Assembly: GCA_017302255.1 (NCBI GenBank)
Contig: JAFLDV010000006.1
Span: forward strand, 1 to 64,000
DNA: 64,000 bases
From: Gammaproteobacteria bacterium
GTDB lineage: Bacteria > Pseudomonadota > Gammaproteobacteria > Enterobacterales > Alteromonadaceae
Direction: 5' to 3'
Of the stretch, positions 1 through 64,000 are shown piece by piece. The number at the start of each line of letters is the position of its first letter. Within the stretch, counting starts at the first letter, position 1. Below the pieces are notes generated by a model. It was not told the DNA's origin and made no database searches. It was given only the letters and a program-made list of their open reading frames with translations. A program made the translations under genes and the position numbers.

Positions 1-50
1 GGTAATAACTTCTTTAAAATCGCTTCTTTTCTTTCTGGGGATATAGCCAT
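1..50 (-). CDS. Transposase N-terminus (partial, runs off left edge)
   Basis: Reading leftward from an ATG at position 50, the frame stays open to the window edge and encodes MAISPERKEAILKKLLP. I recognise this as the start of a helix-turn-helix transposase subunit of the IS3/IS911-like kind, whose proteins often begin with an SPERK...ILKKLLPP stretch. Only 16 full codons are visible, so the family is a recollection of that short signature and not a proven assignment. It has the same orientation as the truncated receptor fragment at 81-458 and probably belongs to the element that cut that gene. Confidence 0.6.
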   Translation of the reverse strand, partial: MAISPERKEAILKKLL

Positions 51-127
51 TCCAACCTGCTAACCACCCGCCGTCTGACTCTAACTATTGTGAAAAAAAG
101 ACCGGACAACTACTCTGACACGGCGGG
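1..127 (-). mobile_element. Right-hand end of an insertion sequence (partial)
   Basis: The region holds a transposase start (1-50) and, just upstream of it, a sequence with no receptor homology that replaces the expected continuation of the receptor at 81-458. An imperfect inverted pair, CCCGCCGTCTGAC at 67-79 and its near complement at 115-127, lies in this stretch and may include the element's terminal repeat. The exact junction cannot be fixed, because the other end of the element and its target duplication are outside the window. Confidence 0.45.
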
Positions 128-458
128 CCATGCTCACTTTTACATTTTCCAGTCTAGCCATTTGGTAACCATCTTTTTCAGCTGTTACCAAATAATTGCC
201 TGTCGGTAACAGTGGAAAACGATATGAACCGTTCGCACCAGTCGTAATACGACGCTCCAAGCCGGTGTCTTGGTTTTTAATTACGATAGTTGCACCTGCA
301 ACGCTTTCACCTGTCGCTGTTTTTGCTGTTCCTGATACATACCCTGAAGATGCTGAGTCCGCACCTACTGCCATGTGAGACACCGTACCCAGTACAAAGG
401 AAACCGCTATCGCGCAGAGAGAGCGGTTAAAGTTGGATCTTTTTTTCATTATGGTCAT
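81..458 (-). pseudogene. Truncated Oar-like TonB-dependent receptor (N-terminus only)
   Basis: The 125-residue product has a signal peptide (about residues 1-33, ending HMAVGA) followed by a carboxypeptidase-regulatory-like beta-sandwich domain (about 37-108: GYVSGTAKTATGESVAGA, GANGSYRFPLLPTGNY). This is the N-terminal extension of Oar-type outer-membrane receptors, which normally run to about 1000 residues with plug and barrel. Here the reading frame leaves recognisable sequence at about residue 109 and ends in a basic tail. I infer that insertion of the mobile element at the left edge removed the rest. The start MTIM is preferred because GGAG lies seven bases upstream. It could yield a small secreted domain but is more likely a remnant. 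Confidence 0.7.
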
Positions 459-702
459 TCTATGCTCCGTTTTATTATTTTAATAAGGAGAGTTCCGAAA
501 GGCTCTCCAAGAACTAATATACGCCTGAGATTTTGTAAAAGGAAACACATTTAAGGAACATTTAGTTACAAATTAGAAGGTTGCCAAAATTGCGATGTAA
601 ATATTTAGATACATGCAAATGAAAATATTGTCATAGCTAGGAATAAGATTGCTTGCCTGTTCTTAAGCAGCGCTGTTTGGCAAAACATCTAGAAGAAACA
701 CA
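459..702. other. AT-rich intergenic stretch
   Basis: This stretch separates the receptor fragment from the terminator behind the next receptor. It contains a short hairpin (GGAGAG at 487-492 pairing with CTCTCC at 503-508) in what would be the leader of the fragment. I see no gene and no convincing promoter boxes. Confidence 0.5.
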
Positions 703-704
703 AA

Positions 705-740
705 AAAAATGCTACTTGCTGTTGAACAAGTAGCATTTTT
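705..740. terminator. Bidirectional Rho-independent terminator
   Basis: A perfect 10-bp stem (ATGCTACTTG, 709-718, pairing with 727-736) encloses an 8-base loop. It is flanked by an A-run on the left and a T-run on the right, so it can stop transcription in either direction. It ends the receptor gene at 782-3382. Confidence 0.9.
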
Positions 741-781
741 AAATTGACAGTCGTAATTGTCAGCTAATAAACCAAGTTGGT

Positions 782-3382
782 TTAGAAGCGATAGCTCACT
801 TTGCCGTAGACATAACGGCCGCGTGGGCTGTACATGCTTGTGACATAACCGTACAGGTCGCCATCACCATCACCGATAGCAAACGGCGGCTCTTCATCAA
901 ACAAGTTGCTGACACCAAAAGTTAACTTGGTCGCTTTGTTCAGGTTGTAATACAGCTGAGTATCAACAGTGTACTGGGCATCAACCATACGTGACTTGTT
1001 GGTGGTGAAATCCATTGAACCGTCAAAATCGATATCTGGAGTATCTTCAAACTCACCGATGTAAGCTAACGACACCGCAGCACCCCAATCATCCATTGAC
1101 CAATCAGCATTGGTTACCCAACGGAATTGTGGGTAGCGATATTCGCCAGTGTAATCCAGACCATCTTTTTCAAAATTACTTAAGTAAGTCCACTCAAGAT
1201 TTAACTTCAGTAAGCCCATGTCTTTCAGATCTAGTTTGTAATTTGCAGACAAATCTAGACCTTGTGCTTCTTGAGAACTTACGTTGAAGAAGGTGTTATT
1301 GATGCGATCCAATTCACCCAAAGTTTGACCTGGCAATGGTGCGCGGCGAACACAGACGGTGCTGCTTTGGTTACCACACTCGGCTTGATATACATCGCCA
1401 AATGGCACTTCATCAATCTTGTTATCTTGGGTGATATTCCACAGATCAACACCAAAATCGAAGTCATCAGTTACTTGCCAAACCGCACCGATATTCCAAC
1501 TTTCTGAAGTTTCAGCTTCCAGATTCGGGTTACCAGCAAACACGATGGTGTAGTCTGTTGACGCACAAGCAGGGTTATTGGCATTTGGGGTTGGGCAACG
1601 GAAAGTATCCACGAAGAATTGCGATTCTTGTGAAGGGCCTAAACCAACTTGCGCCAATGATGGAGCGCGGAAGCCTTGGCTCCATGAACCACGCAGACTG
1701 AATGAATCGGTCGGTGTGTAATGGAAACCGACTTTCGGGTTAGCAGTACCACCAAAATCACTGTAATGGTCGTAACGCTCAGCCAGTTGTAATTCTAAAT
1801 CCGCTAATACAGGGACTGAAAATTCAACATAAGTAGCTTTTTGTGAGCGGCTAGCCGCAGCAGACACTGATTCAGTACCGAAAATTAATCCGCGAACAAA
1901 TTGATCATCAGGTTGGTCACGTGCATCTTCTTTCCGATATTCTGCACCAAACGCAACTCCGACTGTGCCGTGTTCTAATTCGAACAGCTCACCGCTAACT
2001 TTACCATCGAGTGAAGTCATGTGAGATACACCACGACGCACTAAGCTAGTGGTGATGGCATCGATCACCGATTGTGGGTTTCTCACGCCACCAAATGGAT
2101 TGTAACGTCCGGCATTGATTTCTTGTTGCAACAAGTCAGTGCGAACCCAACCTTGGTCACGATCACCAGTTTGGTTTGAAGCACTGCGGCCTTTTTGCGC
2201 TGCAGCTTCCCATTCCCAATTGTTGGTTTTGCCACGGATACCGGCTAAAGCACGCATAGAATCCGAACTGATACTCCAACGGCGGTTGCCAGCGTCAACT
2301 GTGCGATAACGGCTGATTTCAACACGTTTGCCCCATGGGTTATTCGGATGGTTCGCCGGTACATATAAGCCTGCACCTTCATCAAGTGGCGTTGCAGCAC
2401 CGCCCGCTTCTGAGCTGTTATGCTGAATACCAATTTCAGAGAAAAGCTCAATATCTTCAGCCACTTCGCGACGCAGGTTTAACACTGCACCAATACGCTC
2501 AGCACCAGGAATAGCAATTGAAGATGGACCATAATCATACAAACATGTTTGCCCAGCGATGCGATCTGCAGGACAGTTTGGATCACGAGTTACCACGCCA
2601 TCAACAATAAAACGACCTGGATAACCGCGAGAAGAACGGAAATCTTCACCGCCGTAAGGACTTTGATTCGCAGTACCCCAACGACCTAACTCAGAGTTAT
2701 CAATTTGACCGTTATTGAAATAATCGAAAATCAGAGTCGCGTTTGATTTCTCATCGCCAGCACCCCAAACAGTGCTAAAAGTGGTCTCGTCATAACTTGG
2801 GCCTGTCGTTTGACCATAACCCAACGAAACATCAGTACCCACAAAGTCTTTACGTAAAATGACGTTAACCACACCGGCAACTGCATCAGAACCGTAAATT
2901 GCTGACGCACCGTCTTTTAAAATATCAATGCGTTCAATTGCCGATACTGGAATCCTTTTGAAATCAACAAATGAGTTCACAATGCCTTCGGCAAATGGAC
3001 TTGAAGCAACACGACGACCGTTAACTAACACCAAAGTCGCGTCCGCACCGAAACCACGTAAACTGATACCTGCTGCACCGTTAGCGGTAGAGTCTTGGCT
3101 GTTACCACGTGTTGAGAAAGTTCCTGAACCTGTTGAAGGCATGCGTTCTAACAACTGTGATAAGTTGTCAAAGCCAGACTTATCGATTAAATCACGAGTA
3201 ATCACAGTAACTGGTGACGGGCCTTCCAAGTCGGTTCTTTTGATGTTCGAACCAGTAATTTGAATACGTTCAACTTCTTTTTTTGTTTCAGTTTCCGTTG
3301 ATTGCGCAAGCGCCGATGACGCATACATCAGGCCACTTACGGCCAGCGCACACTGGCTCAACTTAAAAATTGTAGTTTTCAT
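782..3382 (-). CDS. TonB-dependent outer-membrane receptor
   Basis: This 866-residue protein has a signal peptide (about 1-26, ending SSALA), a TonB-box region near ERIQITGSNIKRTD (about 38-51), a plug domain (about 55-180, with the LRGFGADATLVLVNGRR and GASAIYGSDAVAGVVNVILRKDF signatures) and a long beta-barrel. It ends in an aromatic C-terminus (GKVSYRF) expected for BAM-dependent assembly. The family imports siderophores, vitamins, peptides or sugars with energy from TonB-ExbBD. The GSNIKR box and Gly/Asp-rich barrel loops resemble receptors common in Alteromonadales that take up peptides or carbohydrates. No substrate-specific gene adjoins it, so the ligand is unknown. It is transcribed alone and ends at the hairpin at 705-740. 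Confidence 0.93.
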   Translation of the reverse strand: MKTTIFKLSQCALAVSGLMYASSALAQSTETETKKEVERIQITGSNIKRTDLEGPSPVTVITRDLIDKSGFDNLSQLLERMPSTGSGTFSTRGNSQDSTANGAAGISLRGFGADATLVLVNGRRVASSPFAEGIVNSFVDFKRIPVSAIERIDILKDGASAIYGSDAVAGVVNVILRKDFVGTDVSLGYGQTTGPSYDETTFSTVWGAGDEKSNATLIFDYFNNGQIDNSELGRWGTANQSPYGGEDFRSSRGYPGRFIVDGVVTRDPNCPADRIAGQTCLYDYGPSSIAIPGAERIGAVLNLRREVAEDIELFSEIGIQHNSSEAGGAATPLDEGAGLYVPANHPNNPWGKRVEISRYRTVDAGNRRWSISSDSMRALAGIRGKTNNWEWEAAAQKGRSASNQTGDRDQGWVRTDLLQQEINAGRYNPFGGVRNPQSVIDAITTSLVRRGVSHMTSLDGKVSGELFELEHGTVGVAFGAEYRKEDARDQPDDQFVRGLIFGTESVSAAASRSQKATYVEFSVPVLADLELQLAERYDHYSDFGGTANPKVGFHYTPTDSFSLRGSWSQGFRAPSLAQVGLGPSQESQFFVDTFRCPTPNANNPACASTDYTIVFAGNPNLEAETSESWNIGAVWQVTDDFDFGVDLWNITQDNKIDEVPFGDVYQAECGNQSSTVCVRRAPLPGQTLGELDRINNTFFNVSSQEAQGLDLSANYKLDLKDMGLLKLNLEWTYLSNFEKDGLDYTGEYRYPQFRWVTNADWSMDDWGAAVSLAYIGEFEDTPDIDFDGSMDFTTNKSRMVDAQYTVDTQLYYNLNKATKLTFGVSNLFDEEPPFAIGDGDGDLYGYVTSMYSPRGRYVYGKVSYRF

Positions 3383-3696
3383 TTGCTTCCTTACGAACTG
3401 GATTGGGTCTTTGTTATTTTTGATACCGCTTTACTGCGGTTTGTTGATGCTCAGACAACTCGTACCATCACGGACTACAACAAAATGTTAAGCAACAACT
3501 AGTTATAATCGAAATGCCATATCGAATAGAACCATTTGCCAATAATAAATTTGTGTCAATTAGTAAAGAGATGGCTACAGTCAGCAGATTCTGCCCAGAA
3601 CAGAGATACAGTTGAGGCGATCCGCAGCCGCAAGAGGGTGAAATTAGCGACGACAGTGCTTAGATTTTACGATGAGAAATTACTGGTAAACCTTGG
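3383..3696. other. Intergenic region between receptor and tetR
   Basis: The receptor promoter must lie here on the minus strand, and the tetR stop codon lies at the right border. I found no convincing -35/-10 pair, hairpin or conserved small reading frame. The plus-strand open frame across 3536-3862 is mostly antisense to tetR and is not credible. Confidence 0.4.
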
Positions 3697-4314
3697 CTAT
3701 TCGCTGTGCATCATTAAAAACAGCGTCAGCACCCGCTTTACATGCTCGGCAATATTGTCCGGCCGGCGTTTGGCTGGTTGCTGGAAGACGTTTCGCAGCA
3801 TATCCATACCAACTAGCATGCCAAACAGACATTCAGCACTAAACACCGGATCGGGGCAATGAATGACCCCGGCTTGATGGGATTGGGCGAGGAAATTTTC
3901 CACTTGTTGGCATGTCGCCAACGGGCCTAATTCATACATACGCTCGCGCAGGTCAACGGGCATGCATTCGTGGCCTTGTAAGGTCTTGAGTAAACACAGA
4001 TGGTCATCACTAAATAAATAGTCGAGTAGACGCTGGCTAAAGCCTTCTGCCGCGACAAACCATTGCTCACGATTCGAAACGGTTAAGCTTAAGCTTTCAA
4101 CGAAGAAATCAGATTGTGCGCGTAACACGGCCTCAATCAGCACGTTACGATTGCCATAACGAGAATACAAAGTGGCTTTTGACACCGCGGCCTTGGTCGC
4201 AACAGCTTCCATCGTCAATGCGCTCGCGCCATCGCGCAGCAAAATTTCTCTTGCTGCCAATAAGATAGCTTTGTCTTTGCTGCGATCAACCGGTCTGCCA
4301 CTTTGCAAATTCAT
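3697..4314 (-). CDS. TetR/AcrR-family repressor of the adjacent RND pump
   Basis: This is a 205-residue protein with a classical N-terminal TetR helix-turn-helix (about residues 14-60: ILLAAREILLRDGASALTM, then KAAVSKATLYSRYGNR). The C-terminal helical half ends with a segment typical of AefR-like TetR regulators. It is divergently transcribed from the RND adaptor/permease operon starting at 4404, and the 89 bp between them carry two matching palindromes. By family behaviour it should repress both itself and the efflux genes until a small ligand or drug binds its C-terminal pocket. The ligand cannot be read from the sequence. Confidence 0.9.
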   Translation of the reverse strand: MNLQSGRPVDRSKDKAILLAAREILLRDGASALTMEAVATKAAVSKATLYSRYGNRNVLIEAVLRAQSDFFVESLSLTVSNREQWFVAAEGFSQRLLDYLFSDDHLCLLKTLQGHECMPVDLRERMYELGPLATCQQVENFLAQSHQAGVIHCPDPVFSAECLFGMLVGMDMLRNVFQQPAKRRPDNIAEHVKRVLTLFLMMHSE

Positions 4315-4329
4315 ACTTTACTCTTGTTT

Positions 4330-4349
4330 ATTGAACGATAACGTTCAAT
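4330..4349. promoter_or_regulatory. TetR operator palindrome 1
   Basis: ATTGAACGATAACGTTCAAT is a 20-bp near-perfect palindrome with only the central bases asymmetric. It lies in the 89-bp divergent region between the tetR gene and the RND operon, the usual position for an autoregulatory TetR site. Confidence 0.75.
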
Positions 4350-4358
4350 AATATGTTT

Positions 4359-4378
4359 CTGAACGCTGTCGTTTAATA
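4359..4378. promoter_or_regulatory. TetR operator palindrome 2 (degenerate copy)
   Basis: TCTGAACGCTGTCGTTTAAT keeps the GAACG-N4-CGTTY half-site spacing of palindrome 1, with its centre 29 bp away. The direct repetition of the same architecture supports tandem repressor binding. Confidence 0.6.
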
Positions 4379-4403
4379 ATATCAGAATCTGCCAGAGGTG
4401 GCT

Positions 4404-5480
4404 ATGCTTGGTCTTTCCAATCGATTTTCGCTGATTACTCAAAGCTTATTGTTAAGTGCCGTGCTTGGCGCCATGCTCAGTGGTTGCTCTGATGCGCCCT
4501 CTGAACAAACTATTGCCGTCAAACCTACTTATGTAATGACCTATGCAATCAAGCATGATGCAAATCAGAGTCTTGAATTGACAGGCACGGTGAAGGCCCG
4601 CAAAGAAATTCCGGTAGCGTTTCAAGTTAACGGTCGCATCGCTGTGCGCGCAGTTGAAGCCGGGCAATTGGTTAAAAAAGGCGACGTTTTATATCGGCTT
4701 GATCCAAAAGATCTGACCGAAGCACTGCGAGTTGCCGAAGCCGGTCAAGCAGCTGCCAAAGCAAGCTTGGATACCGCCAGCGCTGAACTAAACCGCACGC
4801 AAGAACTAATCAAAAAACGCTTTATCAGCGAACAAGCAAGCGAACAAGCGCAGCTTAAATTTAACGAAGCCAAAGCCAACCTCGACAAAGCAAATGCCCA
4901 GCAGCAACAAGCAGCGCATGCGCTGAGTTATGCAGTGATCCGTGCAAGCGCAGCAGGCATCATCACCGACATCAGCGCAGAACCAGGTCAAGTGGTGAGT
5001 GCAGGTCAACGTTTAGCTGCGTTAGCTACTATTCAAAATTTAGAAATCGAAGTGCAATTGCCAGAACAAATCACTCCGCCAACGGCTGGCTTTGTGAAGG
5101 TTTCTGCCAACAAGATTCCACTAAAATTACGCAGTGCCGCCGGTAGTGCCGACAGTGCTAGCCTGACGCGCCAAGCGCGTTATCAAGTTGTCGAAAACAG
5201 CGAGTCGCTGCGATTAGGCCAAGTATTGCCAGTTTCTTTACCTTTATTATCCGGCAGCAGTGATGTGCAAGTACCTATCGCGGCCTTAGATGAACGCGGC
5301 ACCCAAGCACAAATTTGGCATATCGTTGATGGCAAAGCCCAATCGGCACCAGTGCAAGTAGTGGCGATGGATGGTGATGTCGCTACGGTGAAAACCGATT
5401 TAGCCAATGGCACGCCAGTGATTGCTTTGGGCACGCACTTGTTAACTGCTGGCATGGCTGTGCAGGAGCTCAAACCATGA
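4404..5480 (+). CDS. RND efflux periplasmic adaptor lipoprotein
   Basis: This membrane-fusion protein links an inner-membrane RND pump to an outer-membrane channel. The ATG at 4404 is chosen over the in-frame GTG at 4398 because AGAGG (4394-4398) sits five bases before it; this gives 358 residues. A lipoprotein signal ends in LSGC with acyl-modified Cys28. Next come a beta-barrel/lipoyl half-motif (EIPVAFQVNGRI), a coiled-coil hairpin rich in Ala, Gln and Lys (about residues 110-175), and the second lipoyl half (AAGIITDISAEPGQVV). It overlaps the permease gene by four bases (ATGA), so the two are translationally coupled. No outer-membrane channel gene is present, so a shared TolC is likely. 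Confidence 0.93.
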   Translation: MLGLSNRFSLITQSLLLSAVLGAMLSGCSDAPSEQTIAVKPTYVMTYAIKHDANQSLELTGTVKARKEIPVAFQVNGRIAVRAVEAGQLVKKGDVLYRLDPKDLTEALRVAEAGQAAAKASLDTASAELNRTQELIKKRFISEQASEQAQLKFNEAKANLDKANAQQQQAAHALSYAVIRASAAGIITDISAEPGQVVSAGQRLAALATIQNLEIEVQLPEQITPPTAGFVKVSANKIPLKLRSAAGSADSASLTRQARYQVVENSESLRLGQVLPVSLPLLSGSSDVQVPIAALDERGTQAQIWHIVDGKAQSAPVQVVAMDGDVATVKTDLANGTPVIALGTHLLTAGMAVQELKP

Positions 5481-8400
5481 GCTTCAACTTATCGACATTA
5501 GCGGTGCGCGAACGCGCCATCACGCTGTTTTTTATCCTACTGTCGTTTATCGGTGGCGTTTATGCGTTTTTATCGCTAGGTCGCGCTGAAGACCCATCAT
5601 TTACCATTCGTGCCATGGTGGTCTCAGTGTACTGGCCAGGTGCGACTGCCGAAGAGATGCAATCACAGCTTGCCGATCGGCTGGAAAAACGCATTCAAGA
5701 AGTGCGCAACATCCACAAAATTGACAGTCAAATTCGCCCAGGCGCAGCAAACTTAACCATTGAATTCAAAGACTATACCCCGTCCGAGATGGTGCCTGAT
5801 TTGTTTTATCAGGTGCGTAAACGTATGCAAGAAGAGGCTGGTTCCTTACCGGCAGGCGTTATTGGCCCTGTGGTTAATGATTCGTTTTCGGATGTGTATT
5901 TCAGCTTATTGTCATTAACAGCTCCTGGTCTGCCATTTCGCGATTTAAGTCGTCAGGCCGAACAATTTCGTGATGAGCTAAGTTTAGTGCCTGGTGTGCA
6001 TAAAGCCGTGATTATCGCCGACCGTCCAGAACGGGTTTTTATCGATTTTAATCAAAGCAAACTGGCGACTTTAGGCGTCAGTGCCAACGACATTCAGCAA
6101 CAAATTAACGCGGCGAGCCGTTTATTGCCGGCCGGGCAGATTGAAACTGCAGGGCCTGCCCTCGCACTTCGAATCGATGCGCGGATCGATGATTTAGCCT
6201 CTCTCCAACAATTACCAATCCGCGTTGGCGGTAAGTTAATCCGTCTGTCAGAACTTGCGACCATTCGTCGTGGTTATGAAGAGCCTGCCCGACTGATTGC
6301 CCGCACCGCTGGCCAAGATGCCGTGTTAGTCGGTGTGGTAATGCAACCAGGTGAAAACGGTTTAACTCTGGGTAAAGCCCTGCAAGAAAAACTTAATGAA
6401 ATGCAAAGTCGTTTACCGCTTGGCATGGAATTACATCAATTAACCAATCAAGCCGACGCAATCTCTAAAGCTGTTGATTTATTTGAGATTAAGTTCTTAG
6501 TTGCAGTTTTAGTGGTGATGGCAGTGAGTATCTTAGCCATTGGCTTAAAAGCCGGTCTGGTCGTCGGAATCGCCATTCCGCTGACGCTTGGCATCACCTT
6601 CTTATTGATGAAGATGGTTGGCATCAACCTTGACCGGATAACGCTGGGCGCGCTGATTATCTCGCTTGGCTTGCTGGTTGATGACGCCATTATTGCCATT
6701 GAAATGATGATGGTGAAAATGGAGCAAGGCCTTGATCGCATTAAAGCAGCAAGCTTTGCTTGGTCTGCCACTGCTGCGCCAATGTTATTTGGTACTTTGG
6801 TTACAATCGCTGGTTTCGTGCCGATTGGCTTTGCCAAATCAGGCGTTGGTGAATATACCGGTAACATTTTCTGGGTCGTAGGTTTTGCGCTTTTGGTGTC
6901 ATGGGTGGTCGCGGTGACGTTCACCCCATACCTTGGCGTGAAACTGCTGCCTGCAGTCACGCAACACCATCGCGACCCTTATCAAACACCGTTTTATCGT
7001 AAACTGCGCGCCTTGATCCTCTGGTGTATCAAGCACAAAAAAGCAGTGATAGGCATCACCGTAGTCGCCTTTGTCTTGGCGGTTCTTGGGATGGGCAAAT
7101 TGGTACAAAAGCAGTTCTTTCCAAGCTCAGACCGACCAGAAGTGTTAGTCAGTATCTTTATGCCGCACGGTACCGCGATTGCTAACACCAACGCCACAGC
7201 GCTGCATGTTGAACAACTGCTGCACGGTAATGAAGACGTAAAATCTTTGTCGAGTTTTATTGGTGCCGGCGCCCCGCGGTTTTTCATATCAGCAAACCCG
7301 GAACAACCAGATCCGTCGTTTGCCAAAATACTGATCGTCGCCAAAGACGCTGAAGGCCGCGACCGTATCATGCATCTATTATCAGAGCATATCACTGCTG
7401 GTGAATTTAGCGCCGCGCGCGTTCGCGTCAGCCGGTTGTTATTCGGACCGCCAGTGCCGTGGCCGGTGAGTTTCCGGGTGATTGGTAAAGATCCGTTGGT
7501 ACTGCGTGAAATCGCCAACCAAGTGCAACAAGTGATGGCCAAAGATGCCAACATTGTTGGCGCGCATTTAGAATGGGATGAACGGGTACCAGTGTTACAA
7601 CTGAGCCTCAAAACCGATCAGCTAATTGCTTATGGTCTCACCGCAGCCGATGTCGCTCAGCAACTGCAATTCCAGTTTAGCGGCAGCACCGTCAGCCAAC
7701 TGCGCGAGGACATTCGCACCGTTGACGTGGTGGCTCGATTGGCTCGTGACCAAGCGCTGCAACCAGAATCTATTGAAATCAAAACCAATCAGGGTAAAGC
7801 CGTGTCGATCCGCCAGCTGGGTGATTTGACCATCGGCTATGAAGAACCGTTATTGAAGCGCTACAACCGCCAAAACTATTTAGCAGTTGTTGCCGATATT
7901 CAAGGTGCGCAAGCGAACGATGTCTCCAACCGCATCTGGGCACAGCTTGCCGACATTCAGGCGAAACTGCCACATGGCTATCGCATCCAGCAAGCTGGTT
8001 CAGTGGAAGAATCCGGCAAAGCAAACGCCTCAATACAAAAATTGATGCCGCTGATGGTGTCATTGATGCTGATCTTTATCATGCTGCAAATGCGCTCATT
8101 TACCGGCATGTGGATGGTACTGGCAACAGCGCCACTGGGCTTGATTGGCGCAACTATTGGTTTGTTAGTGTTTAACCAACCTTTTGGCTTCGTGGCTCTA
8201 CTCGGCTTAATTGGTCTTGCTGGCATCTTAATGCGCAATACGCTGATTTTGACCCAACAAGTTACCGACAATTTAAAACAAGGCTATCAAAGTAAAGATG
8301 CCGTGGTCGAAGCGACAGTTCATCGTGCTCGCCCAGTGTTACTTACTGCACTGGCAGCCATGTTAGCCTTTGTGCCACTCACTCTTGATACGTTCTGGGG

Positions 8401-8527
8401 GCCACTCGCCTTTGTGCTGATCGGCGGAGTTGGTGTCGGTACTGTGTTAACTTTGCTGTTTGTACCAGCGCTTTATATGGTGTTTTTCCGCAATCGCTTA
8501 CCAAGCGCTCGCGCGAGCGCCAATTAG
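5477..8527 (+). CDS. RND efflux pump permease (AcrB/HAE1-like)
   Basis: This 1016-residue protein has the duplicated RND architecture of twelve transmembrane helices and two large periplasmic loops. It is a proton-driven exporter of drugs or other hydrophobic compounds. TM4 carries the acidic proton-relay pair Asp402-Asp403 (GLLVDDAIIAIE), equivalent to Asp407-408 of AcrB. The N-terminus shows SLGRAEDPSFTIR and WPGATAEEM, and the C-terminal half has GFVALLGLIGLAGILMRN. At 1016 residues it is close to AcrB length. It lies in an operon with the adaptor at 4404 and is probably repressed by the TetR protein at 3697. The substrates are unknown. Confidence 0.95.
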   Translation: MSFNLSTLAVRERAITLFFILLSFIGGVYAFLSLGRAEDPSFTIRAMVVSVYWPGATAEEMQSQLADRLEKRIQEVRNIHKIDSQIRPGAANLTIEFKDYTPSEMVPDLFYQVRKRMQEEAGSLPAGVIGPVVNDSFSDVYFSLLSLTAPGLPFRDLSRQAEQFRDELSLVPGVHKAVIIADRPERVFIDFNQSKLATLGVSANDIQQQINAASRLLPAGQIETAGPALALRIDARIDDLASLQQLPIRVGGKLIRLSELATIRRGYEEPARLIARTAGQDAVLVGVVMQPGENGLTLGKALQEKLNEMQSRLPLGMELHQLTNQADAISKAVDLFEIKFLVAVLVVMAVSILAIGLKAGLVVGIAIPLTLGITFLLMKMVGINLDRITLGALIISLGLLVDDAIIAIEMMMVKMEQGLDRIKAASFAWSATAAPMLFGTLVTIAGFVPIGFAKSGVGEYTGNIFWVVGFALLVSWVVAVTFTPYLGVKLLPAVTQHHRDPYQTPFYRKLRALILWCIKHKKAVIGITVVAFVLAVLGMGKLVQKQFFPSSDRPEVLVSIFMPHGTAIANTNATALHVEQLLHGNEDVKSLSSFIGAGAPRFFISANPEQPDPSFAKILIVAKDAEGRDRIMHLLSEHITAGEFSAARVRVSRLLFGPPVPWPVSFRVIGKDPLVLREIANQVQQVMAKDANIVGAHLEWDERVPVLQLSLKTDQLIAYGLTAADVAQQLQFQFSGSTVSQLREDIRTVDVVARLARDQALQPESIEIKTNQGKAVSIRQLGDLTIGYEEPLLKRYNRQNYLAVVADIQGAQANDVSNRIWAQLADIQAKLPHGYRIQQAGSVEESGKANASIQKLMPLMVSLMLIFIMLQMRSFTGMWMVLATAPLGLIGATIGLLVFNQPFGFVALLGLIGLAGILMRNTLILTQQVTDNLKQGYQSKDAVVEATVHRARPVLLTALAAMLAFVPLTLDTFWGPLAFVLIGGVGVGTVLTLLFVPALYMVFFRNRLPSARASAN

Positions 8528-8553
8528 TGCAGCCACGGCGCTAAGTTCAGGAA

Positions 8554-8586
8554 GACAAAGCCGCAGCTAACAAATGCGGCTTTGTC
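8554..8586 (+). terminator. Hairpin terminator after the RND operon
   Basis: A perfect 12-bp stem (GACAAAGCCGCA, 8554-8565, pairing with 8575-8586) with a 9-base loop lies 27 bp after the permease stop. The T-tract after it is short and broken (ATTTAT), so termination may be partial. Confidence 0.7.
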
Positions 8587-8726
8587 ATTTATAGCTTCTA
8601 CGGCAAGAAAAAATGAGCTGTGGGATTTATCGCAAAATCATTTAAGTTCAGTACAAAGTTGTTTACTATCGATTGGTAGGCCCTGCCATTGTTTCATCCT
8701 TTTGGGCGCTGTTGTCGAGGTTAGAG

Positions 8727-9659
8727 ATGTTGAGTCATATAGTGCGCAGTCTTCCGCTGGTATTCGGTCTTACCGCTGTGCCGTCATTTGCGCAGACTGA
8801 AACTAATATTTTCGCTATCTGCGAATACTCTAGTCAGCAATGTATCGACCAAATCGATCCAGAGATCGCTAAAGCCGACCCCAAAAGTGCTCGTTGGTAT
8901 GAACTGACCTTACTTAAACTCGATACTCTATTTGCCCTGCAATACGATGAGCCATTATGGCAAGCCACCTCAAAACTAGTGTTAGACCAGACTTCGCCCG
9001 CGTCATTTCGCGCGCGGATTTATATCTATCACGCCAAAATGTTGTCATCGAAAGGCAGCAAACTGCAAGCCGAACATTATTTAGATAAAGCGGTGAAGCT
9101 ACTAGAAAGTCTCAATCGCTCGGCCCCTAACCCGCTCACTACCATTCGCTTGGTGAATGTACAGACTTATGTCGGCGGCGATCCGCTGGTTGGTTACGAG
9201 ACATTGCAAAAATTGGAAGCGCAGTTCTCACGCAGCCACGATGAATTAATGAAATACGATTTATACAATAACTTAGGCCACGGTGCGCATTTCTTAAAAC
9301 GTCTGGAAGAGTCGCAACAACATCGTGAAAAAGCGCTGATAGCCATTCAAAAAACCACCAACAAAGCAAAACTGGCGGAAGGTCATTACAATCTCGCTCG
9401 GGTGATGGCTTATCGCGGACTCTGGGCCGATGCCGAGCCACATTTGGTGCATGCGGAAGGTTATTACCATGAAATTGGCGACCAAATACTGACAGCGCTT
9501 GCGCGCATGCATCTAGCCGAATCATTGTACCGGCAAGGTAAAACTGCAGCCGCAACCACTATGTTTGCTACAGTCGATATCAGTAAAATCCCAGATTATG
9601 CCGCTGATCATTTAACCCGGATCAGAGCCTTGTTTGCTCCGACTAAATCGGCGAGTTAA
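8727..9659 (+). CDS. Exported tetratricopeptide-repeat protein
   Basis: This 310-residue protein starts at the ATG at 8727, with GAGG six bases upstream. A signal peptide follows (MLSHIVRSLPLVFGLTAVPSFAQ), which the longer frame from 8673 would spoil. The mature part is helical with repeated TPR-like units, for example around LYNNLGHGAHFLKRLEESQQHREKA, AEGHYNLARVMAYRGLWADA and ALARMHLAESLYRQGKTAAA (about residues 175-290). TPR domains mediate protein contacts and the protein should act in the periplasm. No partner is evident next to it, and no specific function can be assigned. Confidence 0.75.
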   Translation: MLSHIVRSLPLVFGLTAVPSFAQTETNIFAICEYSSQQCIDQIDPEIAKADPKSARWYELTLLKLDTLFALQYDEPLWQATSKLVLDQTSPASFRARIYIYHAKMLSSKGSKLQAEHYLDKAVKLLESLNRSAPNPLTTIRLVNVQTYVGGDPLVGYETLQKLEAQFSRSHDELMKYDLYNNLGHGAHFLKRLEESQQHREKALIAIQKTTNKAKLAEGHYNLARVMAYRGLWADAEPHLVHAEGYYHEIGDQILTALARMHLAESLYRQGKTAAATTMFATVDISKIPDYAADHLTRIRALFAPTKSAS

Positions 9660-9716
9660 TCTGCTTGGCAAACCTAAGCTCGGGTATTGCAAGACGATAA
9701 CGACAGACAGATAAAC

Positions 9717-9744
9717 AAAAACGGCCGCATCAGCGGCCGTTTTC
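9717..9744. terminator. Bidirectional terminator between convergent genes
   Basis: ACGGCCGC (9721-9728) pairs with GCGGCCGT (9733-9740) around a 4-base loop, with flanking AAAA and TTTT. It serves both the TPR gene on the plus strand and the DUF1161 gene on the minus strand. Confidence 0.88.
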
Positions 9745-9758
9745 AGTAAAAGTTATAG

Positions 9759-9995
9759 TTAACCTTTACGATAGGTAATTTTCTTAGTGCCGCCATCGCA
9801 GCTACCAATCACTTTTTCATCCTTGATAGCACTCGCGTCAACAATTTCTAGGACGTAGTTGGTCACGCCTTTGGCTTGCAACTTCGCATCAATTTCCGCT
9901 TTTAACGTATCGCAGCTTTTGATTTCTGCACTAACTGAAGCTGATAAGACTAAAGCCACAGCGGCAACTAACTTCATCGACATTTTCATCAACAT
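9759..9995 (-). CDS. Small periplasmic DUF1161-family protein
   Basis: This 78-residue protein has a signal peptide (about residues 1-23, ending SVSA). The short mature domain, with KSCDTLKAEIDAKLQAKGV, YVLEIVD and KVIGSCDGGTKKITY, is the DUF1161 signature. Two cysteines, one in the SCDTL motif and one in GSCDGG, probably form a disulfide. The family is widespread in proteobacterial periplasms and has no established function. A strong AAGGAG ribosome-binding site precedes the start (in the complement of 10000-10010). The gene is monocistronic, bounded by the terminator at 9717-9744. Confidence 0.85.
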   Translation of the reverse strand: MLMKMSMKLVAAVALVLSASVSAEIKSCDTLKAEIDAKLQAKGVTNYVLEIVDASAIKDEKVIGSCDGGTKKITYRKG

Positions 9996-10117
9996 TGTAA
10001 AACTCCTTTTTAAATGAGGTAAAAAACAGCGTTAGCTTAGCGGGGAAAATGCCGATTGACAACGTCGTCCCCAACTCCCATCCGCTGCTCGCACCGCATC
10101 AACGCAAAGCTGCTTTG

Positions 10118-11116
10118 TTACTGACGCTGACACGCCACTGCTTCCAGCAAAAATGGACTTGCTGATTGCTGTAAATCAGTGAAGTCTTGCTTCGAGTGCA
10201 AGCCTTGCCAACCGATTTCAATCAGACTTTGCGCCACTGCCCCGCCCAAGTTTTGCCCAGGTCCGAGTAAAATCACGCAGTCCGGTGCAAATTCTCGCAC
10301 AGCCACTTGCACAGCCTTTTTGAAGTCATAACAAGCGCTGACTTGGGTACCAAAAGTATAATGATGCAATGCTGACTTTTGCACTGGCGCTGCTGGCCAA
10401 ATGCGGCCTTCACCATCAATCATTGGCAATTGTGGATTGGCAAAAACACCTGTTTGCCAACGCGCTAAGGCTTGCGTCGATGCTTCTTGCATCAATGGAC
10501 TATGAAAAGCAGCATGCCCTTGCAGCAACAGCGGAAAGCGCTGATCTAGCGGCGGCAGCTCGGCCATCGCCGTCTGCACTGCGGCATTACTGCCTGCCAA
10601 CACGGCGTAACCGCCATATTGGATAGAGTTGTATAAATCTGGCATTTCCAGCTGCTTGGCAACTGCAGCCACTTTGTCTGGATCTAAGCGCCACTGCTCA
10701 TCGAGTAATGGATAAATAAACTGCTGGCCGGCGGCTGTTGCCGTCAAACTGGCCATGCCGGAGACAATTTCACTGCCAATCTCGGCATCCCAGACGCCGG
10801 CACAGCTGAGGGTTGTGTACCAACCCATCGAGTTACCACTCACTGCCACGATGTCGTATTCGTCGCGGTCGATCCCCTGAAACTGCAATAAACCTGCCGC
10901 ATAAATCAGTGCCGCATTGTTGCTAGGCAATTGATGTAACGCATGTAAATAACGCTCGGCTTGGTCGAGCTCACTGACGGTGGCAAGTCCAAGCGCTTGA
11001 CGCACGCCATCAATTTGGCCAAGCAAAGGGTTTTGGTAATAGGCTGCTAACGAACCCAATTCAGTTTTTTGGTAAGTACCGCGACCAGGGCAAAGCACTA
11101 CAGCTGTTTTTTTCAT
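10118..11116 (-). CDS. FabD-like acyltransferase, malonyl-specific Arg absent
   Basis: This 332-residue protein has the acyl-carrier-protein S-acyltransferase fold. The nucleophile is Ser96 in GNSMGW (GHSxG in FabD) and the catalytic His is probably His205 in GHAAFHSPLM. The C-terminal part keeps the VILLGPGQNLGG segment typical of the family. There is no arginine between Ser96 and residue 143, whereas malonyl-transferring enzymes use an arginine about 25 residues after the serine to hold the malonate carboxylate. I infer an acyl donor other than malonyl. Its start overlaps the stop of the fused E1 gene by four bases, so the two are co-translated. E. coli FabD-type fatty-acid synthesis genes are not nearby, so this is not the housekeeping copy. 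Confidence 0.75.
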   Translation of the reverse strand: MKKTAVVLCPGRGTYQKTELGSLAAYYQNPLLGQIDGVRQALGLATVSELDQAERYLHALHQLPSNNAALIYAAGLLQFQGIDRDEYDIVAVSGNSMGWYTTLSCAGVWDAEIGSEIVSGMASLTATAAGQQFIYPLLDEQWRLDPDKVAAVAKQLEMPDLYNSIQYGGYAVLAGSNAAVQTAMAELPPLDQRFPLLLQGHAAFHSPLMQEASTQALARWQTGVFANPQLPMIDGEGRIWPAAPVQKSALHHYTFGTQVSACYDFKKAVQVAVREFAPDCVILLGPGQNLGGAVAQSLIEIGWQGLHSKQDFTDLQQSASPFLLEAVACQRQ

Positions 11117-13332
11117 GATGAGAGGCCTCCGCGCTTGGCTTCACCAAGTAGCGCTGTCACTTTGTCTAGAATTTGCTTCACTGACGGCAAGACGGTATAG
11201 GCCGCAGCGCCCAACGGAATAAAACTATCTTCGGCGCATAAGCGACGAATTTGGTAATGCTCAGGTTTTAATTCGTGAAGGGCAGTAAACAATTCTTCGC
11301 TTAACGAACCGCGCTGACGACACTCATCAACGATTAACACCTTGCGACAATCGCCAATCGCCTCACTGATCGCATCAACATGCAGCGGCACCAAATAACG
11401 GATATCGAGAACTTTGGCGGCAATGCCCTGATCTGCGAGCTGCTGCTGCGCTTGGCAACTTAAGAAAAAGCCGTTGGCATAACTGATGATCACCAAATCG
11501 GGCGCAGCTTTAACTAAGCTCGATTCACGCACTGCCGGCGTGCCAAGTACTGGCAGCGGTGTTTCAGCTAAAGGCAGCTCGTGACACCACAAGCCATCAC
11601 CCGGCGCGTGTAAATCCCGCACCATATAAAGCGCGATTGGTTCTAAGAAAATCACCAGACGTTGTTCGCGATAGGCGAGTTCCACCGCTTGGCGCAATAA
11701 CAAACTGGCATCGTGACCGTTGGATGGACAGAACAGCAACACGCCAGGAATGTCTCTAAACACCGCAAAGGAGTTGTCATTGTGGAAGTGGCCGCCAAAA
11801 CCGCGTTGATAGCCTAAACCTGCGATCCTAACCACCATCGGGTTGGTGTATTGGCCGTTTGAGAAAAATGGCAAGGTTGCGGCTTCACCGCGAATTTGGT
11901 CTTCAGCGTTATGCACATAAGCCAGAAATTGAATTTCCGGAATTGGCAAAAAGCCTTGTTGCGCGAGACCAATGCCAAGACCCAAAATACTTTGTTCGTC
12001 GAGCAGCGTGTTTAACACCCGATTATTGCCAAACTGATGCACCAATTGCTGCGTGACGTTGTAAACGCCGCCTTTTTTGCCGACGTCTTCGCCAAGCACC
12101 ACAGTCGTTGGCAGCTGCGCCATGATTTCATGTAGCGTCCAGTTGATGATTTTGGCGAGGTGTTGTGGTTTGCCTAAATTGTGTTTATCAAACGCCAACA
12201 CATCAGCACGAGCTTGTCGCGCCGGTAGTTGTTTGTCTAAATGCGGCGGCACAATGCTCTTCATCACCGCAGCTGCACTGGTGAGTTTTGGCCGACCGAC
12301 CGCAACTGCCGCTACACGCGCAGTTTGTGCATCTAAGGCCTGCACTTGTTCGGCGAGTTGCTCAGCATCGACAATGCCGCGCGCCAGCATTAGCGCTGTG
12401 GCGAATAACAGCGGATCTTGTTCAAGCTCGGATTCAATTTGTTGTTTGCGCCGATAAGCCACTTCCGCATCTGCGCCAGCATGACCAAATAAGCGATAGG
12501 TTTTTAATTGCAATAACGCTGGCCGACGTTCAGTTCTGACAAACTCAACCGCAGCGCGCGCTTGCAAAGCAACATCAGCTAAATCGCGGCTATCCGCGAC
12601 ATAAGTTTGCATATGCGGACTAAGTGTATGGTGGATCCAGCCGGTTGGTGTCGGTGTCGAAATACCTAAACCATTGTCCTCACATAAAAATAATACCGGA
12701 ACCGGTAGATGCTGGTAATCAGTCCAGCAAGCAGCGTTAATGGCGCCTTGCGCAGTTGAATGATTCGCCGAGGCATCGCCAAAACTACACAACGAGATTG
12801 CGTCCGCTGGCCACTTACCTTCCAGACCCAACCTTTGTGTTAAATCAATCGCGAAGGCAGTGCCGACCGCTTTGGGTAAATGCGAAGCGATAGTACTGGT
12901 TTGTGGCGGGATCGAAAGCGCCAGACTTCCAAGCACTTTATGGCGACCGCCGGAAATTGGGTCGTCACTGGAGGCGCTAAACGACAGCAGCAAATCATAA
13001 ATCGGCGTTGAGCCTGCGAGTTGCTTACTGCGTTCAATAAAAAAAGCGCCGCTGCGGTAGTGCAAAAAGGCTGGATCATTGACCCGCAGTGCGGATGCAA
13101 CTACACAGTTGGCTTCATGACCACTACTGCCGATGGTATAAAAACTTTGACCTTTCGCCTGCAATAACCGCGAGCGCAGATCTAATAAACGGCTGGTTAG
13201 CATGGAATTATAGAAACGGGCGATCTCGGCATCTGTTAGCAGTTCGGCACGACTGAGCAGCGTTGGCAGCGCGTTCGAGCGAATTTTATCAAGATAACCG
13301 AGCGTCCAAGCGTGTTGCTCGAATGTGCTCAT
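11113..13332 (-). CDS. Fused alpha/beta TPP-dependent 2-oxoacid dehydrogenase E1
   Basis: One 739-residue chain contains both E1 subunits normally encoded separately. The alpha-type half (about 1-375) carries the thiamine-diphosphate motif starting GDASANHSTAQGAINAACW and ending EDNGLGIS. The beta-type half (about 385-739) carries VVLGEDVGKKGGVYNVT, the FLAYVHNAEDQIRGEAA segment and a transketolase C-terminal domain (LVIISYANG, VLIVDECR). E1 enzymes decarboxylate pyruvate, branched-chain or similar 2-oxoacids and pass the acyl group to a lipoyl E2. No E2 or E3 gene lies near. The co-translated partner is the acyltransferase at 10118, suggesting that the acyl group is moved to a carrier protein or CoA by a dedicated route. 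Confidence 0.85.
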   Translation of the reverse strand: MSTFEQHAWTLGYLDKIRSNALPTLLSRAELLTDAEIARFYNSMLTSRLLDLRSRLLQAKGQSFYTIGSSGHEANCVVASALRVNDPAFLHYRSGAFFIERSKQLAGSTPIYDLLLSFSASSDDPISGGRHKVLGSLALSIPPQTSTIASHLPKAVGTAFAIDLTQRLGLEGKWPADAISLCSFGDASANHSTAQGAINAACWTDYQHLPVPVLFLCEDNGLGISTPTPTGWIHHTLSPHMQTYVADSRDLADVALQARAAVEFVRTERRPALLQLKTYRLFGHAGADAEVAYRRKQQIESELEQDPLLFATALMLARGIVDAEQLAEQVQALDAQTARVAAVAVGRPKLTSAAAVMKSIVPPHLDKQLPARQARADVLAFDKHNLGKPQHLAKIINWTLHEIMAQLPTTVVLGEDVGKKGGVYNVTQQLVHQFGNNRVLNTLLDEQSILGLGIGLAQQGFLPIPEIQFLAYVHNAEDQIRGEAATLPFFSNGQYTNPMVVRIAGLGYQRGFGGHFHNDNSFAVFRDIPGVLLFCPSNGHDASLLLRQAVELAYREQRLVIFLEPIALYMVRDLHAPGDGLWCHELPLAETPLPVLGTPAVRESSLVKAAPDLVIISYANGFFLSCQAQQQLADQGIAAKVLDIRYLVPLHVDAISEAIGDCRKVLIVDECRQRGSLSEELFTALHELKPEHYQIRRLCAEDSFIPLGAAAYTVLPSVKQILDKVTALLGEAKRGGLSS

Positions 13333-13557
13333 AGGTGGATCCCTGTCTGTTTACCCCTCGTCATTGCAACTGTTGGCTGCTTGCACTGACTTTGGGTGCA
13401 TGATTAAGCCTTTTATGTTTCGAGCACACAGACGCAAACTGTATGAAGAATTTAGGCTTTATTAGTTTTATTTTTTGATTTCTTTTGCCTACTAAAACTA
13501 CAGGCGCAAAAACAACAAGCGGCGCTGACACAAAAGCACATCGCCGCTTTTTACCCC

Positions 13558-14733
13558 TTAACTAAAGGCCTGTAAGCCAGTGATGGCGCGGCCTAAAATC
13601 AGCGCATGCACATCATGAGTGCCTTCATAGGTGTTGACGGCTTCCAAGTTCATCACATGACGAATGACATGGTATTCATCAGCAATACCGTTACCACCGT
13701 GCATGTCACGTGCAACGCGAGCGATGTCTAAAGCTTTGCCACATGAGTTGCGTTTAATCAGTGAAATGGTTTCCACTGGCAAAGCGTTGGCATCCATCAG
13801 ACGACCGGCTTGTAAACAGCCCAACAAACCTAAGTTGATATCGGTTTGCATATCTGCCAGTTTTTTCTGAATAAGCTGGGTTTGCGCTAATGGTCGGCCA
13901 AATTGCTGACGATCCAGTGTGTATTGGCGCGCCGCATTAAAGCAGAACTCCGCCGCACCTAATGCGCCCCAAGCGATGCCGTAACGAGCTTTGTTTAAAC
14001 AGCCAAATGGGCCGCCTAAACCTTTGGTATTTGGTAATAATTGCGTTTCACTCACTTCCACTTCATCCATGACGATTTCGCCGGTGATAGAGGCGCGCAG
14101 TGAGAACTTCCCTTCGATTTTTGGCGCCGACAGGCCTTTCATGCCTTTTTCTAAAATGAAGCCACGAATTTCGCCGTCTAGCTTCGCCCACACCACAAAG
14201 ACATCGGCGATTGGCGAGTTGGTGATCCACATTTTATTGCCGGTAATTTTGTAGCCGCCATCAATACGTGTGGCGTAGGTGCTCATGCTGGCTGGATCAG
14301 AACCTGAATTTGGCTCAGTTAAACCAAAACAACCGATCCACTCGCCCGTCGCCAGTTTTGGTAGATACTTGATGCGCTGTGCTTCTGAGCCATAGGTATA
14401 AATTGGGTGCATCACCAAAGAAGATTGCACGCTCATCGCACTGCGATAGCCGCTATCAACCCGCTCGACTTCGCGGGCAATTAAGCCATAGCTCACGTAA
14501 TTCACCGCCGCGCAGCCGTATTGTTCTGGCAAAGTCGCACCTAAAAAGCCGAGCGCCCCTAACTCTTGCATGATTTCGACATCAAAACGCTCATGGCGGT
14601 TTGCTTCCAAGATCCGCGGCATCAGCTTTTCTTGGCAATAAGCGTGCGCAGCGTCTTGGATCATCCGCTCTTCTTCGGTCAGTAAGCTATTGAAAGAAAA
14701 TGGGTCTTGCCAGTTAAACGGGGTTTTGCTCAT
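13558..14733 (-). CDS. gcdH: Glutaryl-CoA dehydrogenase
   Basis: This 391-residue FAD enzyme of the acyl-CoA dehydrogenase family oxidises and decarboxylates glutaryl-CoA to crotonyl-CoA in lysine, tryptophan and glutarate breakdown. The segment [19 protein letters not shown] and the flavin/substrate stretch [17 protein letters not shown] are characteristic. The catalytic base is Glu370 in [10 protein letters not shown], the same position as in known glutaryl-CoA dehydrogenases. The C-terminal [10 protein letters not shown] is also typical. It is divergent from a LysR gene with 98 bp between them, the usual gcdH-gcdR arrangement, so control by that regulator is likely. No glutarate CoA-transferase is adjacent. 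Confidence 0.92.
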
Positions 14734-14831
14734 GGTGATAAATCCAGCATTTTAGGTTGATGTTGCTATCTTATGAAGGCTCGGTTTAAAGTAAAAATAT
14801 ATAGAACCTGTTGGTAGTATAGGATTTAACT

Positions 14832-15665
14832 ATGGATATGCGTCAACTTAGTTATTTTGTCGCGGTTTACGAGCAAGGCAGTATCAGCGCAGCGGCTCGC
14901 CATTGCGCCGTGGCTCAGCCATCTGTTTCCAGCGCATTGCAACAACTAGAGAGCCAGCTCGGCTGTCCGCTATTTTTGCGCTTACCAAAGGGTGTACGCG
15001 CCACTGAAGAAGGCGAGCGTTTGTATAGTCAGGCTTGTCAGATTTTAAGCCAGCTGCAAGCGATCAAAGCGTCCTTTAAAAAACCAGCCAAACGCCTGCA
15101 ATTTCGGCTGGGGTTGGTGCGCGCCTTGGGGGTCGAGCGCATGTGTCAGCTACTTAATGACTTTAACGCGGAATTGCCTGGGCTTGAGCTACATTTGGTA
15201 GAGCCGGATGAAGCCTGCGACGCCCGTATTATCAATATTCGGCAATTAAAAGCCGGAGAGCTTTATCAACCCCTTTGGAATGACCACTATTTATTAGCAA
15301 TTCCGAACCAACATCCACTGTGCGCCAAGGCAGAAATTGCTTTTAGCGACTTTAAGCGACTGCCACTGATTAAACGCACGCCTTGTGAAGCTTGGGAGCA
15401 GGTGCAATTGGCTCTGAACCGCCACAACGTGAAACCCGATATTCGCGCCAACATTCACACCATCGAATATGCCATAGGGTTAGTTGGTGCCGGCATCGGC
15501 TGCGCCTTGTTACCGGCCTTTGAAAGCCAGCGCAACAAAGCCACCATGCAATGCCGCCCCATCGAAGGACTCGCGCTCGAGCGACAACTGGTACTGGCCT
15601 TTGATAAAAACCTACAGCATCAATCTGCGGTAAAAACACTTTGTGACGTGGCGAAAAAGCAGTGA
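14832..15665 (+). CDS. LysR-family regulator (probable gcdH activator)
   Basis: This 277-residue LysR regulator has an N-terminal winged helix-turn-helix (MDMRQLSYFVAVYEQGSISAAARHCAVAQPSVS-type, residues 1-60) and a periplasmic-binding-like effector domain (about 90-277). It is divergent from the glutaryl-CoA dehydrogenase gene. LysR proteins generally bind the shared intergenic region, activate the neighbour and repress themselves. Glutarate or glutaryl-CoA is a plausible inducer by analogy with gcdR systems, but this is inferred from position only. It is slightly shorter than the usual 290-310 residues. Confidence 0.87.
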   Translation: MDMRQLSYFVAVYEQGSISAAARHCAVAQPSVSSALQQLESQLGCPLFLRLPKGVRATEEGERLYSQACQILSQLQAIKASFKKPAKRLQFRLGLVRALGVERMCQLLNDFNAELPGLELHLVEPDEACDARIINIRQLKAGELYQPLWNDHYLLAIPNQHPLCAKAEIAFSDFKRLPLIKRTPCEAWEQVQLALNRHNVKPDIRANIHTIEYAIGLVGAGIGCALLPAFESQRNKATMQCRPIEGLALERQLVLAFDKNLQHQSAVKTLCDVAKKQ

Positions 15666-15740
15666 GATCAATGGGATCAGAGTAACTGAAACTTTGTTTT
15701 TCAGTGATTCTGCCCCCATTGATTTGCCCCTATCGATTAC
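15665..15740. repeat. REP-like palindromic repeat, copy A
   Basis: An imperfect inverted repeat (about 15670-15690 against 15700-15720, with TCAGAGTAACTGAA opposite TTCAGTGATTCTG) is followed by ATTGATTTGCCCCTATCGATT. The same order of motifs recurs at 33255-33358. It sits directly behind the LysR stop codon and can fold as a terminator-like stem. Confidence 0.65.
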
Positions 15741-15823
15741 AATCTCAACAATAACGTCACGATTCTGAAATATCTCTGGTCTAGGCTATTGCGCTTCTAT
15801 CTCAGTAGTTTTAGGTATGAGTG

Positions 15824-17488
15824 ATGACCTCGAGTACACAACATTCCGCGATTCTGGCCGCTGCGCTCGCCAGATTAGTCCAACTGTGCCAAAGCAATTT
15901 CCAAATCCAGCTTTCGTTATCGCAATTGCAGCAGAACGCAGCATACCGCGATGCCGTGCTGGCTGAGCTTTCTGAATTAGATGACAATCCGCTGCAATTG
16001 TTGATTGCAGAAATTAAGCAGGTAATGCTGCAACCGCAGGCAGAGCCAGCGCCGGCTCCAGTTGTTCAAACTGCTGCTCACGCCACCACAGAACCCCGCG
16101 GTAATAAAACTAAAGTTTGGGCCGTCGCCGCAACATTAGTACTTTGCCTAGGCGCGGGAGCTTGGTTTGTGACAAAAGGCAACCCAGCATCCATCTCTAC
16201 AGCGAAAGCGCAAACAAACACGACAGCACCACAAGCAACCGCTGCGCTCATTCGCTTACACGGTTCAAATACGGTTGGCGAGAAATTGGCCCCGGCATTA
16301 CTTGAAGCCTTTTTGGCGCAACAAGGTGGCGCTGAATTTTCATGGCAACAACAAGCGCATGCGAATGAGCGGCAAGTGAGCTTTAAAGATGATGGCAAAA
16401 CTCAGCTCGTTGAACTGCACGCACATGGGTCTAGCACCGCATTTAAAGACTTATTGAGCGGCAAAGCAGATATCGGCATGTCCTCACGCCGCATCAGCTT
16501 AGATGAAGTCGACAAAGGCATGTTAAAGCTTGGCGATTTGAGCAAAATTGGTAATGAACACATTATCGCGTTGGACGGCCTCGCTGTTATCGTCAACCAA
16601 AACAATTCGTTAAAAGCGCTGTCTACTGAGCAATTGGCAAAGATTTTCTCTGGGGAAGTCAGTCGCTGGTCAGAACTTGGCGGCGCCGATAAACCAATTG
16701 TAATTTTGGCTCGTGATGACAACTCAGGCACTTTTGACACCTTCAATAGCCTAGTGTTAAAGAAATTCACTAAAACATTAAGTGCCAAAGCGCGTCGATT
16801 TGAATCGAGTACTGAACTCTCGGTCGCGGTATCACAAGATGAAAATGCTATTGGTTTTATTGGCTTAGATTTTATTTCCTACAATAAAGCGCTGGCAATT
16901 TCCGAAGGTGCCGACACCACGCCAATCTACCCAACACGCTTTACTATTAGCACTGAGGATTACGCCTTAGCCCGTCGTTTGTATTTATACACGCCAACCT
17001 CATCATCACAAATGGCCAAAGACTTCGCCCAATTTGCGATTTCAGAGCAAGGTCAGGCGCTCGTGGAACAAGCGGGTTTGATTTCGCAAAACATCAAAGT
17101 TGAGAAAACGTTCCCGCAAGATAACGCTCCAGCGTCTTACAACCGCTACGCCGAAACCGGCCAACGTTTGTCGCTGAACTTTCGCTTTAACCACGGCGAA
17201 AACGAATTGGACAACAAAGGCAAACGCGATTTGGAGCGCCTGATCCGTTTCATGGAACAAAACAGCGGTCGCCGTTTGGTGCTGATGGGATTTTCCGATT
17301 CAACGGGCGACGAGTTAGTGAACGCTGATTTAGCAATGCGCCGCGCCAAAGTAATTGAAACTGAATTGGTTTCTCGCGGCATCGCTGTGCGAGCAGTTGA
17401 ATCCTATGGCGAGATGTTACCAATCGCAAATAACGACAGTGATGCCGGACGGGAACGTAACCGTCGGGTTGAGGTGTGGGTCATTTAA
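15824..17488 (+). CDS. PstS-like phosphate-binding domain fused to OmpA domain
   Basis: This 554-residue protein starts at the ATG at 15824 (AGG eight bases upstream; a GTG one codon earlier is possible). In order it has a soluble N-terminal region (about 1-95), one transmembrane helix (about 98-118), a phosphate-binding PstS-type domain (about 145-410, with IRLHGSNTVGEKLAP, DIGMSSRRIS and DDNSGTFDTF), and a peptidoglycan-binding OmpA C-terminal domain (about 440-554, ending NDSDAGRERNRRVEVWV). The layout suggests an inner-membrane anchor, a periplasmic ligand sensor and a cell-wall clamp. No Pst transporter genes are near. The next gene follows by 33 bp and probably shares its mRNA. Phosphate as ligand is inferred from family only. 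Confidence 0.88.
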   Translation: MTSSTQHSAILAAALARLVQLCQSNFQIQLSLSQLQQNAAYRDAVLAELSELDDNPLQLLIAEIKQVMLQPQAEPAPAPVVQTAAHATTEPRGNKTKVWAVAATLVLCLGAGAWFVTKGNPASISTAKAQTNTTAPQATAALIRLHGSNTVGEKLAPALLEAFLAQQGGAEFSWQQQAHANERQVSFKDDGKTQLVELHAHGSSTAFKDLLSGKADIGMSSRRISLDEVDKGMLKLGDLSKIGNEHIIALDGLAVIVNQNNSLKALSTEQLAKIFSGEVSRWSELGGADKPIVILARDDNSGTFDTFNSLVLKKFTKTLSAKARRFESSTELSVAVSQDENAIGFIGLDFISYNKALAISEGADTTPIYPTRFTISTEDYALARRLYLYTPTSSSQMAKDFAQFAISEQGQALVEQAGLISQNIKVEKTFPQDNAPASYNRYAETGQRLSLNFRFNHGENELDNKGKRDLERLIRFMEQNSGRRLVLMGFSDSTGDELVNADLAMRRAKVIETELVSRGIAVRAVESYGEMLPIANNDSDAGRERNRRVEVWVI

Positions 17489-17521
17489 TTGAGTGTGGCT
17501 AGTTTTTAAGGATGGCATGTT

Positions 17522-18214
17522 ATGTACCGATTATTTTCTAACCCAAGCAATCTTGAAGCAGTGTTTGCCAGTTTCGGCACCATCGAAGCGGTCAAAGTGA
17601 AATGCAATATTGATTTGGTGGCTCGGCGCTTAAAAATCCCATCAAGAGCTTTGTTAGAGCAAATGCGCCAAGAAGGTATTTCGTTAACTGACATCGACGA
17701 GGCGACAAAGGCAGAAACCGATTGGAGTTTAATGTCTGAAACTGTGCTGCGCAGCCACTTGCGCGCAGCCTTTTTAGACGAAGCCAAATTGTATAACGCG
17801 CTAGCGACCTTGAGCCTGTCGCAACAAGCTGAGCTTCGCGATATGTTCACCAGTGCCGCCTCACATTTGAAACTGCCATCAGAACTATTGCTGAAACGGA
17901 TGCAAGACGAAGGACTTGGCTTAGAAAAGTTCGGGGTGAATGCAGCTATCGTCGAAACCGTACAAAAATTTGATAAGTTAGACAAAGTGCGCGACAAGCT
18001 GAATGCGTTAGTGCCACAAGCGCCAACCCCAATAAGCAAAACTGCACTCAACCCAAACCTCAACGCTGACCTCAACGCTGAAGACTCAATTGCCAGCCTA
18101 AAACAGCGCATCAATCAGTTGAAAAACCAGCCAGTCGCGGCAACTGACGAGATCTCACGTGGTTCTGCAAACGTGGTTGCGTTAGCAAACTTGCAAACTC
18201 GGCTCAAAGCCTAA
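17522..18214 (+). CDS. Unknown protein with an internal helical repeat
   Basis: I do not recognise this 230-residue protein. It has no signal peptide or membrane helix and should be cytoplasmic. Two segments about 85 residues apart resemble each other: VARRLKIPSRALLEQMRQEG (about 36-55) and AASHLKLPSELLLKRMQDEG (about 119-138), each followed by a short Gly/Leu stretch. This suggests a duplicated helical, possibly helix-turn-helix-like, unit. The C-terminal third is rich in Ala, Asn and Gln and looks flexible. It follows the PstS/OmpA fusion by 33 bp with AAGGA nine bases before the ATG, so it is probably co-expressed and may act on the cytoplasmic face of that protein. Confidence 0.7.
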   Translation: MYRLFSNPSNLEAVFASFGTIEAVKVKCNIDLVARRLKIPSRALLEQMRQEGISLTDIDEATKAETDWSLMSETVLRSHLRAAFLDEAKLYNALATLSLSQQAELRDMFTSAASHLKLPSELLLKRMQDEGLGLEKFGVNAAIVETVQKFDKLDKVRDKLNALVPQAPTPISKTALNPNLNADLNAEDSIASLKQRINQLKNQPVAATDEISRGSANVVALANLQTRLKA

Positions 18215-18652
18215 GTTGGCAGCGCCTGAAAGGATCGCTTCGACGAGGCTAACTGCTGATAATAAATTCAACTGTAAGCCTGCATGCCGAAATACTTGCC
18301 AGGATGTGAAAACTCGGCACTGCACGCAGGAAAATTCTTTAGGTAATAACATTACAACTGTGGTGGCGGATTTTTGAAAGTGGCGGCTGTTAGTCGATTA
18401 ACAAAAGAATCAGGCACTTCGAAGCAAAGACTTGCTGAGTTGGGTAAATTTTTCTGTAGATTCCGATGCAAATAAAATAGTCTGGACTCAGCAAGAGTCC
18501 AAGATGACACCACGGCATTTTCCAATTTCTAACTGGTTTAGTTGTGAACTAGGAAGCTGTTAACTTTGAAGAACGTTATGGAACAACACTTAACTCAGTG
18601 TGTGGAAATTCCTAGTGCGTATGCATATATACGCACCAGGAATATGGATATC
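18215..18652. other. Intergenic region, no gene seen
   Basis: About 440 bp between two convergent genes. Apart from the hairpin at 18608-18643 I see no coding frame, conserved RNA fold or repeat that I can name. Confidence 0.5.
18608..18643. terminator. Long hairpin without U-tract
   Basis: ATTCCT (18608-18613) and GTGCGTAT (18615-18622) pair with ATACGCAC (18629-18636) and AGGAAT (18638-18643), interrupted by a single A/C mismatch. It lies ten bases past the PEP-CTERM stop codon, the place for a 3' stem, but lacks a T-run on either side, so it may protect the mRNA end and not terminate. Confidence 0.55.
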
Positions 18653-19387
18653 TTATTGCTTAACTCTGCGACGAAGAGTCATACCAATGAGTCCCAAGCC
18701 GAATAAGGCTACAGAAACAGGTTCAGAGACACTTACATTCGCGCATTGTGGTTGAGATGGGTTTTGCACACAAGAATCCACTGCTTGTTGACCAATACCA
18801 AAGGTAAAGTTATCCCATGTTGTGATACCACCTGGATCAGTACCACCAACTCTTAATGCTGAAACAAAATAGGTTGGGTCAAAAACCACACCAAAGAATT
18901 CACTATGACCTGAACCACTTGAAGAAGTGAAGTTGAACAGAGTTTCAACACCAGTAATAGCATTTGTCAGAATCAACTGCATGCCACCACCATCATTGTC
19001 CAATACATCAAAACCAACTGCATTGACTGGGGATGAGAAAAAAACATCAAAACTAATTCTTGATGCGCCATTTCTACTACCGCCAATCGCAGGAACTGCG
19101 CCTAGAGCGCTGGTATTGTTAATAGAAATGTTGCTGCCGTTCCCGGTGTTTTTATAGGTATTGCCTGCTGCAGTGGTAATACCGGCAACACCAGTCCCCG
19201 TAGCACCAAAGATGGTATCGATTGTGTAAGAAAATAAAGCACCTTGCCACGCCGTTCTTGCTTGAAGCGGTGACATCGTGATTCCGTTATTCAACACACT
19301 CGAACCTTGGTATGTGATAACTGTTGCTTGGCTAGCAGAAGAGCTCGCAAATGCCAACACTGCGAACAATACTTTAAACAATTTCAT
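18653..19387 (-). CDS. PEP-CTERM-sorted exported protein
   Basis: This 244-residue protein starts at the ATG at 19387, which begins a good signal peptide (MKLFKVLFAVLAFASSSASQA); the longer frame to 19441 adds an unlikely N-terminus. The body is rich in Gly, Asn, Ser and Thr, consistent with a secreted beta-rich surface protein. The C-terminus has the tripartite sorting signal: a short motif (VSEPVSVAL), a hydrophobic helix (FGLGLIGMTL) and a basic tail (RRRVKQ). The motif reads SEP where VPEP is usual. Such proteins are processed by an exosortase linked to exopolysaccharide genes; none is in this window. The function of the body is unknown. Confidence 0.8.
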   Translation of the reverse strand: MKLFKVLFAVLAFASSSASQATVITYQGSSVLNNGITMSPLQARTAWQGALFSYTIDTIFGATGTGVAGITTAAGNTYKNTGNGSNISINNTSALGAVPAIGGSRNGASRISFDVFFSSPVNAVGFDVLDNDGGGMQLILTNAITGVETLFNFTSSSGSGHSEFFGVVFDPTYFVSALRVGGTDPGGITTWDNFTFGIGQQAVDSCVQNPSQPQCANVSVSEPVSVALFGLGLIGMTLRRRVKQ

Positions 19388-19776
19388 TTTTTGTATTTTC
19401 CTCGTTGATTTAATGTAGCAAATAGCAAATGCACTTTTCACGCCAACATCTAAACCATTGATTCAAATAATATTTTTGTATGAATATGATTTGTTTGTAA
19501 AAAAAACTGACATTAACTGCACGCTAATTAAGCTTACTAATCAAATACTTATGCAGTTTATAGGAACATCGGGGGCGATCTCAACGTTGCTAAGTAATAT
19601 CAAATTAACCATTCAAATGATTGAAATGAACTAAGCACACTCGGGTGTAAAAATTGCGAGCAGTTAAGCTGAAAAACAGCCGATATCGACAAGTTTGATA
19701 AAGAATGCCGATGCACACTTCGTTTTCTTTGCTTGAAAGATTTAATAGTGAAACCAATTTGGCTGCTTTTACTAAG
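19388..19776. other. AT-rich intergenic region
   Basis: This region contains the PEP-CTERM promoter on the minus strand and ends at the terminator of the M13 peptidase gene. I see no further gene. The sequence is AT-rich, with several TTAATT/TAAT-like stretches that prevent a confident promoter call. Confidence 0.4.
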
Positions 19777-19803
19777 AAAAAAGGCCGGAAACCGGCCTTT
19801 TTT
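19777..19803. terminator. Bidirectional terminator
   Basis: AAAAAAGGCCGG (19777-19788) pairs perfectly with CCGGCCTTTTTT (19792-19803) around a 3-base loop. It ends the M13 peptidase gene on the minus strand. Confidence 0.92.
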
Positions 19804-19824
19804 TACGCTAATTTAAGTTGGCAA

Positions 19825-21894
19825 TTACCAAATTTTGACGCGTTTTTCTGGGGCGATATACATTTTGTCGCCTTCTTTCACGTCAAACGCCGTGTAGAAC
19901 TCAGGGATGTTCGACACGATACCGATAACACGGTATTCGCTTGGTGAATGCGGATCAGTCATCAGCATGTTGCGTAAGTATTCCTCACGGCCTTTACGAC
20001 GCCATACTTGTGACCAGCTGATGAAGAAACGTTGTTCGCCAGTGAAGCCATCCAGAACTGCAGCTTCTTTACCTTCTAACGACAGTTTGTAGGCTTTTAA
20101 CGCAACAGTTAAACCACCTAAGTCACCAATGTTTTCGCCAAGCGTCAGCTCGCCGTTAACATGCATGCCTTCAAGTGGTGAGTATTGGTTGTATTGTTCA
20201 ACCAGTTGCTTACCGCGTTTTTCGAATTCAGCTTTGTCAGCGTCAGTCCACCAGTTACGCAGGTTGCCGTCGCCATCAAATTTCGCGCCTTGGTCGTCAA
20301 AACCGTGACCTAATTCGTGACCGATAACTGCACCGATACCACCGTAGTTCACTGCGTCATCTGCGTCCATGTTGAAGAACGGAGGTTGTAAAATTGCCGC
20401 AGGGAATACGATTTCGTTGTTGGTTGGGTTGTAATAAGCGTTGACGGTTTGTGGCGTCATGAACCACTCAGAGCGGTCTACTGGTTTACCCAGTTTATTG
20501 CGCATTTCGCTGTAAGCAAAAGCTGCAGCAGCTTTGTAGTTACCCACTAAATCGTCAGCTTTGATATCTAACTTGCTGTAATCTTTCCATTTGTCTGGAT
20601 AGCCGATTTTTGGTGTGAACTTGTTCAGCTTTTCATGCGCTGCTTTTTTGGTTTCTGGCGTCATCCATTCCAGCGTGTCAATGCTGGCATGATAAGCTTT
20701 GATCAAGTTCTGAACTAACACTTCCATCCGCGCTTTTGCTTCTGGTTTGAAGTGATCAGCCACATATAACTTACCAACGATTTCGCCTAATACTTCGTCA
20801 GAAGCATTCACCGCTTTTTTCCAGCGTGGTTGTTGTTCGGTGGTGCCTGATAACGTTTTGCCGTAGAAGTCGAATTGACGATCAACAAAGGCTTTGCTTA
20901 ATTTGCCTGAGTATTCAGACACTAAACGCAGTGCTAAATAGTCTTTCCAGCTTTGTAAGTCAGTTTCTTTGTAGATAGCGCCGAAGGCTTCGAAGTAAGT
21001 TGGTTGTTCAACAATGATTTCACTTGCGGTGTCTAACTGAACAGCTTTCGCGTAGTCAGCCCATGGGAAGCCGCCTAACAATTTCGCTAAATCTGCAGCA
21101 GCAAACTTGTTGTAAGTTTTGTCAGCATCACGGTTTTCTACGCGTGACCATTGTTTCTCAGCGATTTTCGTTTCCAAAGCCATAATACGTGCTGCAGCGT
21201 TTTCTGCATCAGCAACACCAGCTAAGGTCAGCATATCTTTCACGTAAGCAACATAAGCGTCACGGATTGATTTTGATTTCTCATCATCTTTGATGTAGTA
21301 ATCGCGATCTGGTAAACCCAGACCTGATTGACCTAAATACACAGCGTATTGAGTTGAGTTTTTCGCGTCGTTGTTAACGTACCAACCTAATGGAATTGAA
21401 ACGCCCATGCCTTGTAGTTGGCCAAATGATGATGCTAATTCGGTCGCATCTTTAATCGCTGCAATCGCAGTTAAGTCTGCGCTGATTGGCTTCACGCCTA
21501 AAGCTTCGATAGCTGATTCATTCATGTAGCTGTTATAGAAATCGCCAAGTTTTTGCTCGTCAGTACCAGCAACTTTGCCTTCTTTTTTCGCAGCTGTTTC
21601 GATGATAGTGCGCATTGCTAATTGTGAATCGTCATACAGCTTGGTGAATGCGCCATAGTTTGATTTATCAGCAGGGATTTCGGTGTTTTTTAACCAAGTA
21701 CCGTTGATGCTGTAGAAGAAGTTTTCAGTGTGTTTAACACCAGCATCAAAGTTTTCTTTTTCAACACCGGAAACCAGTGTTTTTGCTGGCGTTACTGCCG
21801 CAGTTTCAGGGGCGGCAGTTTGTGGCGCTTTATCACAAGCCACTAAGCCTAATGCCAGCGCAACACTGGCGGCTATCAGGGTAATTTTTTTCAT
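19825..21894 (-). CDS. M13-family zinc metallopeptidase lipoprotein
   Basis: This 689-residue homologue of neprilysin/PepO is exported as a lipoprotein (lipobox ending LVAC, cleaved before the Cys at residue 20). The zinc site is His526-Glu-Leu-Gly-His530 (VIGHELGHGFDDQGAKFDGDG), and the third ligand is the Glu of the downstream ENIGDLGG motif. The NAYYNPTNNEIVFPAAILQPPF segment, a substrate-binding hallmark, is intact. The last residue is Trp after VKIW, as is usual in the family. It should degrade oligopeptides in the periplasm or on the outer membrane. The gene is monocistronic. A possible physiological link to nearby TonB receptors, as peptide scavenging, is speculation. Confidence 0.93.
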   Translation of the reverse strand: MKKITLIAASVALALGLVACDKAPQTAAPETAAVTPAKTLVSGVEKENFDAGVKHTENFFYSINGTWLKNTEIPADKSNYGAFTKLYDDSQLAMRTIIETAAKKEGKVAGTDEQKLGDFYNSYMNESAIEALGVKPISADLTAIAAIKDATELASSFGQLQGMGVSIPLGWYVNNDAKNSTQYAVYLGQSGLGLPDRDYYIKDDEKSKSIRDAYVAYVKDMLTLAGVADAENAAARIMALETKIAEKQWSRVENRDADKTYNKFAAADLAKLLGGFPWADYAKAVQLDTASEIIVEQPTYFEAFGAIYKETDLQSWKDYLALRLVSEYSGKLSKAFVDRQFDFYGKTLSGTTEQQPRWKKAVNASDEVLGEIVGKLYVADHFKPEAKARMEVLVQNLIKAYHASIDTLEWMTPETKKAAHEKLNKFTPKIGYPDKWKDYSKLDIKADDLVGNYKAAAAFAYSEMRNKLGKPVDRSEWFMTPQTVNAYYNPTNNEIVFPAAILQPPFFNMDADDAVNYGGIGAVIGHELGHGFDDQGAKFDGDGNLRNWWTDADKAEFEKRGKQLVEQYNQYSPLEGMHVNGELTLGENIGDLGGLTVALKAYKLSLEGKEAAVLDGFTGEQRFFISWSQVWRRKGREEYLRNMLMTDPHSPSEYRVIGIVSNIPEFYTAFDVKEGDKMYIAPEKRVKIW

Positions 21895-22032
21895 TGGAGT
21901 TGGTTCCTGGTTCAGGGTAAAAATCTAAGTAATAGTACTCTGACTGCCAAGGGTTCGACAATCAGCGGTTTTGCCAAGTTGTAACAGAATGCAACAAGCT
22001 TGGCTGTTTTTTGCGCGTAAATGAATAAAATT

Positions 22033-22695
22033 TCAGTCTAACAGCGGCTGACCTGCTAATTGCTGGTAATGAGCCTGTAACTTTTCAATGCGTGGCATTG
22101 CTTGGTTTGTTGCATAAGGCTTGAATAACAGCAGTATTTTCAGTACCCCTTGATAGGCCTGAGCTTGGTCAATTGCTGCGTGTGGCGCTTGGGTTTTTAG
22201 ATAACTTACCCAGAAGGTCACCACTAATTTCACCGTGTGGGCGAAATTTGGAATGTCGGCATTCTCAATTTCGATAACATCCGCCGCTTTTAATGCTTGC
22301 AGCACCGAAATTACTTTCGCCAAAACGCCCTTTTGTACTTGCAGGTAATCTTGCTGCAACATCGGATCACGACTCAAAATATCCGGCAGGTTGGCGTAGA
22401 AAAAGTGAAAGCGCCACATCAATTCAAACACCACATCTAAATATTGTGCTAGCGCATCTAATGCTTCTGACGGGCGCGTTGGCGGCTGCAGACGATTGTC
22501 CAGCAACTTGGCGTATTCTTTAAAAATTTGCCGAACAATGTCTTCTTTGTTTCTAAAGTGGTAATAAAGATTACCGGGACTTATTCCAAGGTGCGCGGCA
22601 ATGTGATTGGTGGTAACTTGGCGTTCGCCTTGCTGGTTAAACAGCTCGATGCTGGCCTGCAAAATTTTATCTTTGGTGCGTAACTTCTTATCCAT
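22033..22695 (-). CDS. TetR-family transcriptional regulator
   Basis: This 220-residue protein has a canonical N-terminal TetR DNA-binding domain (LRTKDKILQASIELFNQQG, then HIAAHLGISPGNLYYHFRNKEDI, residues 5-52) and a helical C-terminal domain of unknown ligand. It is divergent from coaD with about 115 bp between the starts. Position suggests autoregulation and possibly an effect on coaD, but I see no strong palindrome in that gap. A target elsewhere in the genome is equally likely. Confidence 0.85.
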   Translation of the reverse strand: MDKKLRTKDKILQASIELFNQQGERQVTTNHIAAHLGISPGNLYYHFRNKEDIVRQIFKEYAKLLDNRLQPPTRPSEALDALAQYLDVVFELMWRFHFFYANLPDILSRDPMLQQDYLQVQKGVLAKVISVLQALKAADVIEIENADIPNFAHTVKLVVTFWVSYLKTQAPHAAIDQAQAYQGVLKILLLFKPYATNQAMPRIEKLQAHYQQLAGQPLLD

Positions 22696-22705
22696 TGCCG
22701 TATGA

Positions 22706-23290
<585 letters not shown>

Positions 23291-23298
23291 CAACAAGC

Positions 23299-23320
23299 GG
23301 CCAACTGGGGTTGGCCTTTT
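23299..23320 (+). terminator. coaD terminator
   Basis: GGCCAAC (23299-23305) pairs with GTTGGCC (23310-23316) around TGGG and is followed by TTTT, nine bases past the coaD stop. Confidence 0.85.
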
Positions 23321-23372
23321 CAACAAATCGGGAAATCGGTGCACGGATGCCACCTTCATTTAGGGTCATCTG

Positions 23373-24356
23373 ATGCACTATTTGTGGCGATATGCGCGGC
23401 TCTCGATTCTGCCAATTATGCAAGGCTTGCGGTTTAGCGGCCTTCGCTTCGGCGCCATTTGTTTAGTACCTTGTTTTACATTCGTTGCTAGTTGGCCGCT
23501 ACAGGCAGAGGAGATTACCTCATTATCGGCTAATGGCGTCCCCGCAGTGTTACGCCTACCCAAACCTCGCTCGGAATTCGATATATCCCATCAGTATTAC
23601 GTTGGCCTACTTCGCCTTGCCTTGCAAAAAGCGGCAAACGGCCGAGAGATCCCCAAACTAACCACCACCAGCTTTATCGAGCAGCGCAATGCCATCAGCG
23701 CTCTGACTACTGAGAAGCAACTTGAGGTTTTTTGGGTTGGCACCGACAACACCAAAGAGCAAGCACTGCGCGCCATTCGCATTCCGCTGGAACGGGGGAT
23801 GATGGGCTTTCGGAAATTTACCTTAATCAGAACACTCAAAAATAAATTTGATGAGGTACACACGCTAAAGGATTTGCAGCAATATAAAGCCTGCTTAGGT
23901 CGTGACTGGCCGGACGTAAAAATATTACAAAACTCCGGCTTACCGGTGGTTCTGTTCGATCACTACGAAGAGTTATTTAAACAAGTGAATGCTGGCGCCT
24001 GCGATTATTTCCCGCGTGGATTGCATGAAGGCAAAGCAGAATTGAGCCTGCGTGCGGCGCATTACCCAAACTTGGTGCGCTATCAAGACATCATGCTGCA
24101 CTACCCTTTTGCCGTGTATTTTTTCACCTCGAAAGAAAACGAAGCACTGGCAAAATGGATTGAAGATGGCCTTGAGCAGCTGATCAGTACCGGAGAACTC
24201 AATACTTACATGGAGCAACATCCACTCACTCGCCATGTATTTCCGCTGCTGGAATACCAACCGAAGGTATGGATCCATCTCCCCAACCCATTAATGGACG
24301 CGACGACTGATGTTAGCAATCGTCGCTATTGGCTTGTACCTGCCGATTTTGAATAA
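23373..24356 (+). CDS. Periplasmic solute-binding-like protein
   Basis: This 327-residue protein is predicted to be exported: a long basic N-region and hydrophobic core (about residues 25-45, ending PLQAEE). AGGG seven bases before the ATG supports the start at 23373; an ATG 15 codons later is a possible alternative. The body resembles family-3 solute-binding proteins in fold (for example VLRLPKPRSEFDISHQYYVGLL and LKDLQQYKACLGRDWPDVKIL) but lacks neighbouring ABC transporter genes. Such stand-alone proteins are frequent in Alteromonadales and may act as sensors or scavengers. The ligand is unknown. A second, diverged member lies at 60595-61434. Confidence 0.7.
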   Translation: MHYLWRYARLSILPIMQGLRFSGLRFGAICLVPCFTFVASWPLQAEEITSLSANGVPAVLRLPKPRSEFDISHQYYVGLLRLALQKAANGREIPKLTTTSFIEQRNAISALTTEKQLEVFWVGTDNTKEQALRAIRIPLERGMMGFRKFTLIRTLKNKFDEVHTLKDLQQYKACLGRDWPDVKILQNSGLPVVLFDHYEELFKQVNAGACDYFPRGLHEGKAELSLRAAHYPNLVRYQDIMLHYPFAVYFFTSKENEALAKWIEDGLEQLISTGELNTYMEQHPLTRHVFPLLEYQPKVWIHLPNPLMDATTDVSNRRYWLVPADFE

Positions 24357-24360
24357 ACTA

Positions 24361-25446
24361 TCATAGCTTGATAAAAATATTCCGCTGATACAGCCACTTA
24401 GAAACCCACCAAAACAGTAGTACATGGCTAATCGCAAACAGCAACGACGCAATTTTCAACGGCAGCGCCAGTGCTAAACCATCAAAAATGAACTGGCTCA
24501 CAGAAACCATTTCACCTGCAAATTCAATATGCAGCAAACGCCCCAGCGCCACACTCCAAATAAACGACAGCATGTAGATAAAGAGCGGATTGGTGCCATA
24601 AATTCGCAGCGGTTCGGTGAGTTGCTTTAGTTGCCGGACATCCACCAAATAAACCAACACAGCTAACAACCAGACCAACAATCCAGCTGCCAAAAATGCG
24701 TAACTGCCGGTCCAGAGCGCTTTGTTGATCGGCCAAACAAAGCTAAGTAACAGGGCGCTACTGACCAACACTGCGCCAACCGCGGCTAACCAACGAATGC
24801 CAACAAGTGGCGTCCGAGACTGCAGTGAATCAGCGACCCAATAGCCAATCAGGACATTAAACACCGACGGCACGGTACTGATGAGCCCTTCTGGGTCAAA
24901 CGGCATGCCGAAACCTTTGTAGAGATGAGCTGGACCAAACACCGCTAAGTCGACCTGCCGAACCCAGTTCCCCGCAAGTTCATAAGGCGTTTCGCCTAAT
25001 TGCAATAAGCCAAAGTACATCGCAACTAATGCCAACGCACTTGGTAACACCGCAATCTTCGGTAGATATAACACCAGCAAAGCAGCGACGCCGTAAGCTA
25101 ACGCAATACGTTGCAATACGCCCATGATACGTAGGTTATCCCACTCTAATAGCCAGAACCAGTTGAGAAACAGGCCACACGCAAACATTAAAGCGGTTCG
25201 TTTTAAGATTTTTTGCACCGTTGCCAGACTGCGTGGTGCTTGTTTCATCGAGAAGGCCATCGCCGCGCCGACCACAAACAAAAAACCGGGGAATACGATA
25301 TCGGCAAAGGTAAAACCGTGCCAAGGCGCGTGCAACAAAGGCGTGTAGACATGCTCCCAAGAACCCGGCGTATTCACCAAAATCATCAAAGCAATGGCTA
25401 AGCCCCGCAATACATCAAGCGCATAAAACCGGCGCGTCTGACTCAT
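24361..25446 (-). CDS. nagX: NagX, membrane acyltransferase of the GlcNAc regulon
   Basis: This 361-residue membrane protein of the DUF5009 / heparan-alpha-glucosaminide N-acetyltransferase-like family has about ten transmembrane helices. The N-terminus RRFYALDVLRGLAIALMILVNTPG and the following HAPWHGFTFADIVFPGFLFVVGAAM are the family signature. The ATG at 25446 is chosen because GGAG lies seven bases upstream; the longer frame to 25488 has none. Related genes occur repeatedly in Nag clusters of Shewanella and relatives and are thought to help move or acetylate glucosamine derivatives across the inner membrane, which remains unproven. It lies behind nagP, separated by a terminator, so it may be expressed by read-through or from its own promoter. 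Confidence 0.85.
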   Translation of the reverse strand: MSQTRRFYALDVLRGLAIALMILVNTPGSWEHVYTPLLHAPWHGFTFADIVFPGFLFVVGAAMAFSMKQAPRSLATVQKILKRTALMFACGLFLNWFWLLEWDNLRIMGVLQRIALAYGVAALLVLYLPKIAVLPSALALVAMYFGLLQLGETPYELAGNWVRQVDLAVFGPAHLYKGFGMPFDPEGLISTVPSVFNVLIGYWVADSLQSRTPLVGIRWLAAVGAVLVSSALLLSFVWPINKALWTGSYAFLAAGLLVWLLAVLVYLVDVRQLKQLTEPLRIYGTNPLFIYMLSFIWSVALGRLLHIEFAGEMVSVSQFIFDGLALALPLKIASLLFAISHVLLFWWVSKWLYQRNIFIKL

Positions 25447-25510
25447 TTCCATACTCCATTCACCGCTAGATGCGTTAACCAACAGCAAGCAATGACTTTT
25501 AATGCGAAAA

Positions 25511-25531
25511 AAGCGCCAGCTACTGGCGCTT
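25511..25531 (-). terminator. Terminator after nagP
   Basis: AAGCGCCAG (25511-25519) pairs with CTGGCGCTT (25523-25531) around a 3-base loop. On the minus strand the stem is followed by a U-run (the A-run at 25507-25512). It lies between nagP and nagX and should reduce nagX expression relative to nagKBAP. Confidence 0.85.
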
Positions 25532-25601
25532 ATGATTTATTAATGGGTAATTTTCGCTAAGGCCGCTGTCACTTCGGACTGCAACCTAGATGCACTTCGA
25601 T

Positions 25602-26978
25602 TTACCATTGACGTTTTTTGTAACCCAAGAAGGCGTAATACAAAATAAAGCCATAACATGGGATCATCAGCCAATAAGCGGTTTGCGCATTGCCTGAAGC
25701 CGTTGCAGCAAAACCATAAAGTTTTGGCAGGATAGCGCCGCCCGCGATGCCCATGATTAACAAGGCGGAAGCGGTGGCAGTAAATTTACCTAAACCTTCG
25801 AGCGCCAGCGGCCACACTGAAGGCCAAACTAAGGCATTCGCAAAACCTAACATCGCTAAAAACAGCACGGTATCTGGCACTGTTGGAATACCACTACCGC
25901 CAAAAAATGCGAATAACGGTGCAGTCCAACCATACAGAATTGATGACAACTGATGACTGTCGTTCGAGGCGAACATCACCCCTAGGGTAAACAAAATGCC
26001 AAATACCGCTGAACCTTGTAGTGCTTTTGGTTGTGACAAATATTTCGGAATACAAGTCACCCCCACTATATAACCCAACACCATAAACACCATGGTGTAC
26101 GAGGTTAAAGCACCCCAGTTACTCACAGCTAAATGCTGACCATATAAACCAATGGTGTCGCCAGCGATAACTTCAACACCAACATAAAAGAACAAGGCAA
26201 CGACACCCAACACCAGCTGAGGAAATTGCAACACTGAAGTTCGAGCGTTGCTATTTGCTTGAGTTGCCGACGCATCAGTTGCGTCTTCGGCACTTGCCAC
26301 GTCCAGATCTGGTTCTGGCAATTTCGAAAACTTTACAAAAGCCATCAACGCCAATAATGCCAAGGTCATATACACGTATGGCACTACTAAACGATTGGAT
26401 AGCTCAGCAATTTTTGCTGCTTGATCCTCAGCACTTAATGTCGCAAGCGCTGCAGGCGTGAATTCATCCATGCCAGTTAAGATCCAAGCGGTAAACACTA
26501 AAGGCACGATGACACCAGCACCTTTATTAACCAAGCCCATGATACTGATGCGCATTGCGGCCGTTTCACGCGGGCCAATACAAACGATGTATGGGTTTGA
26601 CGCGGTTTGTAAAATAGTGAGGCCGGTGCCTAAGGTGAACAACGCGACTAAAAACAACGCGTATTGTGTACTAAGCGCTGCCGGAATAAACAACACAGCA
26701 CCTGCCGCCATAATACCGAGGCCTGCCACCATGCCATTTTTATAACCAATACGATTGAGTACCCATGACATTGGTAACGCCATCACCACGTACGCGATAT
26801 AAAAGGCGAAAGTCACCCACATCGCCTGCGATTCTGTTAAATCACAAACCAATTTTAAAAACGGGATTAATGAGCCGTTTAACCAAGTGACAAAACCAAA
26901 AACAAAGAACAATGTGCCGATGATCATCATCGGCAACAATGTGTTGTCTGGCTTCGCTGTTTGCTGCGCCGTTACCAT
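25602..26978 (-). CDS. nagP: N-acetylglucosamine permease (MFS, FucP-like)
   Basis: This 458-residue major-facilitator transporter of the sugar:H+ symporter (FucP/GluP) group has twelve predicted transmembrane helices. The first is followed by VTWLNGSLIPFLKLVCDLTE, and a conserved QTASNPYIVCIGP loop lies between helices 4 and 5. In Shewanella-type GlcNAc pathways this permease replaces the phosphotransferase NagE, so the sugar arrives unphosphorylated and needs the kinase NagK. That agrees with nagK in the same operon. It is the fourth gene of nagK-nagB-nagA-nagP, 75 bp after nagA, and should be under NagR through the site at 30281-30294. Confidence 0.9.
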   Translation of the reverse strand: MVTAQQTAKPDNTLLPMMIIGTLFFVFGFVTWLNGSLIPFLKLVCDLTESQAMWVTFAFYIAYVVMALPMSWVLNRIGYKNGMVAGLGIMAAGAVLFIPAALSTQYALFLVALFTLGTGLTILQTASNPYIVCIGPRETAAMRISIMGLVNKGAGVIVPLVFTAWILTGMDEFTPAALATLSAEDQAAKIAELSNRLVVPYVYMTLALLALMAFVKFSKLPEPDLDVASAEDATDASATQANSNARTSVLQFPQLVLGVVALFFYVGVEVIAGDTIGLYGQHLAVSNWGALTSYTMVFMVLGYIVGVTCIPKYLSQPKALQGSAVFGILFTLGVMFASNDSHQLSSILYGWTAPLFAFFGGSGIPTVPDTVLFLAMLGFANALVWPSVWPLALEGLGKFTATASALLIMGIAGGAILPKLYGFAATASGNAQTAYWLMIPCYGFILYYAFLGYKKRQW

Positions 26979-27053
26979 AAAAACCTCATGTTGATTGGTA
27001 TCTCTTCATTCTCGATAAATGTTGAGCATACTGGTTATTGTAATTATTTTTTA

Positions 27054-28211
27054 TTAATTATGAGTCTTTTCAATCTGTTGAAAAATCAAACTACCGCCAA
27101 TCCAGGTCGCGACGGCATTACCTGTGCTATCAAGTAATACCATATCAGCGCTAAATCCTGGCAACAACCGAGCTTTCGTATCGGCAATCCCAAGGTACTC
27201 AGCTGGATACAGTGACGCCATACGCACCGCTTCACCTTGGCTTAGCGCCAAATGCTCGACAGCAAATTGCACGGCAGCAGCCATATCAAGCACCGAGCCT
27301 GCCAGCGAGCCGTGCTCGTTGGTCAGCTTACTGCCGTCACGCGTGACTTTTCCGGCAAAAAACGGAAACTCAGTTTGGCTAGTCCCAACTGGCGACATAG
27401 CATCGGTCACCAACAAAACTTTGCCTTTGGGCTTGGCAAGTAACGCCAATTTTGCAGCAGTGACATCAACATGATGACCATCAAGAATAATGCCGCACCA
27501 ACTATTTGCATCGGTGAGCGCAACGCCAACCATACCGGGCTCACGCGAAGTGAGTGGCGACATTGCATTGTACAAATGGGTAAAACCACTAGCACCGGCA
27601 GCAAGAGCATTTTGAACAGTGGCACCATCAGCGTTGGAATGACCAAGACATACCCGCACATTTAGCGCGACTAGTTGCTTAATCTGTTCGGCACTGACAT
27701 TTTCTGGCGCAACAGTCACCATCTTGATACCGATGTCGTTTCGCGCATAAACCGCAAGCTCGGCTTCCGATAATTCTCGAATATAAGTCGTGGAATGAAC
27801 GCCGCGTTTGGGAACCGACAAATGTGGTCCCTCAAAATGAATACCCAAGATCCCCGGTTCACCTTGCGCGATAGCAGCAGCAACAGCGTCAGCAGCTTGC
27901 TCCATCACGGTAACCGAATCAGTGATGACCGTGGGCATTAAACCGGTGCTACCAAACTGGGCATGCGCCTGAACCATGGTCTTGAGCGCACTCACCGTTG
28001 GCTCAGTATTAAACAATGCGCCGCCGCCACCATTGACTTGAATATCAATAAAGCCAGGCACTAAGGCGACGTTTGTGACCAAGCCTTTATCGGCAGGCGA
28101 AATCGCCGCAATTTTGCCATTGCTGACATGAACTTGCACATTATGATGCCACTGTTCACCATCAAACAGTTTGGCAACAGCAATGACTTGCTCGTTATGC
28201 TGTGAAACCAC
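27054..28211 (-). CDS. nagA: N-acetylglucosamine-6-phosphate deacetylase
   Basis: This 385-residue amidohydrolase removes the acetyl group from GlcNAc-6-phosphate, giving glucosamine-6-phosphate and acetate. The family motifs are clear: VPGFIDIQVNGGGG (51-64), the metal-ligand stretch HFEGPHLS (125-132), the LGHSNAD loop and the catalytic Asp in LLVTDAMSPVG. The length matches E. coli NagA (382). It acts between NagK and NagB-II in the cytoplasm. It follows nagB by 51 bp in the same operon, whose only evident control element is the NagR-like palindrome upstream of nagK. Confidence 0.95.
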   Translation of the reverse strand: MVSQHNEQVIAVAKLFDGEQWHHNVQVHVSNGKIAAISPADKGLVTNVALVPGFIDIQVNGGGGALFNTEPTVSALKTMVQAHAQFGSTGLMPTVITDSVTVMEQAADAVAAAIAQGEPGILGIHFEGPHLSVPKRGVHSTTYIRELSEAELAVYARNDIGIKMVTVAPENVSAEQIKQLVALNVRVCLGHSNADGATVQNALAAGASGFTHLYNAMSPLTSREPGMVGVALTDANSWCGIILDGHHVDVTAAKLALLAKPKGKVLLVTDAMSPVGTSQTEFPFFAGKVTRDGSKLTNEHGSLAGSVLDMAAAVQFAVEHLALSQGEAVRMASLYPAEYLGIADTKARLLPGFSADMVLLDSTGNAVATWIGGSLIFQQIEKTHN

Positions 28212-28262
28212 TACCTTCCGCTCCCGATAATTGTCCGAGTATGCTGCACTCTTACTTAGGTT

Positions 28263-29264
28263 TTAGATCGTTTTCGTCACTTTGTTTAATCCTGGAGGTG
28301 CGTCAGGGTCAACACCACGACTACGCGCAACCGCCTCGACATCTAAATAAAACCGCTGCAACACTAGCAGTGGCAGCACACGCGGATGGCACAACAAATC
28401 ACCATGATTCAGATGCACTAGGCTAGCACCACGTTGCTGCACTTCCTTGATTTGCGCCTTGTGCGCAGCATAAGCTTCATCCTGCACTGACACATCAATA
28501 ATGGCAAATTGGTCTTTTACCAAAGTCACTGGGCCATGCAGGAACTCAGCACTGGAAAATGCTTCTGCATGAATACCGCATACTTCTTTGAGTTTTAACG
28601 CAATTTCACGAGAAATAGCGTAACCAGGACCACGGCCAAGCACCACACAATGGGCAACTTCAGCGACCGACTCTGCGGTCAATTGCGCTGGTAAGGCTTG
28701 CGCTTGCAGCAACAGTTCTGGCAGTTGATTTACTGCATCCAGCAAGCTTTGTTGCGCTGACCACACTGCGACCAATTGCAATAATGCGCTTAGAGTCGCC
28801 AAGTAGCTCTTAGTCGCTGCGACTGCTTTTTCCGGTCCAACAAAAAGTGGCACTACAAAATCAGCCTGCTCGGCCAGCGGCGAAGTGGTGTCGTTGACTA
28901 AGGCAACGACTAAAGCGCCGGCATTTTTAGCCATCGCGACTTGCGCCAAAATATCTGGGCTACGGCCACTTTGCGAAATACAAATCACTAAAGCATCAGT
29001 TAGTTGCAATTGCTTGTTGTAGACACTGGCAATGGATGGCGCCGCAGCAACCACCGGCAAACCGACTTCAGTTTCAATTAAATATTTGCCAAAAACCCCA
29101 GCGTGATCAGAAGAGCCGCGACCGACCATATACACGTACTTCGGTTGACGTTGGCGAATTTGGCTAACAACCGCAGCAATAACACCGGCATTGCTAACCA
29201 GTTGTTCGCGAATACGGGCTGGGGCTTCGGCGGCTTCTTGCGCCATAATGGTGGTGGTCATCAT
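28263..29264 (-). CDS. nagB: Glucosamine-6-phosphate deaminase, SIS type (NagB-II)
   Basis: This 333-residue protein has two SIS (sugar isomerase) domains. Signatures are VYMVGRGSSDHAGVFGKYLIE and VICISQSGRSPDILAQV in the first domain, and VVLGRGPGYAISREIALKLKEV with AEAFSSAEFLHGP in the second. This is the alternative deaminase of Shewanella-type pathways, unrelated to E. coli NagB but related to the isomerase half of GlmS. It converts glucosamine-6-phosphate to fructose-6-phosphate and ammonia. There is no glutaminase domain, which excludes GlmS itself. It lies 19 bp after nagK and 51 bp before nagA. Confidence 0.93.
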   Translation of the reverse strand: MMTTTIMAQEAAEAPARIREQLVSNAGVIAAVVSQIRQRQPKYVYMVGRGSSDHAGVFGKYLIETEVGLPVVAAAPSIASVYNKQLQLTDALVICISQSGRSPDILAQVAMAKNAGALVVALVNDTTSPLAEQADFVVPLFVGPEKAVAATKSYLATLSALLQLVAVWSAQQSLLDAVNQLPELLLQAQALPAQLTAESVAEVAHCVVLGRGPGYAISREIALKLKEVCGIHAEAFSSAEFLHGPVTLVKDQFAIIDVSVQDEAYAAHKAQIKEVQQRGASLVHLNHGDLLCHPRVLPLLVLQRFYLDVEAVARSRGVDPDAPPGLNKVTKTI

Positions 29265-29283
29265 TCTCTATCTCACTTCAAGG

Positions 29284-30192
29284 TCATTTCACAAGATTCA
29301 GATTCTGGCGCTGCTGTTGAGCAAACCAGACGGCACCATATTCTGGCGCTGCCGCAGCATCACAAATGCGTTGCTGCACTGCGTCAGAAAGATATGGAAT
29401 AATTTTGTAAGCTAAGCCGCCAATCATCGACAGTCGCGGCGGATTGATGCTGAATAAACGTAAGGCTATTTTTTCAATATGCTGTGCGCCTAAGATGACA
29501 ATCTGCTGCGCAACCACATCACCTTGCTCTGCTGCAGCAAACACCAATGGGGCATACTTGGCGAATATGGTTGGGGTTGCGTGCATAAAATGCGCAACAA
29601 TATCTAAGGTGTCACTAGCGTTAATTTGTTCAGCTAATAACTCAGTAAGCATGGTGGCAGGGCCTAATTGGTCTTTGTGCAACAGCACATGATGGACCAA
29701 CTGATTGCCAAACCAAGCACCACTGCCGTTATCGCCATATGGAAAGCCGTGCCCGCCAATTTCCAGCACTTGCCCTTGCACGTCAGCAAGACCGCAAGAG
29801 CCAGTCCCGGCGATAATCACAGCTCCATCATTGGCTTGGTGTGCGCCAATACAGGCTACGTGTAAATCTGTGGTGAGATAAAACTCGGCAAACGGATGCT
29901 GCCACTCACTCATTGCTTGAAAGTATTGCGGCATATTGACGCCAGCAAGCCCAGCGCCGACCACCATCCGTGCCATGTCATTAAAACCAAGTCCTGCGCT
30001 CGTCAATGCTTGTTGCGTTGCCGCCAGAATTGAATCTGTGGCGACTTTGACGCCGCGCAATGGATTGGCTGGACCGCCTAGTCCTTCACCCAGCAGTTGA
30101 CCGTCCGCGGCGAGTAACACCACTTTGCATTTACTGCCGCCGCCGTCGATGCCCAAATATAATGAGCCTGAGTGCCCCGCTTTCGCGTTCAT
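29284..30192 (-). CDS. nagK: N-acetylglucosamine kinase (BadF/BcrD ATPase fold)
   Basis: This 302-residue ASKHA-fold kinase has the phosphate-binding motif GIDGGGSKCKVVL (14-26), the VIIAGTGSCGLAD adenosine/phosphate loop and IGGHGFPYGDNGSGAW. It phosphorylates GlcNAc imported by NagP to GlcNAc-6-phosphate. It is the eukaryotic-like NagK type found in Shewanella, not the ROK-family E. coli NagK. It is the first gene of the nagKBAP operon. The divergent region to the hexosaminidase gene contains one NagR-like operator, so both directions are probably switched together by GlcNAc. Confidence 0.92.
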   Translation of the reverse strand: MNAKAGHSGSLYLGIDGGGSKCKVVLLAADGQLLGEGLGGPANPLRGVKVATDSILAATQQALTSAGLGFNDMARMVVGAGLAGVNMPQYFQAMSEWQHPFAEFYLTTDLHVACIGAHQANDGAVIIAGTGSCGLADVQGQVLEIGGHGFPYGDNGSGAWFGNQLVHHVLLHKDQLGPATMLTELLAEQINASDTLDIVAHFMHATPTIFAKYAPLVFAAAEQGDVVAQQIVILGAQHIEKIALRLFSINPPRLSMIGGLAYKIIPYLSDAVQQRICDAAAAPEYGAVWFAQQQRQNLNLVK

Positions 30193-30280
30193 CCGCTACC
30201 CTCATGATGCTTAATTCACTGTGCAATCGAGAAAAAGACAAGCCAAAATTTGACTGTAGTTTTTTTCAACATTTTTAAAT

Positions 30281-30294
30281 TGACAGCGTTGTCA
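30281..30294. promoter_or_regulatory. NagR-like operator, nagK/hex divergent region
   Basis: TGACAGCGTTGTCA is a palindrome with only two central mismatches, and AT-rich flanks extend it. Copies lie at 35526, 42280 and 42578. Its right half TTGTCA (30289-30294) doubles as a -35 box, with TATAAT 16 bp downstream (30311-30316), in the hex direction. A repressor bound here would block that promoter. Confidence 0.85.
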
Positions 30295-30316
30295 TTTTTT
30301 CAGTTCAGCATATAAT
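30289..30316 (+). promoter_or_regulatory. Promoter of the hexosaminidase gene
   Basis: TTGTCA (30289-30294), a 16-bp spacer and a perfect TATAAT (30311-30316) precede the hexosaminidase start by about 200 bp, leaving a long leader. The -35 box overlaps the NagR-like operator. Confidence 0.65.
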
Positions 30317-30520
30317 AAATCTGACAAATAACAAGACCCTTGTTTGAAAAAGCATCGATAAATGTTTCGAACTAGGATTAACTACATAAAAATTAAAATG
30401 TTTTTTTAGGACAAAGCTTCGAAGCAGTGATTTCAATGCCATAAATTCAGCGCATGATTTTGAGACATAACTTCGAAAGCCAAAGTTTGGCACTTGTCCT
30501 TCAGCACTCGGGGAATATGG

Positions 30521-33232
30521 ATGAACGCAATACCACGAATTTTCGCTTGCGACCGAACGCCTACAATTGCTGGGACAACACCAAGCAAACTGAGACCTTG
30601 GGCCTTGTGTTTGGCGCTGCTCGCATTGAGTTTGCCCGCAATTGCTGCAGCTAAGACCTTGCCATCGCCTTTTAGCGCTCAAAGCAATTTGGATGACTTC
30701 GCGAAACAAAGCACAGTGCAATTTGCCCTAATCGCCAACGGCAAAGCTACTGACGGTAAGCCAACTGAAGGCAAGTTACACGCGCAGATCCTGCTGAGCA
30801 ACCGCTCAACTCTCGCCCTCCCTGCAGGCAGCAACGACTGGCAAATCTATTTCCACGCCATCCGTAAATTACAGAGTGTGAACTCGCCGGGTTTGCGGGT
30901 TGAACATGTGCAAGGCGATTTGCATCGAATTGTCGCGACCGAGCAATTTGTCGGACTCGCGCCAGGCAAATCAGTACAGATTGATGTGGTTGGCGGTCCT
31001 TGGATCGTCAGTTATACCGACTGGATGCCTAGGGCTTTTGTGGTTAGCCGTGGCCTCACACCCGCGGTTTTTGCCAACACTGATACCGAACAACTTAGTG
31101 AGTTTGTCGCACCTTTTGCTAAACCAGAACAGCAATTGCGTCATGCCAAAGATTTGTTTCCTGCTACCACTACCAGCTCACGATATGCGCATAATTTAAT
31201 GGTCAATCAACGGGAAATTGATGTCGCGGCAGCGCGAGATCGGATTTTACCGACGCCAAAATCAGTCAGTTACCAAAAAGGTCGCACCGAAATCAGTCAA
31301 AGTTGGCAGATCCAATTTCAAGGCCGGCTAAAGAATGAAGCGAACTATCTGCAGCAACAGCTTGCTACCGCCGGTCTAGTGTTGGCGCAAAATGCCGGTG
31401 TTGCCGCGCCATCTGCACAAAGTATTATTTTGGTTGTTGCTGAGCGGGCTCCTGACGACGTGATGCCCGCGGAAGGTTACCAGCTACAAATCCTCGCTGA
31501 CCGCATCATTATCACAGGCTCCGACAATGCCGGCGTATTTTATGGTGTGCAATCGCTGCTTAATTTAATTCCAGCAGGACAAGCCAGCAATTATCGCCTG
31601 CCACAATTGGTTGCCAGCGATGCGCCAAGATACGGCTGGCGCGGCATGCACTATGACATGGCGCGGAATTTCCATGGTAAAGCGGTCACTTTGCAGTTGA
31701 TTGAGCAAATGGCGCGTTACAAGCTGAACAAGCTTCATCTGCACTTAACTGAAGACGAAGGCTGGCGCTTAGAAATTCCGGGTTTACCTGAACTCACCGA
31801 CATCGGCGGCACTCGATGCTTTGATTTAACGGAGCAGAAATGCCTGTTAACCCAACTCGGCACTGGCCCGCATCGCACAGGCTCTGGTAATGGGTACTAC
31901 AGCACTGCGGATTTTATTGAGATCTTAAAATTTGCCGCCGCTCGTCATATCGAAGTCATTCCGGAAATTGATATGCCCGGGCATGCGCGCGCAGCCGTCG
32001 TGGCGATGGAAGCTCGGTATAACCGCCTGAAAAAAGCCGGACAACTGCAAGCGGCTGCACAATTTTTGTTAAGTGATCCAGAAGACAAATCGAGCTATTT
32101 AACCGTTCAAAACTATAGCGACAACTCAGTCAACGTCTGCCTAGATTCAAGTTATGCGTTTATCGACAAAGTAGTTTATGAACTGCAGCAAATGTATCGG
32201 CAAGCCGGCTTGCAACTCAGTACTTATCACATGGGTGGCGATGAGGTTGGCGTTGGTTCATGGCAAAAATCACCAGCCTGTCAGGCGTTGATGGCAAAAG
32301 GCTTACCGGGATTAAGTGGAGTCAGCGACTTAAAACCTTATTTCGTCGGACGCGTCGCGGCGCTACTGCAAAAACGTCGTTTAGCGCTTGGTGGTTGGGA
32401 AGATGGCTTGATGTATGACGCCAACACCCCATTTAATCGGGGCGAATTTGCCAACGATAAGGTTTATGCCAACGTTTGGGACAATATTTGGGAATGGGGA
32501 GTGGCTGATCGCGCCTACCGACTGGCCAATTCCGGTTATCAAGTGGTGCTATCGCATGGTACGCATTTGTATTTAGATCATCCAAACGAAGTCGCAGCAG
32601 AAGAACGCGGATACTATTGGGCATCACGTTTTACCGATGCGCAAAAGATCTTTGGTTATATGCCGGATCATCTTTATGCCAACGCGGATAAAACTCTCGC
32701 GGGGGAGCCTATCAGCAATTTAGAAGCGCTGCTTGGACGCGCCTTGCCAAAGCTTGAGCAGCCACAGAATATTTTGGGTATTCAAGGTCAAGTCTGGTCC
32801 GAGACGATTCGCACCAGCGAACAACTTGAACAAATGGTCTATCCGCGGTTGTTACCTATCGCTGAGCGCGCATGGCATCAGGCGAGTTGGGAAGGTGATA
32901 CTGTGGATCAAAAACGTCGGGATGCCGATTACCAAGCGTTCGCGCAAACCATGACACTGAAGGAATTACCGAAGCTTGCACAAGCAGGTGTCAGTTTTTA
33001 TTTGCCACCACCGGGTGCAACCATCAAAGATGGCCTGCTAACCGCGAATTCCGCTTACCCTGGCCTACTGATTGAATATAGCGTCGACCAAGGTCAAAGC
33101 TGGGTGCGCTACAGCGAAGCAACCAAGATTAATAGCCAAGGCATCAACCAAGCTAAAGTCTGGCTGCGAACTACGCTTCCTGCCAGTAACAGCAAGCCAG
33201 CTGTGCATAGTCGAGTTGTGTATAGCAATTAA
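30521..33232 (+). CDS. Beta-N-acetylhexosaminidase, family GH20
   Basis: This 903-residue exported enzyme starts at the ATG at 30521 (GGGGA six bases upstream). Order of parts: a signal peptide (about 1-42, ending AIAAA), an N-terminal carbohydrate-binding CHB/HEX domain (about 50-225), the GH20b domain (about 230-360), the GH20 barrel (about 362-760) and a C-terminal sandwich domain (about 805-903). The catalytic pair is Asp574-Glu575 in YHMGGDEVGVGSW; the Glu is the acid/base and the Asp orients the substrate acetamido group. It releases GlcNAc from chitooligosaccharides in the periplasm, feeding NagP. It is divergent from nagK and shares its operator. Confidence 0.95.
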   Translation: MNAIPRIFACDRTPTIAGTTPSKLRPWALCLALLALSLPAIAAAKTLPSPFSAQSNLDDFAKQSTVQFALIANGKATDGKPTEGKLHAQILLSNRSTLALPAGSNDWQIYFHAIRKLQSVNSPGLRVEHVQGDLHRIVATEQFVGLAPGKSVQIDVVGGPWIVSYTDWMPRAFVVSRGLTPAVFANTDTEQLSEFVAPFAKPEQQLRHAKDLFPATTTSSRYAHNLMVNQREIDVAAARDRILPTPKSVSYQKGRTEISQSWQIQFQGRLKNEANYLQQQLATAGLVLAQNAGVAAPSAQSIILVVAERAPDDVMPAEGYQLQILADRIIITGSDNAGVFYGVQSLLNLIPAGQASNYRLPQLVASDAPRYGWRGMHYDMARNFHGKAVTLQLIEQMARYKLNKLHLHLTEDEGWRLEIPGLPELTDIGGTRCFDLTEQKCLLTQLGTGPHRTGSGNGYYSTADFIEILKFAAARHIEVIPEIDMPGHARAAVVAMEARYNRLKKAGQLQAAAQFLLSDPEDKSSYLTVQNYSDNSVNVCLDSSYAFIDKVVYELQQMYRQAGLQLSTYHMGGDEVGVGSWQKSPACQALMAKGLPGLSGVSDLKPYFVGRVAALLQKRRLALGGWEDGLMYDANTPFNRGEFANDKVYANVWDNIWEWGVADRAYRLANSGYQVVLSHGTHLYLDHPNEVAAEERGYYWASRFTDAQKIFGYMPDHLYANADKTLAGEPISNLEALLGRALPKLEQPQNILGIQGQVWSETIRTSEQLEQMVYPRLLPIAERAWHQASWEGDTVDQKRRDADYQAFAQTMTLKELPKLAQAGVSFYLPPPGATIKDGLLTANSAYPGLLIEYSVDQGQSWVRYSEATKINSQGINQAKVWLRTTLPASNSKPAVHSRVVYSN

Positions 33233-33254
33233 AATCCGGCGAGTACTGGGGGAG

Positions 33255-33358
33255 CTTAGGTTCAGAGTCATTGATAGCTTTGGTGATCAATGACTCTGCC
33301 CCATTTATCCTCGGCCCCATTGATCCTCTAACCAATTGATTTGGCCCCTGCGATTTTA
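33255..33358. repeat. REP-like palindromic repeat, copy B
   Basis: A perfect 13-bp inverted repeat (CAGAGTCATTGAT, 33263-33275, pairing with 33286-33298) is followed by CCCCATT, GGCCCCATTGAT and ATTGATTTGGCCCCTGCGATT. The same motif order occurs at 15665-15740. It lies between the convergent hexosaminidase and acyltransferase genes and probably doubles as a terminator for both. Confidence 0.7.
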
Positions 33359-34444
33359 TTGGCGAGATGCCAGCTTAGTGAAAGCCGACTGCAGTATCCG
33401 TCGCAGTGGCACTTCTGCATATCTAGCGATTATCCATGCCAGCATACTCACTAGCAGCATAACCAAAGGCACATAAAGCTCGCTGTAACTCAGCGGGTGC
33501 CACTTCTGCAGTTTAATCAGTAAAGCGACCCCCATATTTTCGTGAATGAGGTAAAGCGGATAGCTGATAAAACCAAAAAACCACCAGAATCGCCCAGTCA
33601 TCAGGTGCTGACAAGGCTGCCAAAGCACACAAGCAAGCATCCAGCAAGACACGAGCAAAGCCGAAATCAACACTCGATGTTGCCCAGCAGCAACGTCGGC
33701 ACTTGCGATCACAATCATCACTATGGTTGCGAGCAACAGGCGACGTTGCGGCTTTTGATGATATAAATAAAGTCCTGCACCGGCAAAAAACCAGCCGTAA
33801 TATTTAGCACCAAGTTCATGCAATAGCGTATGCACCAAATTAAGCGGCAACTTGAAGCTTGTGCTTAGTCCATCGACGAAATCAGCCGTTAGCAAATGAC
33901 CACAAACCAGCCACAGCAGATACATCGCGCCTAGACTCAGCCACGCAACCTTTGCTCCGAAGCGGAAAAACAAAATCCCGGCCACCACATAGAACTTAAA
34001 CTCAATATACAACGACCAAAAAGCACCTTCTAACGAGCCAAAAGTCCAACCCGTGGCGCGCGCTAACCAATAGGGATCGATAAAAAATAACCCTGAGACC
34101 AAGTTAATGGCCTGCGGCATCCCTTGTGGGCGTTCTGGTAGCCAAAACGCAGTGGTAAAAATCAAGAGACTCGCCAGTAACATCGCCGGAAAAAGCCTTA
34201 GCCAGCGTTTATACAAATAGCCAAGTAGATTATCGCAACGCTCTAGAGTCATGAAAATCACAAAGCCAGAAATCAAAAAAAACAAATTCACCCCGAGATA
34301 GCCCATCTCGAATATTGGCCATTGTTGATAAGTGCTACCAAAAGGCACCAACTCGGCCCAACGCGACAAAAAGTGATACAAAATCACCCACAGAATGGCT
34401 AATCCACGCAAGCCATCTAGATATTCCAGACGTTGTTTACTCAT
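33356..34444 (-). CDS. Membrane acyltransferase (acyltransferase-3 family)
   Basis: This 362-residue protein has about ten transmembrane helices and the family opening RLEYLDGLRGLAILWVILYHF, with the conserved His of the first helix at the end of that segment. The SLEGAFWSLYIEFKFYV motif, with its catalytic Glu region, is also present. Such proteins carry an acetyl or acyl group across the inner membrane to O-acylate a polysaccharide or glycan. The gene overlaps the SGNH gene by eight bases. In many bacteria the two domains form one polypeptide, so here they probably work as a split pair. The glycan acceptor is unknown, and no polysaccharide cluster is adjacent. Confidence 0.88.
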   Translation of the reverse strand: MSKQRLEYLDGLRGLAILWVILYHFLSRWAELVPFGSTYQQWPIFEMGYLGVNLFFLISGFVIFMTLERCDNLLGYLYKRWLRLFPAMLLASLLIFTTAFWLPERPQGMPQAINLVSGLFFIDPYWLARATGWTFGSLEGAFWSLYIEFKFYVVAGILFFRFGAKVAWLSLGAMYLLWLVCGHLLTADFVDGLSTSFKLPLNLVHTLLHELGAKYYGWFFAGAGLYLYHQKPQRRLLLATIVMIVIASADVAAGQHRVLISALLVSCWMLACVLWQPCQHLMTGRFWWFFGFISYPLYLIHENMGVALLIKLQKWHPLSYSELYVPLVMLLVSMLAWIIARYAEVPLRRILQSAFTKLASRQ

Positions 34445-35141
34445 GACATTCCTTGGCTAACGCCTGTCTTAATTGGCTTCGTAAGACATCATATCCGCTT
34501 TCTGCTAAGTGAATTCCATCCGTAAGCAGCAGCTTATCGGCCGCTTCCACAGGCAAAGTTTGCCAGGTCCCAGCAATGAACTCTAACTGCGAAGACCCTT
34601 CTGCGAGTTTTTTCAGCTCGACATTCAGCTGCTGAACCCGTTGCGCCGCCTCGAAGTTAGTAAAGGTGCTCGCTGGCGGTGGAATCGCGACCAGAAGCTT
34701 CTTAGTACGTGGCGCTAGCTGCGCCAATACTTGCTGGTACTGCTCGATGATTTTAATATTACTGCGATAAGGCAAATCGTTGTAACCAATCAATAAAACG
34801 ACAGCACTTGCACTTTGGATACTCGAATAATATGGCAACCGCGCTAAAATGCCACTCGTGGTATCTCCACCTATCCCTAAATTCACCGCTTTTGGGCAAA
34901 AGTCATTTAGATATAAGCCTTGAATATGACTATCACCGAGCAGATGCACTGAATTCTTCTGAATAAACGGCTGTTGACGCAACTGAAAAGCCAACATATT
35001 TCGTTGATATTCCCCGCCCTCAGCCGGTGGCACACCAAAGTATCCCAATAGCATTTGATAGGCGTCAGTTCTGGTTACTAGCAACGCTAACAACAGATGC
35101 AAAACCACCAGATACATCCAAAACAATTTTTGCTTAGGCAT
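34437..35141 (-). CDS. Membrane-anchored SGNH/GDSL hydrolase-type acyltransferase
   Basis: This 234-residue protein starts at the ATG at 35141 (a GTG two codons earlier is possible). One N-terminal transmembrane helix (about 5-25) anchors a periplasmic SGNH domain: block I GDSHIQG with the nucleophile Ser, the block II glycine in GIGGDTTS, block III Asn in GYNDLPY, and the block V Asp-x-x-His pair in LTDGIHLAESGY. It overlaps the acyltransferase-3 gene, and the pair should transfer an acyl group onto a periplasmic acceptor. The strong terminator at 35284-35315 separates it from upstream minus-strand transcription, so it likely has its own promoter within 35142-35283. Confidence 0.87.
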   Translation of the reverse strand: MPKQKLFWMYLVVLHLLLALLVTRTDAYQMLLGYFGVPPAEGGEYQRNMLAFQLRQQPFIQKNSVHLLGDSHIQGLYLNDFCPKAVNLGIGGDTTSGILARLPYYSSIQSASAVVLLIGYNDLPYRSNIKIIEQYQQVLAQLAPRTKKLLVAIPPPASTFTNFEAAQRVQQLNVELKKLAEGSSQLEFIAGTWQTLPVEAADKLLLTDGIHLAESGYDVLRSQLRQALAKECHE

Positions 35142-35283
35142 TAACACATGCTCACTTCAAGATCCAGACTCTCAGCGTCAAGGCTGGGGGAAAAATTTCG
35201 CTTAATCCAAGCGAAGCATAGTCGTTGATCTGTCGACCAAAAATCAATGGTGGCCTATGTGAAAGCGGTTTTATTTCGCCCAT
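35142..35283. other. Short upstream region of the SGNH gene
   Basis: This stretch lies between the terminator at 35284-35315 and the SGNH start. It must hold the SGNH promoter if the terminator is efficient, but I see no convincing boxes. A 62-codon frame across 35152-35340 spans the terminator and is not credible. Confidence 0.4.
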
Positions 35284-35315
35284 AAAAAAACAGGACACTG
35301 CAGAACAGTATCCTG
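35284..35315 (-). terminator. Strong Rho-independent terminator (minus strand)
   Basis: CAGGACACTG (35291-35300) pairs with CAGTATCCTG (35306-35315) over ten bases around a 5-base loop, with one G-U wobble in the minus-strand RNA. Seven U residues follow in that direction (A-run 35284-35290). It lies downstream of the NagR-like site at 35526 and of the halogenase operon. Confidence 0.9.
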
Positions 35316-35532
35316 AAAAACCTTGGATAAGGATTGGCAAATAAACACAACATCCAACGCTTTGCTAGGTCGACCAACTACCAATCGAACACAGCTGATA
35401 AGGGAGAGACTTATCAATTTAAGCATAGAAGGCAGTTAAGCTTGCGCTTACTGAACGGCATAACATCGAACCAGCAGGGAATTCGATAGGATATTACGCC
35501 ACTGCAAAGCTAGTTTACCAATAAATGACAAC
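35284..35532 (-). ncRNA. Candidate NagR-controlled small RNA or leader
   Basis: On the minus strand a perfect TATAAT (complement of 35539-35544) is followed at once by a NagR-like operator (35526-35539) covering the expected start site, and a strong terminator ends about 250 nt later at 35284. No convincing protein gene lies between; the best frame is 15 codons beginning at 35461. The simplest reading is a repressor-controlled small RNA. The alternatives are the processed 3' end of the halogenase mRNA, or an attenuated leader for the SGNH/acyltransferase genes. No consensus -35 box is visible, which lowers confidence. Confidence 0.45.
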
Positions 35533-35539
35533 GCTGTCA
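35526..35539. promoter_or_regulatory. NagR-like operator 3' of the halogenase operon
   Basis: TGACAACGCTGTCA lies 20 bp after the first halogenase stop codon. It is identical to the receptor operator at 42280-42293. On the minus strand it directly follows TATAAT and would block transcript initiation. Confidence 0.8.
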
Positions 35540-35559
35540 TTATATTTTTGCCGATATTT

Positions 35560-37098
35560 TCAGCGATAGCGTTGCAGATAAGTTGCCAATGGAATTGTAC
35601 TAAGTTCAGCATGTTTGGCTTGCTGCTGGACCTTCGCAAACAAACTTTCATACTGAGGAGTGGTAAACCGGCGCTGCAGTTGCGGGTAATGACCCATACC
35701 ATAAAGCACAAACCGATAGTTCTCATCGGTAAAGGTCGTAGAGAAAGTGCCAGCCAAATCCATGTATTCACAAACCTTATGCTGCCAACATGCCAATTGC
35801 GCCGGCAATCCCTCGCAATATTGAGCTTTTTCAGCGGCAGCGCGCCAAAACTCACTATCGTCACGATCAGTTAAACAGTAATGCAAAACGATAAACTGTT
35901 TCAAATCAGTATAAAAACCATTCATCAGTCGGTTGTATGAATCGCGCACCGCTTGCGATTGTTGCTCACCAGCCAAATGCGTCGATAACAAGCGCGCACC
36001 TAAATTTATTAAATGCAGACCCGTCGACTCTAACGGCTCAATAAAACCGCCAGCCAAACCAACAGCGATGCAGTTACCAACCCAAAATTCTTTGCGACAG
36101 CCGACTTTCATATCCAAATGGGTGCATTTAAGTACAGCCGCATCCGAGCCCAAATAACTGCGAAGTTCCTGTTCTGCTTGTTCTTTACTGAGTTTTTCAC
36201 CGTCATAAACATAACCGGTGCCTTGCCGATCGGCTAAATCAATCTCCCAGACCCAACCATGACTAAGCGCAGTTGCCGTGGTATAAGGTTTTGGCGGCGC
36301 CGGCAGTTCGCGTTGGATCGCCACCGCTTTATTGCAAGGTAAGGCGTCGGTAAAACTTTGCCAGTTGTCGGCTTTGAGTGCGTCCAGCAATAAACCACGA
36401 AAGCCGGTACTATCAATAAAAATGTCGGCAGTGAAATTACCTTGGTCGGTCACAATTTCACTGATGTTGCCAGCAGCCACCACCACATCTTTGACCGTTG
36501 CGACCTGGTGAATAACCCCTGCTTCAATCGCTTTACGCCGAAGAAACCGCGCCATTTTCACTGCATCTAAGTGGTAACCATAAGGAACAACGCCTTGGTA
36601 AGCTTCTGATTGTGGCGTTTTCGGACTGCGACCAGCGGCAATCAAATGAGAGGACAAACTGACCCCTTGATCAAAGCGTTCTAGCGTGTAGCGCGCATCT
36701 TGCAACCAACTACTGCTGATATCCATGTCCATGCCAAGCTTCAGATGGTCGAAGGGATGGAAATACTGGTGAGTTTGGCCATTTACCGGTTTACGCCAAT
36801 TTCGAAACATGATGCCAGTTTTAAAGGTGGCATTAGTTTCACGCATGAGTTCAGCTTCATCTAACCCCATTGCGGCAAAGAAAAAGCGGATGCTGTGCAC
36901 AGTCGCCTCGCCCACCCCAATGATTGCAATGTCTTCACTTTCAACTAAACGGATTTCGATATTCGGCGCAACTTCGCTGCTGCCGTTTGCCACTCGGTCA
37001 CCATTAAATACTCGATTTAGATAAATCGCAGTCATCCAACCGGACGAACCACCGCCGACAATACAGATAGAACGTAAAGGCGTTTTAGACTGCTGCAT
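35560..37098 (-). CDS. Tryptophan halogenase-like flavoprotein 1
   Basis: This 512-residue protein belongs to the flavin-dependent tryptophan halogenase superfamily (PrnA/RebH fold). FAD binds at CIVGGGSSGWMTA (about 12-24). Lys93 in ATFKTGIMFRNW matches the catalytic lysine (Lys79 of PrnA). The halogenase W-x-W-x-I motif is partly kept as Trp282-Val-Trp284-Glu-Ile, but the following Pro is replaced by Asp. GFIEPLESTGLHLI is the usual second FAD/substrate motif. It lies 15 bp after a paralogue and after a SapC gene, in the order receptor-SapC-halogenase-halogenase. In carbohydrate loci such proteins have no proven halogenation role. Confidence 0.9.
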   Translation of the reverse strand: MQQSKTPLRSICIVGGGSSGWMTAIYLNRVFNGDRVANGSSEVAPNIEIRLVESEDIAIIGVGEATVHSIRFFFAAMGLDEAELMRETNATFKTGIMFRNWRKPVNGQTHQYFHPFDHLKLGMDMDISSSWLQDARYTLERFDQGVSLSSHLIAAGRSPKTPQSEAYQGVVPYGYHLDAVKMARFLRRKAIEAGVIHQVATVKDVVVAAGNISEIVTDQGNFTADIFIDSTGFRGLLLDALKADNWQSFTDALPCNKAVAIQRELPAPPKPYTTATALSHGWVWEIDLADRQGTGYVYDGEKLSKEQAEQELRSYLGSDAAVLKCTHLDMKVGCRKEFWVGNCIAVGLAGGFIEPLESTGLHLINLGARLLSTHLAGEQQSQAVRDSYNRLMNGFYTDLKQFIVLHYCLTDRDDSEFWRAAAEKAQYCEGLPAQLACWQHKVCEYMDLAGTFSTTFTDENYRFVLYGMGHYPQLQRRFTTPQYESLFAKVQQQAKHAELSTIPLATYLQRYR

Positions 37099-37113
37099 AA
37101 CAAACTCCGAGCA

Positions 37114-38673
37114 TTAAATTTTCGACAAACCGTAGTGTTTGATCCGCGCTATTAATTCGCGATGAGGTAGCAACTGAGCTTGCAGTTGTTGGGCTTTGTG
37201 CTGATAGAACGCCAGCATTTGTTTAGCCTTGGCGCTATCAGGAAAGCGGAATTGTTGGTCAGTTAAGTCCGTTGGAAATTGCATGCCATAAAGCACGTAC
37301 AGATAATTCTCTAAGTTAAAGATTTCCAATTTGCTATGAAAATCATAAGCACTTGGCAACTGTTGCCGCCAAACTGCCAAGTTGTCTAACAAGCTTGTCG
37401 GGCAACCGGCAACGTCGCGGTTATCCAACCAAAACTGACTATCGTCTCGATTCGAAATGAAATAATGCAACTTAATAAAATCAATCACTCGATCCCACGC
37501 CAGCCGCACCCGTTGATTAAACCGCTGCGCCAATGCCGGCATTAATGCGGTATGACTTGGAAATTGTTCGGCAAGCATGCGCGCAGTAGCGTCATAAACC
37601 AACAAGCCAGTGGCTTCCAGCGGCTCAACGAAGCCTTGCGACAAGCCAAGTGCAATACAGTTACCATGCCAGAACTTTTCGCGATAACCGATCTGCATCT
37701 CAATTTTGCGAGCTTCGATTGACCCAGTCACTTGTGTGCCGCGCAGATATTGCGTTAGCACTTGCTCAGCGCGTTCATCGCTGGTGTGCCGGCTCGAGTA
37801 CACATAACCAGTGCCACGACGGGTCGACAAGCCGATATCCCAAATCCAGCCAGCCTCTTGCGCGGTCGACACGGTAAAACACGGAATTGCTTGATTGACG
37901 TCGGCATAAGGCACTTGAACGGCAAGCGCACTGTCTGCAAATAACACATCACTTTTTGAGATAAACGGCACTTGGCAGGCGTCGCCAATTAACAGGGCGC
38001 GAAAGCCTGTGCAATCGATGTAAACATCCGCCGTCAGCACACCATTTTCCGCAGTGACCACACCGCTGATATTGCCATCTTGATCGCAAAGCACTTGCTC
38101 AACTAAGTCTTTAATATGCTTCACGCCAAGTTTAGTTGTCGCGTGACGAGTCAAAAGCAGAGCAAACTTGGCCGCATCTAAGTGATAGGCGTAATTAGTG
38201 ATCCCCGCATATTCAGCGTGAGTCATGTTTTTTGGGCCTAAACCCGCATCACACAATCGACTTTGCACAGAGACTGCATCTGCGTAGGGTAAATCCCCCG
38301 CCAAACCTTGCAGCCAATATGGCGTGATGTCGAGGCTCGCTAAATCTGGATAATCAAAAAGATGATGATAACTATGCTGCGAGTTAGCACTTAGTGGTTT
38401 ACACCAATCCACAAACTTAATGCTTTGCTTAAAAGTGACGTCACACTCGCGAACAAATTCGGTTTCGGAAATACCAAGATACTGCAGGCTTTGCCGCATC
38501 GCTGGCACTGTTCCTTCACCAACGCCAATAGTTGGGATTTTTGGTGACTCAATTAAGGTCACTGCGATCCCTTGCGCAGAATTACTCGACAGTTTTTTTG
38601 CGAGGTGACAAGCAGCCAGCCATCCCGCAGTACCGCCACCAACTATGAGGACATTGCGGATTGGCTGGCTCAT
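37114..38673 (-). CDS. Tryptophan halogenase-like flavoprotein 2
   Basis: This 519-residue paralogue of the neighbouring flavoprotein has the FAD loop LIVGGGTAGWLAA (about 9-21), the candidate catalytic Lys82 in DVTFKQSIKFVDW, and Trp276-Ile-Trp278-Asp-Ile where true halogenases have WxWxIP. Again the Pro is lost, here to Gly. GFVEPLEATGLLVYD near residue 350 is conserved. It starts three bases after the SapC stop with AGGA seven bases upstream, so it is translated from the same message. Retention of the lysine suggests active flavin chemistry. The substrate is unknown. Confidence 0.9.
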   Translation of the reverse strand: MSQPIRNVLIVGGGTAGWLAACHLAKKLSSNSAQGIAVTLIESPKIPTIGVGEGTVPAMRQSLQYLGISETEFVRECDVTFKQSIKFVDWCKPLSANSQHSYHHLFDYPDLASLDITPYWLQGLAGDLPYADAVSVQSRLCDAGLGPKNMTHAEYAGITNYAYHLDAAKFALLLTRHATTKLGVKHIKDLVEQVLCDQDGNISGVVTAENGVLTADVYIDCTGFRALLIGDACQVPFISKSDVLFADSALAVQVPYADVNQAIPCFTVSTAQEAGWIWDIGLSTRRGTGYVYSSRHTSDERAEQVLTQYLRGTQVTGSIEARKIEMQIGYREKFWHGNCIALGLSQGFVEPLEATGLLVYDATARMLAEQFPSHTALMPALAQRFNQRVRLAWDRVIDFIKLHYFISNRDDSQFWLDNRDVAGCPTSLLDNLAVWRQQLPSAYDFHSKLEIFNLENYLYVLYGMQFPTDLTDQQFRFPDSAKAKQMLAFYQHKAQQLQAQLLPHRELIARIKHYGLSKI

Positions 38674-38676
38674 GCG

Positions 38677-39387
38677 TTATTCCTGACGCAGGTTCGCTTT
38701 GAGCGAAGCGAGGCGACTCAATTGATGTAATGACGTCAATTGCGAATAAATGGAAGGTAAGAAACCACGACGACGTAAGTCTTCGAACTGCTCAACCGAC
38801 AATTCGTTAAGCTTTTGCTCGTTGATAATGTAAATACCGTTGATATTGGCAACTTCACCATTCACTTCTACGGTAAAACTTTGTGCCATTAACAAATCAA
38901 GTTGTTGTAACAACTGAATAAATGCATCAGTGATTTGCAGTTGTTCATAACTACGAATGAGTAACTGTTTACGTTGTTGCAAGTAAGTCGTTTCTTCACC
39001 AGTTTCGGTAAACAAGGCCTCACCCGATTCAGTTTGCACCAGCGGAGAATTCGTATTGATACCAATAGCAAATTGATTTTCCACATTCGCTTCGGCAATT
39101 AACACCATCGGATAATTCTGTACGGCCAAAGGTAAATAGGTTGGCAACACATTGGCGACAGCATAGATATTTTCGTTTGGCATTAAGCCCGCGAGGGCCA
39201 CTGAACGAAATTGGCCTGAGGCTGCATCTTTTACAAATACCACGGGGAATTCGGCACCGGCGCGGACAAACTCATGCACTGACACTGGAAACATATGCTG
39301 ACTAGCAAATTCATTTAAATTGCGGCTAGCGTTTAATTTTAAGGCACCGTGCACATCTTTATGCAGGGGAACAACAGGTAAGCTCAT
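38677..39387 (-). CDS. SapC-family protein
   Basis: This 236-residue protein matches the SapC family: an opening VVPLHKDVHGALKLN, the VPVSVHEFVRAGAEFPVVF-like stretch, GLMPNENIYAV and YLPLAVQNYPMVL, then AQSFTVEVNGE and GIYIINEQKLNEL. SapC was named from S-layer secretion genes of Campylobacter, but in proteobacterial sugar loci it recurs beside TonB receptors and halogenase-like proteins with unknown function. It has no signal peptide and should be cytoplasmic. It lies 231 bp downstream of the receptor gene and 3 bp before flavoprotein 2, forming one operon with both flavoproteins. Confidence 0.88.
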   Translation of the reverse strand: MSLPVVPLHKDVHGALKLNASRNLNEFASQHMFPVSVHEFVRAGAEFPVVFVKDAASGQFRSVALAGLMPNENIYAVANVLPTYLPLAVQNYPMVLIAEANVENQFAIGINTNSPLVQTESGEALFTETGEETTYLQQRKQLLIRSYEQLQITDAFIQLLQQLDLLMAQSFTVEVNGEVANINGIYIINEQKLNELSVEQFEDLRRRGFLPSIYSQLTSLHQLSRLASLKANLRQE

Positions 39388-39460
39388 ACTTCGGCTCCGA
39401 TATAGCTAAAAAGGGCTCTCAGCAATACCATGAATTTGTCGGTTTGCGAAGAGTTCTGCC

Positions 39461-39498
39461 CAAAGCCATCGATAACTTTTATGTTACAGATGGCTTTG
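39461..39498. repeat. Perfect inverted repeat in the receptor-SapC gap
   Basis: CAAAGCCATC (39461-39470) pairs perfectly with GATGGCTTTG (39489-39498) around an 18-base loop. There is no U-tract on either side, so it is more likely an mRNA stability or processing stem than a terminator. Confidence 0.65.
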
Positions 39499-39504
39499 AA
39501 CAGA

Positions 39505-39530
39505 GCCGAAAATCGTAAAGGATTTTCGGC
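39505..39530. repeat. Second perfect inverted repeat in the receptor-SapC gap
   Basis: GCCGAAAATC (39505-39514) pairs perfectly with GATTTTCGGC (39521-39530) around a 6-base loop, only seven bases from the previous hairpin. The tandem stems could protect the receptor message and lower expression of sapC and the flavoprotein genes. Confidence 0.65.
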
Positions 39531-39618
39531 ATCTAGATTCAGTATTCACCTTTTTGAACGGTCATTTTGTTCATCTAAGCCACAAAACGACCGTACAATA
39601 AAAGCTGTAACTAACTCA

Positions 39619-42219
39619 TTAGAAACGGAAACTTGCACCTAAAGAGATACGGCGAGCCATTTCATATTCGTATAACGGGAAGCCATCAACGAAACCAGAG
39701 TAGTTCGTTTGTTGACGGTTGTTACCGAATTGACGTGAGCCTTCTTCTGTTAGGTTGTTAACATCTAATTTCACGTCCATGTAATCAGTCACATGATAAA
39801 CCGCGCTTAAATCTAACGAACCGAAGTCGTCATGCAGACGGTTACCATATGAACCAGATTCACGGATCATGTATTCGCTACGCCAGTTATAAGCTAAACG
39901 AACTTGGAACTGATCGTTTTCATAATAACCTGTCAGGTTGTATGAATTACGCGAACTGTCACTTAAGAACGGGTTGCGGTCGGTGAAAGTATCAGCATCA
40001 GTCGATGTGTCGGTATAGGTGTAGTTCACTACTGTACCAAAACCGTTCTCGAAGTCAGTTTGATACTGCAATTCAAAGCCTTGAATTGATGCATCTTTAC
40101 CGTTGCCTTTTTGCTCAGTGATCCAGCCATTCGCCGCTTCAGCAGGGCGCGTCAATGGGAATGGGATCTCAGCAGCAGTTGCAGTGCCTTGGGTGATGTT
40201 GACGAAGTTCTTCACATCTTTTAAGAACACGCCAGCAGACACCATAGAGTTCGCGTTGTAATACCATTCAAAACCGATATCGAACTGGTCAGAGATAAAC
40301 GGTTTCAGACCGATATTACCAACAATCCAACGTTGGTTATTTGGTGTATCGTCGTTTGTACCCATCACGTTCGGGTTCACGTACATATCAACATATTGTG
40401 GACGTGCTAAGGCACGAGCCGCTGACACACGAACAATTTTGTCTTCTGCTAAATCAACAACCATGTTGAAGCTTGGCAGGAATTCAGCGTAATCAGCTGA
40501 AGATTCAGTGCGTTTGTTCGCAACATAATAGGTTGAAGTCGCATCGGTAGTTACATAACGTAGACCGAAGTTACCACGGATATGCTCTGTGCTATATCCA
40601 GCCATACCGTAAATTGCAGCATTGGTTTCGTCGATTTCGCTATAAGCGCCTAAATCTTCGCGCTCACCGATGATGCTGGCTTTTGCCCAATCTTTCAGTT
40701 TCTGCGCGTCGAATTTGCGAATACTGTAATCACCAGCACCAACATCCATATTGCCATCTTGGATACCAGAGGTCGAAATCACTGGGTTAAAGCCAGCACG
40801 TTGCAAGAATTCAAAACGACGGCTAGTAGTGTTGTGGTCAGCTACGCGGAAACCTGTCTTAAATTCGGTGATTGGGCCTAAATTCAGTGCAAATGTCACG
40901 TCTGATTGTAAATATGATTCACCATCAGTTTTTGGCGTTTTGTTGAAGTTTGGACCTGTGCCCATCGCCAATGAACCTGGATCGTACGTCGACATATTGA
41001 AGCTGCCGGTATTCCAAGTTTGTGCGCCGCCAGTAAAGTCGTATTTACCGTTAGTAATTGCTGTGCCGCCAGTGCCGTCATCAACAACCATTTCAAAGTC
41101 AGTACCACCAGTTGAGCTAGTATCGCCCACTTGAGTAGCCCACTTGTAGTTGTCGCCTTCGTATTCAAACTTCAGGTCATACACTTTTGAAGTCATAGTC
41201 GCTTCACGTGGACGCGCTTGGTAATAAGCCACATTTAATGGGCCTTTTACTTGCGTACCTTGTTTACCTGGAGTTACACCATCGCCACCCAGCCATTTTT
41301 CAGTAACGCCTGAACCCCAGCTGCTGTCCGCTTGTGTTAACCACAAAGCGTAGTTGGTGTTATCTGCCGCCATTTCCATATTCATGGCATTGAAAACCAA
41401 GTTCAGGTTTTCTGTTGGCGCATATTGGAAAGTCGCAGTGTAAGCTGAACGCTCACGGTCTTGTTCAAAAGCAACTGGGCCTGCACCCCATTCCCAAAAC
41501 GCTTCGTTACCTTGGCGTTGTAAGCTGCGTTGTTGATGAACAACAGAAACTAACGCACCGATTGTTTCATCAGCGTTTTTCCAGCTGTACATGCCTGAAG
41601 CTTGTGGATCCAAAGCTTCTGAATCTGATTGGTAGCTACCTTCAACAGAGAAATAGGCAGTGTTTGCATCTAAATCTAATGGCTTGCGGGTATTAACTAC
41701 CACAGTACCACCGATGCCGCCTTCGTTAAGGTCAGCTTGTGATGCTTTGTAAACTTCTAAGTTACCAACCAATTCTGATGGCAGTAATTCATAGTTGAAG
41801 CTACGACGTGCTGGTTCTAAAACGAACCAACCGGTCGATGCAACGTTTTGACCGTTTAATGTAGTCAATGTTAAGTCTTGGCCAGAACCACGGATCGATA
41901 CGCCCGCACCTTCACCAAATTGGCGTTGAATAGTAACACCAGGTACCCGTTGCAATGATTCCGCGACGTTTTTGTCTGGGAATTTGCCGATATCTTCAGC
42001 GGTAACTACGTCGAGGATAGTATCGCTAAAACGTTTTGCGTTTAAGTTCGCTTGTTGCGATGCGCGAATACCGCGAACCTCAATCACTTCAACTTTTTGT
42101 TCGGTTGCCGCTGCAGCAGGGGCTTGTTGCGCCATGGTCGGAGCGGCCATGGCCGCTGTACCTACGAACAAACCTAATTTCACAGCTAAGGCACATTTAT
42201 TCAATTTGGTGTGCGACAT
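39619..42219 (-). CDS. TonB-dependent receptor of the GlcNAc/chitooligosaccharide locus
   Basis: This 866-residue receptor has a signal peptide (about 1-30), a TonB box near EVIEVRGIRASQQANLNAKR (about 44-63), a plug (about 65-185: NVAESLQRVPGVTIQRQFGEG) and a barrel ending GASFRF. The GIRASQ start marks the Xanthomonas/Caulobacter-type receptor group used for carbohydrates. A NagR-like operator 61 bp upstream overlaps its likely -35 box. With the hexosaminidase and nag genes, this makes chitooligosaccharide or GlcNAc-containing glycans its likely substrate. It is followed by sapC and two halogenase-like genes. Confidence 0.93.
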   Translation of the reverse strand: MSHTKLNKCALAVKLGLFVGTAAMAAPTMAQQAPAAAATEQKVEVIEVRGIRASQQANLNAKRFSDTILDVVTAEDIGKFPDKNVAESLQRVPGVTIQRQFGEGAGVSIRGSGQDLTLTTLNGQNVASTGWFVLEPARRSFNYELLPSELVGNLEVYKASQADLNEGGIGGTVVVNTRKPLDLDANTAYFSVEGSYQSDSEALDPQASGMYSWKNADETIGALVSVVHQQRSLQRQGNEAFWEWGAGPVAFEQDRERSAYTATFQYAPTENLNLVFNAMNMEMAADNTNYALWLTQADSSWGSGVTEKWLGGDGVTPGKQGTQVKGPLNVAYYQARPREATMTSKVYDLKFEYEGDNYKWATQVGDTSSTGGTDFEMVVDDGTGGTAITNGKYDFTGGAQTWNTGSFNMSTYDPGSLAMGTGPNFNKTPKTDGESYLQSDVTFALNLGPITEFKTGFRVADHNTTSRRFEFLQRAGFNPVISTSGIQDGNMDVGAGDYSIRKFDAQKLKDWAKASIIGEREDLGAYSEIDETNAAIYGMAGYSTEHIRGNFGLRYVTTDATSTYYVANKRTESSADYAEFLPSFNMVVDLAEDKIVRVSAARALARPQYVDMYVNPNVMGTNDDTPNNQRWIVGNIGLKPFISDQFDIGFEWYYNANSMVSAGVFLKDVKNFVNITQGTATAAEIPFPLTRPAEAANGWITEQKGNGKDASIQGFELQYQTDFENGFGTVVNYTYTDTSTDADTFTDRNPFLSDSSRNSYNLTGYYENDQFQVRLAYNWRSEYMIRESGSYGNRLHDDFGSLDLSAVYHVTDYMDVKLDVNNLTEEGSRQFGNNRQQTNYSGFVDGFPLYEYEMARRISLGASFRF

Positions 42220-42279
42220 GAGCTTCTCCCATTCCTGTTTTTTTTCGTATGCGATGAGTATTTTTTATCTGTCCTGTAA

Positions 42280-42293
42280 TGACAACGCTGTCA
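42280..42293. promoter_or_regulatory. NagR-like operator of the TonB receptor
   Basis: TGACAACGCTGTCA lies 61 bp upstream of the receptor start. On the minus strand its half TTGTCA can serve as the -35 box, with AATACT 17 bp downstream as a weak -10. This is the same overlap as at the hexosaminidase promoter. Confidence 0.82.
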
Positions 42294-42577
42294 TTGAGAT
42301 TCAACATACACAAAAATATTTCGATTTGCAAACGCATTTAGTCGATTTTTTAGCCGACATTTTTCTCGCTGATTGTAGTCGATTTTCTGAGCTATGCTTT
42401 GACTCTGGACTATCATGGCACAAGGCCAAAACAGAGAATTCACAAATAGCATTGATTTAAAAGAATAAATTAATAAACCTAAGTAATTTCGACCTTTTTT
42501 GAATTTATAAATCGCAAATAAACAATTGCTGTTTGGTCAAAAAAGTTGTATCCATTTACTCAATAATTATTACAAAA

Positions 42578-42592
42578 TGACCAACGCTGTCA
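42578..42592. promoter_or_regulatory. NagR-like operator upstream of nagR (one-base insertion)
   Basis: TGACCAACGCTGTCA is the shared palindrome with one extra C in the left half. It lies 86 bp before the nagR start and suggests weak autoregulation. Confidence 0.65.
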
Positions 42593-42677
42593 TTGTTTGA
42601 CAACATTCGTCAATTTGGCCACGCAATCTGCCGCGTTAAGGCCTCGAATTAAATGCATCTTTGTTTAGGGTAAAAAC

Positions 42678-43757
42678 ATGAAAGTGACCATCAACGATGT
42701 CGCCGACTTGGCCGGTGTTTCGATCAAAACGGTATCACGGGTGATGAATAACGAGCCTTCGGTCAAAAAGGCCACGCTCGATAAAGTCAATGCAGCCATC
42801 GCAGAGTTAAATTATCAACCGAACGCAGCAGCACGAAATTTAGCTGGTACGCGGTCTTATAGCATTGGCTACATTTATGACAACCCGAACGCCTATTATG
42901 TGATTGATATGCAAAGGGGTTTGCTGGATGCATGCCGCAAAAACGGCTATGAATTACTCATTCATCCAACCAACGCTAAATCCGCAGGGATAGTGCAAGA
43001 AGTCATCGAGTTAGTGCAGCATGCACGGCTAGCCGGTCTAGTGCTAACTCCTCCCTTTTCCGAAATGCCAGAAATTGCTGAGGCATTGGAAAAAATCGGC
43101 GTGGACTTTGTGCGGATCATCTCAGGCTCAACTCCGTCACCAAAATTAACCAATTGTGTATTGGTCGACGACTTTACCGCAGCGTTTAAAATCACCAACC
43201 ATTTATTAGAATTAGGCCACACTGATATCGCATTTTTATGTGGTGACGAGGAGCATAGCTCCAGCGGCGAACGTTTGGCAGGCTTTCAAGCCGCATTAAC
43301 TAAACGCGGCATTCACGCGAACCCCAAATTTGTAGTGCCAGGCAGTTACTCTTTTGAATCCGGAGTCAAAGGCGCAAAACACTTATTGGGCCTAGGCCAG
43401 CGACCAACCGCAATTTTTGCCTGTAACGATGAGATTGCAGCGGGAGCGCTGTTTTCCGCGCGTTTATCCAATGTGGATATTCCTACCGAATTGTCGATTG
43501 TTGGCTTTGAAAACAGCCCGTTCTCGCGGCAAACTTGGCCACCGCTAACCACTGCAAACCAGCCAAACAGCACTATTGCTATGCAAGCAGCAGAACTACT
43601 GTTCAAACATGCGAGACCAGCCGGCCATCAGCTCAATACTACAGAACAACAACCAGTATTTATTCCTGAATTGTTAGTGCGCGAATCCACGGCGATTTGC
43701 CCAAACCCAGCGCTATCTACCACACAAAAATCAGCACAAAAAAACACCCGGTCGTAA
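42678..43757 (+). CDS. nagR: LacI-family regulator NagR
   Basis: This 359-residue LacI-family protein has an N-terminal helix-turn-helix and hinge (VTINDVADLAGVSIKTVSRVMNNEPSV, residues 3-29, then YQPNAAARNLAGTRS) and a periplasmic-binding-like effector domain (about 62-340, with AIFACNDEIAAGAL and LSIVGFENSPFSRQ). LacI-type NagR replaces NagC in Alteromonadales and responds to a GlcNAc metabolite. The locus contains four copies of one palindrome, at 30281, 35526, 42280 and 42578. This is what a dedicated LacI repressor would recognise, including one site before its own gene. The effector is inferred. Confidence 0.9.
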   Translation: MKVTINDVADLAGVSIKTVSRVMNNEPSVKKATLDKVNAAIAELNYQPNAAARNLAGTRSYSIGYIYDNPNAYYVIDMQRGLLDACRKNGYELLIHPTNAKSAGIVQEVIELVQHARLAGLVLTPPFSEMPEIAEALEKIGVDFVRIISGSTPSPKLTNCVLVDDFTAAFKITNHLLELGHTDIAFLCGDEEHSSSGERLAGFQAALTKRGIHANPKFVVPGSYSFESGVKGAKHLLGLGQRPTAIFACNDEIAAGALFSARLSNVDIPTELSIVGFENSPFSRQTWPPLTTANQPNSTIAMQAAELLFKHARPAGHQLNTTEQQPVFIPELLVRESTAICPNPALSTTQKSAQKNTRS

Positions 43758-43776
43758 GCATACGAGCGGGTGTTTT
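43741..43776. terminator. Bidirectional terminator overlapping the nagR stop
   Basis: AAAACACCCG (43741-43750) with TCGTA pairs with TACGA and CGGGTGTTTT (43761-43776). The left arm lies inside the last codons of nagR. Flanking A and T runs make it usable for nagR and for the convergent gene at 43835. Confidence 0.88.
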
Positions 43777-43834
43777 TTAACTAGCGTATCTTGAATTTGC
43801 CTTTGATGTTTTTTTCCACCAGAGGCAAATAAAT

Positions 43835-45085
43835 TTATGGCGCAACAGCCTGCATCATCATTGCAGATATATATCCGCCATAAGTACCTAGCGCATATCC
43901 CAATACTGCTAACAACACACCGACCGGCGCAAGCGCCGGGTGAAATGCAGCCGCAACAACAGGTGCAGATGCTGCGCCCCCGATATTGGCTTGACTACCT
44001 ACCGCCATATAAAACACTGGCGCTTTAAGTACCCGCATCATCAACAACATCAAACCAGCGTGGACGCTGATCCAGACTAAACCTGCTAAGAACATCACTG
44101 GGTACTTGGTTATTGCCGACACATCCATATGCATACCAATGGTAGCTACCAGAATGTAAACCATCACCGAGCCAACTTTTGACGCACCGACAGCTTCCAA
44201 ACGTTTCATTTTGGTACCCGATAACAACAACCCGAAAGTCGTCGCCAGTACCACAATCCAGAAAAAGCCACTGGTTAAACTATACATAGCCAGTTCTGGC
44301 GCATTGGTCGCGATCCACGGCGCAATAAAATCTGCAAGCAAATGCGAAACGCCAGCAACAGCAAAACCTACTGCAATGATCATCATTAGATCTGTGGTTG
44401 AAGGATTGCGTGAGTGCTCAGCCTGATAAGTTTCAATCTTATTTTTTAGATGTTCCATTGCCGAAGTATCAGCACCGTTACGGCGGTCGATAGCCACGGA
44501 GTTCGCTGCCATCCAAAGCAACACTGCCGTCCAAATGTTCGCGACAATAACGTCAACGGTGATCATCACCGAGAAAATTTCACCACTTGGCGTAAAAATT
44601 TCTTTCATCGCGGCCTGGTTAGCACTACCGCCAATCCAGCTGCCAGCAATTGTTGCCATACCTCGCCACGCAGCGTTGGCACCTTCACCCCCGAGTTGCT
44701 CAGGGAAGAAGCTTCCAACCACCAATAAGGCAATCGGGCCACCAATGATGATACCGAGAGTACCAGTTAAGAACAGAATAAGCGCTTTGCTACCAAGCCC
44801 TAAAATCGCTTTAAAATCAACACTAAGCGTTAGAAGAACCAAACAAACTGGCAGTAAATAGGTCTTAGCCACGTCGTACAATTTGGAATGTTCACCATCA
44901 ATCACGCCAAAAGTGTTAAACAGCGACGGGATGAAATAACAAAGTAAAATCGAAGGCACATAACGGTAAAAACGTTGCCAGTTCGCGTTTTCACTATGGC
45001 TGGTATAAAAAATGAAACCAAGAATGGCGGCCAAAAGCCCCATCACGACGGCGTCATTAGTAATTAATGGCGTGGTTGCTGACAT
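43835..45085 (-). CDS. DUF819-family membrane protein
   Basis: This 416-residue integral membrane protein has about eleven predicted helices and the DUF819 (YjcL-like) pattern: a FYRYVPSILLCYFIPSLFNTFG segment near residue 45, AWRGMATIAGSWIGGSANQAAM near 145, and a C-terminal VGSQANIGGAASAPVVAAAFHP. The family resembles secondary transporters in layout, with inverted Gly-rich re-entrant loops, but no substrate is established. It is convergent with nagR and has no operator resembling the NagR sites, so I do not count it in the GlcNAc regulon. Confidence 0.85.
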   Translation of the reverse strand: MSATTPLITNDAVVMGLLAAILGFIFYTSHSENANWQRFYRYVPSILLCYFIPSLFNTFGVIDGEHSKLYDVAKTYLLPVCLVLLTLSVDFKAILGLGSKALILFLTGTLGIIIGGPIALLVVGSFFPEQLGGEGANAAWRGMATIAGSWIGGSANQAAMKEIFTPSGEIFSVMITVDVIVANIWTAVLLWMAANSVAIDRRNGADTSAMEHLKNKIETYQAEHSRNPSTTDLMMIIAVGFAVAGVSHLLADFIAPWIATNAPELAMYSLTSGFFWIVVLATTFGLLLSGTKMKRLEAVGASKVGSVMVYILVATIGMHMDVSAITKYPVMFLAGLVWISVHAGLMLLMMRVLKAPVFYMAVGSQANIGGAASAPVVAAAFHPALAPVGVLLAVLGYALGTYGGYISAMMMQAVAP

Positions 45086-45548
45086 GGTTAGTCCTCAGAA
45101 AAAAGTTATAAACTTAGCAACTGTATAAATTCGACGATTATTGGCAAAGAGTAGGTCATTTCGGGTCATTAGCACTTTATCTTTGGCGTATTTCGTCGCT
45201 GGCAGCTTGCTAGCTAAAAATCGATATGCTCGCAATCTAGCACAGATAAAGCCATGGTTAAAGTCAAAAGCCATAAACTGCAACTTGCCATAGTTTTTGC
45301 GCTGAAGCCGCTAAAAATGTAATAAAAGCACAAAAAATTAAGGCAATAAATCAGAGGAAAATTGCTCCCTAGTTGTTTTTTTCAGCAGTGTATTTTTCTA
45401 TTATCTCCCACGATAAATCACTTAAATTTGCCGCGCTAACACGCCAGCAAAGCACAGACTTAGCGCAGAGATATAGCACTAAAGTACCGTTGCCCTGCCC
45501 CCCTTCTAGGCTTAGCCTGTTTGACAATAAGCTTAAGAGGATTTGGAT
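45086..45548. other. Intergenic region, no gene seen
   Basis: About 460 bp between two divergent genes; both promoters must lie here. GAGG (45537-45540) is the ribosome-binding site of the downstream dehydrogenase. Minus-strand frames in this stretch have no recognisable products, and I see no strong palindrome. Confidence 0.4.
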
Positions 45549-46301
45549 ATGCGGATTTTGATTACTGGCGGCTGTGGTGGTATTGGTTTGGCCTTGGCAC
45601 AACATTTTGCTGAGCAAAAACATCACGTCATTTTGGCGGATCTGCAACTAGAGCAAGCGACTTTGCACGCTCAAAACTTAACGAATCAAGGTTTTGCAGC
45701 AAGCAGTATCGCTCTCGATTTAGCCAGTCAAGCCAGCATTGATCACATGGTGCAACAAGTCGGAGAGATTGACGTGTTAATCAATAATGCCGGCATCCAA
45801 CATGTCGCGCGGCTGGATGAATTCCCCGAGCAAAAATGGCAACTATTGCTGCAAGTGATGCTTACTGGTCCTGCGATGCTAACTAAAGCTCTGTTACCTG
45901 GTATGCGCGAACGCAATTTTGGCCGAGTAATCAACATCGGCTCTATACATGCCTTGGTGGCCTCACCGTTCAAATCCGCCTATGTCGCAGCAAAACATGG
46001 TCTTCTCGGCTTTAGCAAAGTTGTCGCATTAGAAAATGCCGATTTTGATTTTACCATCAACACAATTTGCCCAGCTTATGTGCGTACCCCGTTAGTCGAC
46101 GCGCAAATCGCTGCGCAGTGCAAAGAGCACAAACTGAGCGAACAACAGGTAATTGAGCAAATCATGTTGGCACCAATGCCACAAAAAGCCTTTATTGGTG
46201 TCGATGAAATTGCCGAAACTGCGTTGTTTTTAACGCAAAAAGCAACAAGGCACATGACGGCACAAACCTTAGTGCTCGATGGTGGCTGGACAGCTCGTTA
46301 A
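45549..46301 (+). CDS. 3-hydroxybutyrate dehydrogenase-like SDR
   Basis: This 250-residue short-chain dehydrogenase has NAD binding at ITGGCGGIGLALA (about 5-17), NNAGIQH near residue 83, catalytic Ser in NIGSIHALVASPFKSAY with the YxxxK pair (YVAAKHG), and a C-terminal DGGWTAR. The NNAGIQHVA and SIHALVASPFKSAYVAAKHG segments are those of D-3-hydroxybutyrate dehydrogenases, which oxidise 3-hydroxybutyrate to acetoacetate. The ATG at 45549 has GAGG eight bases upstream; the TTG at 45543 is less likely. It precedes a CrbS-like kinase by 47 bp, fitting control of ketone-body and acetate metabolism. Assignment of the exact substrate rests on motif similarity. Confidence 0.82.
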   Translation: MRILITGGCGGIGLALAQHFAEQKHHVILADLQLEQATLHAQNLTNQGFAASSIALDLASQASIDHMVQQVGEIDVLINNAGIQHVARLDEFPEQKWQLLLQVMLTGPAMLTKALLPGMRERNFGRVINIGSIHALVASPFKSAYVAAKHGLLGFSKVVALENADFDFTINTICPAYVRTPLVDAQIAAQCKEHKLSEQQVIEQIMLAPMPQKAFIGVDEIAETALFLTQKATRHMTAQTLVLDGGWTAR

Positions 46302-46348
46302 GCCGCTTTGCAAGGCAAAAATTCTCAGGCACAATCCAAGGAATTCCT

Positions 46349-49300
46349 TTGTATATTCCACAGGCCCCAATGACGCTGAGCCCTGAATTTTTGCCGGCTG
46401 GCCCTATCGGCATCGGCAGCATTGCCATGCTGTCGTTGTTATATTTGGTAGTACTTTACAGCGTCGGGCGCTTGGGTCGCCATATTACCGGCCGTCATCG
46501 CCTTGCCCCTTGGGTCTTTAGTTTTGCCTTAGCCATTTACTGTACTTCATGGGCATTTTATGGGGTTACCGCGCAAGCGGCCGTGAATGGTTGGTGGATC
46601 CCGCCTACCTACATCGGCTCTTTGCTGTTGTTTTGGTTTGGCTTTGGCTTAATTGCTCGAATTGCCATTGCCTGTCGCCGTTATCGCATCACTTCTGTTG
46701 CCGACTTTATTGCCACGCGTTATGGCCATTCGCGTTTGTTAGCCGTGATGACCACACTGATTGTGCTGATGGCAGTTATTCCCTATATCGCTTTGCAACT
46801 ACAAGCTGTTTCTACATCCATCGATGCGTTAGTGCTCACTACACCAAATTCAGCTTCGGCCTGGCATCAAGACACCGGGCTTTACGTCAGTTTGTGGCTT
46901 GCGGTATTTGCGATGCTGTTTGTCGGCCGCAGTGCCAAAGCGCATCAGCCAAACCCCGGTTTAATGAGCGCAATCGCCTTTGAATCTTTGGTGAAATTAC
47001 TGGCACTGTTGGCGGTAGGTAGTTTTGTCTGTTTCGGTTTGTATGACGGCATCGGCGATATTTTTGCCAAAGCAGCAGCAACACCGGCTGTGGCACAGAT
47101 GCAAGCAAATGCGTCTTCCACCTCAGTGTATTGGATCCATGTGTTGCTTGGATTTATCGCAACGTTATGTTTACCAAGACAATTTCATGTCAGCTTTGTG
47201 GAAATCCAGCACCTACGACATTTGCGCCATGCCCGTTGGATTTTTCCATTTTATTTATTGCTGATGAGCGTATTTACCTTACCAGTGGCACTGGCTGGCG
47301 TGATGTTACTCGGTCCAACAGCCAATATCGATTTGGTAGTGTTGCAATTACCTTTATCCGCCAACCGTACAGATATGGCCCTACTCGCATACTTAGGTGG
47401 CTTTTCCGCAGCAACCAGCATGGTGATAGTCGCTACAGTCGTACTTGGCATCATGATCACCAACGACTTACTGACGCCGCTCATCTACCGCCAGCAACAA
47501 AAACCAAGTGATGGCAAACCGCTGATTAAAATTGCTAGTTTGCGCCGTGCATCGATGCTTGCCGTGTTAACGCTCGGCTATGCCTATTACCGTTTTATCG
47601 GCACTGAAACAGGTCTGGCGCAACTTGGCCTGATGGCCTTTGCGCTGATTGCGCAGTTGGCACCCGCGCTGATTATTGGCCTCAGTAGTCGTCGAGTAAA
47701 CCGCCAAGGCGCGATTGCCGGCCTTGCCAGCGGCGCCTTGATTTGGGCCTATATGTTGCTGCTGCCACAACTCAATCGTGCTGGTTTACTCAGTTGGCAG
47801 TGGTTGAGTGAAGGACCTTTTGGCCTCACCTATTTAGCCCCTGCCGAGCTGTTTTATGGTCAATTTGACCCAATCAGCATTGGCGTAGTATTGAGCCTTA
47901 CAGCTAACGTATTGATGCTACTGCTGGTCAGTCAACTCAGCCAAACGCGCTTTACCGAATGGCTAGAAAGCGCTCGGTTTTTACAAAGACCTCAGCAACA
48001 ACAATCGCGCGAATTGCCGCGGTTATCCGTGCAGGATGGATATTTACTGGTTAAACGATTTGCTGGTGAACGCGAAGCTCGGCAATTACTGCAACGTCAT
48101 CTAAAAACTGCCAATCCGGTGATGACTCAGCTAGCGCCGCCTAATCTGCAGCAAGGCATAGAACGCTCGTTATCAGCGGTAGTTGGTGGTGCTTCAATGC
48201 GCTTATTGCTAACGGCCGCCAGCAAAAATAATCCGCTACCAATGGATTCGGTGGCGCAATTTGTCGACGAAGCCAGCCAGGTGTATTTGTTTAACCAAGC
48301 TCTGCTGCGCGCAACCATCGAAAATATCAGCATGGGGATCAGCGTAGTTGATGCCGATCTGCGACTTATTGCTTGGAATCAGCGATATATTTCGATGTTT
48401 AACTACCCTGCCGATTTGATTGAAGTCGGTCGCCCGGTGCTAGATTTACTGCGTTATAACGCGACCCGCGGCTGGTTTGGTCAGCACAGCAATGATATCG
48501 ACATGGAAATTGAGAAACGCTTAACCTACTTGCGTCAAGGTAGCAGCTATCGCTTTCAGCGCCGGCAACCAGACGGCAGGGTGTTTGAGATGCAAGGCAA
48601 TCCGCTGCCGGGCGGTGGCTTTGTCACAACTTATAATGATGTCAGCTCTTTTGTCGAAGTCGCACAGCAACTTGAACGCAGCAACAACACCTTGGAACAA
48701 CGGGTCACCGAACGTACCCATGAGTTAGAACGGCTAAACCAGCAATTAGCGAGCGCCAAGCTTCAACTTGAAGAGCAGACCATCAGCAAGAATCGTTTTT
48801 TTGCCGCAGCTAGCCATGATTTGTTGCAGCCGTTTAACGCCGCAGCGCTGTTTTGCGGCCTTATCCGTGAACAAACCCAACAGTTACCACAAGTGCAGCA
48901 ATTGGCGAAAAATTTGGCAAGTTCGCTCAACTCTGCCGAAGATTTACTCGCGAGTATTTTGGAGCTCACCAAACTCGACTCTGGCGTGGTCAAAGCACAA
49001 CCTGGAGTTTCCAGTTTGCACCAGCTATTGGACCATATTGCTCGCGAAGCGACTGTTCTTGCCGGTGAAAAACAATTGCAGTTCCACTACCAACACTGCA
49101 GCGCTTTTGTGCAGACCGACAATCGTTTATTACGTCGGGTGATCCAGAATTTAGTGTCAAACGCTATCCGATACACCGAGCGCGGTAAAATTGTGTTGGG
49201 TTGTCGTCGTTGCCAGTTAGCAGATGGCAGTCCAGCGATTCGAATAGAAGTTTGGGACACCGGTATTGGTATTAGCAGCGCGGAACAGCAGCATATTTTC

Positions 49301-49876
49301 CAAGAGTTTCAACAAGGTGCACATGCCGACCAACGGGGTCTTGGCATTGGATTGGCCATTAGTCAGCGGATCAGTCTGTTACTGCAGCACCCATTAACTT
49401 TACAATCGACGCTCGGAGCCGGCAGTTGTTTCGCCATTACGGTGCCACGGGCGCCAACACCCAGTCTTGCCAATACACTCAGCCCAAGTTTGCCAAACTC
49501 AGTCAATTTTGCTGGTAAAACTGTGTTGTTATTAGATAACGAGGCGCAGTTACGCACTGCAGTTGCTGAACTACTGCGCAGTTGGCAGTGTCAGGTGCTG
49601 GTTGCTGCAAAACCCGCTGAGGCTATGGCAATGGTACAAAGCCACGGCCAACCTGATTTACTGCTATTTGATTATCACTTGGATGCGGGAGCTACTGGCG
49701 TCGAGGTCGCGGTGCAATTACAACAGCACTTTGGGGTACAAGCGCCAGTGGTCATCCATTCGGCCGACCAACAACAAAGTACTCGCGATGCGGCAATGAA
49801 TGCAGGCTTCCATTTCATGCTAAAGCCATTAAAAGAAGCCAGCCTTAAGCGCTTATTACAGCGCTTATTGCGTTAG
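46349..49876 (+). CDS. SSF-domain hybrid sensor histidine kinase (CrbS/MxtR-like)
   Basis: This 1175-residue protein has a sodium/solute-symporter-like membrane domain of about twelve helices (1-540), a linker, a PAS domain (about 655-770: NISMGISVVDADLRLIAWNQRY), and a coiled coil (about 775-815). A histidine kinase follows with phospho-His823 in ASHDLLQPFNA, N-box VSNAIRYT and G-boxes DTGIGI and GLGIGLAIS. A C-terminal receiver has phospho-acceptor Asp1108 in LLLFDYHLD. This matches the CrbS (Vibrio) / MxtR (Pseudomonas) kinases, which control acetate and short-chain acid use with a LuxR-type partner. A fitting partner lies at 52765. The TTG start has AAGGA six bases upstream; ATG 46370 is an alternative. 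Confidence 0.88.
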   Translation: MYIPQAPMTLSPEFLPAGPIGIGSIAMLSLLYLVVLYSVGRLGRHITGRHRLAPWVFSFALAIYCTSWAFYGVTAQAAVNGWWIPPTYIGSLLLFWFGFGLIARIAIACRRYRITSVADFIATRYGHSRLLAVMTTLIVLMAVIPYIALQLQAVSTSIDALVLTTPNSASAWHQDTGLYVSLWLAVFAMLFVGRSAKAHQPNPGLMSAIAFESLVKLLALLAVGSFVCFGLYDGIGDIFAKAAATPAVAQMQANASSTSVYWIHVLLGFIATLCLPRQFHVSFVEIQHLRHLRHARWIFPFYLLLMSVFTLPVALAGVMLLGPTANIDLVVLQLPLSANRTDMALLAYLGGFSAATSMVIVATVVLGIMITNDLLTPLIYRQQQKPSDGKPLIKIASLRRASMLAVLTLGYAYYRFIGTETGLAQLGLMAFALIAQLAPALIIGLSSRRVNRQGAIAGLASGALIWAYMLLLPQLNRAGLLSWQWLSEGPFGLTYLAPAELFYGQFDPISIGVVLSLTANVLMLLLVSQLSQTRFTEWLESARFLQRPQQQQSRELPRLSVQDGYLLVKRFAGEREARQLLQRHLKTANPVMTQLAPPNLQQGIERSLSAVVGGASMRLLLTAASKNNPLPMDSVAQFVDEASQVYLFNQALLRATIENISMGISVVDADLRLIAWNQRYISMFNYPADLIEVGRPVLDLLRYNATRGWFGQHSNDIDMEIEKRLTYLRQGSSYRFQRRQPDGRVFEMQGNPLPGGGFVTTYNDVSSFVEVAQQLERSNNTLEQRVTERTHELERLNQQLASAKLQLEEQTISKNRFFAAASHDLLQPFNAAALFCGLIREQTQQLPQVQQLAKNLASSLNSAEDLLASILELTKLDSGVVKAQPGVSSLHQLLDHIAREATVLAGEKQLQFHYQHCSAFVQTDNRLLRRVIQNLVSNAIRYTERGKIVLGCRRCQLADGSPAIRIEVWDTGIGISSAEQQHIFQEFQQGAHADQRGLGIGLAISQRISLLLQHPLTLQSTLGAGSCFAITVPRAPTPSLANTLSPSLPNSVNFAGKTVLLLDNEAQLRTAVAELLRSWQCQVLVAAKPAEAMAMVQSHGQPDLLLFDYHLDAGATGVEVAVQLQQHFGVQAPVVIHSADQQQSTRDAAMNAGFHFMLKPLKEASLKRLLQRLLR

Positions 49877-49886
49877 TTGCGCTGAG

Positions 49887-50357
49887 TTATTCTTCGCTAC
49901 TGGCGCGAAACTTCAGTTGCACGCCGTGGATGAAATTACGCAGCACTTGGTCTTGGCAAGCGCGATAATGTGGGTGATCAACACGGCGGAAAAATGCGCT
50001 TAATTCGTGTTTACTCAGTTTAAAATCAGCAAGTTGCAACAAAGCCAGAATATCGTCGTCTTTTAAATCAAGCGCGATCTTTAATTTACGGAACACGATA
50101 TTGTGCGTTAATTTACGCTCAACTGGTGGTTGCTCACCTTCTTTTTTACCACGACGTTCAATGATCAGACCGTTGAGAAACGCCGCTAACGCGATGTCCG
50201 GCAATGGCAAGAAGGCGCTGTCGTCATCTTTTTTCAGCCAATCACTCACTTCAGCACGAGTTACTGTCACTTCAGCGTGAGCGAAAATCTGGATCATCTT
50301 TTGATCATTTAAATCAAAAGCATAGCGGAGGCGGCGTAAAATTTGGTTATTGGTCAT
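49887..50357 (-). CDS. yehS: YehS-like DUF1456 protein
   Basis: This 156-residue protein consists of two tandem DUF1456 units. The first is NNQILRRLRYAFDLNDQKMIQIF...DIALAAFLNGLIIERRG (about 3-69) and the second HNIVFRKLKIALDLKDDDILALL...DQVLRNFIHGVQLK (about 85-150). E. coli YehS has the same layout and length and no established function. It was briefly considered a ProQ-like RNA chaperone because of its basic helical character, but the motif order is that of YehS. AGGA six bases before the ATG supports the start. It is convergent with the sensor kinase, ten bases apart. Confidence 0.88.
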   Translation of the reverse strand: MTNNQILRRLRYAFDLNDQKMIQIFAHAEVTVTRAEVSDWLKKDDDSAFLPLPDIALAAFLNGLIIERRGKKEGEQPPVERKLTHNIVFRKLKIALDLKDDDILALLQLADFKLSKHELSAFFRRVDHPHYRACQDQVLRNFIHGVQLKFRASSEE

Positions 50358-50584
50358 GGTATGTCCTAGCTAAAAAAGCATCGCGTTGCTAATTAGCTAC
50401 GTCGATTTAAGTAACGGCTACTTTAACAGATTACGACTGTTTTCGCTGCGTTATCTCCCCAAAATCATTGTGCGTACTTATGCAAACCCTTGCAGTACCC
50501 CGACCACCAAGTGCGAACATGGAAGCAAATCCGCTAACTTTCGTAGAATAAGGTATAGTGAGTTTTTATCGGCGGGAGATTGCT

Positions 50585-51064
50585 TTGACTACAATTGCGG
50601 TGTTTGTGGATGTGCAAAACATGTATTACACCTGTCGCGACCAATTTGGATGCAGTTTGAACTATCGCAACTTCTACGCATTTTTACAGCAACGCGGCGA
50701 CGTGGTACACGCCTTTGCCTATGCCATCGAGCGAGCTGACGATAAACAACGTAAATTCCAAGACGCTCTGCGTCATATCGGCTTTACGGTGAAACTAAAG
50801 CCATTCATTCAACGCAGCGATGGCACTAGCAAAGGTGATTGGGATGTCGGCATCACCATTGATATGCTTGAATATGCCGGAACTGTTGATGAAGTCATTT
50901 TATTGTCTGGCGATGGTGATTTTGCAATGTTACTTAGCCACATTAAACAAAAATTCCCAACTCGCTGCACTGTGGTTGGCGTCGATCAACTGACTGCATT
51001 CGCCCTTCGGCAAAGCGCCGACGAATTTTTACCGGTTGGCAGCCAATGGTTGCAAGGTAGCTAG
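50585..51064 (+). CDS. NYN-domain (LabA/DUF88-like) protein
   Basis: This 159-residue protein has a PIN-like NYN nuclease fold: VFVDVQNMYYTC at the N-terminus with the first acidic residue, KGDWDVGITIDMLEYAG in the middle with further Asp residues, and VILLSGDGDFAMLLSHIK. These acidic positions form the metal-dependent active site in the family. A TTG at 50585 is chosen because GGGAG sits six bases upstream and the product then starts where homologues do; the GTG at 50558 lacks support. NYN proteins are thought to cleave RNA, but the substrate here is unknown. It is monocistronic. Confidence 0.83.
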   Translation: MTTIAVFVDVQNMYYTCRDQFGCSLNYRNFYAFLQQRGDVVHAFAYAIERADDKQRKFQDALRHIGFTVKLKPFIQRSDGTSKGDWDVGITIDMLEYAGTVDEVILLSGDGDFAMLLSHIKQKFPTRCTVVGVDQLTAFALRQSADEFLPVGSQWLQGS

Positions 51065-51127
51065 CTGCCACGCAAATATTGGCTTAGCAGATTACTGAAA
51101 GTCAGGTCGCGAATGAAGCATCAAAGC

Positions 51128-52720
51128 TTAATCTGTTGCTTGGACCACACAGTTGCGGCCTTGGTATTTTGCTCGATACAAGGCTTGGTCGGCGCGCATA
51201 AACAACATGTCATAGTCTTCGTCGTCACTTAATTGTGCAACGCCAAAACTGGCAGTTAATCGCTGCACATCTGCAACTCGCACGTTTTGCAGTTCTTCAA
51301 GAATACGCTCAGCAACTTGTTGTGCAGCTTGTTTGCAAGTTTTAGGCAACAGGATCACAAATTCATCGCCACCGAACCTGCCCAATAAATCCTCAGGCCG
51401 CAGCGAATGCTGAGCAATCAAACACAGCTGCTGTAGCGCATGATCACCAATATGGTGTCCAAATTCATCGTTGATTTGCTTAAAGTTATCGATATCAAAC
51501 ACCATCAAACTAAAATGTTCGTCGTCTTGGCGGGCTTTGGTGATTTCTAGTTGCGCTCGTTGCTCTAAGCGATCGCGCGATGCAACCTGCGTTAAGTTAT
51601 CAGTAAAGGCTACTTTGCGTAGTTGCATGTTATCTGCCAGCAAAGTCGGCAGTGCTAAACCGAATAAGGTGTTGGCGGCAATCACGTTGATCGCAAACTG
51701 ATAAACCATGACAAAGTCCATCAACCCGAGCACGTGTACTAAAAAGGCAATTAGAAAACTGCTAAGTGCCACGCTCAATACGTTATAAAACGGCGACTCA
51801 GAGCAAGCTATCCACATATGCGGAATAACTAAAAAGAAGATAGCGAAGGCACTATTTGGCGATTGAGTGACATATGCCAAGACCATCGCCAAGGTCAGCA
51901 GTAACGCGTTAAGCAGCAGTTTTAACCAAAAGTGTGGACTATGCCGCTGCGGCTGTAACGCCGACAAATCAGTTAACCGAAACAACACGCCCGGCACCAA
52001 TTTACTCAGCAGTGCGACAAAAAACGGTGCCATCACCATGACTCCAGCCATGTCACCAATCCAAAATGGTAACCACGTTTTGGCGACATCAGCGAGCGGC
52101 ATCATATTGGAAACCACCAACGAACTGAGCACTAGCGCAGTGGCGAGCAAGGAACTGACTGCAGCAATCACCAAAAAGAACACAATGACACGCGTGACAT
52201 CACGAATACCATTACGCGCTAAAAATCGCAGCAATGCTGCGCCCAAACCATAAGGGATGATATGCGCAATCCCAAACAATAAACCGCCTTTGAAAATATC
52301 CCAATTAGATAACGGCAATTCATAATGAAAGGCAGAAACAAAAGTGATGATAACGCAGCCAACCAACAGCGCGGGAAGAGCCGTGAGCCCCATTAATAAC
52401 AGAGCGGCAAAAGTGAAACCAGAGACGGGAAACCAAACACTGGCATGACTGGTGTATTCAACTAACCAGCCGATTTCGAATAACAATAACCAACCAGCAA
52501 GCAGCAATAATGAGCGGAGCAGCAAAGATTGCTGCACTTTATGTATCCAGCCATGGAATACGGGGTTTGTTCCTGGACCAACTGTTGCTGTTTTCACTGA
52601 ATTACCAAGCGACACCAAACATAACCAAGTTACAAGACACGACGATTCTACGCTGTCTAAAACCAGCAATATTGGCATATTGCCACATACAACTTTATAA
52701 GCAACAGCGAAATACGCCAA
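51128..52720 (-). CDS. MASE1-GGDEF diguanylate cyclase
   Basis: This protein is up to 530 residues long and makes the second messenger cyclic di-GMP. Following a poorly supported N-terminal 60 residues, a MASE1 membrane sensor domain (about 65-345, eight to ten helices: SVWFPVSGFTFAALLLMG) precedes a GGDEF domain (about 360-525). The active-site motif is Gly450-Gly-Asp-Glu-Phe454 in LLGRFGGDEFVILL, with no EAL domain. The true start is uncertain; the open frame begins with a TTG at 52720, and internal starts are possible. It lies 44 bp downstream of the LuxR-type response regulator and may be co-transcribed with it. Confidence 0.87.
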   Translation of the reverse strand: MAYFAVAYKVVCGNMPILLVLDSVESSCLVTWLCLVSLGNSVKTATVGPGTNPVFHGWIHKVQQSLLLRSLLLLAGWLLLFEIGWLVEYTSHASVWFPVSGFTFAALLLMGLTALPALLVGCVIITFVSAFHYELPLSNWDIFKGGLLFGIAHIIPYGLGAALLRFLARNGIRDVTRVIVFFLVIAAVSSLLATALVLSSLVVSNMMPLADVAKTWLPFWIGDMAGVMVMAPFFVALLSKLVPGVLFRLTDLSALQPQRHSPHFWLKLLLNALLLTLAMVLAYVTQSPNSAFAIFFLVIPHMWIACSESPFYNVLSVALSSFLIAFLVHVLGLMDFVMVYQFAINVIAANTLFGLALPTLLADNMQLRKVAFTDNLTQVASRDRLEQRAQLEITKARQDDEHFSLMVFDIDNFKQINDEFGHHIGDHALQQLCLIAQHSLRPEDLLGRFGGDEFVILLPKTCKQAAQQVAERILEELQNVRVADVQRLTASFGVAQLSDDEDYDMLFMRADQALYRAKYQGRNCVVQATD

Positions 52721-52764
52721 GTCTAGCGGAAACTCAGCAAATTAACGTTTTGGCGATATGGCTA

Positions 52765-53415
52765 TTACTGGAAGAAATCCGGCAGTTTCAACTTTTCAAA
52801 CATGATGCCAGCCAAAGTCCGATTGTTGACATTGAGCTTACGAAGTATCGCTGACACATGCTGTTTGACAGTGGTTTCTTGCACATTCATTTCATAAGCG
52901 ATTTGTTTATTGAGCAACCCATCTGCAATCATCTTCAACACCCGAAACTGCTGCGGTGTAAGTTGCTCTAACCTTGAGGCGAAATCATGGTCGATTAAAT
53001 CGCTGGCTTGACTCACCGCAGTGATTAATTCTGCAGGTAACCAAGTATCGCCCGCCAGCACAGATGCAACTGCAGCTGACAGAACTTCTAACGGCGCAGA
53101 CTTAGGTAGATAAGCCGCGGCGCCAAGTTGCATGGCTTGCTTAATAACCGCAGGATCTTCAATTGCCGACACCATCAAAATCGAAATATCTGGGTATTCA
53201 GTGCGAAGTGCGGTGAGCCCAGCGAAGCCTTCGGCATCCGGCAACTTTAAATCTAGTAAAATTAATTGGGTATCAGGGTGTTCACGCAACAAAGGCCACA
53301 GCTGCGCCATACTATGTGCCTGAAACAGCGTAGCCTCTTGGCCCAAAATTGCCTGTAACGCCTGCGAAAGCGCGACGCGAAATAACGGATGATCATCAGC
53401 GATAATTGCAATCAT
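52765..53415 (-). CDS. LuxR/NarL-type response regulator (CrbR/ErdR-like)
   Basis: This 216-residue two-domain regulator has a receiver (1-120) with acidic pocket ADDHP, phospho-acceptor Asp55 in LILLDLKLPD and the conserved Lys in YLPKSAP. A LuxR-type helix-turn-helix follows (about 150-210: LTPQQFRVLKMIADGLLNKQIAYEMNVQETTVKQHVS order). Its sequence resembles ErdR/CrbR, the partner of MxtR/CrbS kinases. The CrbS-like kinase at 46349 lies only three genes away. In known systems the pair activates acetyl-CoA synthetase and related genes. Pairing here is inferred from similarity and proximity. Confidence 0.87.
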   Translation of the reverse strand: MIAIIADDHPLFRVALSQALQAILGQEATLFQAHSMAQLWPLLREHPDTQLILLDLKLPDAEGFAGLTALRTEYPDISILMVSAIEDPAVIKQAMQLGAAAYLPKSAPLEVLSAAVASVLAGDTWLPAELITAVSQASDLIDHDFASRLEQLTPQQFRVLKMIADGLLNKQIAYEMNVQETTVKQHVSAILRKLNVNNRTLAGIMFEKLKLPDFFQ

Positions 53416-53568
53416 GAACTCAATTCACTCTTTATCAGGTGGTCATCGTGAGCCGTGGAGCGACCCGTGAACAGAAAACAGAAAACGAACTGCAAGACTA
53501 CCATAATTGGTGCACCCGCAGGCAATCTCCGAGAACTCAACAAGCCACTTACTGCTTGGGATAGAAAA

Positions 53569-53590
53569 AAGGCGACCCGAGGGTCGCCTT
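53569..53590 (-). terminator. Terminator of the receptor at 53607
   Basis: AAGGCGACC (53569-53577) pairs with GGTCGCCTT (53582-53590) around a 4-base loop. On the minus strand it is followed by a U-run (the A-run at 53565-53570). Confidence 0.88.
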
Positions 53591-53606
53591 AGGTAACAAC
53601 CTTTAG

Positions 53607-55850
53607 TTAGAAGTGGTAACCCACTGTTAAACTTACTGTTCTTGGGTCGCCATAATACGCAGTAATGGTTTGCTCACCTGCCAATAATGGGAAGTTGTAG
53701 CCAGCAATACGCGTTTCTTTATTGCCTAAGTTACGACCTTGCAGTGACACGTCCCAGTTGCCGCTGGCGTCATACCAAGTAGCGCCGGCATTAAACAAGG
53801 TGTATCCACCGAAATCGAGTACTGACGGCAATTCAAAGATTTGCGTCTCACTACGATGGTATAAATTGGCATTAAATACCAACTCGCCACCCAGCAATGC
53901 CGTCGTATATTTAGTGCCTAAAGTACCGGTTAATTCAGGAGTATTGGCAAATGACCATAACCCAGATACGTCCGTGGTAGTTTTCGTCACCGCATCGTAG
54001 AACATCACTTCGTTAAACTTAGCATCGGTGTAACCCAAGACTAAGTTAAATTGCAGCGCATCACTGGCTACCGCAACTGCTTCTAGCTCTAAACCGTTGA
54101 TATCAGCACTTGCTGCGTTTAGTACCTGTGATGCAACAGTGTTATTGACGGCGCGTTGCACAGTGACTTGCATATCATCATAAGCGGAGGTGAATAACGC
54201 AGCGTTTAAGCGCAAACGGCGATCCCACAATTCGCTCTTCACACCCAGTTCAAAGGTATCCACCGTTTCTGGCTGATACGGATCGCCAGCATTTGGGTTG
54301 ACCGACTGGTTTCCGCGCATATCAAAGCCACCAGACTTAAAGCCGTCGGTGTAACTACCGTACATCATCATATTGTCATTGGCTTGATATTCAAAACCAA
54401 CACGAGGTGAGAAGTGGTTAAAGCTTTCATCGCCAGTAAAGTCTGACTGCACGCCAATTTTGTTGGCGGTGTCTCGTGGCAATTTGTAGCCCAAATAAAC
54501 GTAACGATAGACCGCTGCATCTTTATCGTCTTTGGTATAACGGCCACCTAAAGTAAATGACCATTGGTCGTTCACTTGGTAAGTCCCTTGCGCATACGCA
54601 GCGATAGAATCAGTGCTCACACAACCACCGTTTTCGATGGTCACGCCAAGACCGGCAACTAACACAGTGCCAAAGGCACCACAGGCATCACCCGTAAACG
54701 AATATAGACCTGACGCGAACTTAAATTTGTCGTTGTTAAACAACAATTGCAATTCATTCGATGTTTGTTCGTCTTCATAAAACGCCGGAACATCTAGTGA
54801 TGGGCGAATGGTACTGTCGAAGTCGATATTGGTATCAGTGACGCCTTCACGTTTGGCAGTGATAGCTTTTAACGTCCAGTTGGCATTGATATCCCAAGCC
54901 ATGGTCAACGACTGGCCACTGGTTTCAACACTGTTATCAACTGGCATGCTAGTTTTCGAGTCGTAAACATTGTCGAGTGGCGCTTCGCCCGTCAACAAGC
55001 TGTTCGTTAAACGATGGCCGCCTTTGGAATTACTATCGTCTTGGGTTTTATCTGCGGCAAAACTAAAACGAAGATTATCAAGAGCTTGATATTGCAGACT
55101 CACACGGCCAGTCCGGATATCTTTGTTGTAGTTTTCATCACCGGTATTTAAGTAAGTGCCAAAGCCATCGCGGTTATAAGTAGCACCTGCAGCACCGATA
55201 AATAACTTGTCGGTGATGGCTGTTTGCCCTGATAACTTCAGATCTTTTTGACCGTAACTACCCACAGTCCCGCGCACAGCGAATTCGTTATCGCCAGTCA
55301 AAGCTTTAGTCACATACTTCACGGCCCCACCGATAGTATTGCGACCATATAAAGTCCCTTGCGGACCACGTAAAACTTCAATACGTTCAACGTCATAGAT
55401 ATCCATTGCCGCGCCTTGTGGCCGCGCCATATAGACGTCATCCAGATAAATACCTACACCAGGTTCAAAACCCCACAGTGGATCTTGTTGGCCGATGCCG
55501 CGGATATAAGCGGTCAGGGTGCTGTTGGTACCGCGCGAAACTTGCAAAGTAGTGTTTGGCGACTGTTGCTGGATTGAGGTGATGTTCTCAATGCCTTTTT
55601 GTTTCAAATCTTCGGCACCAATTGAGGTGACAGCCACTGGCACTGTTTGCAAGTTTTCGGCGGTGCGACGTGCTGTCACTTGAATAACTTCCAGTGCCGC
55701 TTGTTCTTTGTTCTCAGTGGCTGCGGGGCCAGTTGCTGCTTTATTTTCTTGGGCTTGCAGTGGAGTTACCATGCCACAAAGCACGGTAGTGACGGCAAGT
55801 GCCAACAGGTTAGGTTGGAAACGAGTACTTTTATAATTGTTATTTGCCAT
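53607..55850 (-). CDS. TonB-dependent receptor
   Basis: This 747-residue receptor has a signal peptide (about 1-33, ending LQA), a TonB-box region near LEVIQVTARRTAENLQTVPVAV (about 53-74) and a plug (about 70-185: YIRGIGQQDPLWGFEPGVG, RIEVLRGPQGTLYGRNTIGGAV). The barrel ends SLTVGYHF. The ARRTAENLQTVPVAVT start and the RGPQGTLYGRNTIGGAV plug are shared by receptors for varied small organic compounds and siderophores. It is divergent from a GntP-type permease and a secreted hydrolase with 141 bp between the starts, which suggests a common substrate. A peptide, ester or hydroxyacid oligomer would suit but cannot be shown. Confidence 0.92.
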   Translation of the reverse strand: MANNNYKSTRFQPNLLALAVTTVLCGMVTPLQAQENKAATGPAATENKEQAALEVIQVTARRTAENLQTVPVAVTSIGAEDLKQKGIENITSIQQQSPNTTLQVSRGTNSTLTAYIRGIGQQDPLWGFEPGVGIYLDDVYMARPQGAAMDIYDVERIEVLRGPQGTLYGRNTIGGAVKYVTKALTGDNEFAVRGTVGSYGQKDLKLSGQTAITDKLFIGAAGATYNRDGFGTYLNTGDENYNKDIRTGRVSLQYQALDNLRFSFAADKTQDDSNSKGGHRLTNSLLTGEAPLDNVYDSKTSMPVDNSVETSGQSLTMAWDINANWTLKAITAKREGVTDTNIDFDSTIRPSLDVPAFYEDEQTSNELQLLFNNDKFKFASGLYSFTGDACGAFGTVLVAGLGVTIENGGCVSTDSIAAYAQGTYQVNDQWSFTLGGRYTKDDKDAAVYRYVYLGYKLPRDTANKIGVQSDFTGDESFNHFSPRVGFEYQANDNMMMYGSYTDGFKSGGFDMRGNQSVNPNAGDPYQPETVDTFELGVKSELWDRRLRLNAALFTSAYDDMQVTVQRAVNNTVASQVLNAASADINGLELEAVAVASDALQFNLVLGYTDAKFNEVMFYDAVTKTTTDVSGLWSFANTPELTGTLGTKYTTALLGGELVFNANLYHRSETQIFELPSVLDFGGYTLFNAGATWYDASGNWDVSLQGRNLGNKETRIAGYNFPLLAGEQTITAYYGDPRTVSLTVGYHF

Positions 55851-55991
55851 GAGGCATCTCCTGCTGAGTATCGGCTATCTTGTTTTCACTACTTTAGGCC
55901 GATCTGCGCAAATGTTAATCTGTACCTTAGTACTATAGAGTTGTCGCGAGGGATAGATCAGACTGCTGAAAAACCATTACAAGGACTATTT

Positions 55992-57293
55992 ATGCTGAGT
56001 TTACTCGGATTACTAGCGGGACTCACCCTACTCATCTGGTTGACCATGCGCGGCGTGAACCTATTTATTTTGGCGCCGCTTTGTGCGCTGCTGGTCGCAA
56101 TTACCAATCAAATCCCCTTTTGGCAAGCCACTGGCACTACCGATTTCGTGCACGCCTACATGAATGGCTTTTCGGGTTTTGTCGCCGCTTGGTTTTTAAT
56201 GTTTTTGTTAGGTTCCTTGTTCGGCAAATTGATGGAACACACTGGCGCTGCTGACGCGGTTGCCCTTTGGATAGTATCGCGGCTTGGTAAAGCCCATGCA
56301 GTTGCTGCAGTAGTTTTGGCTTGTGCGCTATTAACTTACGGTGGTGTTAGCGTCTTTGTTGTGGCTTTTTCAGCCTACCCTATGGCGATTTCGCTGTTTA
56401 AAGATGCGAACCTGCCTCGACGTTTTATTCCCGCGGCGTTAGGTTTAGGCTCGGTTACCTTCACCATGACCTCGGCTGGCTCGCCAGAAATTCAAAACTG
56501 GATCCCAATTCAATTCCTCAAAACCACGCCTTATGCCGGCTGGGAAGTGAGCTTAGTCGTTGCAATTTTTATGGCGGCTTTTGGTTATGCTTGGCTTCAG
56601 CATATGATTAAAAAAGCCGTGGCCAATGGCGAAAGCTTTACCACAAGAGCCAATGATCCAGCGGTTAGTGACCGAGCCTTACCTCATCCATTTTTCGGTG
56701 TTTTGCCGCTATTGGTGGTGCTAGTCCTTTCAAACTTATTACATCACAGCCTGCAACAAGCCGCGCTCATTGTGGCATTAACCGGCGGTGTACTGACGCT
56801 ATATCTGGCCAATCGCAAGTTTGTCGCTGACCTTGCAAAGACTTTAGACGAAGGCGTGCTCGGCGCGTTAATGGCCATTGGTAACACCGCCGCTGTCGTT
56901 GGTTTTGGCGCAGTGGCGAAGTTAACACCAGCCTTTAACGACATCGTTCATGCCCTGACCGGTTTGCCTGGTCCTGAACTTGTAGGTGCCGCAGTTGCTG
57001 TAAGTGTGGTCGCCGGCCTTACCGGTTCAGCTTCTGGCGGACAAGCAATTGCATTGCCTGAAATTGCCCCGACTTACTTAGACCGTGGCGTCGACCCAGA
57101 ACAATTGCACCGAGTGGTAGCGATTTCATCTGGAGCCTTGGACTCACTACCGCATAACGGTTATGTAGTGACAACCATCCGTGCTATCTGTGGTGAAAGC
57201 CATCAACAAGCGTATTGGCCAATGGCTGCGGTGACGGTGATAGTCCCGGCGCTAGGCACTATTTTGGCAATTGCTCTTTTCCAATGGTTTTAA
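55992..57293 (+). CDS. GntP-family permease
   Basis: This 433-residue secondary transporter starts at the ATG at 55992, with AAGGA six bases upstream; the long upstream frame to 55647 is antisense to the receptor gene. About twelve helices and the family segments ALLTYGGVSVFVVAFSAYP, TSAGSPEIQNWIPIQFL and GLTGSASGGQAIALPEI are visible. GntP members carry gluconate or related hydroxy-acids; in Pseudomonas one member serves D-3-hydroxybutyrate. A 3-hydroxybutyrate dehydrogenase-like gene lies 10 kb away, which makes 3-hydroxybutyrate one candidate substrate. It is followed by a MetX-like hydrolase after nine bases, forming one operon. Confidence 0.87.
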   Translation: MLSLLGLLAGLTLLIWLTMRGVNLFILAPLCALLVAITNQIPFWQATGTTDFVHAYMNGFSGFVAAWFLMFLLGSLFGKLMEHTGAADAVALWIVSRLGKAHAVAAVVLACALLTYGGVSVFVVAFSAYPMAISLFKDANLPRRFIPAALGLGSVTFTMTSAGSPEIQNWIPIQFLKTTPYAGWEVSLVVAIFMAAFGYAWLQHMIKKAVANGESFTTRANDPAVSDRALPHPFFGVLPLLVVLVLSNLLHHSLQQAALIVALTGGVLTLYLANRKFVADLAKTLDEGVLGALMAIGNTAAVVGFGAVAKLTPAFNDIVHALTGLPGPELVGAAVAVSVVAGLTGSASGGQAIALPEIAPTYLDRGVDPEQLHRVVAISSGALDSLPHNGYVVTTIRAICGESHQQAYWPMAAVTVIVPALGTILAIALFQWF

Positions 57294-57302
57294 GGGACAA
57301 TC

Positions 57303-58490
57303 ATGACTTTTAGCCGCATCTTTGCGTTCGTAGCCTTCATCATCAGTTGTTTTTTCATCGACTTCGCGAATGCGCTGGAACCGATGTTGGTGAAAAAGCA
57401 GCAGTTTGAACTGGCAAGTTTCACCACTCAAAATGGTGCAGTAATAGCACCGGTGCGCATTGGCTTTGAGAGCTATGGCAAGCTCAACGCCAAACGCGAT
57501 AATGTCATCCTAATTACCCATTATTTTTCTGGGACTTCGCATGCTGCTGGCAAATATCAAGCTACTGACGCACAAGCTGGCTATTGGGATGCCATCATTG
57601 GCCCAGGAAAAGCAATTGATACTAATAAGTTTTTTGTAATTAGCTCGGACACTTTGGTCAACTTAAATGCCTTCGATCCGAACGTCATTACCACAGGTCC
57701 CGCCAGCATTAATGTGAAAACAGGCAAACCATGGGGGCTAGCCTTCCCGGTGGTGACAATTACTGATTTCGTCGAAGTACAGAAGGCGTTATTAGATTCA
57801 CTTGGCATCAACAAACTTTATGCAGTGATTGGCCCATCAATGGGTTCATTTCAAGCAATTGAATGGGCGGTCCGTTATCCAGACCAAGTAGAACGACTAG
57901 TGCCGGTTATTGGTTCTGCTGAGGTTGATGCGTTTACTGCAGTCAAACTAGAACGCTGGGCCTATCCGATTAAACAAGATCCGGCCTGGCAGCAAGGTGA
58001 TTATTATCAAAGCGCCGAAAAACCCACGGAAGGTTTAGCGACGGCAATGGCATATGTCACGCAAGATGCGCTGCATCCACGTAGTTTTAATCAAAAATAT
58101 CCAAGCTTAACTAAGGATAAAGCCGCAGCAATAGAGATCACCGCGAGCTTTAGCGCTTGGGACCAACTAATGGCGACGGCACGTCAGCGCTCCAGCTTAC
58201 AAGATGCGAATCACTTGCTGTATTTGGTGCGAGCCTCGCAATTATGGCGCGCCGGCATGGGTGATAACTGGCAGCATGCATTGGCGAAAGTGAAGGCCAA
58301 AACCTTATTTTTACCAGCAAGCGGCGATCTATTACTGACGGCTGATAGCGCAATTGCCAGTCAAAAAGCACTGCAAGCCACTGGGAATAATGCTCAGTTA
58401 GTTGAAATTCAAGGTGATTTCGGTCATCTCGATGGCTTGTTTAACATCAGCACTGTCGGCCCAGTTATCCAACAATTCTTAGCGAAATAG
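57303..58490 (+). CDS. Secreted MetX-like alpha/beta hydrolase
   Basis: This 395-residue protein has the fold and motifs of homoserine O-acetyltransferase: an N-terminal ESYGKLNAKRDNVILITH, nucleophile Ser179 in GPSMGSFQA, and the late His in GDFGHLDGLF. Unlike cytoplasmic MetX it has a signal peptide (about 1-25, ending ANALE), so it should act in the periplasm, where acetyl-CoA is absent. I infer a hydrolase or esterase, not methionine synthesis. It follows the GntP permease by nine bases and lies divergent to a TonB receptor, suggesting it splits an ester or similar compound entering through that receptor. Its substrate is unknown. Confidence 0.8.
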   Translation: MTFSRIFAFVAFIISCFFIDFANALEPMLVKKQQFELASFTTQNGAVIAPVRIGFESYGKLNAKRDNVILITHYFSGTSHAAGKYQATDAQAGYWDAIIGPGKAIDTNKFFVISSDTLVNLNAFDPNVITTGPASINVKTGKPWGLAFPVVTITDFVEVQKALLDSLGINKLYAVIGPSMGSFQAIEWAVRYPDQVERLVPVIGSAEVDAFTAVKLERWAYPIKQDPAWQQGDYYQSAEKPTEGLATAMAYVTQDALHPRSFNQKYPSLTKDKAAAIEITASFSAWDQLMATARQRSSLQDANHLLYLVRASQLWRAGMGDNWQHALAKVKAKTLFLPASGDLLLTADSAIASQKALQATGNNAQLVEIQGDFGHLDGLFNISTVGPVIQQFLAK

Positions 58491-58536
58491 TCCCTGTCCT
58501 GTCATTGGGTGAAGTGCCTACCCGGTGTATGTTGCC

Positions 58537-58562
58537 GGGCCTGATTTTCAGGCCCTTTTTTT
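58537..58562 (+). terminator. Terminator after the MetX-like gene
   Basis: GGGCCTGA (58537-58544) pairs with TCAGGCCC (58548-58555) around a 3-base loop, followed by seven T residues (58556-58562). Confidence 0.93.
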
Positions 58563-58659
58563 AAACTTCCGAAATCCGTGTGCCCGTCACTATCTTAACG
58601 TTCAGATATCTTTCAGTTTTCGACGGTTAGATTCATTTTATTTACAAAGAGCACATAAA

Positions 58660-58983
58660 ATGAAAACACTTCTTCTGGGTCTGGTTATTATCGCAGCGTC
58701 ATCGCTATCAGCTTGTACTTGGCACTCAGTGGGTAAACATGATGTCATCACTTTAGATACCGGCAATGAAGTCGTTGATGCAGCCTCTTACGTCGCCGCT
58801 GGCGCTTATTTATCGAAAAAAATAGAAGAAGATCGTTGGAAAAATGGCGACATCGATTTAAAAAAAGACCCAAAAGTCAAAGCCTTAAACGAGGCCTTTG
58901 AGCGCGCCAAATCCCGAAAAATCAGCGAACAAGCAGCACAAACCAGCAACAGCTCGACAGATTTCCCTAATGGTAATCAATAG
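58660..58983 (+). CDS. Small lipoprotein of unknown function
   Basis: This 107-residue protein starts at the ATG at 58660. A lipoprotein signal MKTLLLGLVIIAASSLSAC ends in the lipobox LSAC with Cys19. The mature region is hydrophilic and helical (AAGAYLSKKIEEDRWKNGDI, ALNEAFERAKSRKI) with an Asn/Ser-rich tail. I do not recognise a family. A weak AAAGAG site lies a little far upstream. It stands alone, after the terminator at 58537-58562. Confidence 0.72.
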   Translation: MKTLLLGLVIIAASSLSACTWHSVGKHDVITLDTGNEVVDAASYVAAGAYLSKKIEEDRWKNGDIDLKKDPKVKALNEAFERAKSRKISEQAAQTSNSSTDFPNGNQ

Positions 58984-59029
58984 TCGCAAGCTTCTGCTAA
59001 TTCTCGATGAATTAACTAGGTCTTCGCCA

Positions 59030-59056
59030 GCGTCAACGTGCGAACTGTGTTGACGC
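59030..59056. terminator. Hairpin between the lipoprotein and GTPase genes
   Basis: GCGTCAAC (59030-59037) pairs perfectly with GTTGACGC (59049-59056) around an 11-base loop. It lacks a T-tract of useful length, so it may be only a weak terminator for the lipoprotein gene. Confidence 0.5.
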
Positions 59057-59104
59057 AAGCTTTGTCATCATTCCCGGTAACAGTCCAATTCACACTTAAG
59101 AAAA

Positions 59105-59119
59105 TGTGATACTATCACA
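59105..59119. promoter_or_regulatory. Palindromic operator upstream of the G3E GTPase
   Basis: TGTGATACTATCACA is a perfect palindrome about an asymmetric centre, 70 bp before the GTPase start. It resembles a CRP half-site pair but has a 5-base spacer instead of 6. It may be a metal-responsive or GntR-type operator; which protein binds it cannot be told here. Confidence 0.6.
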
Positions 59120-59188
59120 CGAATTATTCGTCATTAACTGCGCTTGCTGGCAATGGCAACCCTCAGTTCGTTTTGTGGACATCTACTA

Positions 59189-60226
59189 ATGAAACAACGC
59201 ATCCCATTGTATTTATTGACTGGTTTCTTAGGCGCAGGCAAAACTACTTTGCTTAATCAGCTAGTGCAGCTCCCTGATTTTGCTCGCACCTTAGTGATCA
59301 TTAATGAGTTTGGTTCGACGCCGCTTGATCACAAACTAGTGACGCGAAGCAATGAAGAACAAATTGTCGAGCTTTCAAGTGGCTGTATCTGCTGCACTAT
59401 TCGCGGCGATTTAGCCAAAACTCTCAGTGATGCGCATTGGCGTTTTTCCCGCAACAATGAACGGATGTTTGATCGGGTAATTATCGAAACCACCGGTCTC
59501 GCCGACCCAACGCCGATCCTTCGCACTGTCATTGAAACGCCAAATCTCTTTGATTTGTACCGCCTACAAGGCACGGTAACTCTGGTTGATGCAGTGAACG
59601 GTGCTGCGACTCTCACTACTCATACTGAAGCGCGTCGTCAGGTTGGCGTCGCCGATTTATTGCTGTTTAGTAAAACTGAACTGGCTACCGCAGAGCAGCT
59701 TGGCGCGCTTACCGCACAAGTTCGCCAACTCAATCCGACAGCGCCAATCACTCATCGGACAATCGATGCTGTCGATCTCAGTCAAATTTTGACTCTTGAT
59801 CACGTAGAGCCCGTACAATCCGAAACACCATTACGGGATTGGTTACCGACCAAAGGCTTGTCTTTTGCACCACTCAGTGCGGGACAAAACGCATTTTTAA
59901 AAGTGCAGAGCACTAGCCACAGTCAATCAGACCGAATCCAGTCCTTTTGTTACGAACTCACAACACCGATAAAAGTCAGCGCCCTTGATCAGTGGTTAGA
60001 TGCGCTACTGCCAACCTTGGGCCATCAACTGCTGCGGATGAAAGCCATTTTACATGTCGAAGGCTTTCCCGGACCAGTCGCAGTGCATGCGGTGCAAACC
60101 TTACTCCATCCTGCCGGGGTTATGGAAAACTGGCCCGATGAAAACCGCACCAGCCAGCTGGTGTTTATCACTGATGGTATAGACGTGACTCAACTTGAAC
60201 AAAGTTTGTTGATTTTGCAGCGCTAG
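59189..60226 (+). CDS. G3E-family GTPase, putative metal chaperone (CobW-like)
   Basis: This 345-residue protein starts at the ATG at 59189. The P-loop GFLGAGKTTLL lies at 12-22; VIINEFGST and the metal-binding CxCC motif in SGCICCTIRGD follow. Switch and G-motifs include ETTGLADPTPILRTV and the DLLLFSKTEL stretch (the NKxD position, here SKTE). A C-terminal CobW_C domain occupies about 240-340. G3E proteins deliver metals, often zinc, to target enzymes using GTP. The upstream palindrome suggests metal- or stress-linked regulation. The NKxD variant SKTE is typical of many family members. It is convergent with zapA. Confidence 0.88.
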   Translation: MKQRIPLYLLTGFLGAGKTTLLNQLVQLPDFARTLVIINEFGSTPLDHKLVTRSNEEQIVELSSGCICCTIRGDLAKTLSDAHWRFSRNNERMFDRVIIETTGLADPTPILRTVIETPNLFDLYRLQGTVTLVDAVNGAATLTTHTEARRQVGVADLLLFSKTELATAEQLGALTAQVRQLNPTAPITHRTIDAVDLSQILTLDHVEPVQSETPLRDWLPTKGLSFAPLSAGQNAFLKVQSTSHSQSDRIQSFCYELTTPIKVSALDQWLDALLPTLGHQLLRMKAILHVEGFPGPVAVHAVQTLLHPAGVMENWPDENRTSQLVFITDGIDVTQLEQSLLILQR

Positions 60227-60227
60227 C

Positions 60228-60488
60228 TCAAAGTCTTGACGACTCAAGCTGCTGCACCAACATTTCTCGTTCAATCAATAAATCGTAACTGAGTTCAAGT
60301 GCCGCTAACACCGCAGCTTGCTCATTACTTAAATTGCGACCGCGTTGACGAACCGCGCTGATTTTTTCATTTAACTGCAGCGCAGCTTCGGTAAGGCCCG
60401 ATGCGTGCTGCGGCGCGGTTCGTAATTTGTAGTCACGACCGGCGACATCTAACACCAAATCAATGCTGTTTGCGGATCTTTTTGTCAC
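60228..60488 (-). CDS. zapA: Cell-division protein ZapA
   Basis: This 86-residue protein has a core SIDLVLDVAGRDYKLRT (about 7-23), ASGLTEAALQLNEKISAVRQRG and a coiled-coil tail (LSNEQAAVLAALELSYDLL, then EREMLVQQLES). These match ZapA, which binds and bundles FtsZ. The GTG at 60488 is preferred because AAGGAG lies six bases upstream; the longer frame to 60542 has no better start. It is about ten residues shorter than usual at the C-terminus. The gene usually has the 6S RNA downstream in gammaproteobacteria, but here it is convergent with a GTPase gene one base away, leaving no room for it. Confidence 0.88.
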   Translation of the reverse strand: MTKRSANSIDLVLDVAGRDYKLRTAPQHASGLTEAALQLNEKISAVRQRGRNLSNEQAAVLAALELSYDLLIEREMLVQQLESSRL

Positions 60489-60594
60489 TGCCAACTCCTT
60501 AAAAAAACGGCCGCAGCATAACAGGTTGCGCGGAACTGGCAACTAGGTTGTTTTCTATAGTTATGCCATACTGGCGTAACTATCGGCAATTGAG

Positions 60595-61434
60595 ATGAAT
60601 GTCGTGCGGCTGTCAACACTACTTTCTGCATTGGTTTTATTTTGTCTGGTCCCATCAGCTTTGGCCGCAAATGTGCTGCGCTTCTGTTATGAAGATAAGC
60701 AATTACGTCCATATTATTTTGGCGACAATAATCAAATTCCTGCCGAACGCCCTGGTGCGAGCATTGAACATCTGCAGCTGCTTACCGACTTAATGCCAGA
60801 ACTTGAATTACAGTTAGAGCGTTTGCCATGGAAGCGTTGTTTAGCCAAATTAGCGAGCGGCGAAGTTGACGCCATTATTGGCAGTTACGCCAAAGAGCGG
60901 GAGAAAATTGGCCGCTTTCCTTTTAATCACCAAAAAAAGCCAGATCCAATTCGAGCCTTTGCCGAGCATCAAACTTGTCTAGTCACTCGGTCGGATGCCA
61001 AATGGAGTTGGGATGGCAGCAAATTTGTCGGCATCGACCAAGTAGTCATCGCCAGACCCTTAGGTTATGCCCCGTTACAATCGCCAGCCAAACAAAAAAT
61101 TGTTATGCATTACACCCAGTCTGGCACCATGGATCTGGATTTATTGGAGCGAGGCAGAGTTAATGCTATTACCACCTTGTGCCGCATCGCCGGTGAAAAT
61201 GCAGTAACGCCGTATATTCAAGATCGCGAACTGAAAGTACTAATGCCGCCACTTTATAGTAATACCGGCTATTTGATTTTCAGCCACCAATTTTATAATC
61301 AACACAGCGCCATCGCCGAACAACTGTGGCAGCTGTTAGCACAAAATCGCGGCCAAGCGATTTACCACAGTTATTTAGATTTGATGTTTCGCCTAGCACC
61401 AGCGACGACAAAGACACCACCATCTGATAAATAA
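60595..61434 (+). CDS. Periplasmic solute-binding-like protein
   Basis: This 279-residue protein has a signal peptide (about 1-24, ending SALAA). The mature domain resembles a family-3 solute-binding protein, with LRFCYEDKQLRPYYFGD at the start and LASGEVDAIIGSYAKEREKIGRF (about 83-105) in the position of the ligand-binding lobe. No transporter genes are adjacent. It is divergent from zapA and separated from the downstream S9 peptidase by about 100 bp. Ligand unknown. The protein at 23373-24356 is a more distant member. Confidence 0.75.
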   Translation: MNVVRLSTLLSALVLFCLVPSALAANVLRFCYEDKQLRPYYFGDNNQIPAERPGASIEHLQLLTDLMPELELQLERLPWKRCLAKLASGEVDAIIGSYAKEREKIGRFPFNHQKKPDPIRAFAEHQTCLVTRSDAKWSWDGSKFVGIDQVVIARPLGYAPLQSPAKQKIVMHYTQSGTMDLDLLERGRVNAITTLCRIAGENAVTPYIQDRELKVLMPPLYSNTGYLIFSHQFYNQHSAIAEQLWQLLAQNRGQAIYHSYLDLMFRLAPATTKTPPSDK

Positions 61435-61538
61435 GCAGTTTCTGCGATCAAATATTGGCTGACTGCGCCAAGCACGGTTGCATGGGCCAGCTTGCTTGGC
61501 CTATGCTAGCTGCATCCTTTGCGCCAGAGACTACATCT

Positions 61539-63581
61539 ATGAAATTGCGCTTCACTTTCAGTCTGTTAGCCATCGCTTTTCAAGCGTCATCATTATGGGC
61601 AGCGCCAACGCCGTTAACTGCAACTGATTTATGGCAGGTCGCCAGACCCAGCGGTTTAACTGTATCGCCAGATGGCCAACGCGCGTTATTCAGCATGAGT
61701 CGTTACGATTTAACAAGCGACAAAGGCAATGCCGACATCCATCTATTGGATTTAACTAACGGTCGCCAGCAACAATTAACTTTTCATCCTGGTAGTGATA
61801 GCCAAGCCAATTGGAGCCCTGATGGCCGACTCATCACGTTTATTGCTAAGCGTGACAGCGAACAGGCACAAGTGATGTTGATGCCCACTTATGGCGGCGA
61901 AGCTCGGGCAATAACTAACTTACCGGTGAATGCCAGCAAACCGACGTTTCTACCTGATGGCAAGAAAATTCTATTCGTTGCAGAAGTCCCTGCGGGTTTT
62001 ACAGGAGATTTCAAAGTATTAGCAGACGACCTTGCCAAGAGAAAGCAGAAAAAGGTCAGCGCAAAAGTTACTGAGAATCGGCTTTATCGGTATTGGGACC
62101 ATTTTTTAACTGACGAAATGGTACCGCAGTTTTTCACTGTCGATGTGCTAAGTGGTGATATCCAAGCGCTAACTCCAGGTTGGCGTTATCTAATGGAACT
62201 GGAAGGTGCTCCAGATTTCAGCATTTCGCCTGATGGCAAAACATTGGCGGTCAGCGTTATTTCCAGTGAACCGCCTTATTCATCGCTCAACAGCGACATC
62301 TTACTGGTCTCACTTGATGGCAGTGGCAAAGCACAAAACATTACCGAAGCCAACAAAGCGGACGACCGTAACCCAGTATTTAGTCCAAGTGGCCGCAGTT
62401 TAATTTATGGCGCTCAGCAACGACTCGACTTCGGCAACGATAATGTTCGTCTCACCCATTTTGATTTAGCGAAAAAGTCGGCCACAGTCATTGCTGGCAA
62501 TGTCGATCTATCGCCAGAACGTTGGTTTTTCGCCAAAGACGGCAGCATGTTGTATTTCAGTGCGCAAGATAAAGGCAAAGTGTCGCTGTTTTCGGTGCCA
62601 GCTATTGGCGGTGCAGTCAAACAAGTGATACGCCAAGGCAGTAATGAACAGGTACAAATTGCTGGACCACAACAATTTGCCTTGGTTCAAAGCGGTATTA
62701 GCCAACTGCCGGAAATCTTTCTATTAGACAATAAAAGCCGAACCTTAAAGCAAATAAGCCAATTAAACAGCAACTTGCAGCAAAATACCGCTTGGGGCAA
62801 GGTCGAAGAAGTGTCTTATGCCGGTAGTGATGGCAAAGCAATTCAGATGTTTATTGTCTATCCGGCTAATTTTGATCCGAATAAACGTTGGCCGTTATTG
62901 AGCCTATTACATGGCGGACCTCATAGCGCATTTAACGATGGTTTTAGCCCACGTTGGCACCCGCAAGTGTTTGCCGCTATGGGTTATGTGGTAATTATGC
63001 CTAACTTCCACGGTTCGACCGGTTTTGGTGAAGCTTTCACTGCTTCAATCCATGGCGACCATGCGAGCAAGCCATTTTTTGACACTGAAGCCGCCGTTGA
63101 TTACATGATTTCACGCGGATACATTGACGAAGCTCGAGTTGCTGCAGCCGGCGGCAGCTATGGCGGTTATTTAGTGAGTTGGATTGCTGGCCATAGCAGC
63201 AAGTACAAGACTTTGATTAATCATGCCGGTGTCTATGATCTGATGGCACAATTTGCCTCTGATTCAACTTACATGCGTGTGCATGCCTACAACGGTTCAC
63301 CATGGCAAAATAAAGACAACGTGCTGAAAGCAAGTCCAGCCATGTATGCCGAGAACTTCAAAGTGCCAATGCTCATCACGCACGGTGAACAAGATTATCG
63401 GGTACCAGTCACGCAAGGTTTGGCACTTTATGGTGTGCTAAAAGGTAAAGGCATTGATTCACGATTAGTCTACTTCCCAGATGAAAACCATTGGATCTTA
63501 AAACCCAATAACTCAATTTATTGGTATCACGAAGTTCAGCAGTGGTTAGAGCGGCAAATCGGCACCGGGCCATCGCAGTAA
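61539..63581 (+). CDS. S9-family prolyl-oligopeptidase-like peptidase
   Basis: This 680-residue exported peptidase starts at the ATG at 61539, which begins a signal peptide (MKLRFTFSLLAIAFQASSLWAAP); the upstream frame to 61455 is ignored. An N-terminal seven-bladed propeller (about 30-400, TolB/WD-like repeats with SPDG motifs such as WSPDGRLITF and ISPDGKTLAVS) precedes an alpha/beta hydrolase domain (about 425-680). Catalytic Ser540 lies in GGSYGGYLVSW; the Asp is in THGEQDYRVP and the His in PDENHW. It should cut dipeptides or acylated residues from peptide N-termini in the periplasm. It is monocistronic with the gene at 63599 close behind. Confidence 0.93.
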   Translation: MKLRFTFSLLAIAFQASSLWAAPTPLTATDLWQVARPSGLTVSPDGQRALFSMSRYDLTSDKGNADIHLLDLTNGRQQQLTFHPGSDSQANWSPDGRLITFIAKRDSEQAQVMLMPTYGGEARAITNLPVNASKPTFLPDGKKILFVAEVPAGFTGDFKVLADDLAKRKQKKVSAKVTENRLYRYWDHFLTDEMVPQFFTVDVLSGDIQALTPGWRYLMELEGAPDFSISPDGKTLAVSVISSEPPYSSLNSDILLVSLDGSGKAQNITEANKADDRNPVFSPSGRSLIYGAQQRLDFGNDNVRLTHFDLAKKSATVIAGNVDLSPERWFFAKDGSMLYFSAQDKGKVSLFSVPAIGGAVKQVIRQGSNEQVQIAGPQQFALVQSGISQLPEIFLLDNKSRTLKQISQLNSNLQQNTAWGKVEEVSYAGSDGKAIQMFIVYPANFDPNKRWPLLSLLHGGPHSAFNDGFSPRWHPQVFAAMGYVVIMPNFHGSTGFGEAFTASIHGDHASKPFFDTEAAVDYMISRGYIDEARVAAAGGSYGGYLVSWIAGHSSKYKTLINHAGVYDLMAQFASDSTYMRVHAYNGSPWQNKDNVLKASPAMYAENFKVPMLITHGEQDYRVPVTQGLALYGVLKGKGIDSRLVYFPDENHWILKPNNSIYWYHEVQQWLERQIGTGPSQ

Positions 63582-63598
63582 TGTTGATAAGCTAGGCT

Positions 63599-64000
63599 AT
63601 GTTGCAGCAGTACCAAGCATTAGTTGCTAATGGCGAATTACGCTATGACGAGCAACAATGGCAAGTCTTAGGTAAATTAGCCGCGCTGTCAGAGCAGCTG
63701 ACAACGCGGTCTACGTTGCAACATGGCGCAATGTCCCAAAACGACTCACAGGGTCTGTATATCTTTGGCCCAGTGGGACGTGGCAAAACCATGTTGATGG
63801 ATTTGTTTTTTGCCAATGTCGCAAGCCAATATAAAATTCGCCTGCACTTTCATCACTTTATGCAACGGGTGCACCAAGAGCTGCACGCGCTGACCGGTAC
63901 TAGCGACCCACTCATGGTCATAGCCAAACGCTGGGCAAAACAATATCAGTTACTTTGTTTTGACGAATTTTTTGTTAATGATATCGGCGATGCCATGCTG
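63599..64000 (+). CDS. zapE: ZapE/AFG1-family ATPase (partial, runs off right edge)
   Basis: The first 134 codons are visible from the ATG at 63599 and remain open to the window edge. The product has a Walker A motif GPVGRGKT (57-64) followed by MLMDLFF, the FHHFMQRVH segment and a Walker B with LLCFDEFFVND. These are hallmarks of ZapE/AFG1, a cell-division- or mitochondria-associated AAA-like ATPase of about 370 residues. It lies 17 bp after the S9 peptidase stop. The C-terminal two thirds lie outside the window. Confidence 0.92.
   Translation, partial: MLQQYQALVANGELRYDEQQWQVLGKLAALSEQLTTRSTLQHGAMSQNDSQGLYIFGPVGRGKTMLMDLFFANVASQYKIRLHFHHFMQRVHQELHALTGTSDPLMVIAKRWAKQYQLLCFDEFFVNDIGDAML

Follow-up and report, generated by a model that had tools for sequence, protein, structure and literature searches.

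A candidate small RNA gene of the NagR regulon in Rheinheimera and related genera

Background

In E. coli and Salmonella, the small RNA (sRNA) ChiX is tied to the uptake of chitosugars via the mRNA of an outer-membrane transporter and works beside the circuit of a GlcNAc repressor; according to passages of PMC4098024, NagC represses chiP and the chb genes, and a decoy mRNA removes ChiX, whereas the Rheinheimera RNA considered here itself has a repressor operator. A second sRNA that is induced by chitin sugar is TfoR of Vibrio cholerae. There, as passages of PMC11856585 describe, TfoS together with ChiS activates TfoR and translation of tfoX is enabled, while the Rheinheimera RNA would be under a LacI-type repressor. 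The protein side of the circuit is familiar as well: in Gammaproteobacteria, LacI-family NagR proteins regulate nag genes and TonB-dependent receptors (TBDRs), as stated in parts of PMC5343134 and PMC2996990. The term "small RNA" does not occur in the main-text portions of these two papers, nor does "sRNA" in those of PMC5343134.

An RNA member of the NagR regulon thus appears to be new. The open-access papers covered by our searches on NagR, Rheinheimera, Alteromonadales, the LacI family and chitin or GlcNAc sRNAs yielded no such RNA by title or passages, and no paper on a Rheinheimera sRNA by title. Metabolic sRNAs under control of a LacI-family protein have a precedent in RsaI of S. aureus, which is controlled by CcpA. 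CcpA and RsaI represent global catabolite control in Firmicutes; in the candidate described here, control would instead come from a local sugar repressor encoded next to the operon that it regulates. It would be a new small-RNA family of a familiar type, with clean computational support for its wiring.

The locus and its operators

The window, i.e. the whole analysed stretch of 64,000 nucleotides, carries the sRNA locus between the TBDR/halogenase operon and a gene for a chitin-sugar enzyme, a hexosaminidase (Table 1). We take the nearby LacI-family gene to be nagR, from its position in the nag cluster and from the published NagR regulons; its product would bind the operators listed. We assign a probability of about 0.8 to the reading that the locus is an sRNA gene of the NagR regulon, repressed by NagR, induced by GlcNAc and equipped with its own promoter and terminator. 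In our best reading, the predicted regulatory RNA has a length of about 180-260 nt.

Table 1. Predicted features at and around the sRNA locus, in window coordinates
Feature	Position	Strand	Basis or remark
Second tryptophan-halogenase-like gene, last in the TBDR operon	35560..37098	-	PF04820
NagR-like operator AATGACAGCGTTGTCATT	35524..35541	-	0 mismatches; operator before the RNA in 25/25 RNA-bearing genomes
TATAAT box, possible alternative -10	35539..35544	-	not conserved; poor -35
Preferred promoter: -35 ATGACA (35540-35535) within the operator, 17 nt, TGG-extended -10 TAAACT (35517-35512)	35512..35540	-	promoter scan
Small RNA, predicted ~222 nt	35284..35505	-	putative 5' end, ~35533 if TATAAT is used; R1 match and fold
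Hairpin with UCUCCC mostly in the loop	35396..35416	-	fold of the window copy
Covarying hairpin with conserved AUUGGUAGUUGGU loop	35365..35393	-	8/11 pairs with double-sided change; GUAGUUG in 24/25 RNAs
Conserved block GGAUGUUGUGUUUAUUUGCCAAUCC, candidate target-binding region	35331..35355	-	alignments A1 and A4, consensus fold: mostly unpaired
Mini-hairpin CCUUAUCCAAGG, nearly invariant, absent in third genus	35321..35332	-	alignment
Intrinsic terminator: stem 35315-35291 (11 pairs), T7 35290-35284	35284..35315	-	terminator scan and covariation
TBDR gene, first in operon, leader AUGGGAGAAGCUC-AUG	39619..42219	-	PF00593/PF07715
NagR-like operator of the TBDR operon	42278..42295	+	operator scan; 0 mismatches
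NagR-like operator between nagK operon and hexosaminidase gene	30279..30296	+	operator scan; 1 mismatch
NagR, LacI-family regulator, putatively binding the three operators	42678..43757	+	PF00356
GDSL lipase-like gene 3' of the terminator	34437-35147	-	ORF position

The initial annotation of this DNA had placed a NagR-like operator behind the stop codon of the last operon gene and a strong terminator with seven U residues about 250 nt further on. Both are there: the operator matches the reference sequence AATGACANCGNTGTCATT without mismatch and starts 18 nt after the stop codon of the last halogenase gene (35562-35560, minus strand), and the T-run behind the 11-pair stem ends 240 nt from the end of the operator. 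By itself the terminator scan is no proof, because in a stretch of 1.2 kb it returned three terminator-like sites against 1.3 expected. Operator sites with up to three mismatches numbered three in the window against 0.25 expected by chance, and the three window sites (sRNA, TBDR, nagK/hexosaminidase) are the only ones with zero or one mismatch in the whole genome.

The proposed layout of a regulated sRNA is borne out in relatives. All 25 RNA-bearing genomes, which belong to three genera, have a NagR-like operator with zero to three mismatches just upstream of the RNA and on the same strand (the window, 16 other same-genus loci, six of the second genus and two of the third; L016, L055, L059 and L060 show three mismatches each, and a second, distant three-mismatch site in L013 was left out of the count). 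This operator is missing from four RNA-less loci that are otherwise intact. A conserved operator at the predicted promoter in 25/25 carriers and its absence from 4/4 informative genomes without the RNA are what we would expect of a member of the NagR regulon.

RNA structure and coding capacity

The predicted RNA of 222 nt (35505-35284) folds at -69 kcal/mol (z = -5.0), and none of 200 shuffled sequences folded as well. The covariance model R1, which was built from sequences including that of the window, matches positions 35285-35398 with an E-value of 5e-15. Rfam 15 gave no match up to E 1 between positions 33000 and 38000 of the window, and searching a plasmid collection did not return a match to the RNA.

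Covariation was a check that the initial annotation had named for this segment, and it turned out strongly positive for both the hairpin and the terminator. Our set, A4, comprises 23 aligned copies from the window's own and the second genus; two of 25 model matches were partial antisense hits to the terminator and were omitted, and the two third-genus copies, which were found later, are not included. Of all cells at paired positions, 96.1% can pair. Changes on both sides were seen for 17 of 25 pairs, and 7 of 500 shuffles attained this number. The covariation score of 0.622 compares with at most 0.131 when the partners are slid and was attained in none of 500 shuffles; the rows of A4 are related, so that these shuffle counts are not probabilities, and the slide control is biased toward the structure, which was partly derived from the same sequences. 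In hairpin 1, which carries the loop UUGGUAGUUGG, eight of 11 pairs have changed on both sides and 91.7% of cells pair; for the terminator stem the figures are nine of 10 and, in 23 copies, 100%. In the second genus the sequence of the terminator stem has been replaced with pairing kept. Taken together, the covariation shows that selection acts on RNA structure.

Other elements behave differently. The mini-hairpin (CCUU/AAGG) is without support as a structure, since none of its pairs changes on both sides and the third genus has lost it. The block GGAUGUUGUGUUUAUUUGCCAAUCC is mostly unpaired in the consensus and partly paired in the minimum-energy fold of the window copy, and its core is kept in the third genus. 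UCUCCC occurs in 16 of the 25 RNAs and CUCC in six more; three have neither.

No open reading frame runs through the family in the 23 RNAs that were checked. In nine of them we found no ATG-initiated frame of at least 12 codons ending within the RNA; the listing covers frames that start with ATG and close inside the RNA. We consider it very improbable that a small protein is encoded here, alone or by an RNA with a dual function: some RNAs do contain ATG frames of 13-54 codons, and such frames are shared within the pairs of close relatives L005/L013, L055/L057 and L059/L060, but their place and sequence differ between lineages. Two features expected of an independent regulatory sRNA are thus seen: an intrinsic terminator closing the 3' end, and conserved structure with compensatory changes in place of a conserved frame.

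Distribution and loss

The RNA is present in 25 genomes of three genera, namely 17 of 22 Rheinheimera genomes (the genus of the window), all six of a second genus and two of 31 of a third. When the DNA was compared with that of 60 genomes, 20 gave matches, and the 3' part is shared by 16 same-genus genomes besides the window's. A pattern scan of 84,980 species returned 16 matches, ten in Rheinheimera, four in Gammaproteobacteria bins and two by chance; the latter (L037 and L046) were dropped, as no operator or terminator was seen by eye in 401 bases of each. Model R1 matched 14 of 196 genomes of the family and 17 of 22 of the own genus, from which its training sequences came, and in addition 6/6 genomes of the second genus, which it had not seen when built. 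At the level of the order, R1 recovered three of 394 genomes, all of the own genus, under stricter filters that lose weak matches; within this scope the RNA was not found outside the family. Model R2, to which the second genus had been added, matched 25 of 395 family genomes in the three genera (2/31 in the third). The RNA must be dispensable, because there is no model match in five of 22 same-genus and 29 of 31 third-genus genomes.

All five same-genus genomes lacking the RNA have nagR. In four of them (G014, G015, G016 and G021) the locus is intact and the TBDR and nagK operators remain; in the stretch from the TBDR operon to the hexosaminidase gene, no operator is found within three mismatches. 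In these four loci the third operator is thus missing together with the RNA, as a single unit, and the other two operators stay. On a hexosaminidase tree, RNA-bearing genomes separate G014 from the other three (bootstrap support of the forks only 83-84%), which suggests two losses of operator plus RNA. The fifth genome, G017 (L100), is uninformative on loss, as the 12 kb at its nagR contain neither a TBDR nor a hexosaminidase gene, operator or autoregulatory site. It does keep nagR, and the NagR it encodes is close to the NagR proteins of relatives that carry the RNA.

Promoter

A perfect TATAAT adjoining the operator had been counted as part of the sRNA layout. The box exists; beyond adjoining the operator, it shares 3 nt with it. 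Its best -35 element is TCGCTG at a distance of 16 nt, with two of six consensus matches, and within the window's group TATAAT in this position is confined to the window itself. Of the order box-operator-terminator that had been expected in relatives, operator (25/25) and terminator are therefore kept, the TATAAT box is not.

An alternative has its -35 within the operator. In nine of 25 loci, including the window, a TAnnnT follows 17 nt behind the ATGACA of the operator (GTGACA in one), giving nine of 12 consensus matches in each; the other 16 loci lack it. In the promoter scan, promoter-like sites were no commoner than in shuffled sequences. Six of the nine loci could be placed on the hexosaminidase tree, where all fall into one clade (support 98/99), so that a promoter embedded in the operator looks like a trait of this clade; on the NagR tree, on which seven could be placed, two changes are needed because the RNA-less G017 falls among them. 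The promoter with its -35 inside the operator fits the window's clade better than TATAAT does, and the assignment there is still ambiguous. Outside the window's group, 12 of 16 loci have, by consensus matching only, an upstream promoter of the TTGATT/TTGAAC/TTGCAT/TTGACC type that ends 1-4 nt before the operator, such as TTGATT-16/17-TAATAT. A repressor bound to the operator would block either arrangement.

Neighbouring genes and independence from the operon

We compared 16 RNA-bearing nag loci (13 of the own and three of the second genus). In all 16, the convergent hexosaminidase gene is a fixed flank on one side of the RNA. A receptor gene flanks the other side in 15, of which 14 are full-length and 34-85% identical to that of the window and one is partial at 25%; the contig of the sixteenth, L090, ends before any receptor gene. 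Halogenase and SapC genes between receptor and RNA are present in some loci and missing from others, and in L090 and L093 one halogenase gene in this interval has the opposite orientation. The description of the RNA as lying behind a halogenase operon is accordingly true of the window and incidental otherwise, sapC or another gene often being nearest in relatives. The RNA is independent of the protein genes of the neighbouring operon, which vary between species. An operator behind a stop codon here marks a structured RNA gene that persists while the receptor and halogenase genes next to it change, and looking for regulon operators behind operon ends suggests itself as a cheap route to sRNAs.

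From nagR to the hexosaminidase gene, the loci L080-L099 differ strongly in receptor, halogenase and SapC genes, with nagR, the flanks and the receptor leader constant. This leader, CAGGAAUGGGAGA(GA)AGCU-AUG, is near-identical across the own genus though the receptors differ.

Since LacI-family proteins can loop DNA, one could view the operator as an auxiliary NagR site that forms a loop with that of the TBDR operon at a distance of 6.7 kb, and the terminator as simply the end of the halogenase operon, with no RNA function involved; indeed, the 18 nt between stop codon and operator in the window leave no room for another terminator. We regard this as improbable. It leaves the covariation of the internal hairpin, the conserved unpaired block and the joint absence of operator and RNA unaccounted for, and in five of six second-genus loci a terminator-like hairpin with a T-run, recognised by eye (unclear in L054), already precedes promoter and operator. 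In those five the RNA is a free-standing unit, because this hairpin stands before the promoter.

The segment might instead be a NagR-controlled leader or attenuator of the GDSL lipase-like gene, which has the same strand and follows the terminator. This is hardly credible: the second and third genera have the convergent hexosaminidase gene close by and no same-strand gene, and still keep RNA and terminator, the sole same-strand frame (90 codons, L132) being antisense to the hexosaminidase gene. The comparison covers the second and third genera; in relatives of the own genus 1-2 kb lie between the RNA and the hexosaminidase gene.

Proposed mechanism and target search

We favour an sRNA gene of the NagR regulon, and infer repression by NagR, the inducer and expression of the RNA as follows. 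Without GlcNAc, NagR would occupy the operator overlapping the promoter and keep the RNA off; a GlcNAc-derived signal would free NagR, and the RNA would be transcribed alongside the TBDR and nag operons, from its own promoter to its own U-rich terminator. In the window it may also arise by read-through from the halogenase operon, which the 18-nt spacer makes possible. The RNA would display the UCUCCC loop, the GUAGUUG-loop hairpin under structural selection, the mostly unpaired block and an Hfq-type 3' end; as to Hfq, the U-rich 3' end is the feature visible in the sequence. Its most likely mode of action would be base pairing with mRNAs, with Hfq binding and targets presumed likewise, so that arrival of the sugar would alter translation or stability of other messages and perhaps cap the TBDR. 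If expressed, the RNA would add post-transcriptional control to chitin-sugar use in Rheinheimera. The joint conservation of RNA fold and operator in related aquatic bacteria suggests that this use is subject to a further, so far concealed level of regulation.

In target prediction against nag and receptor mRNAs, UCUCCC can pair with GGGAGA in the TBDR leader; duplex energies for the nag cluster are weak. All 19 receptor leaders have GGGAGA at the ribosome-binding site; four of them come from genomes without the RNA, so that pairing with the RNA is not the sole reason for conservation of the leader. Pairing of UCUCCC with the leader of the NagR-controlled TonB receptor is weakly indicated. Other exact complements of 6-7 nt were limited to A/T-rich runs of the TTTTATT type, and we found no conserved long mRNA complement to the RNA. 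The motif ATGGGAGA-N3-7-ATG is not receptor-wide, since just one of its four places in the own genome is a TonB receptor. Duplex energies, which are exploratory only given letter-shuffle controls, inexact hexosaminidase starts and RNA segments that were wrongly cut (the second, in at least L089 and L094) or misplaced (the first, in at least L080), were weak for the TBDR leaders (mean z -0.62 and -0.69, n = 15) and lower for a gltS-like leader (z -2.19 with the UCUCCC segment, n = 10 related genomes) and the nagP leader (z -2.5 with the other segment, n = 1).

It is tempting, and in our estimate doubtful, to read these elements as an incoherent feed-forward loop, in which the LacI-type repressor drives both the receptor operon and the sRNA, and the UCUCCC loop covers the GGGAGA of the receptor. 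If true, this would cap receptor synthesis even while the operon swaps its protein genes from species to species.

An RNA of this anatomy and under this control might rather sequester a protein or another sRNA, a reading that overlaps with the preferred one and differs from it in the mode of action alone. The failure to find a conserved mRNA target speaks for it, as does the fact that conservation among the structured elements is highest in a loop (GUAGUUG); no repeated protein-binding motif is seen by eye, and the Hfq-type 3' end and the conserved, mostly unpaired block argue for pairing. We consider sequestration unlikely.

In the search for near-perfect complements, GGATAAGGATTGGC with at most one mismatch occurs at 48 places in 22 genomes; 15 of these places are the RNA itself. 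Of the other 33 we inspected 16; by eye, L128 of the own genome is the only one at a likely ribosome-binding site. Recurring places were dismissed as targets, as those inspected lie within or antisense to long frames. At L128 (G000:C9:65234-65247, minus strand), the ribosome-binding site of an orphan secreted protein of 153 aa pairs with the GCCAAUCCUU block of the RNA (10 pairs, with more beyond a mismatch; a 50-nt segment of the RNA gives -31.8 kcal/mol). This gene is present in only one of 22 genomes of the genus and was dropped as a general target.

Further NagR-like operators

At 83 nt upstream of nagR (42576-42594; minus strand AATGACAGCGTTGGTCATT), the window has a NagR-like operator whose centre contains one additional base. 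Ungapped operator scans miss this site. Besides the window, 17 of 18 fetched loci containing nagR have it about 82-98 nt before the gene, including the four RNA-less loci L096-L099; the exception is L100. It is probably an autoregulatory site with altered spacing. A further NagR-like operator, with two mismatches, was seen in L095 (G087) at position 6172, within the operon region and directly before sapC.
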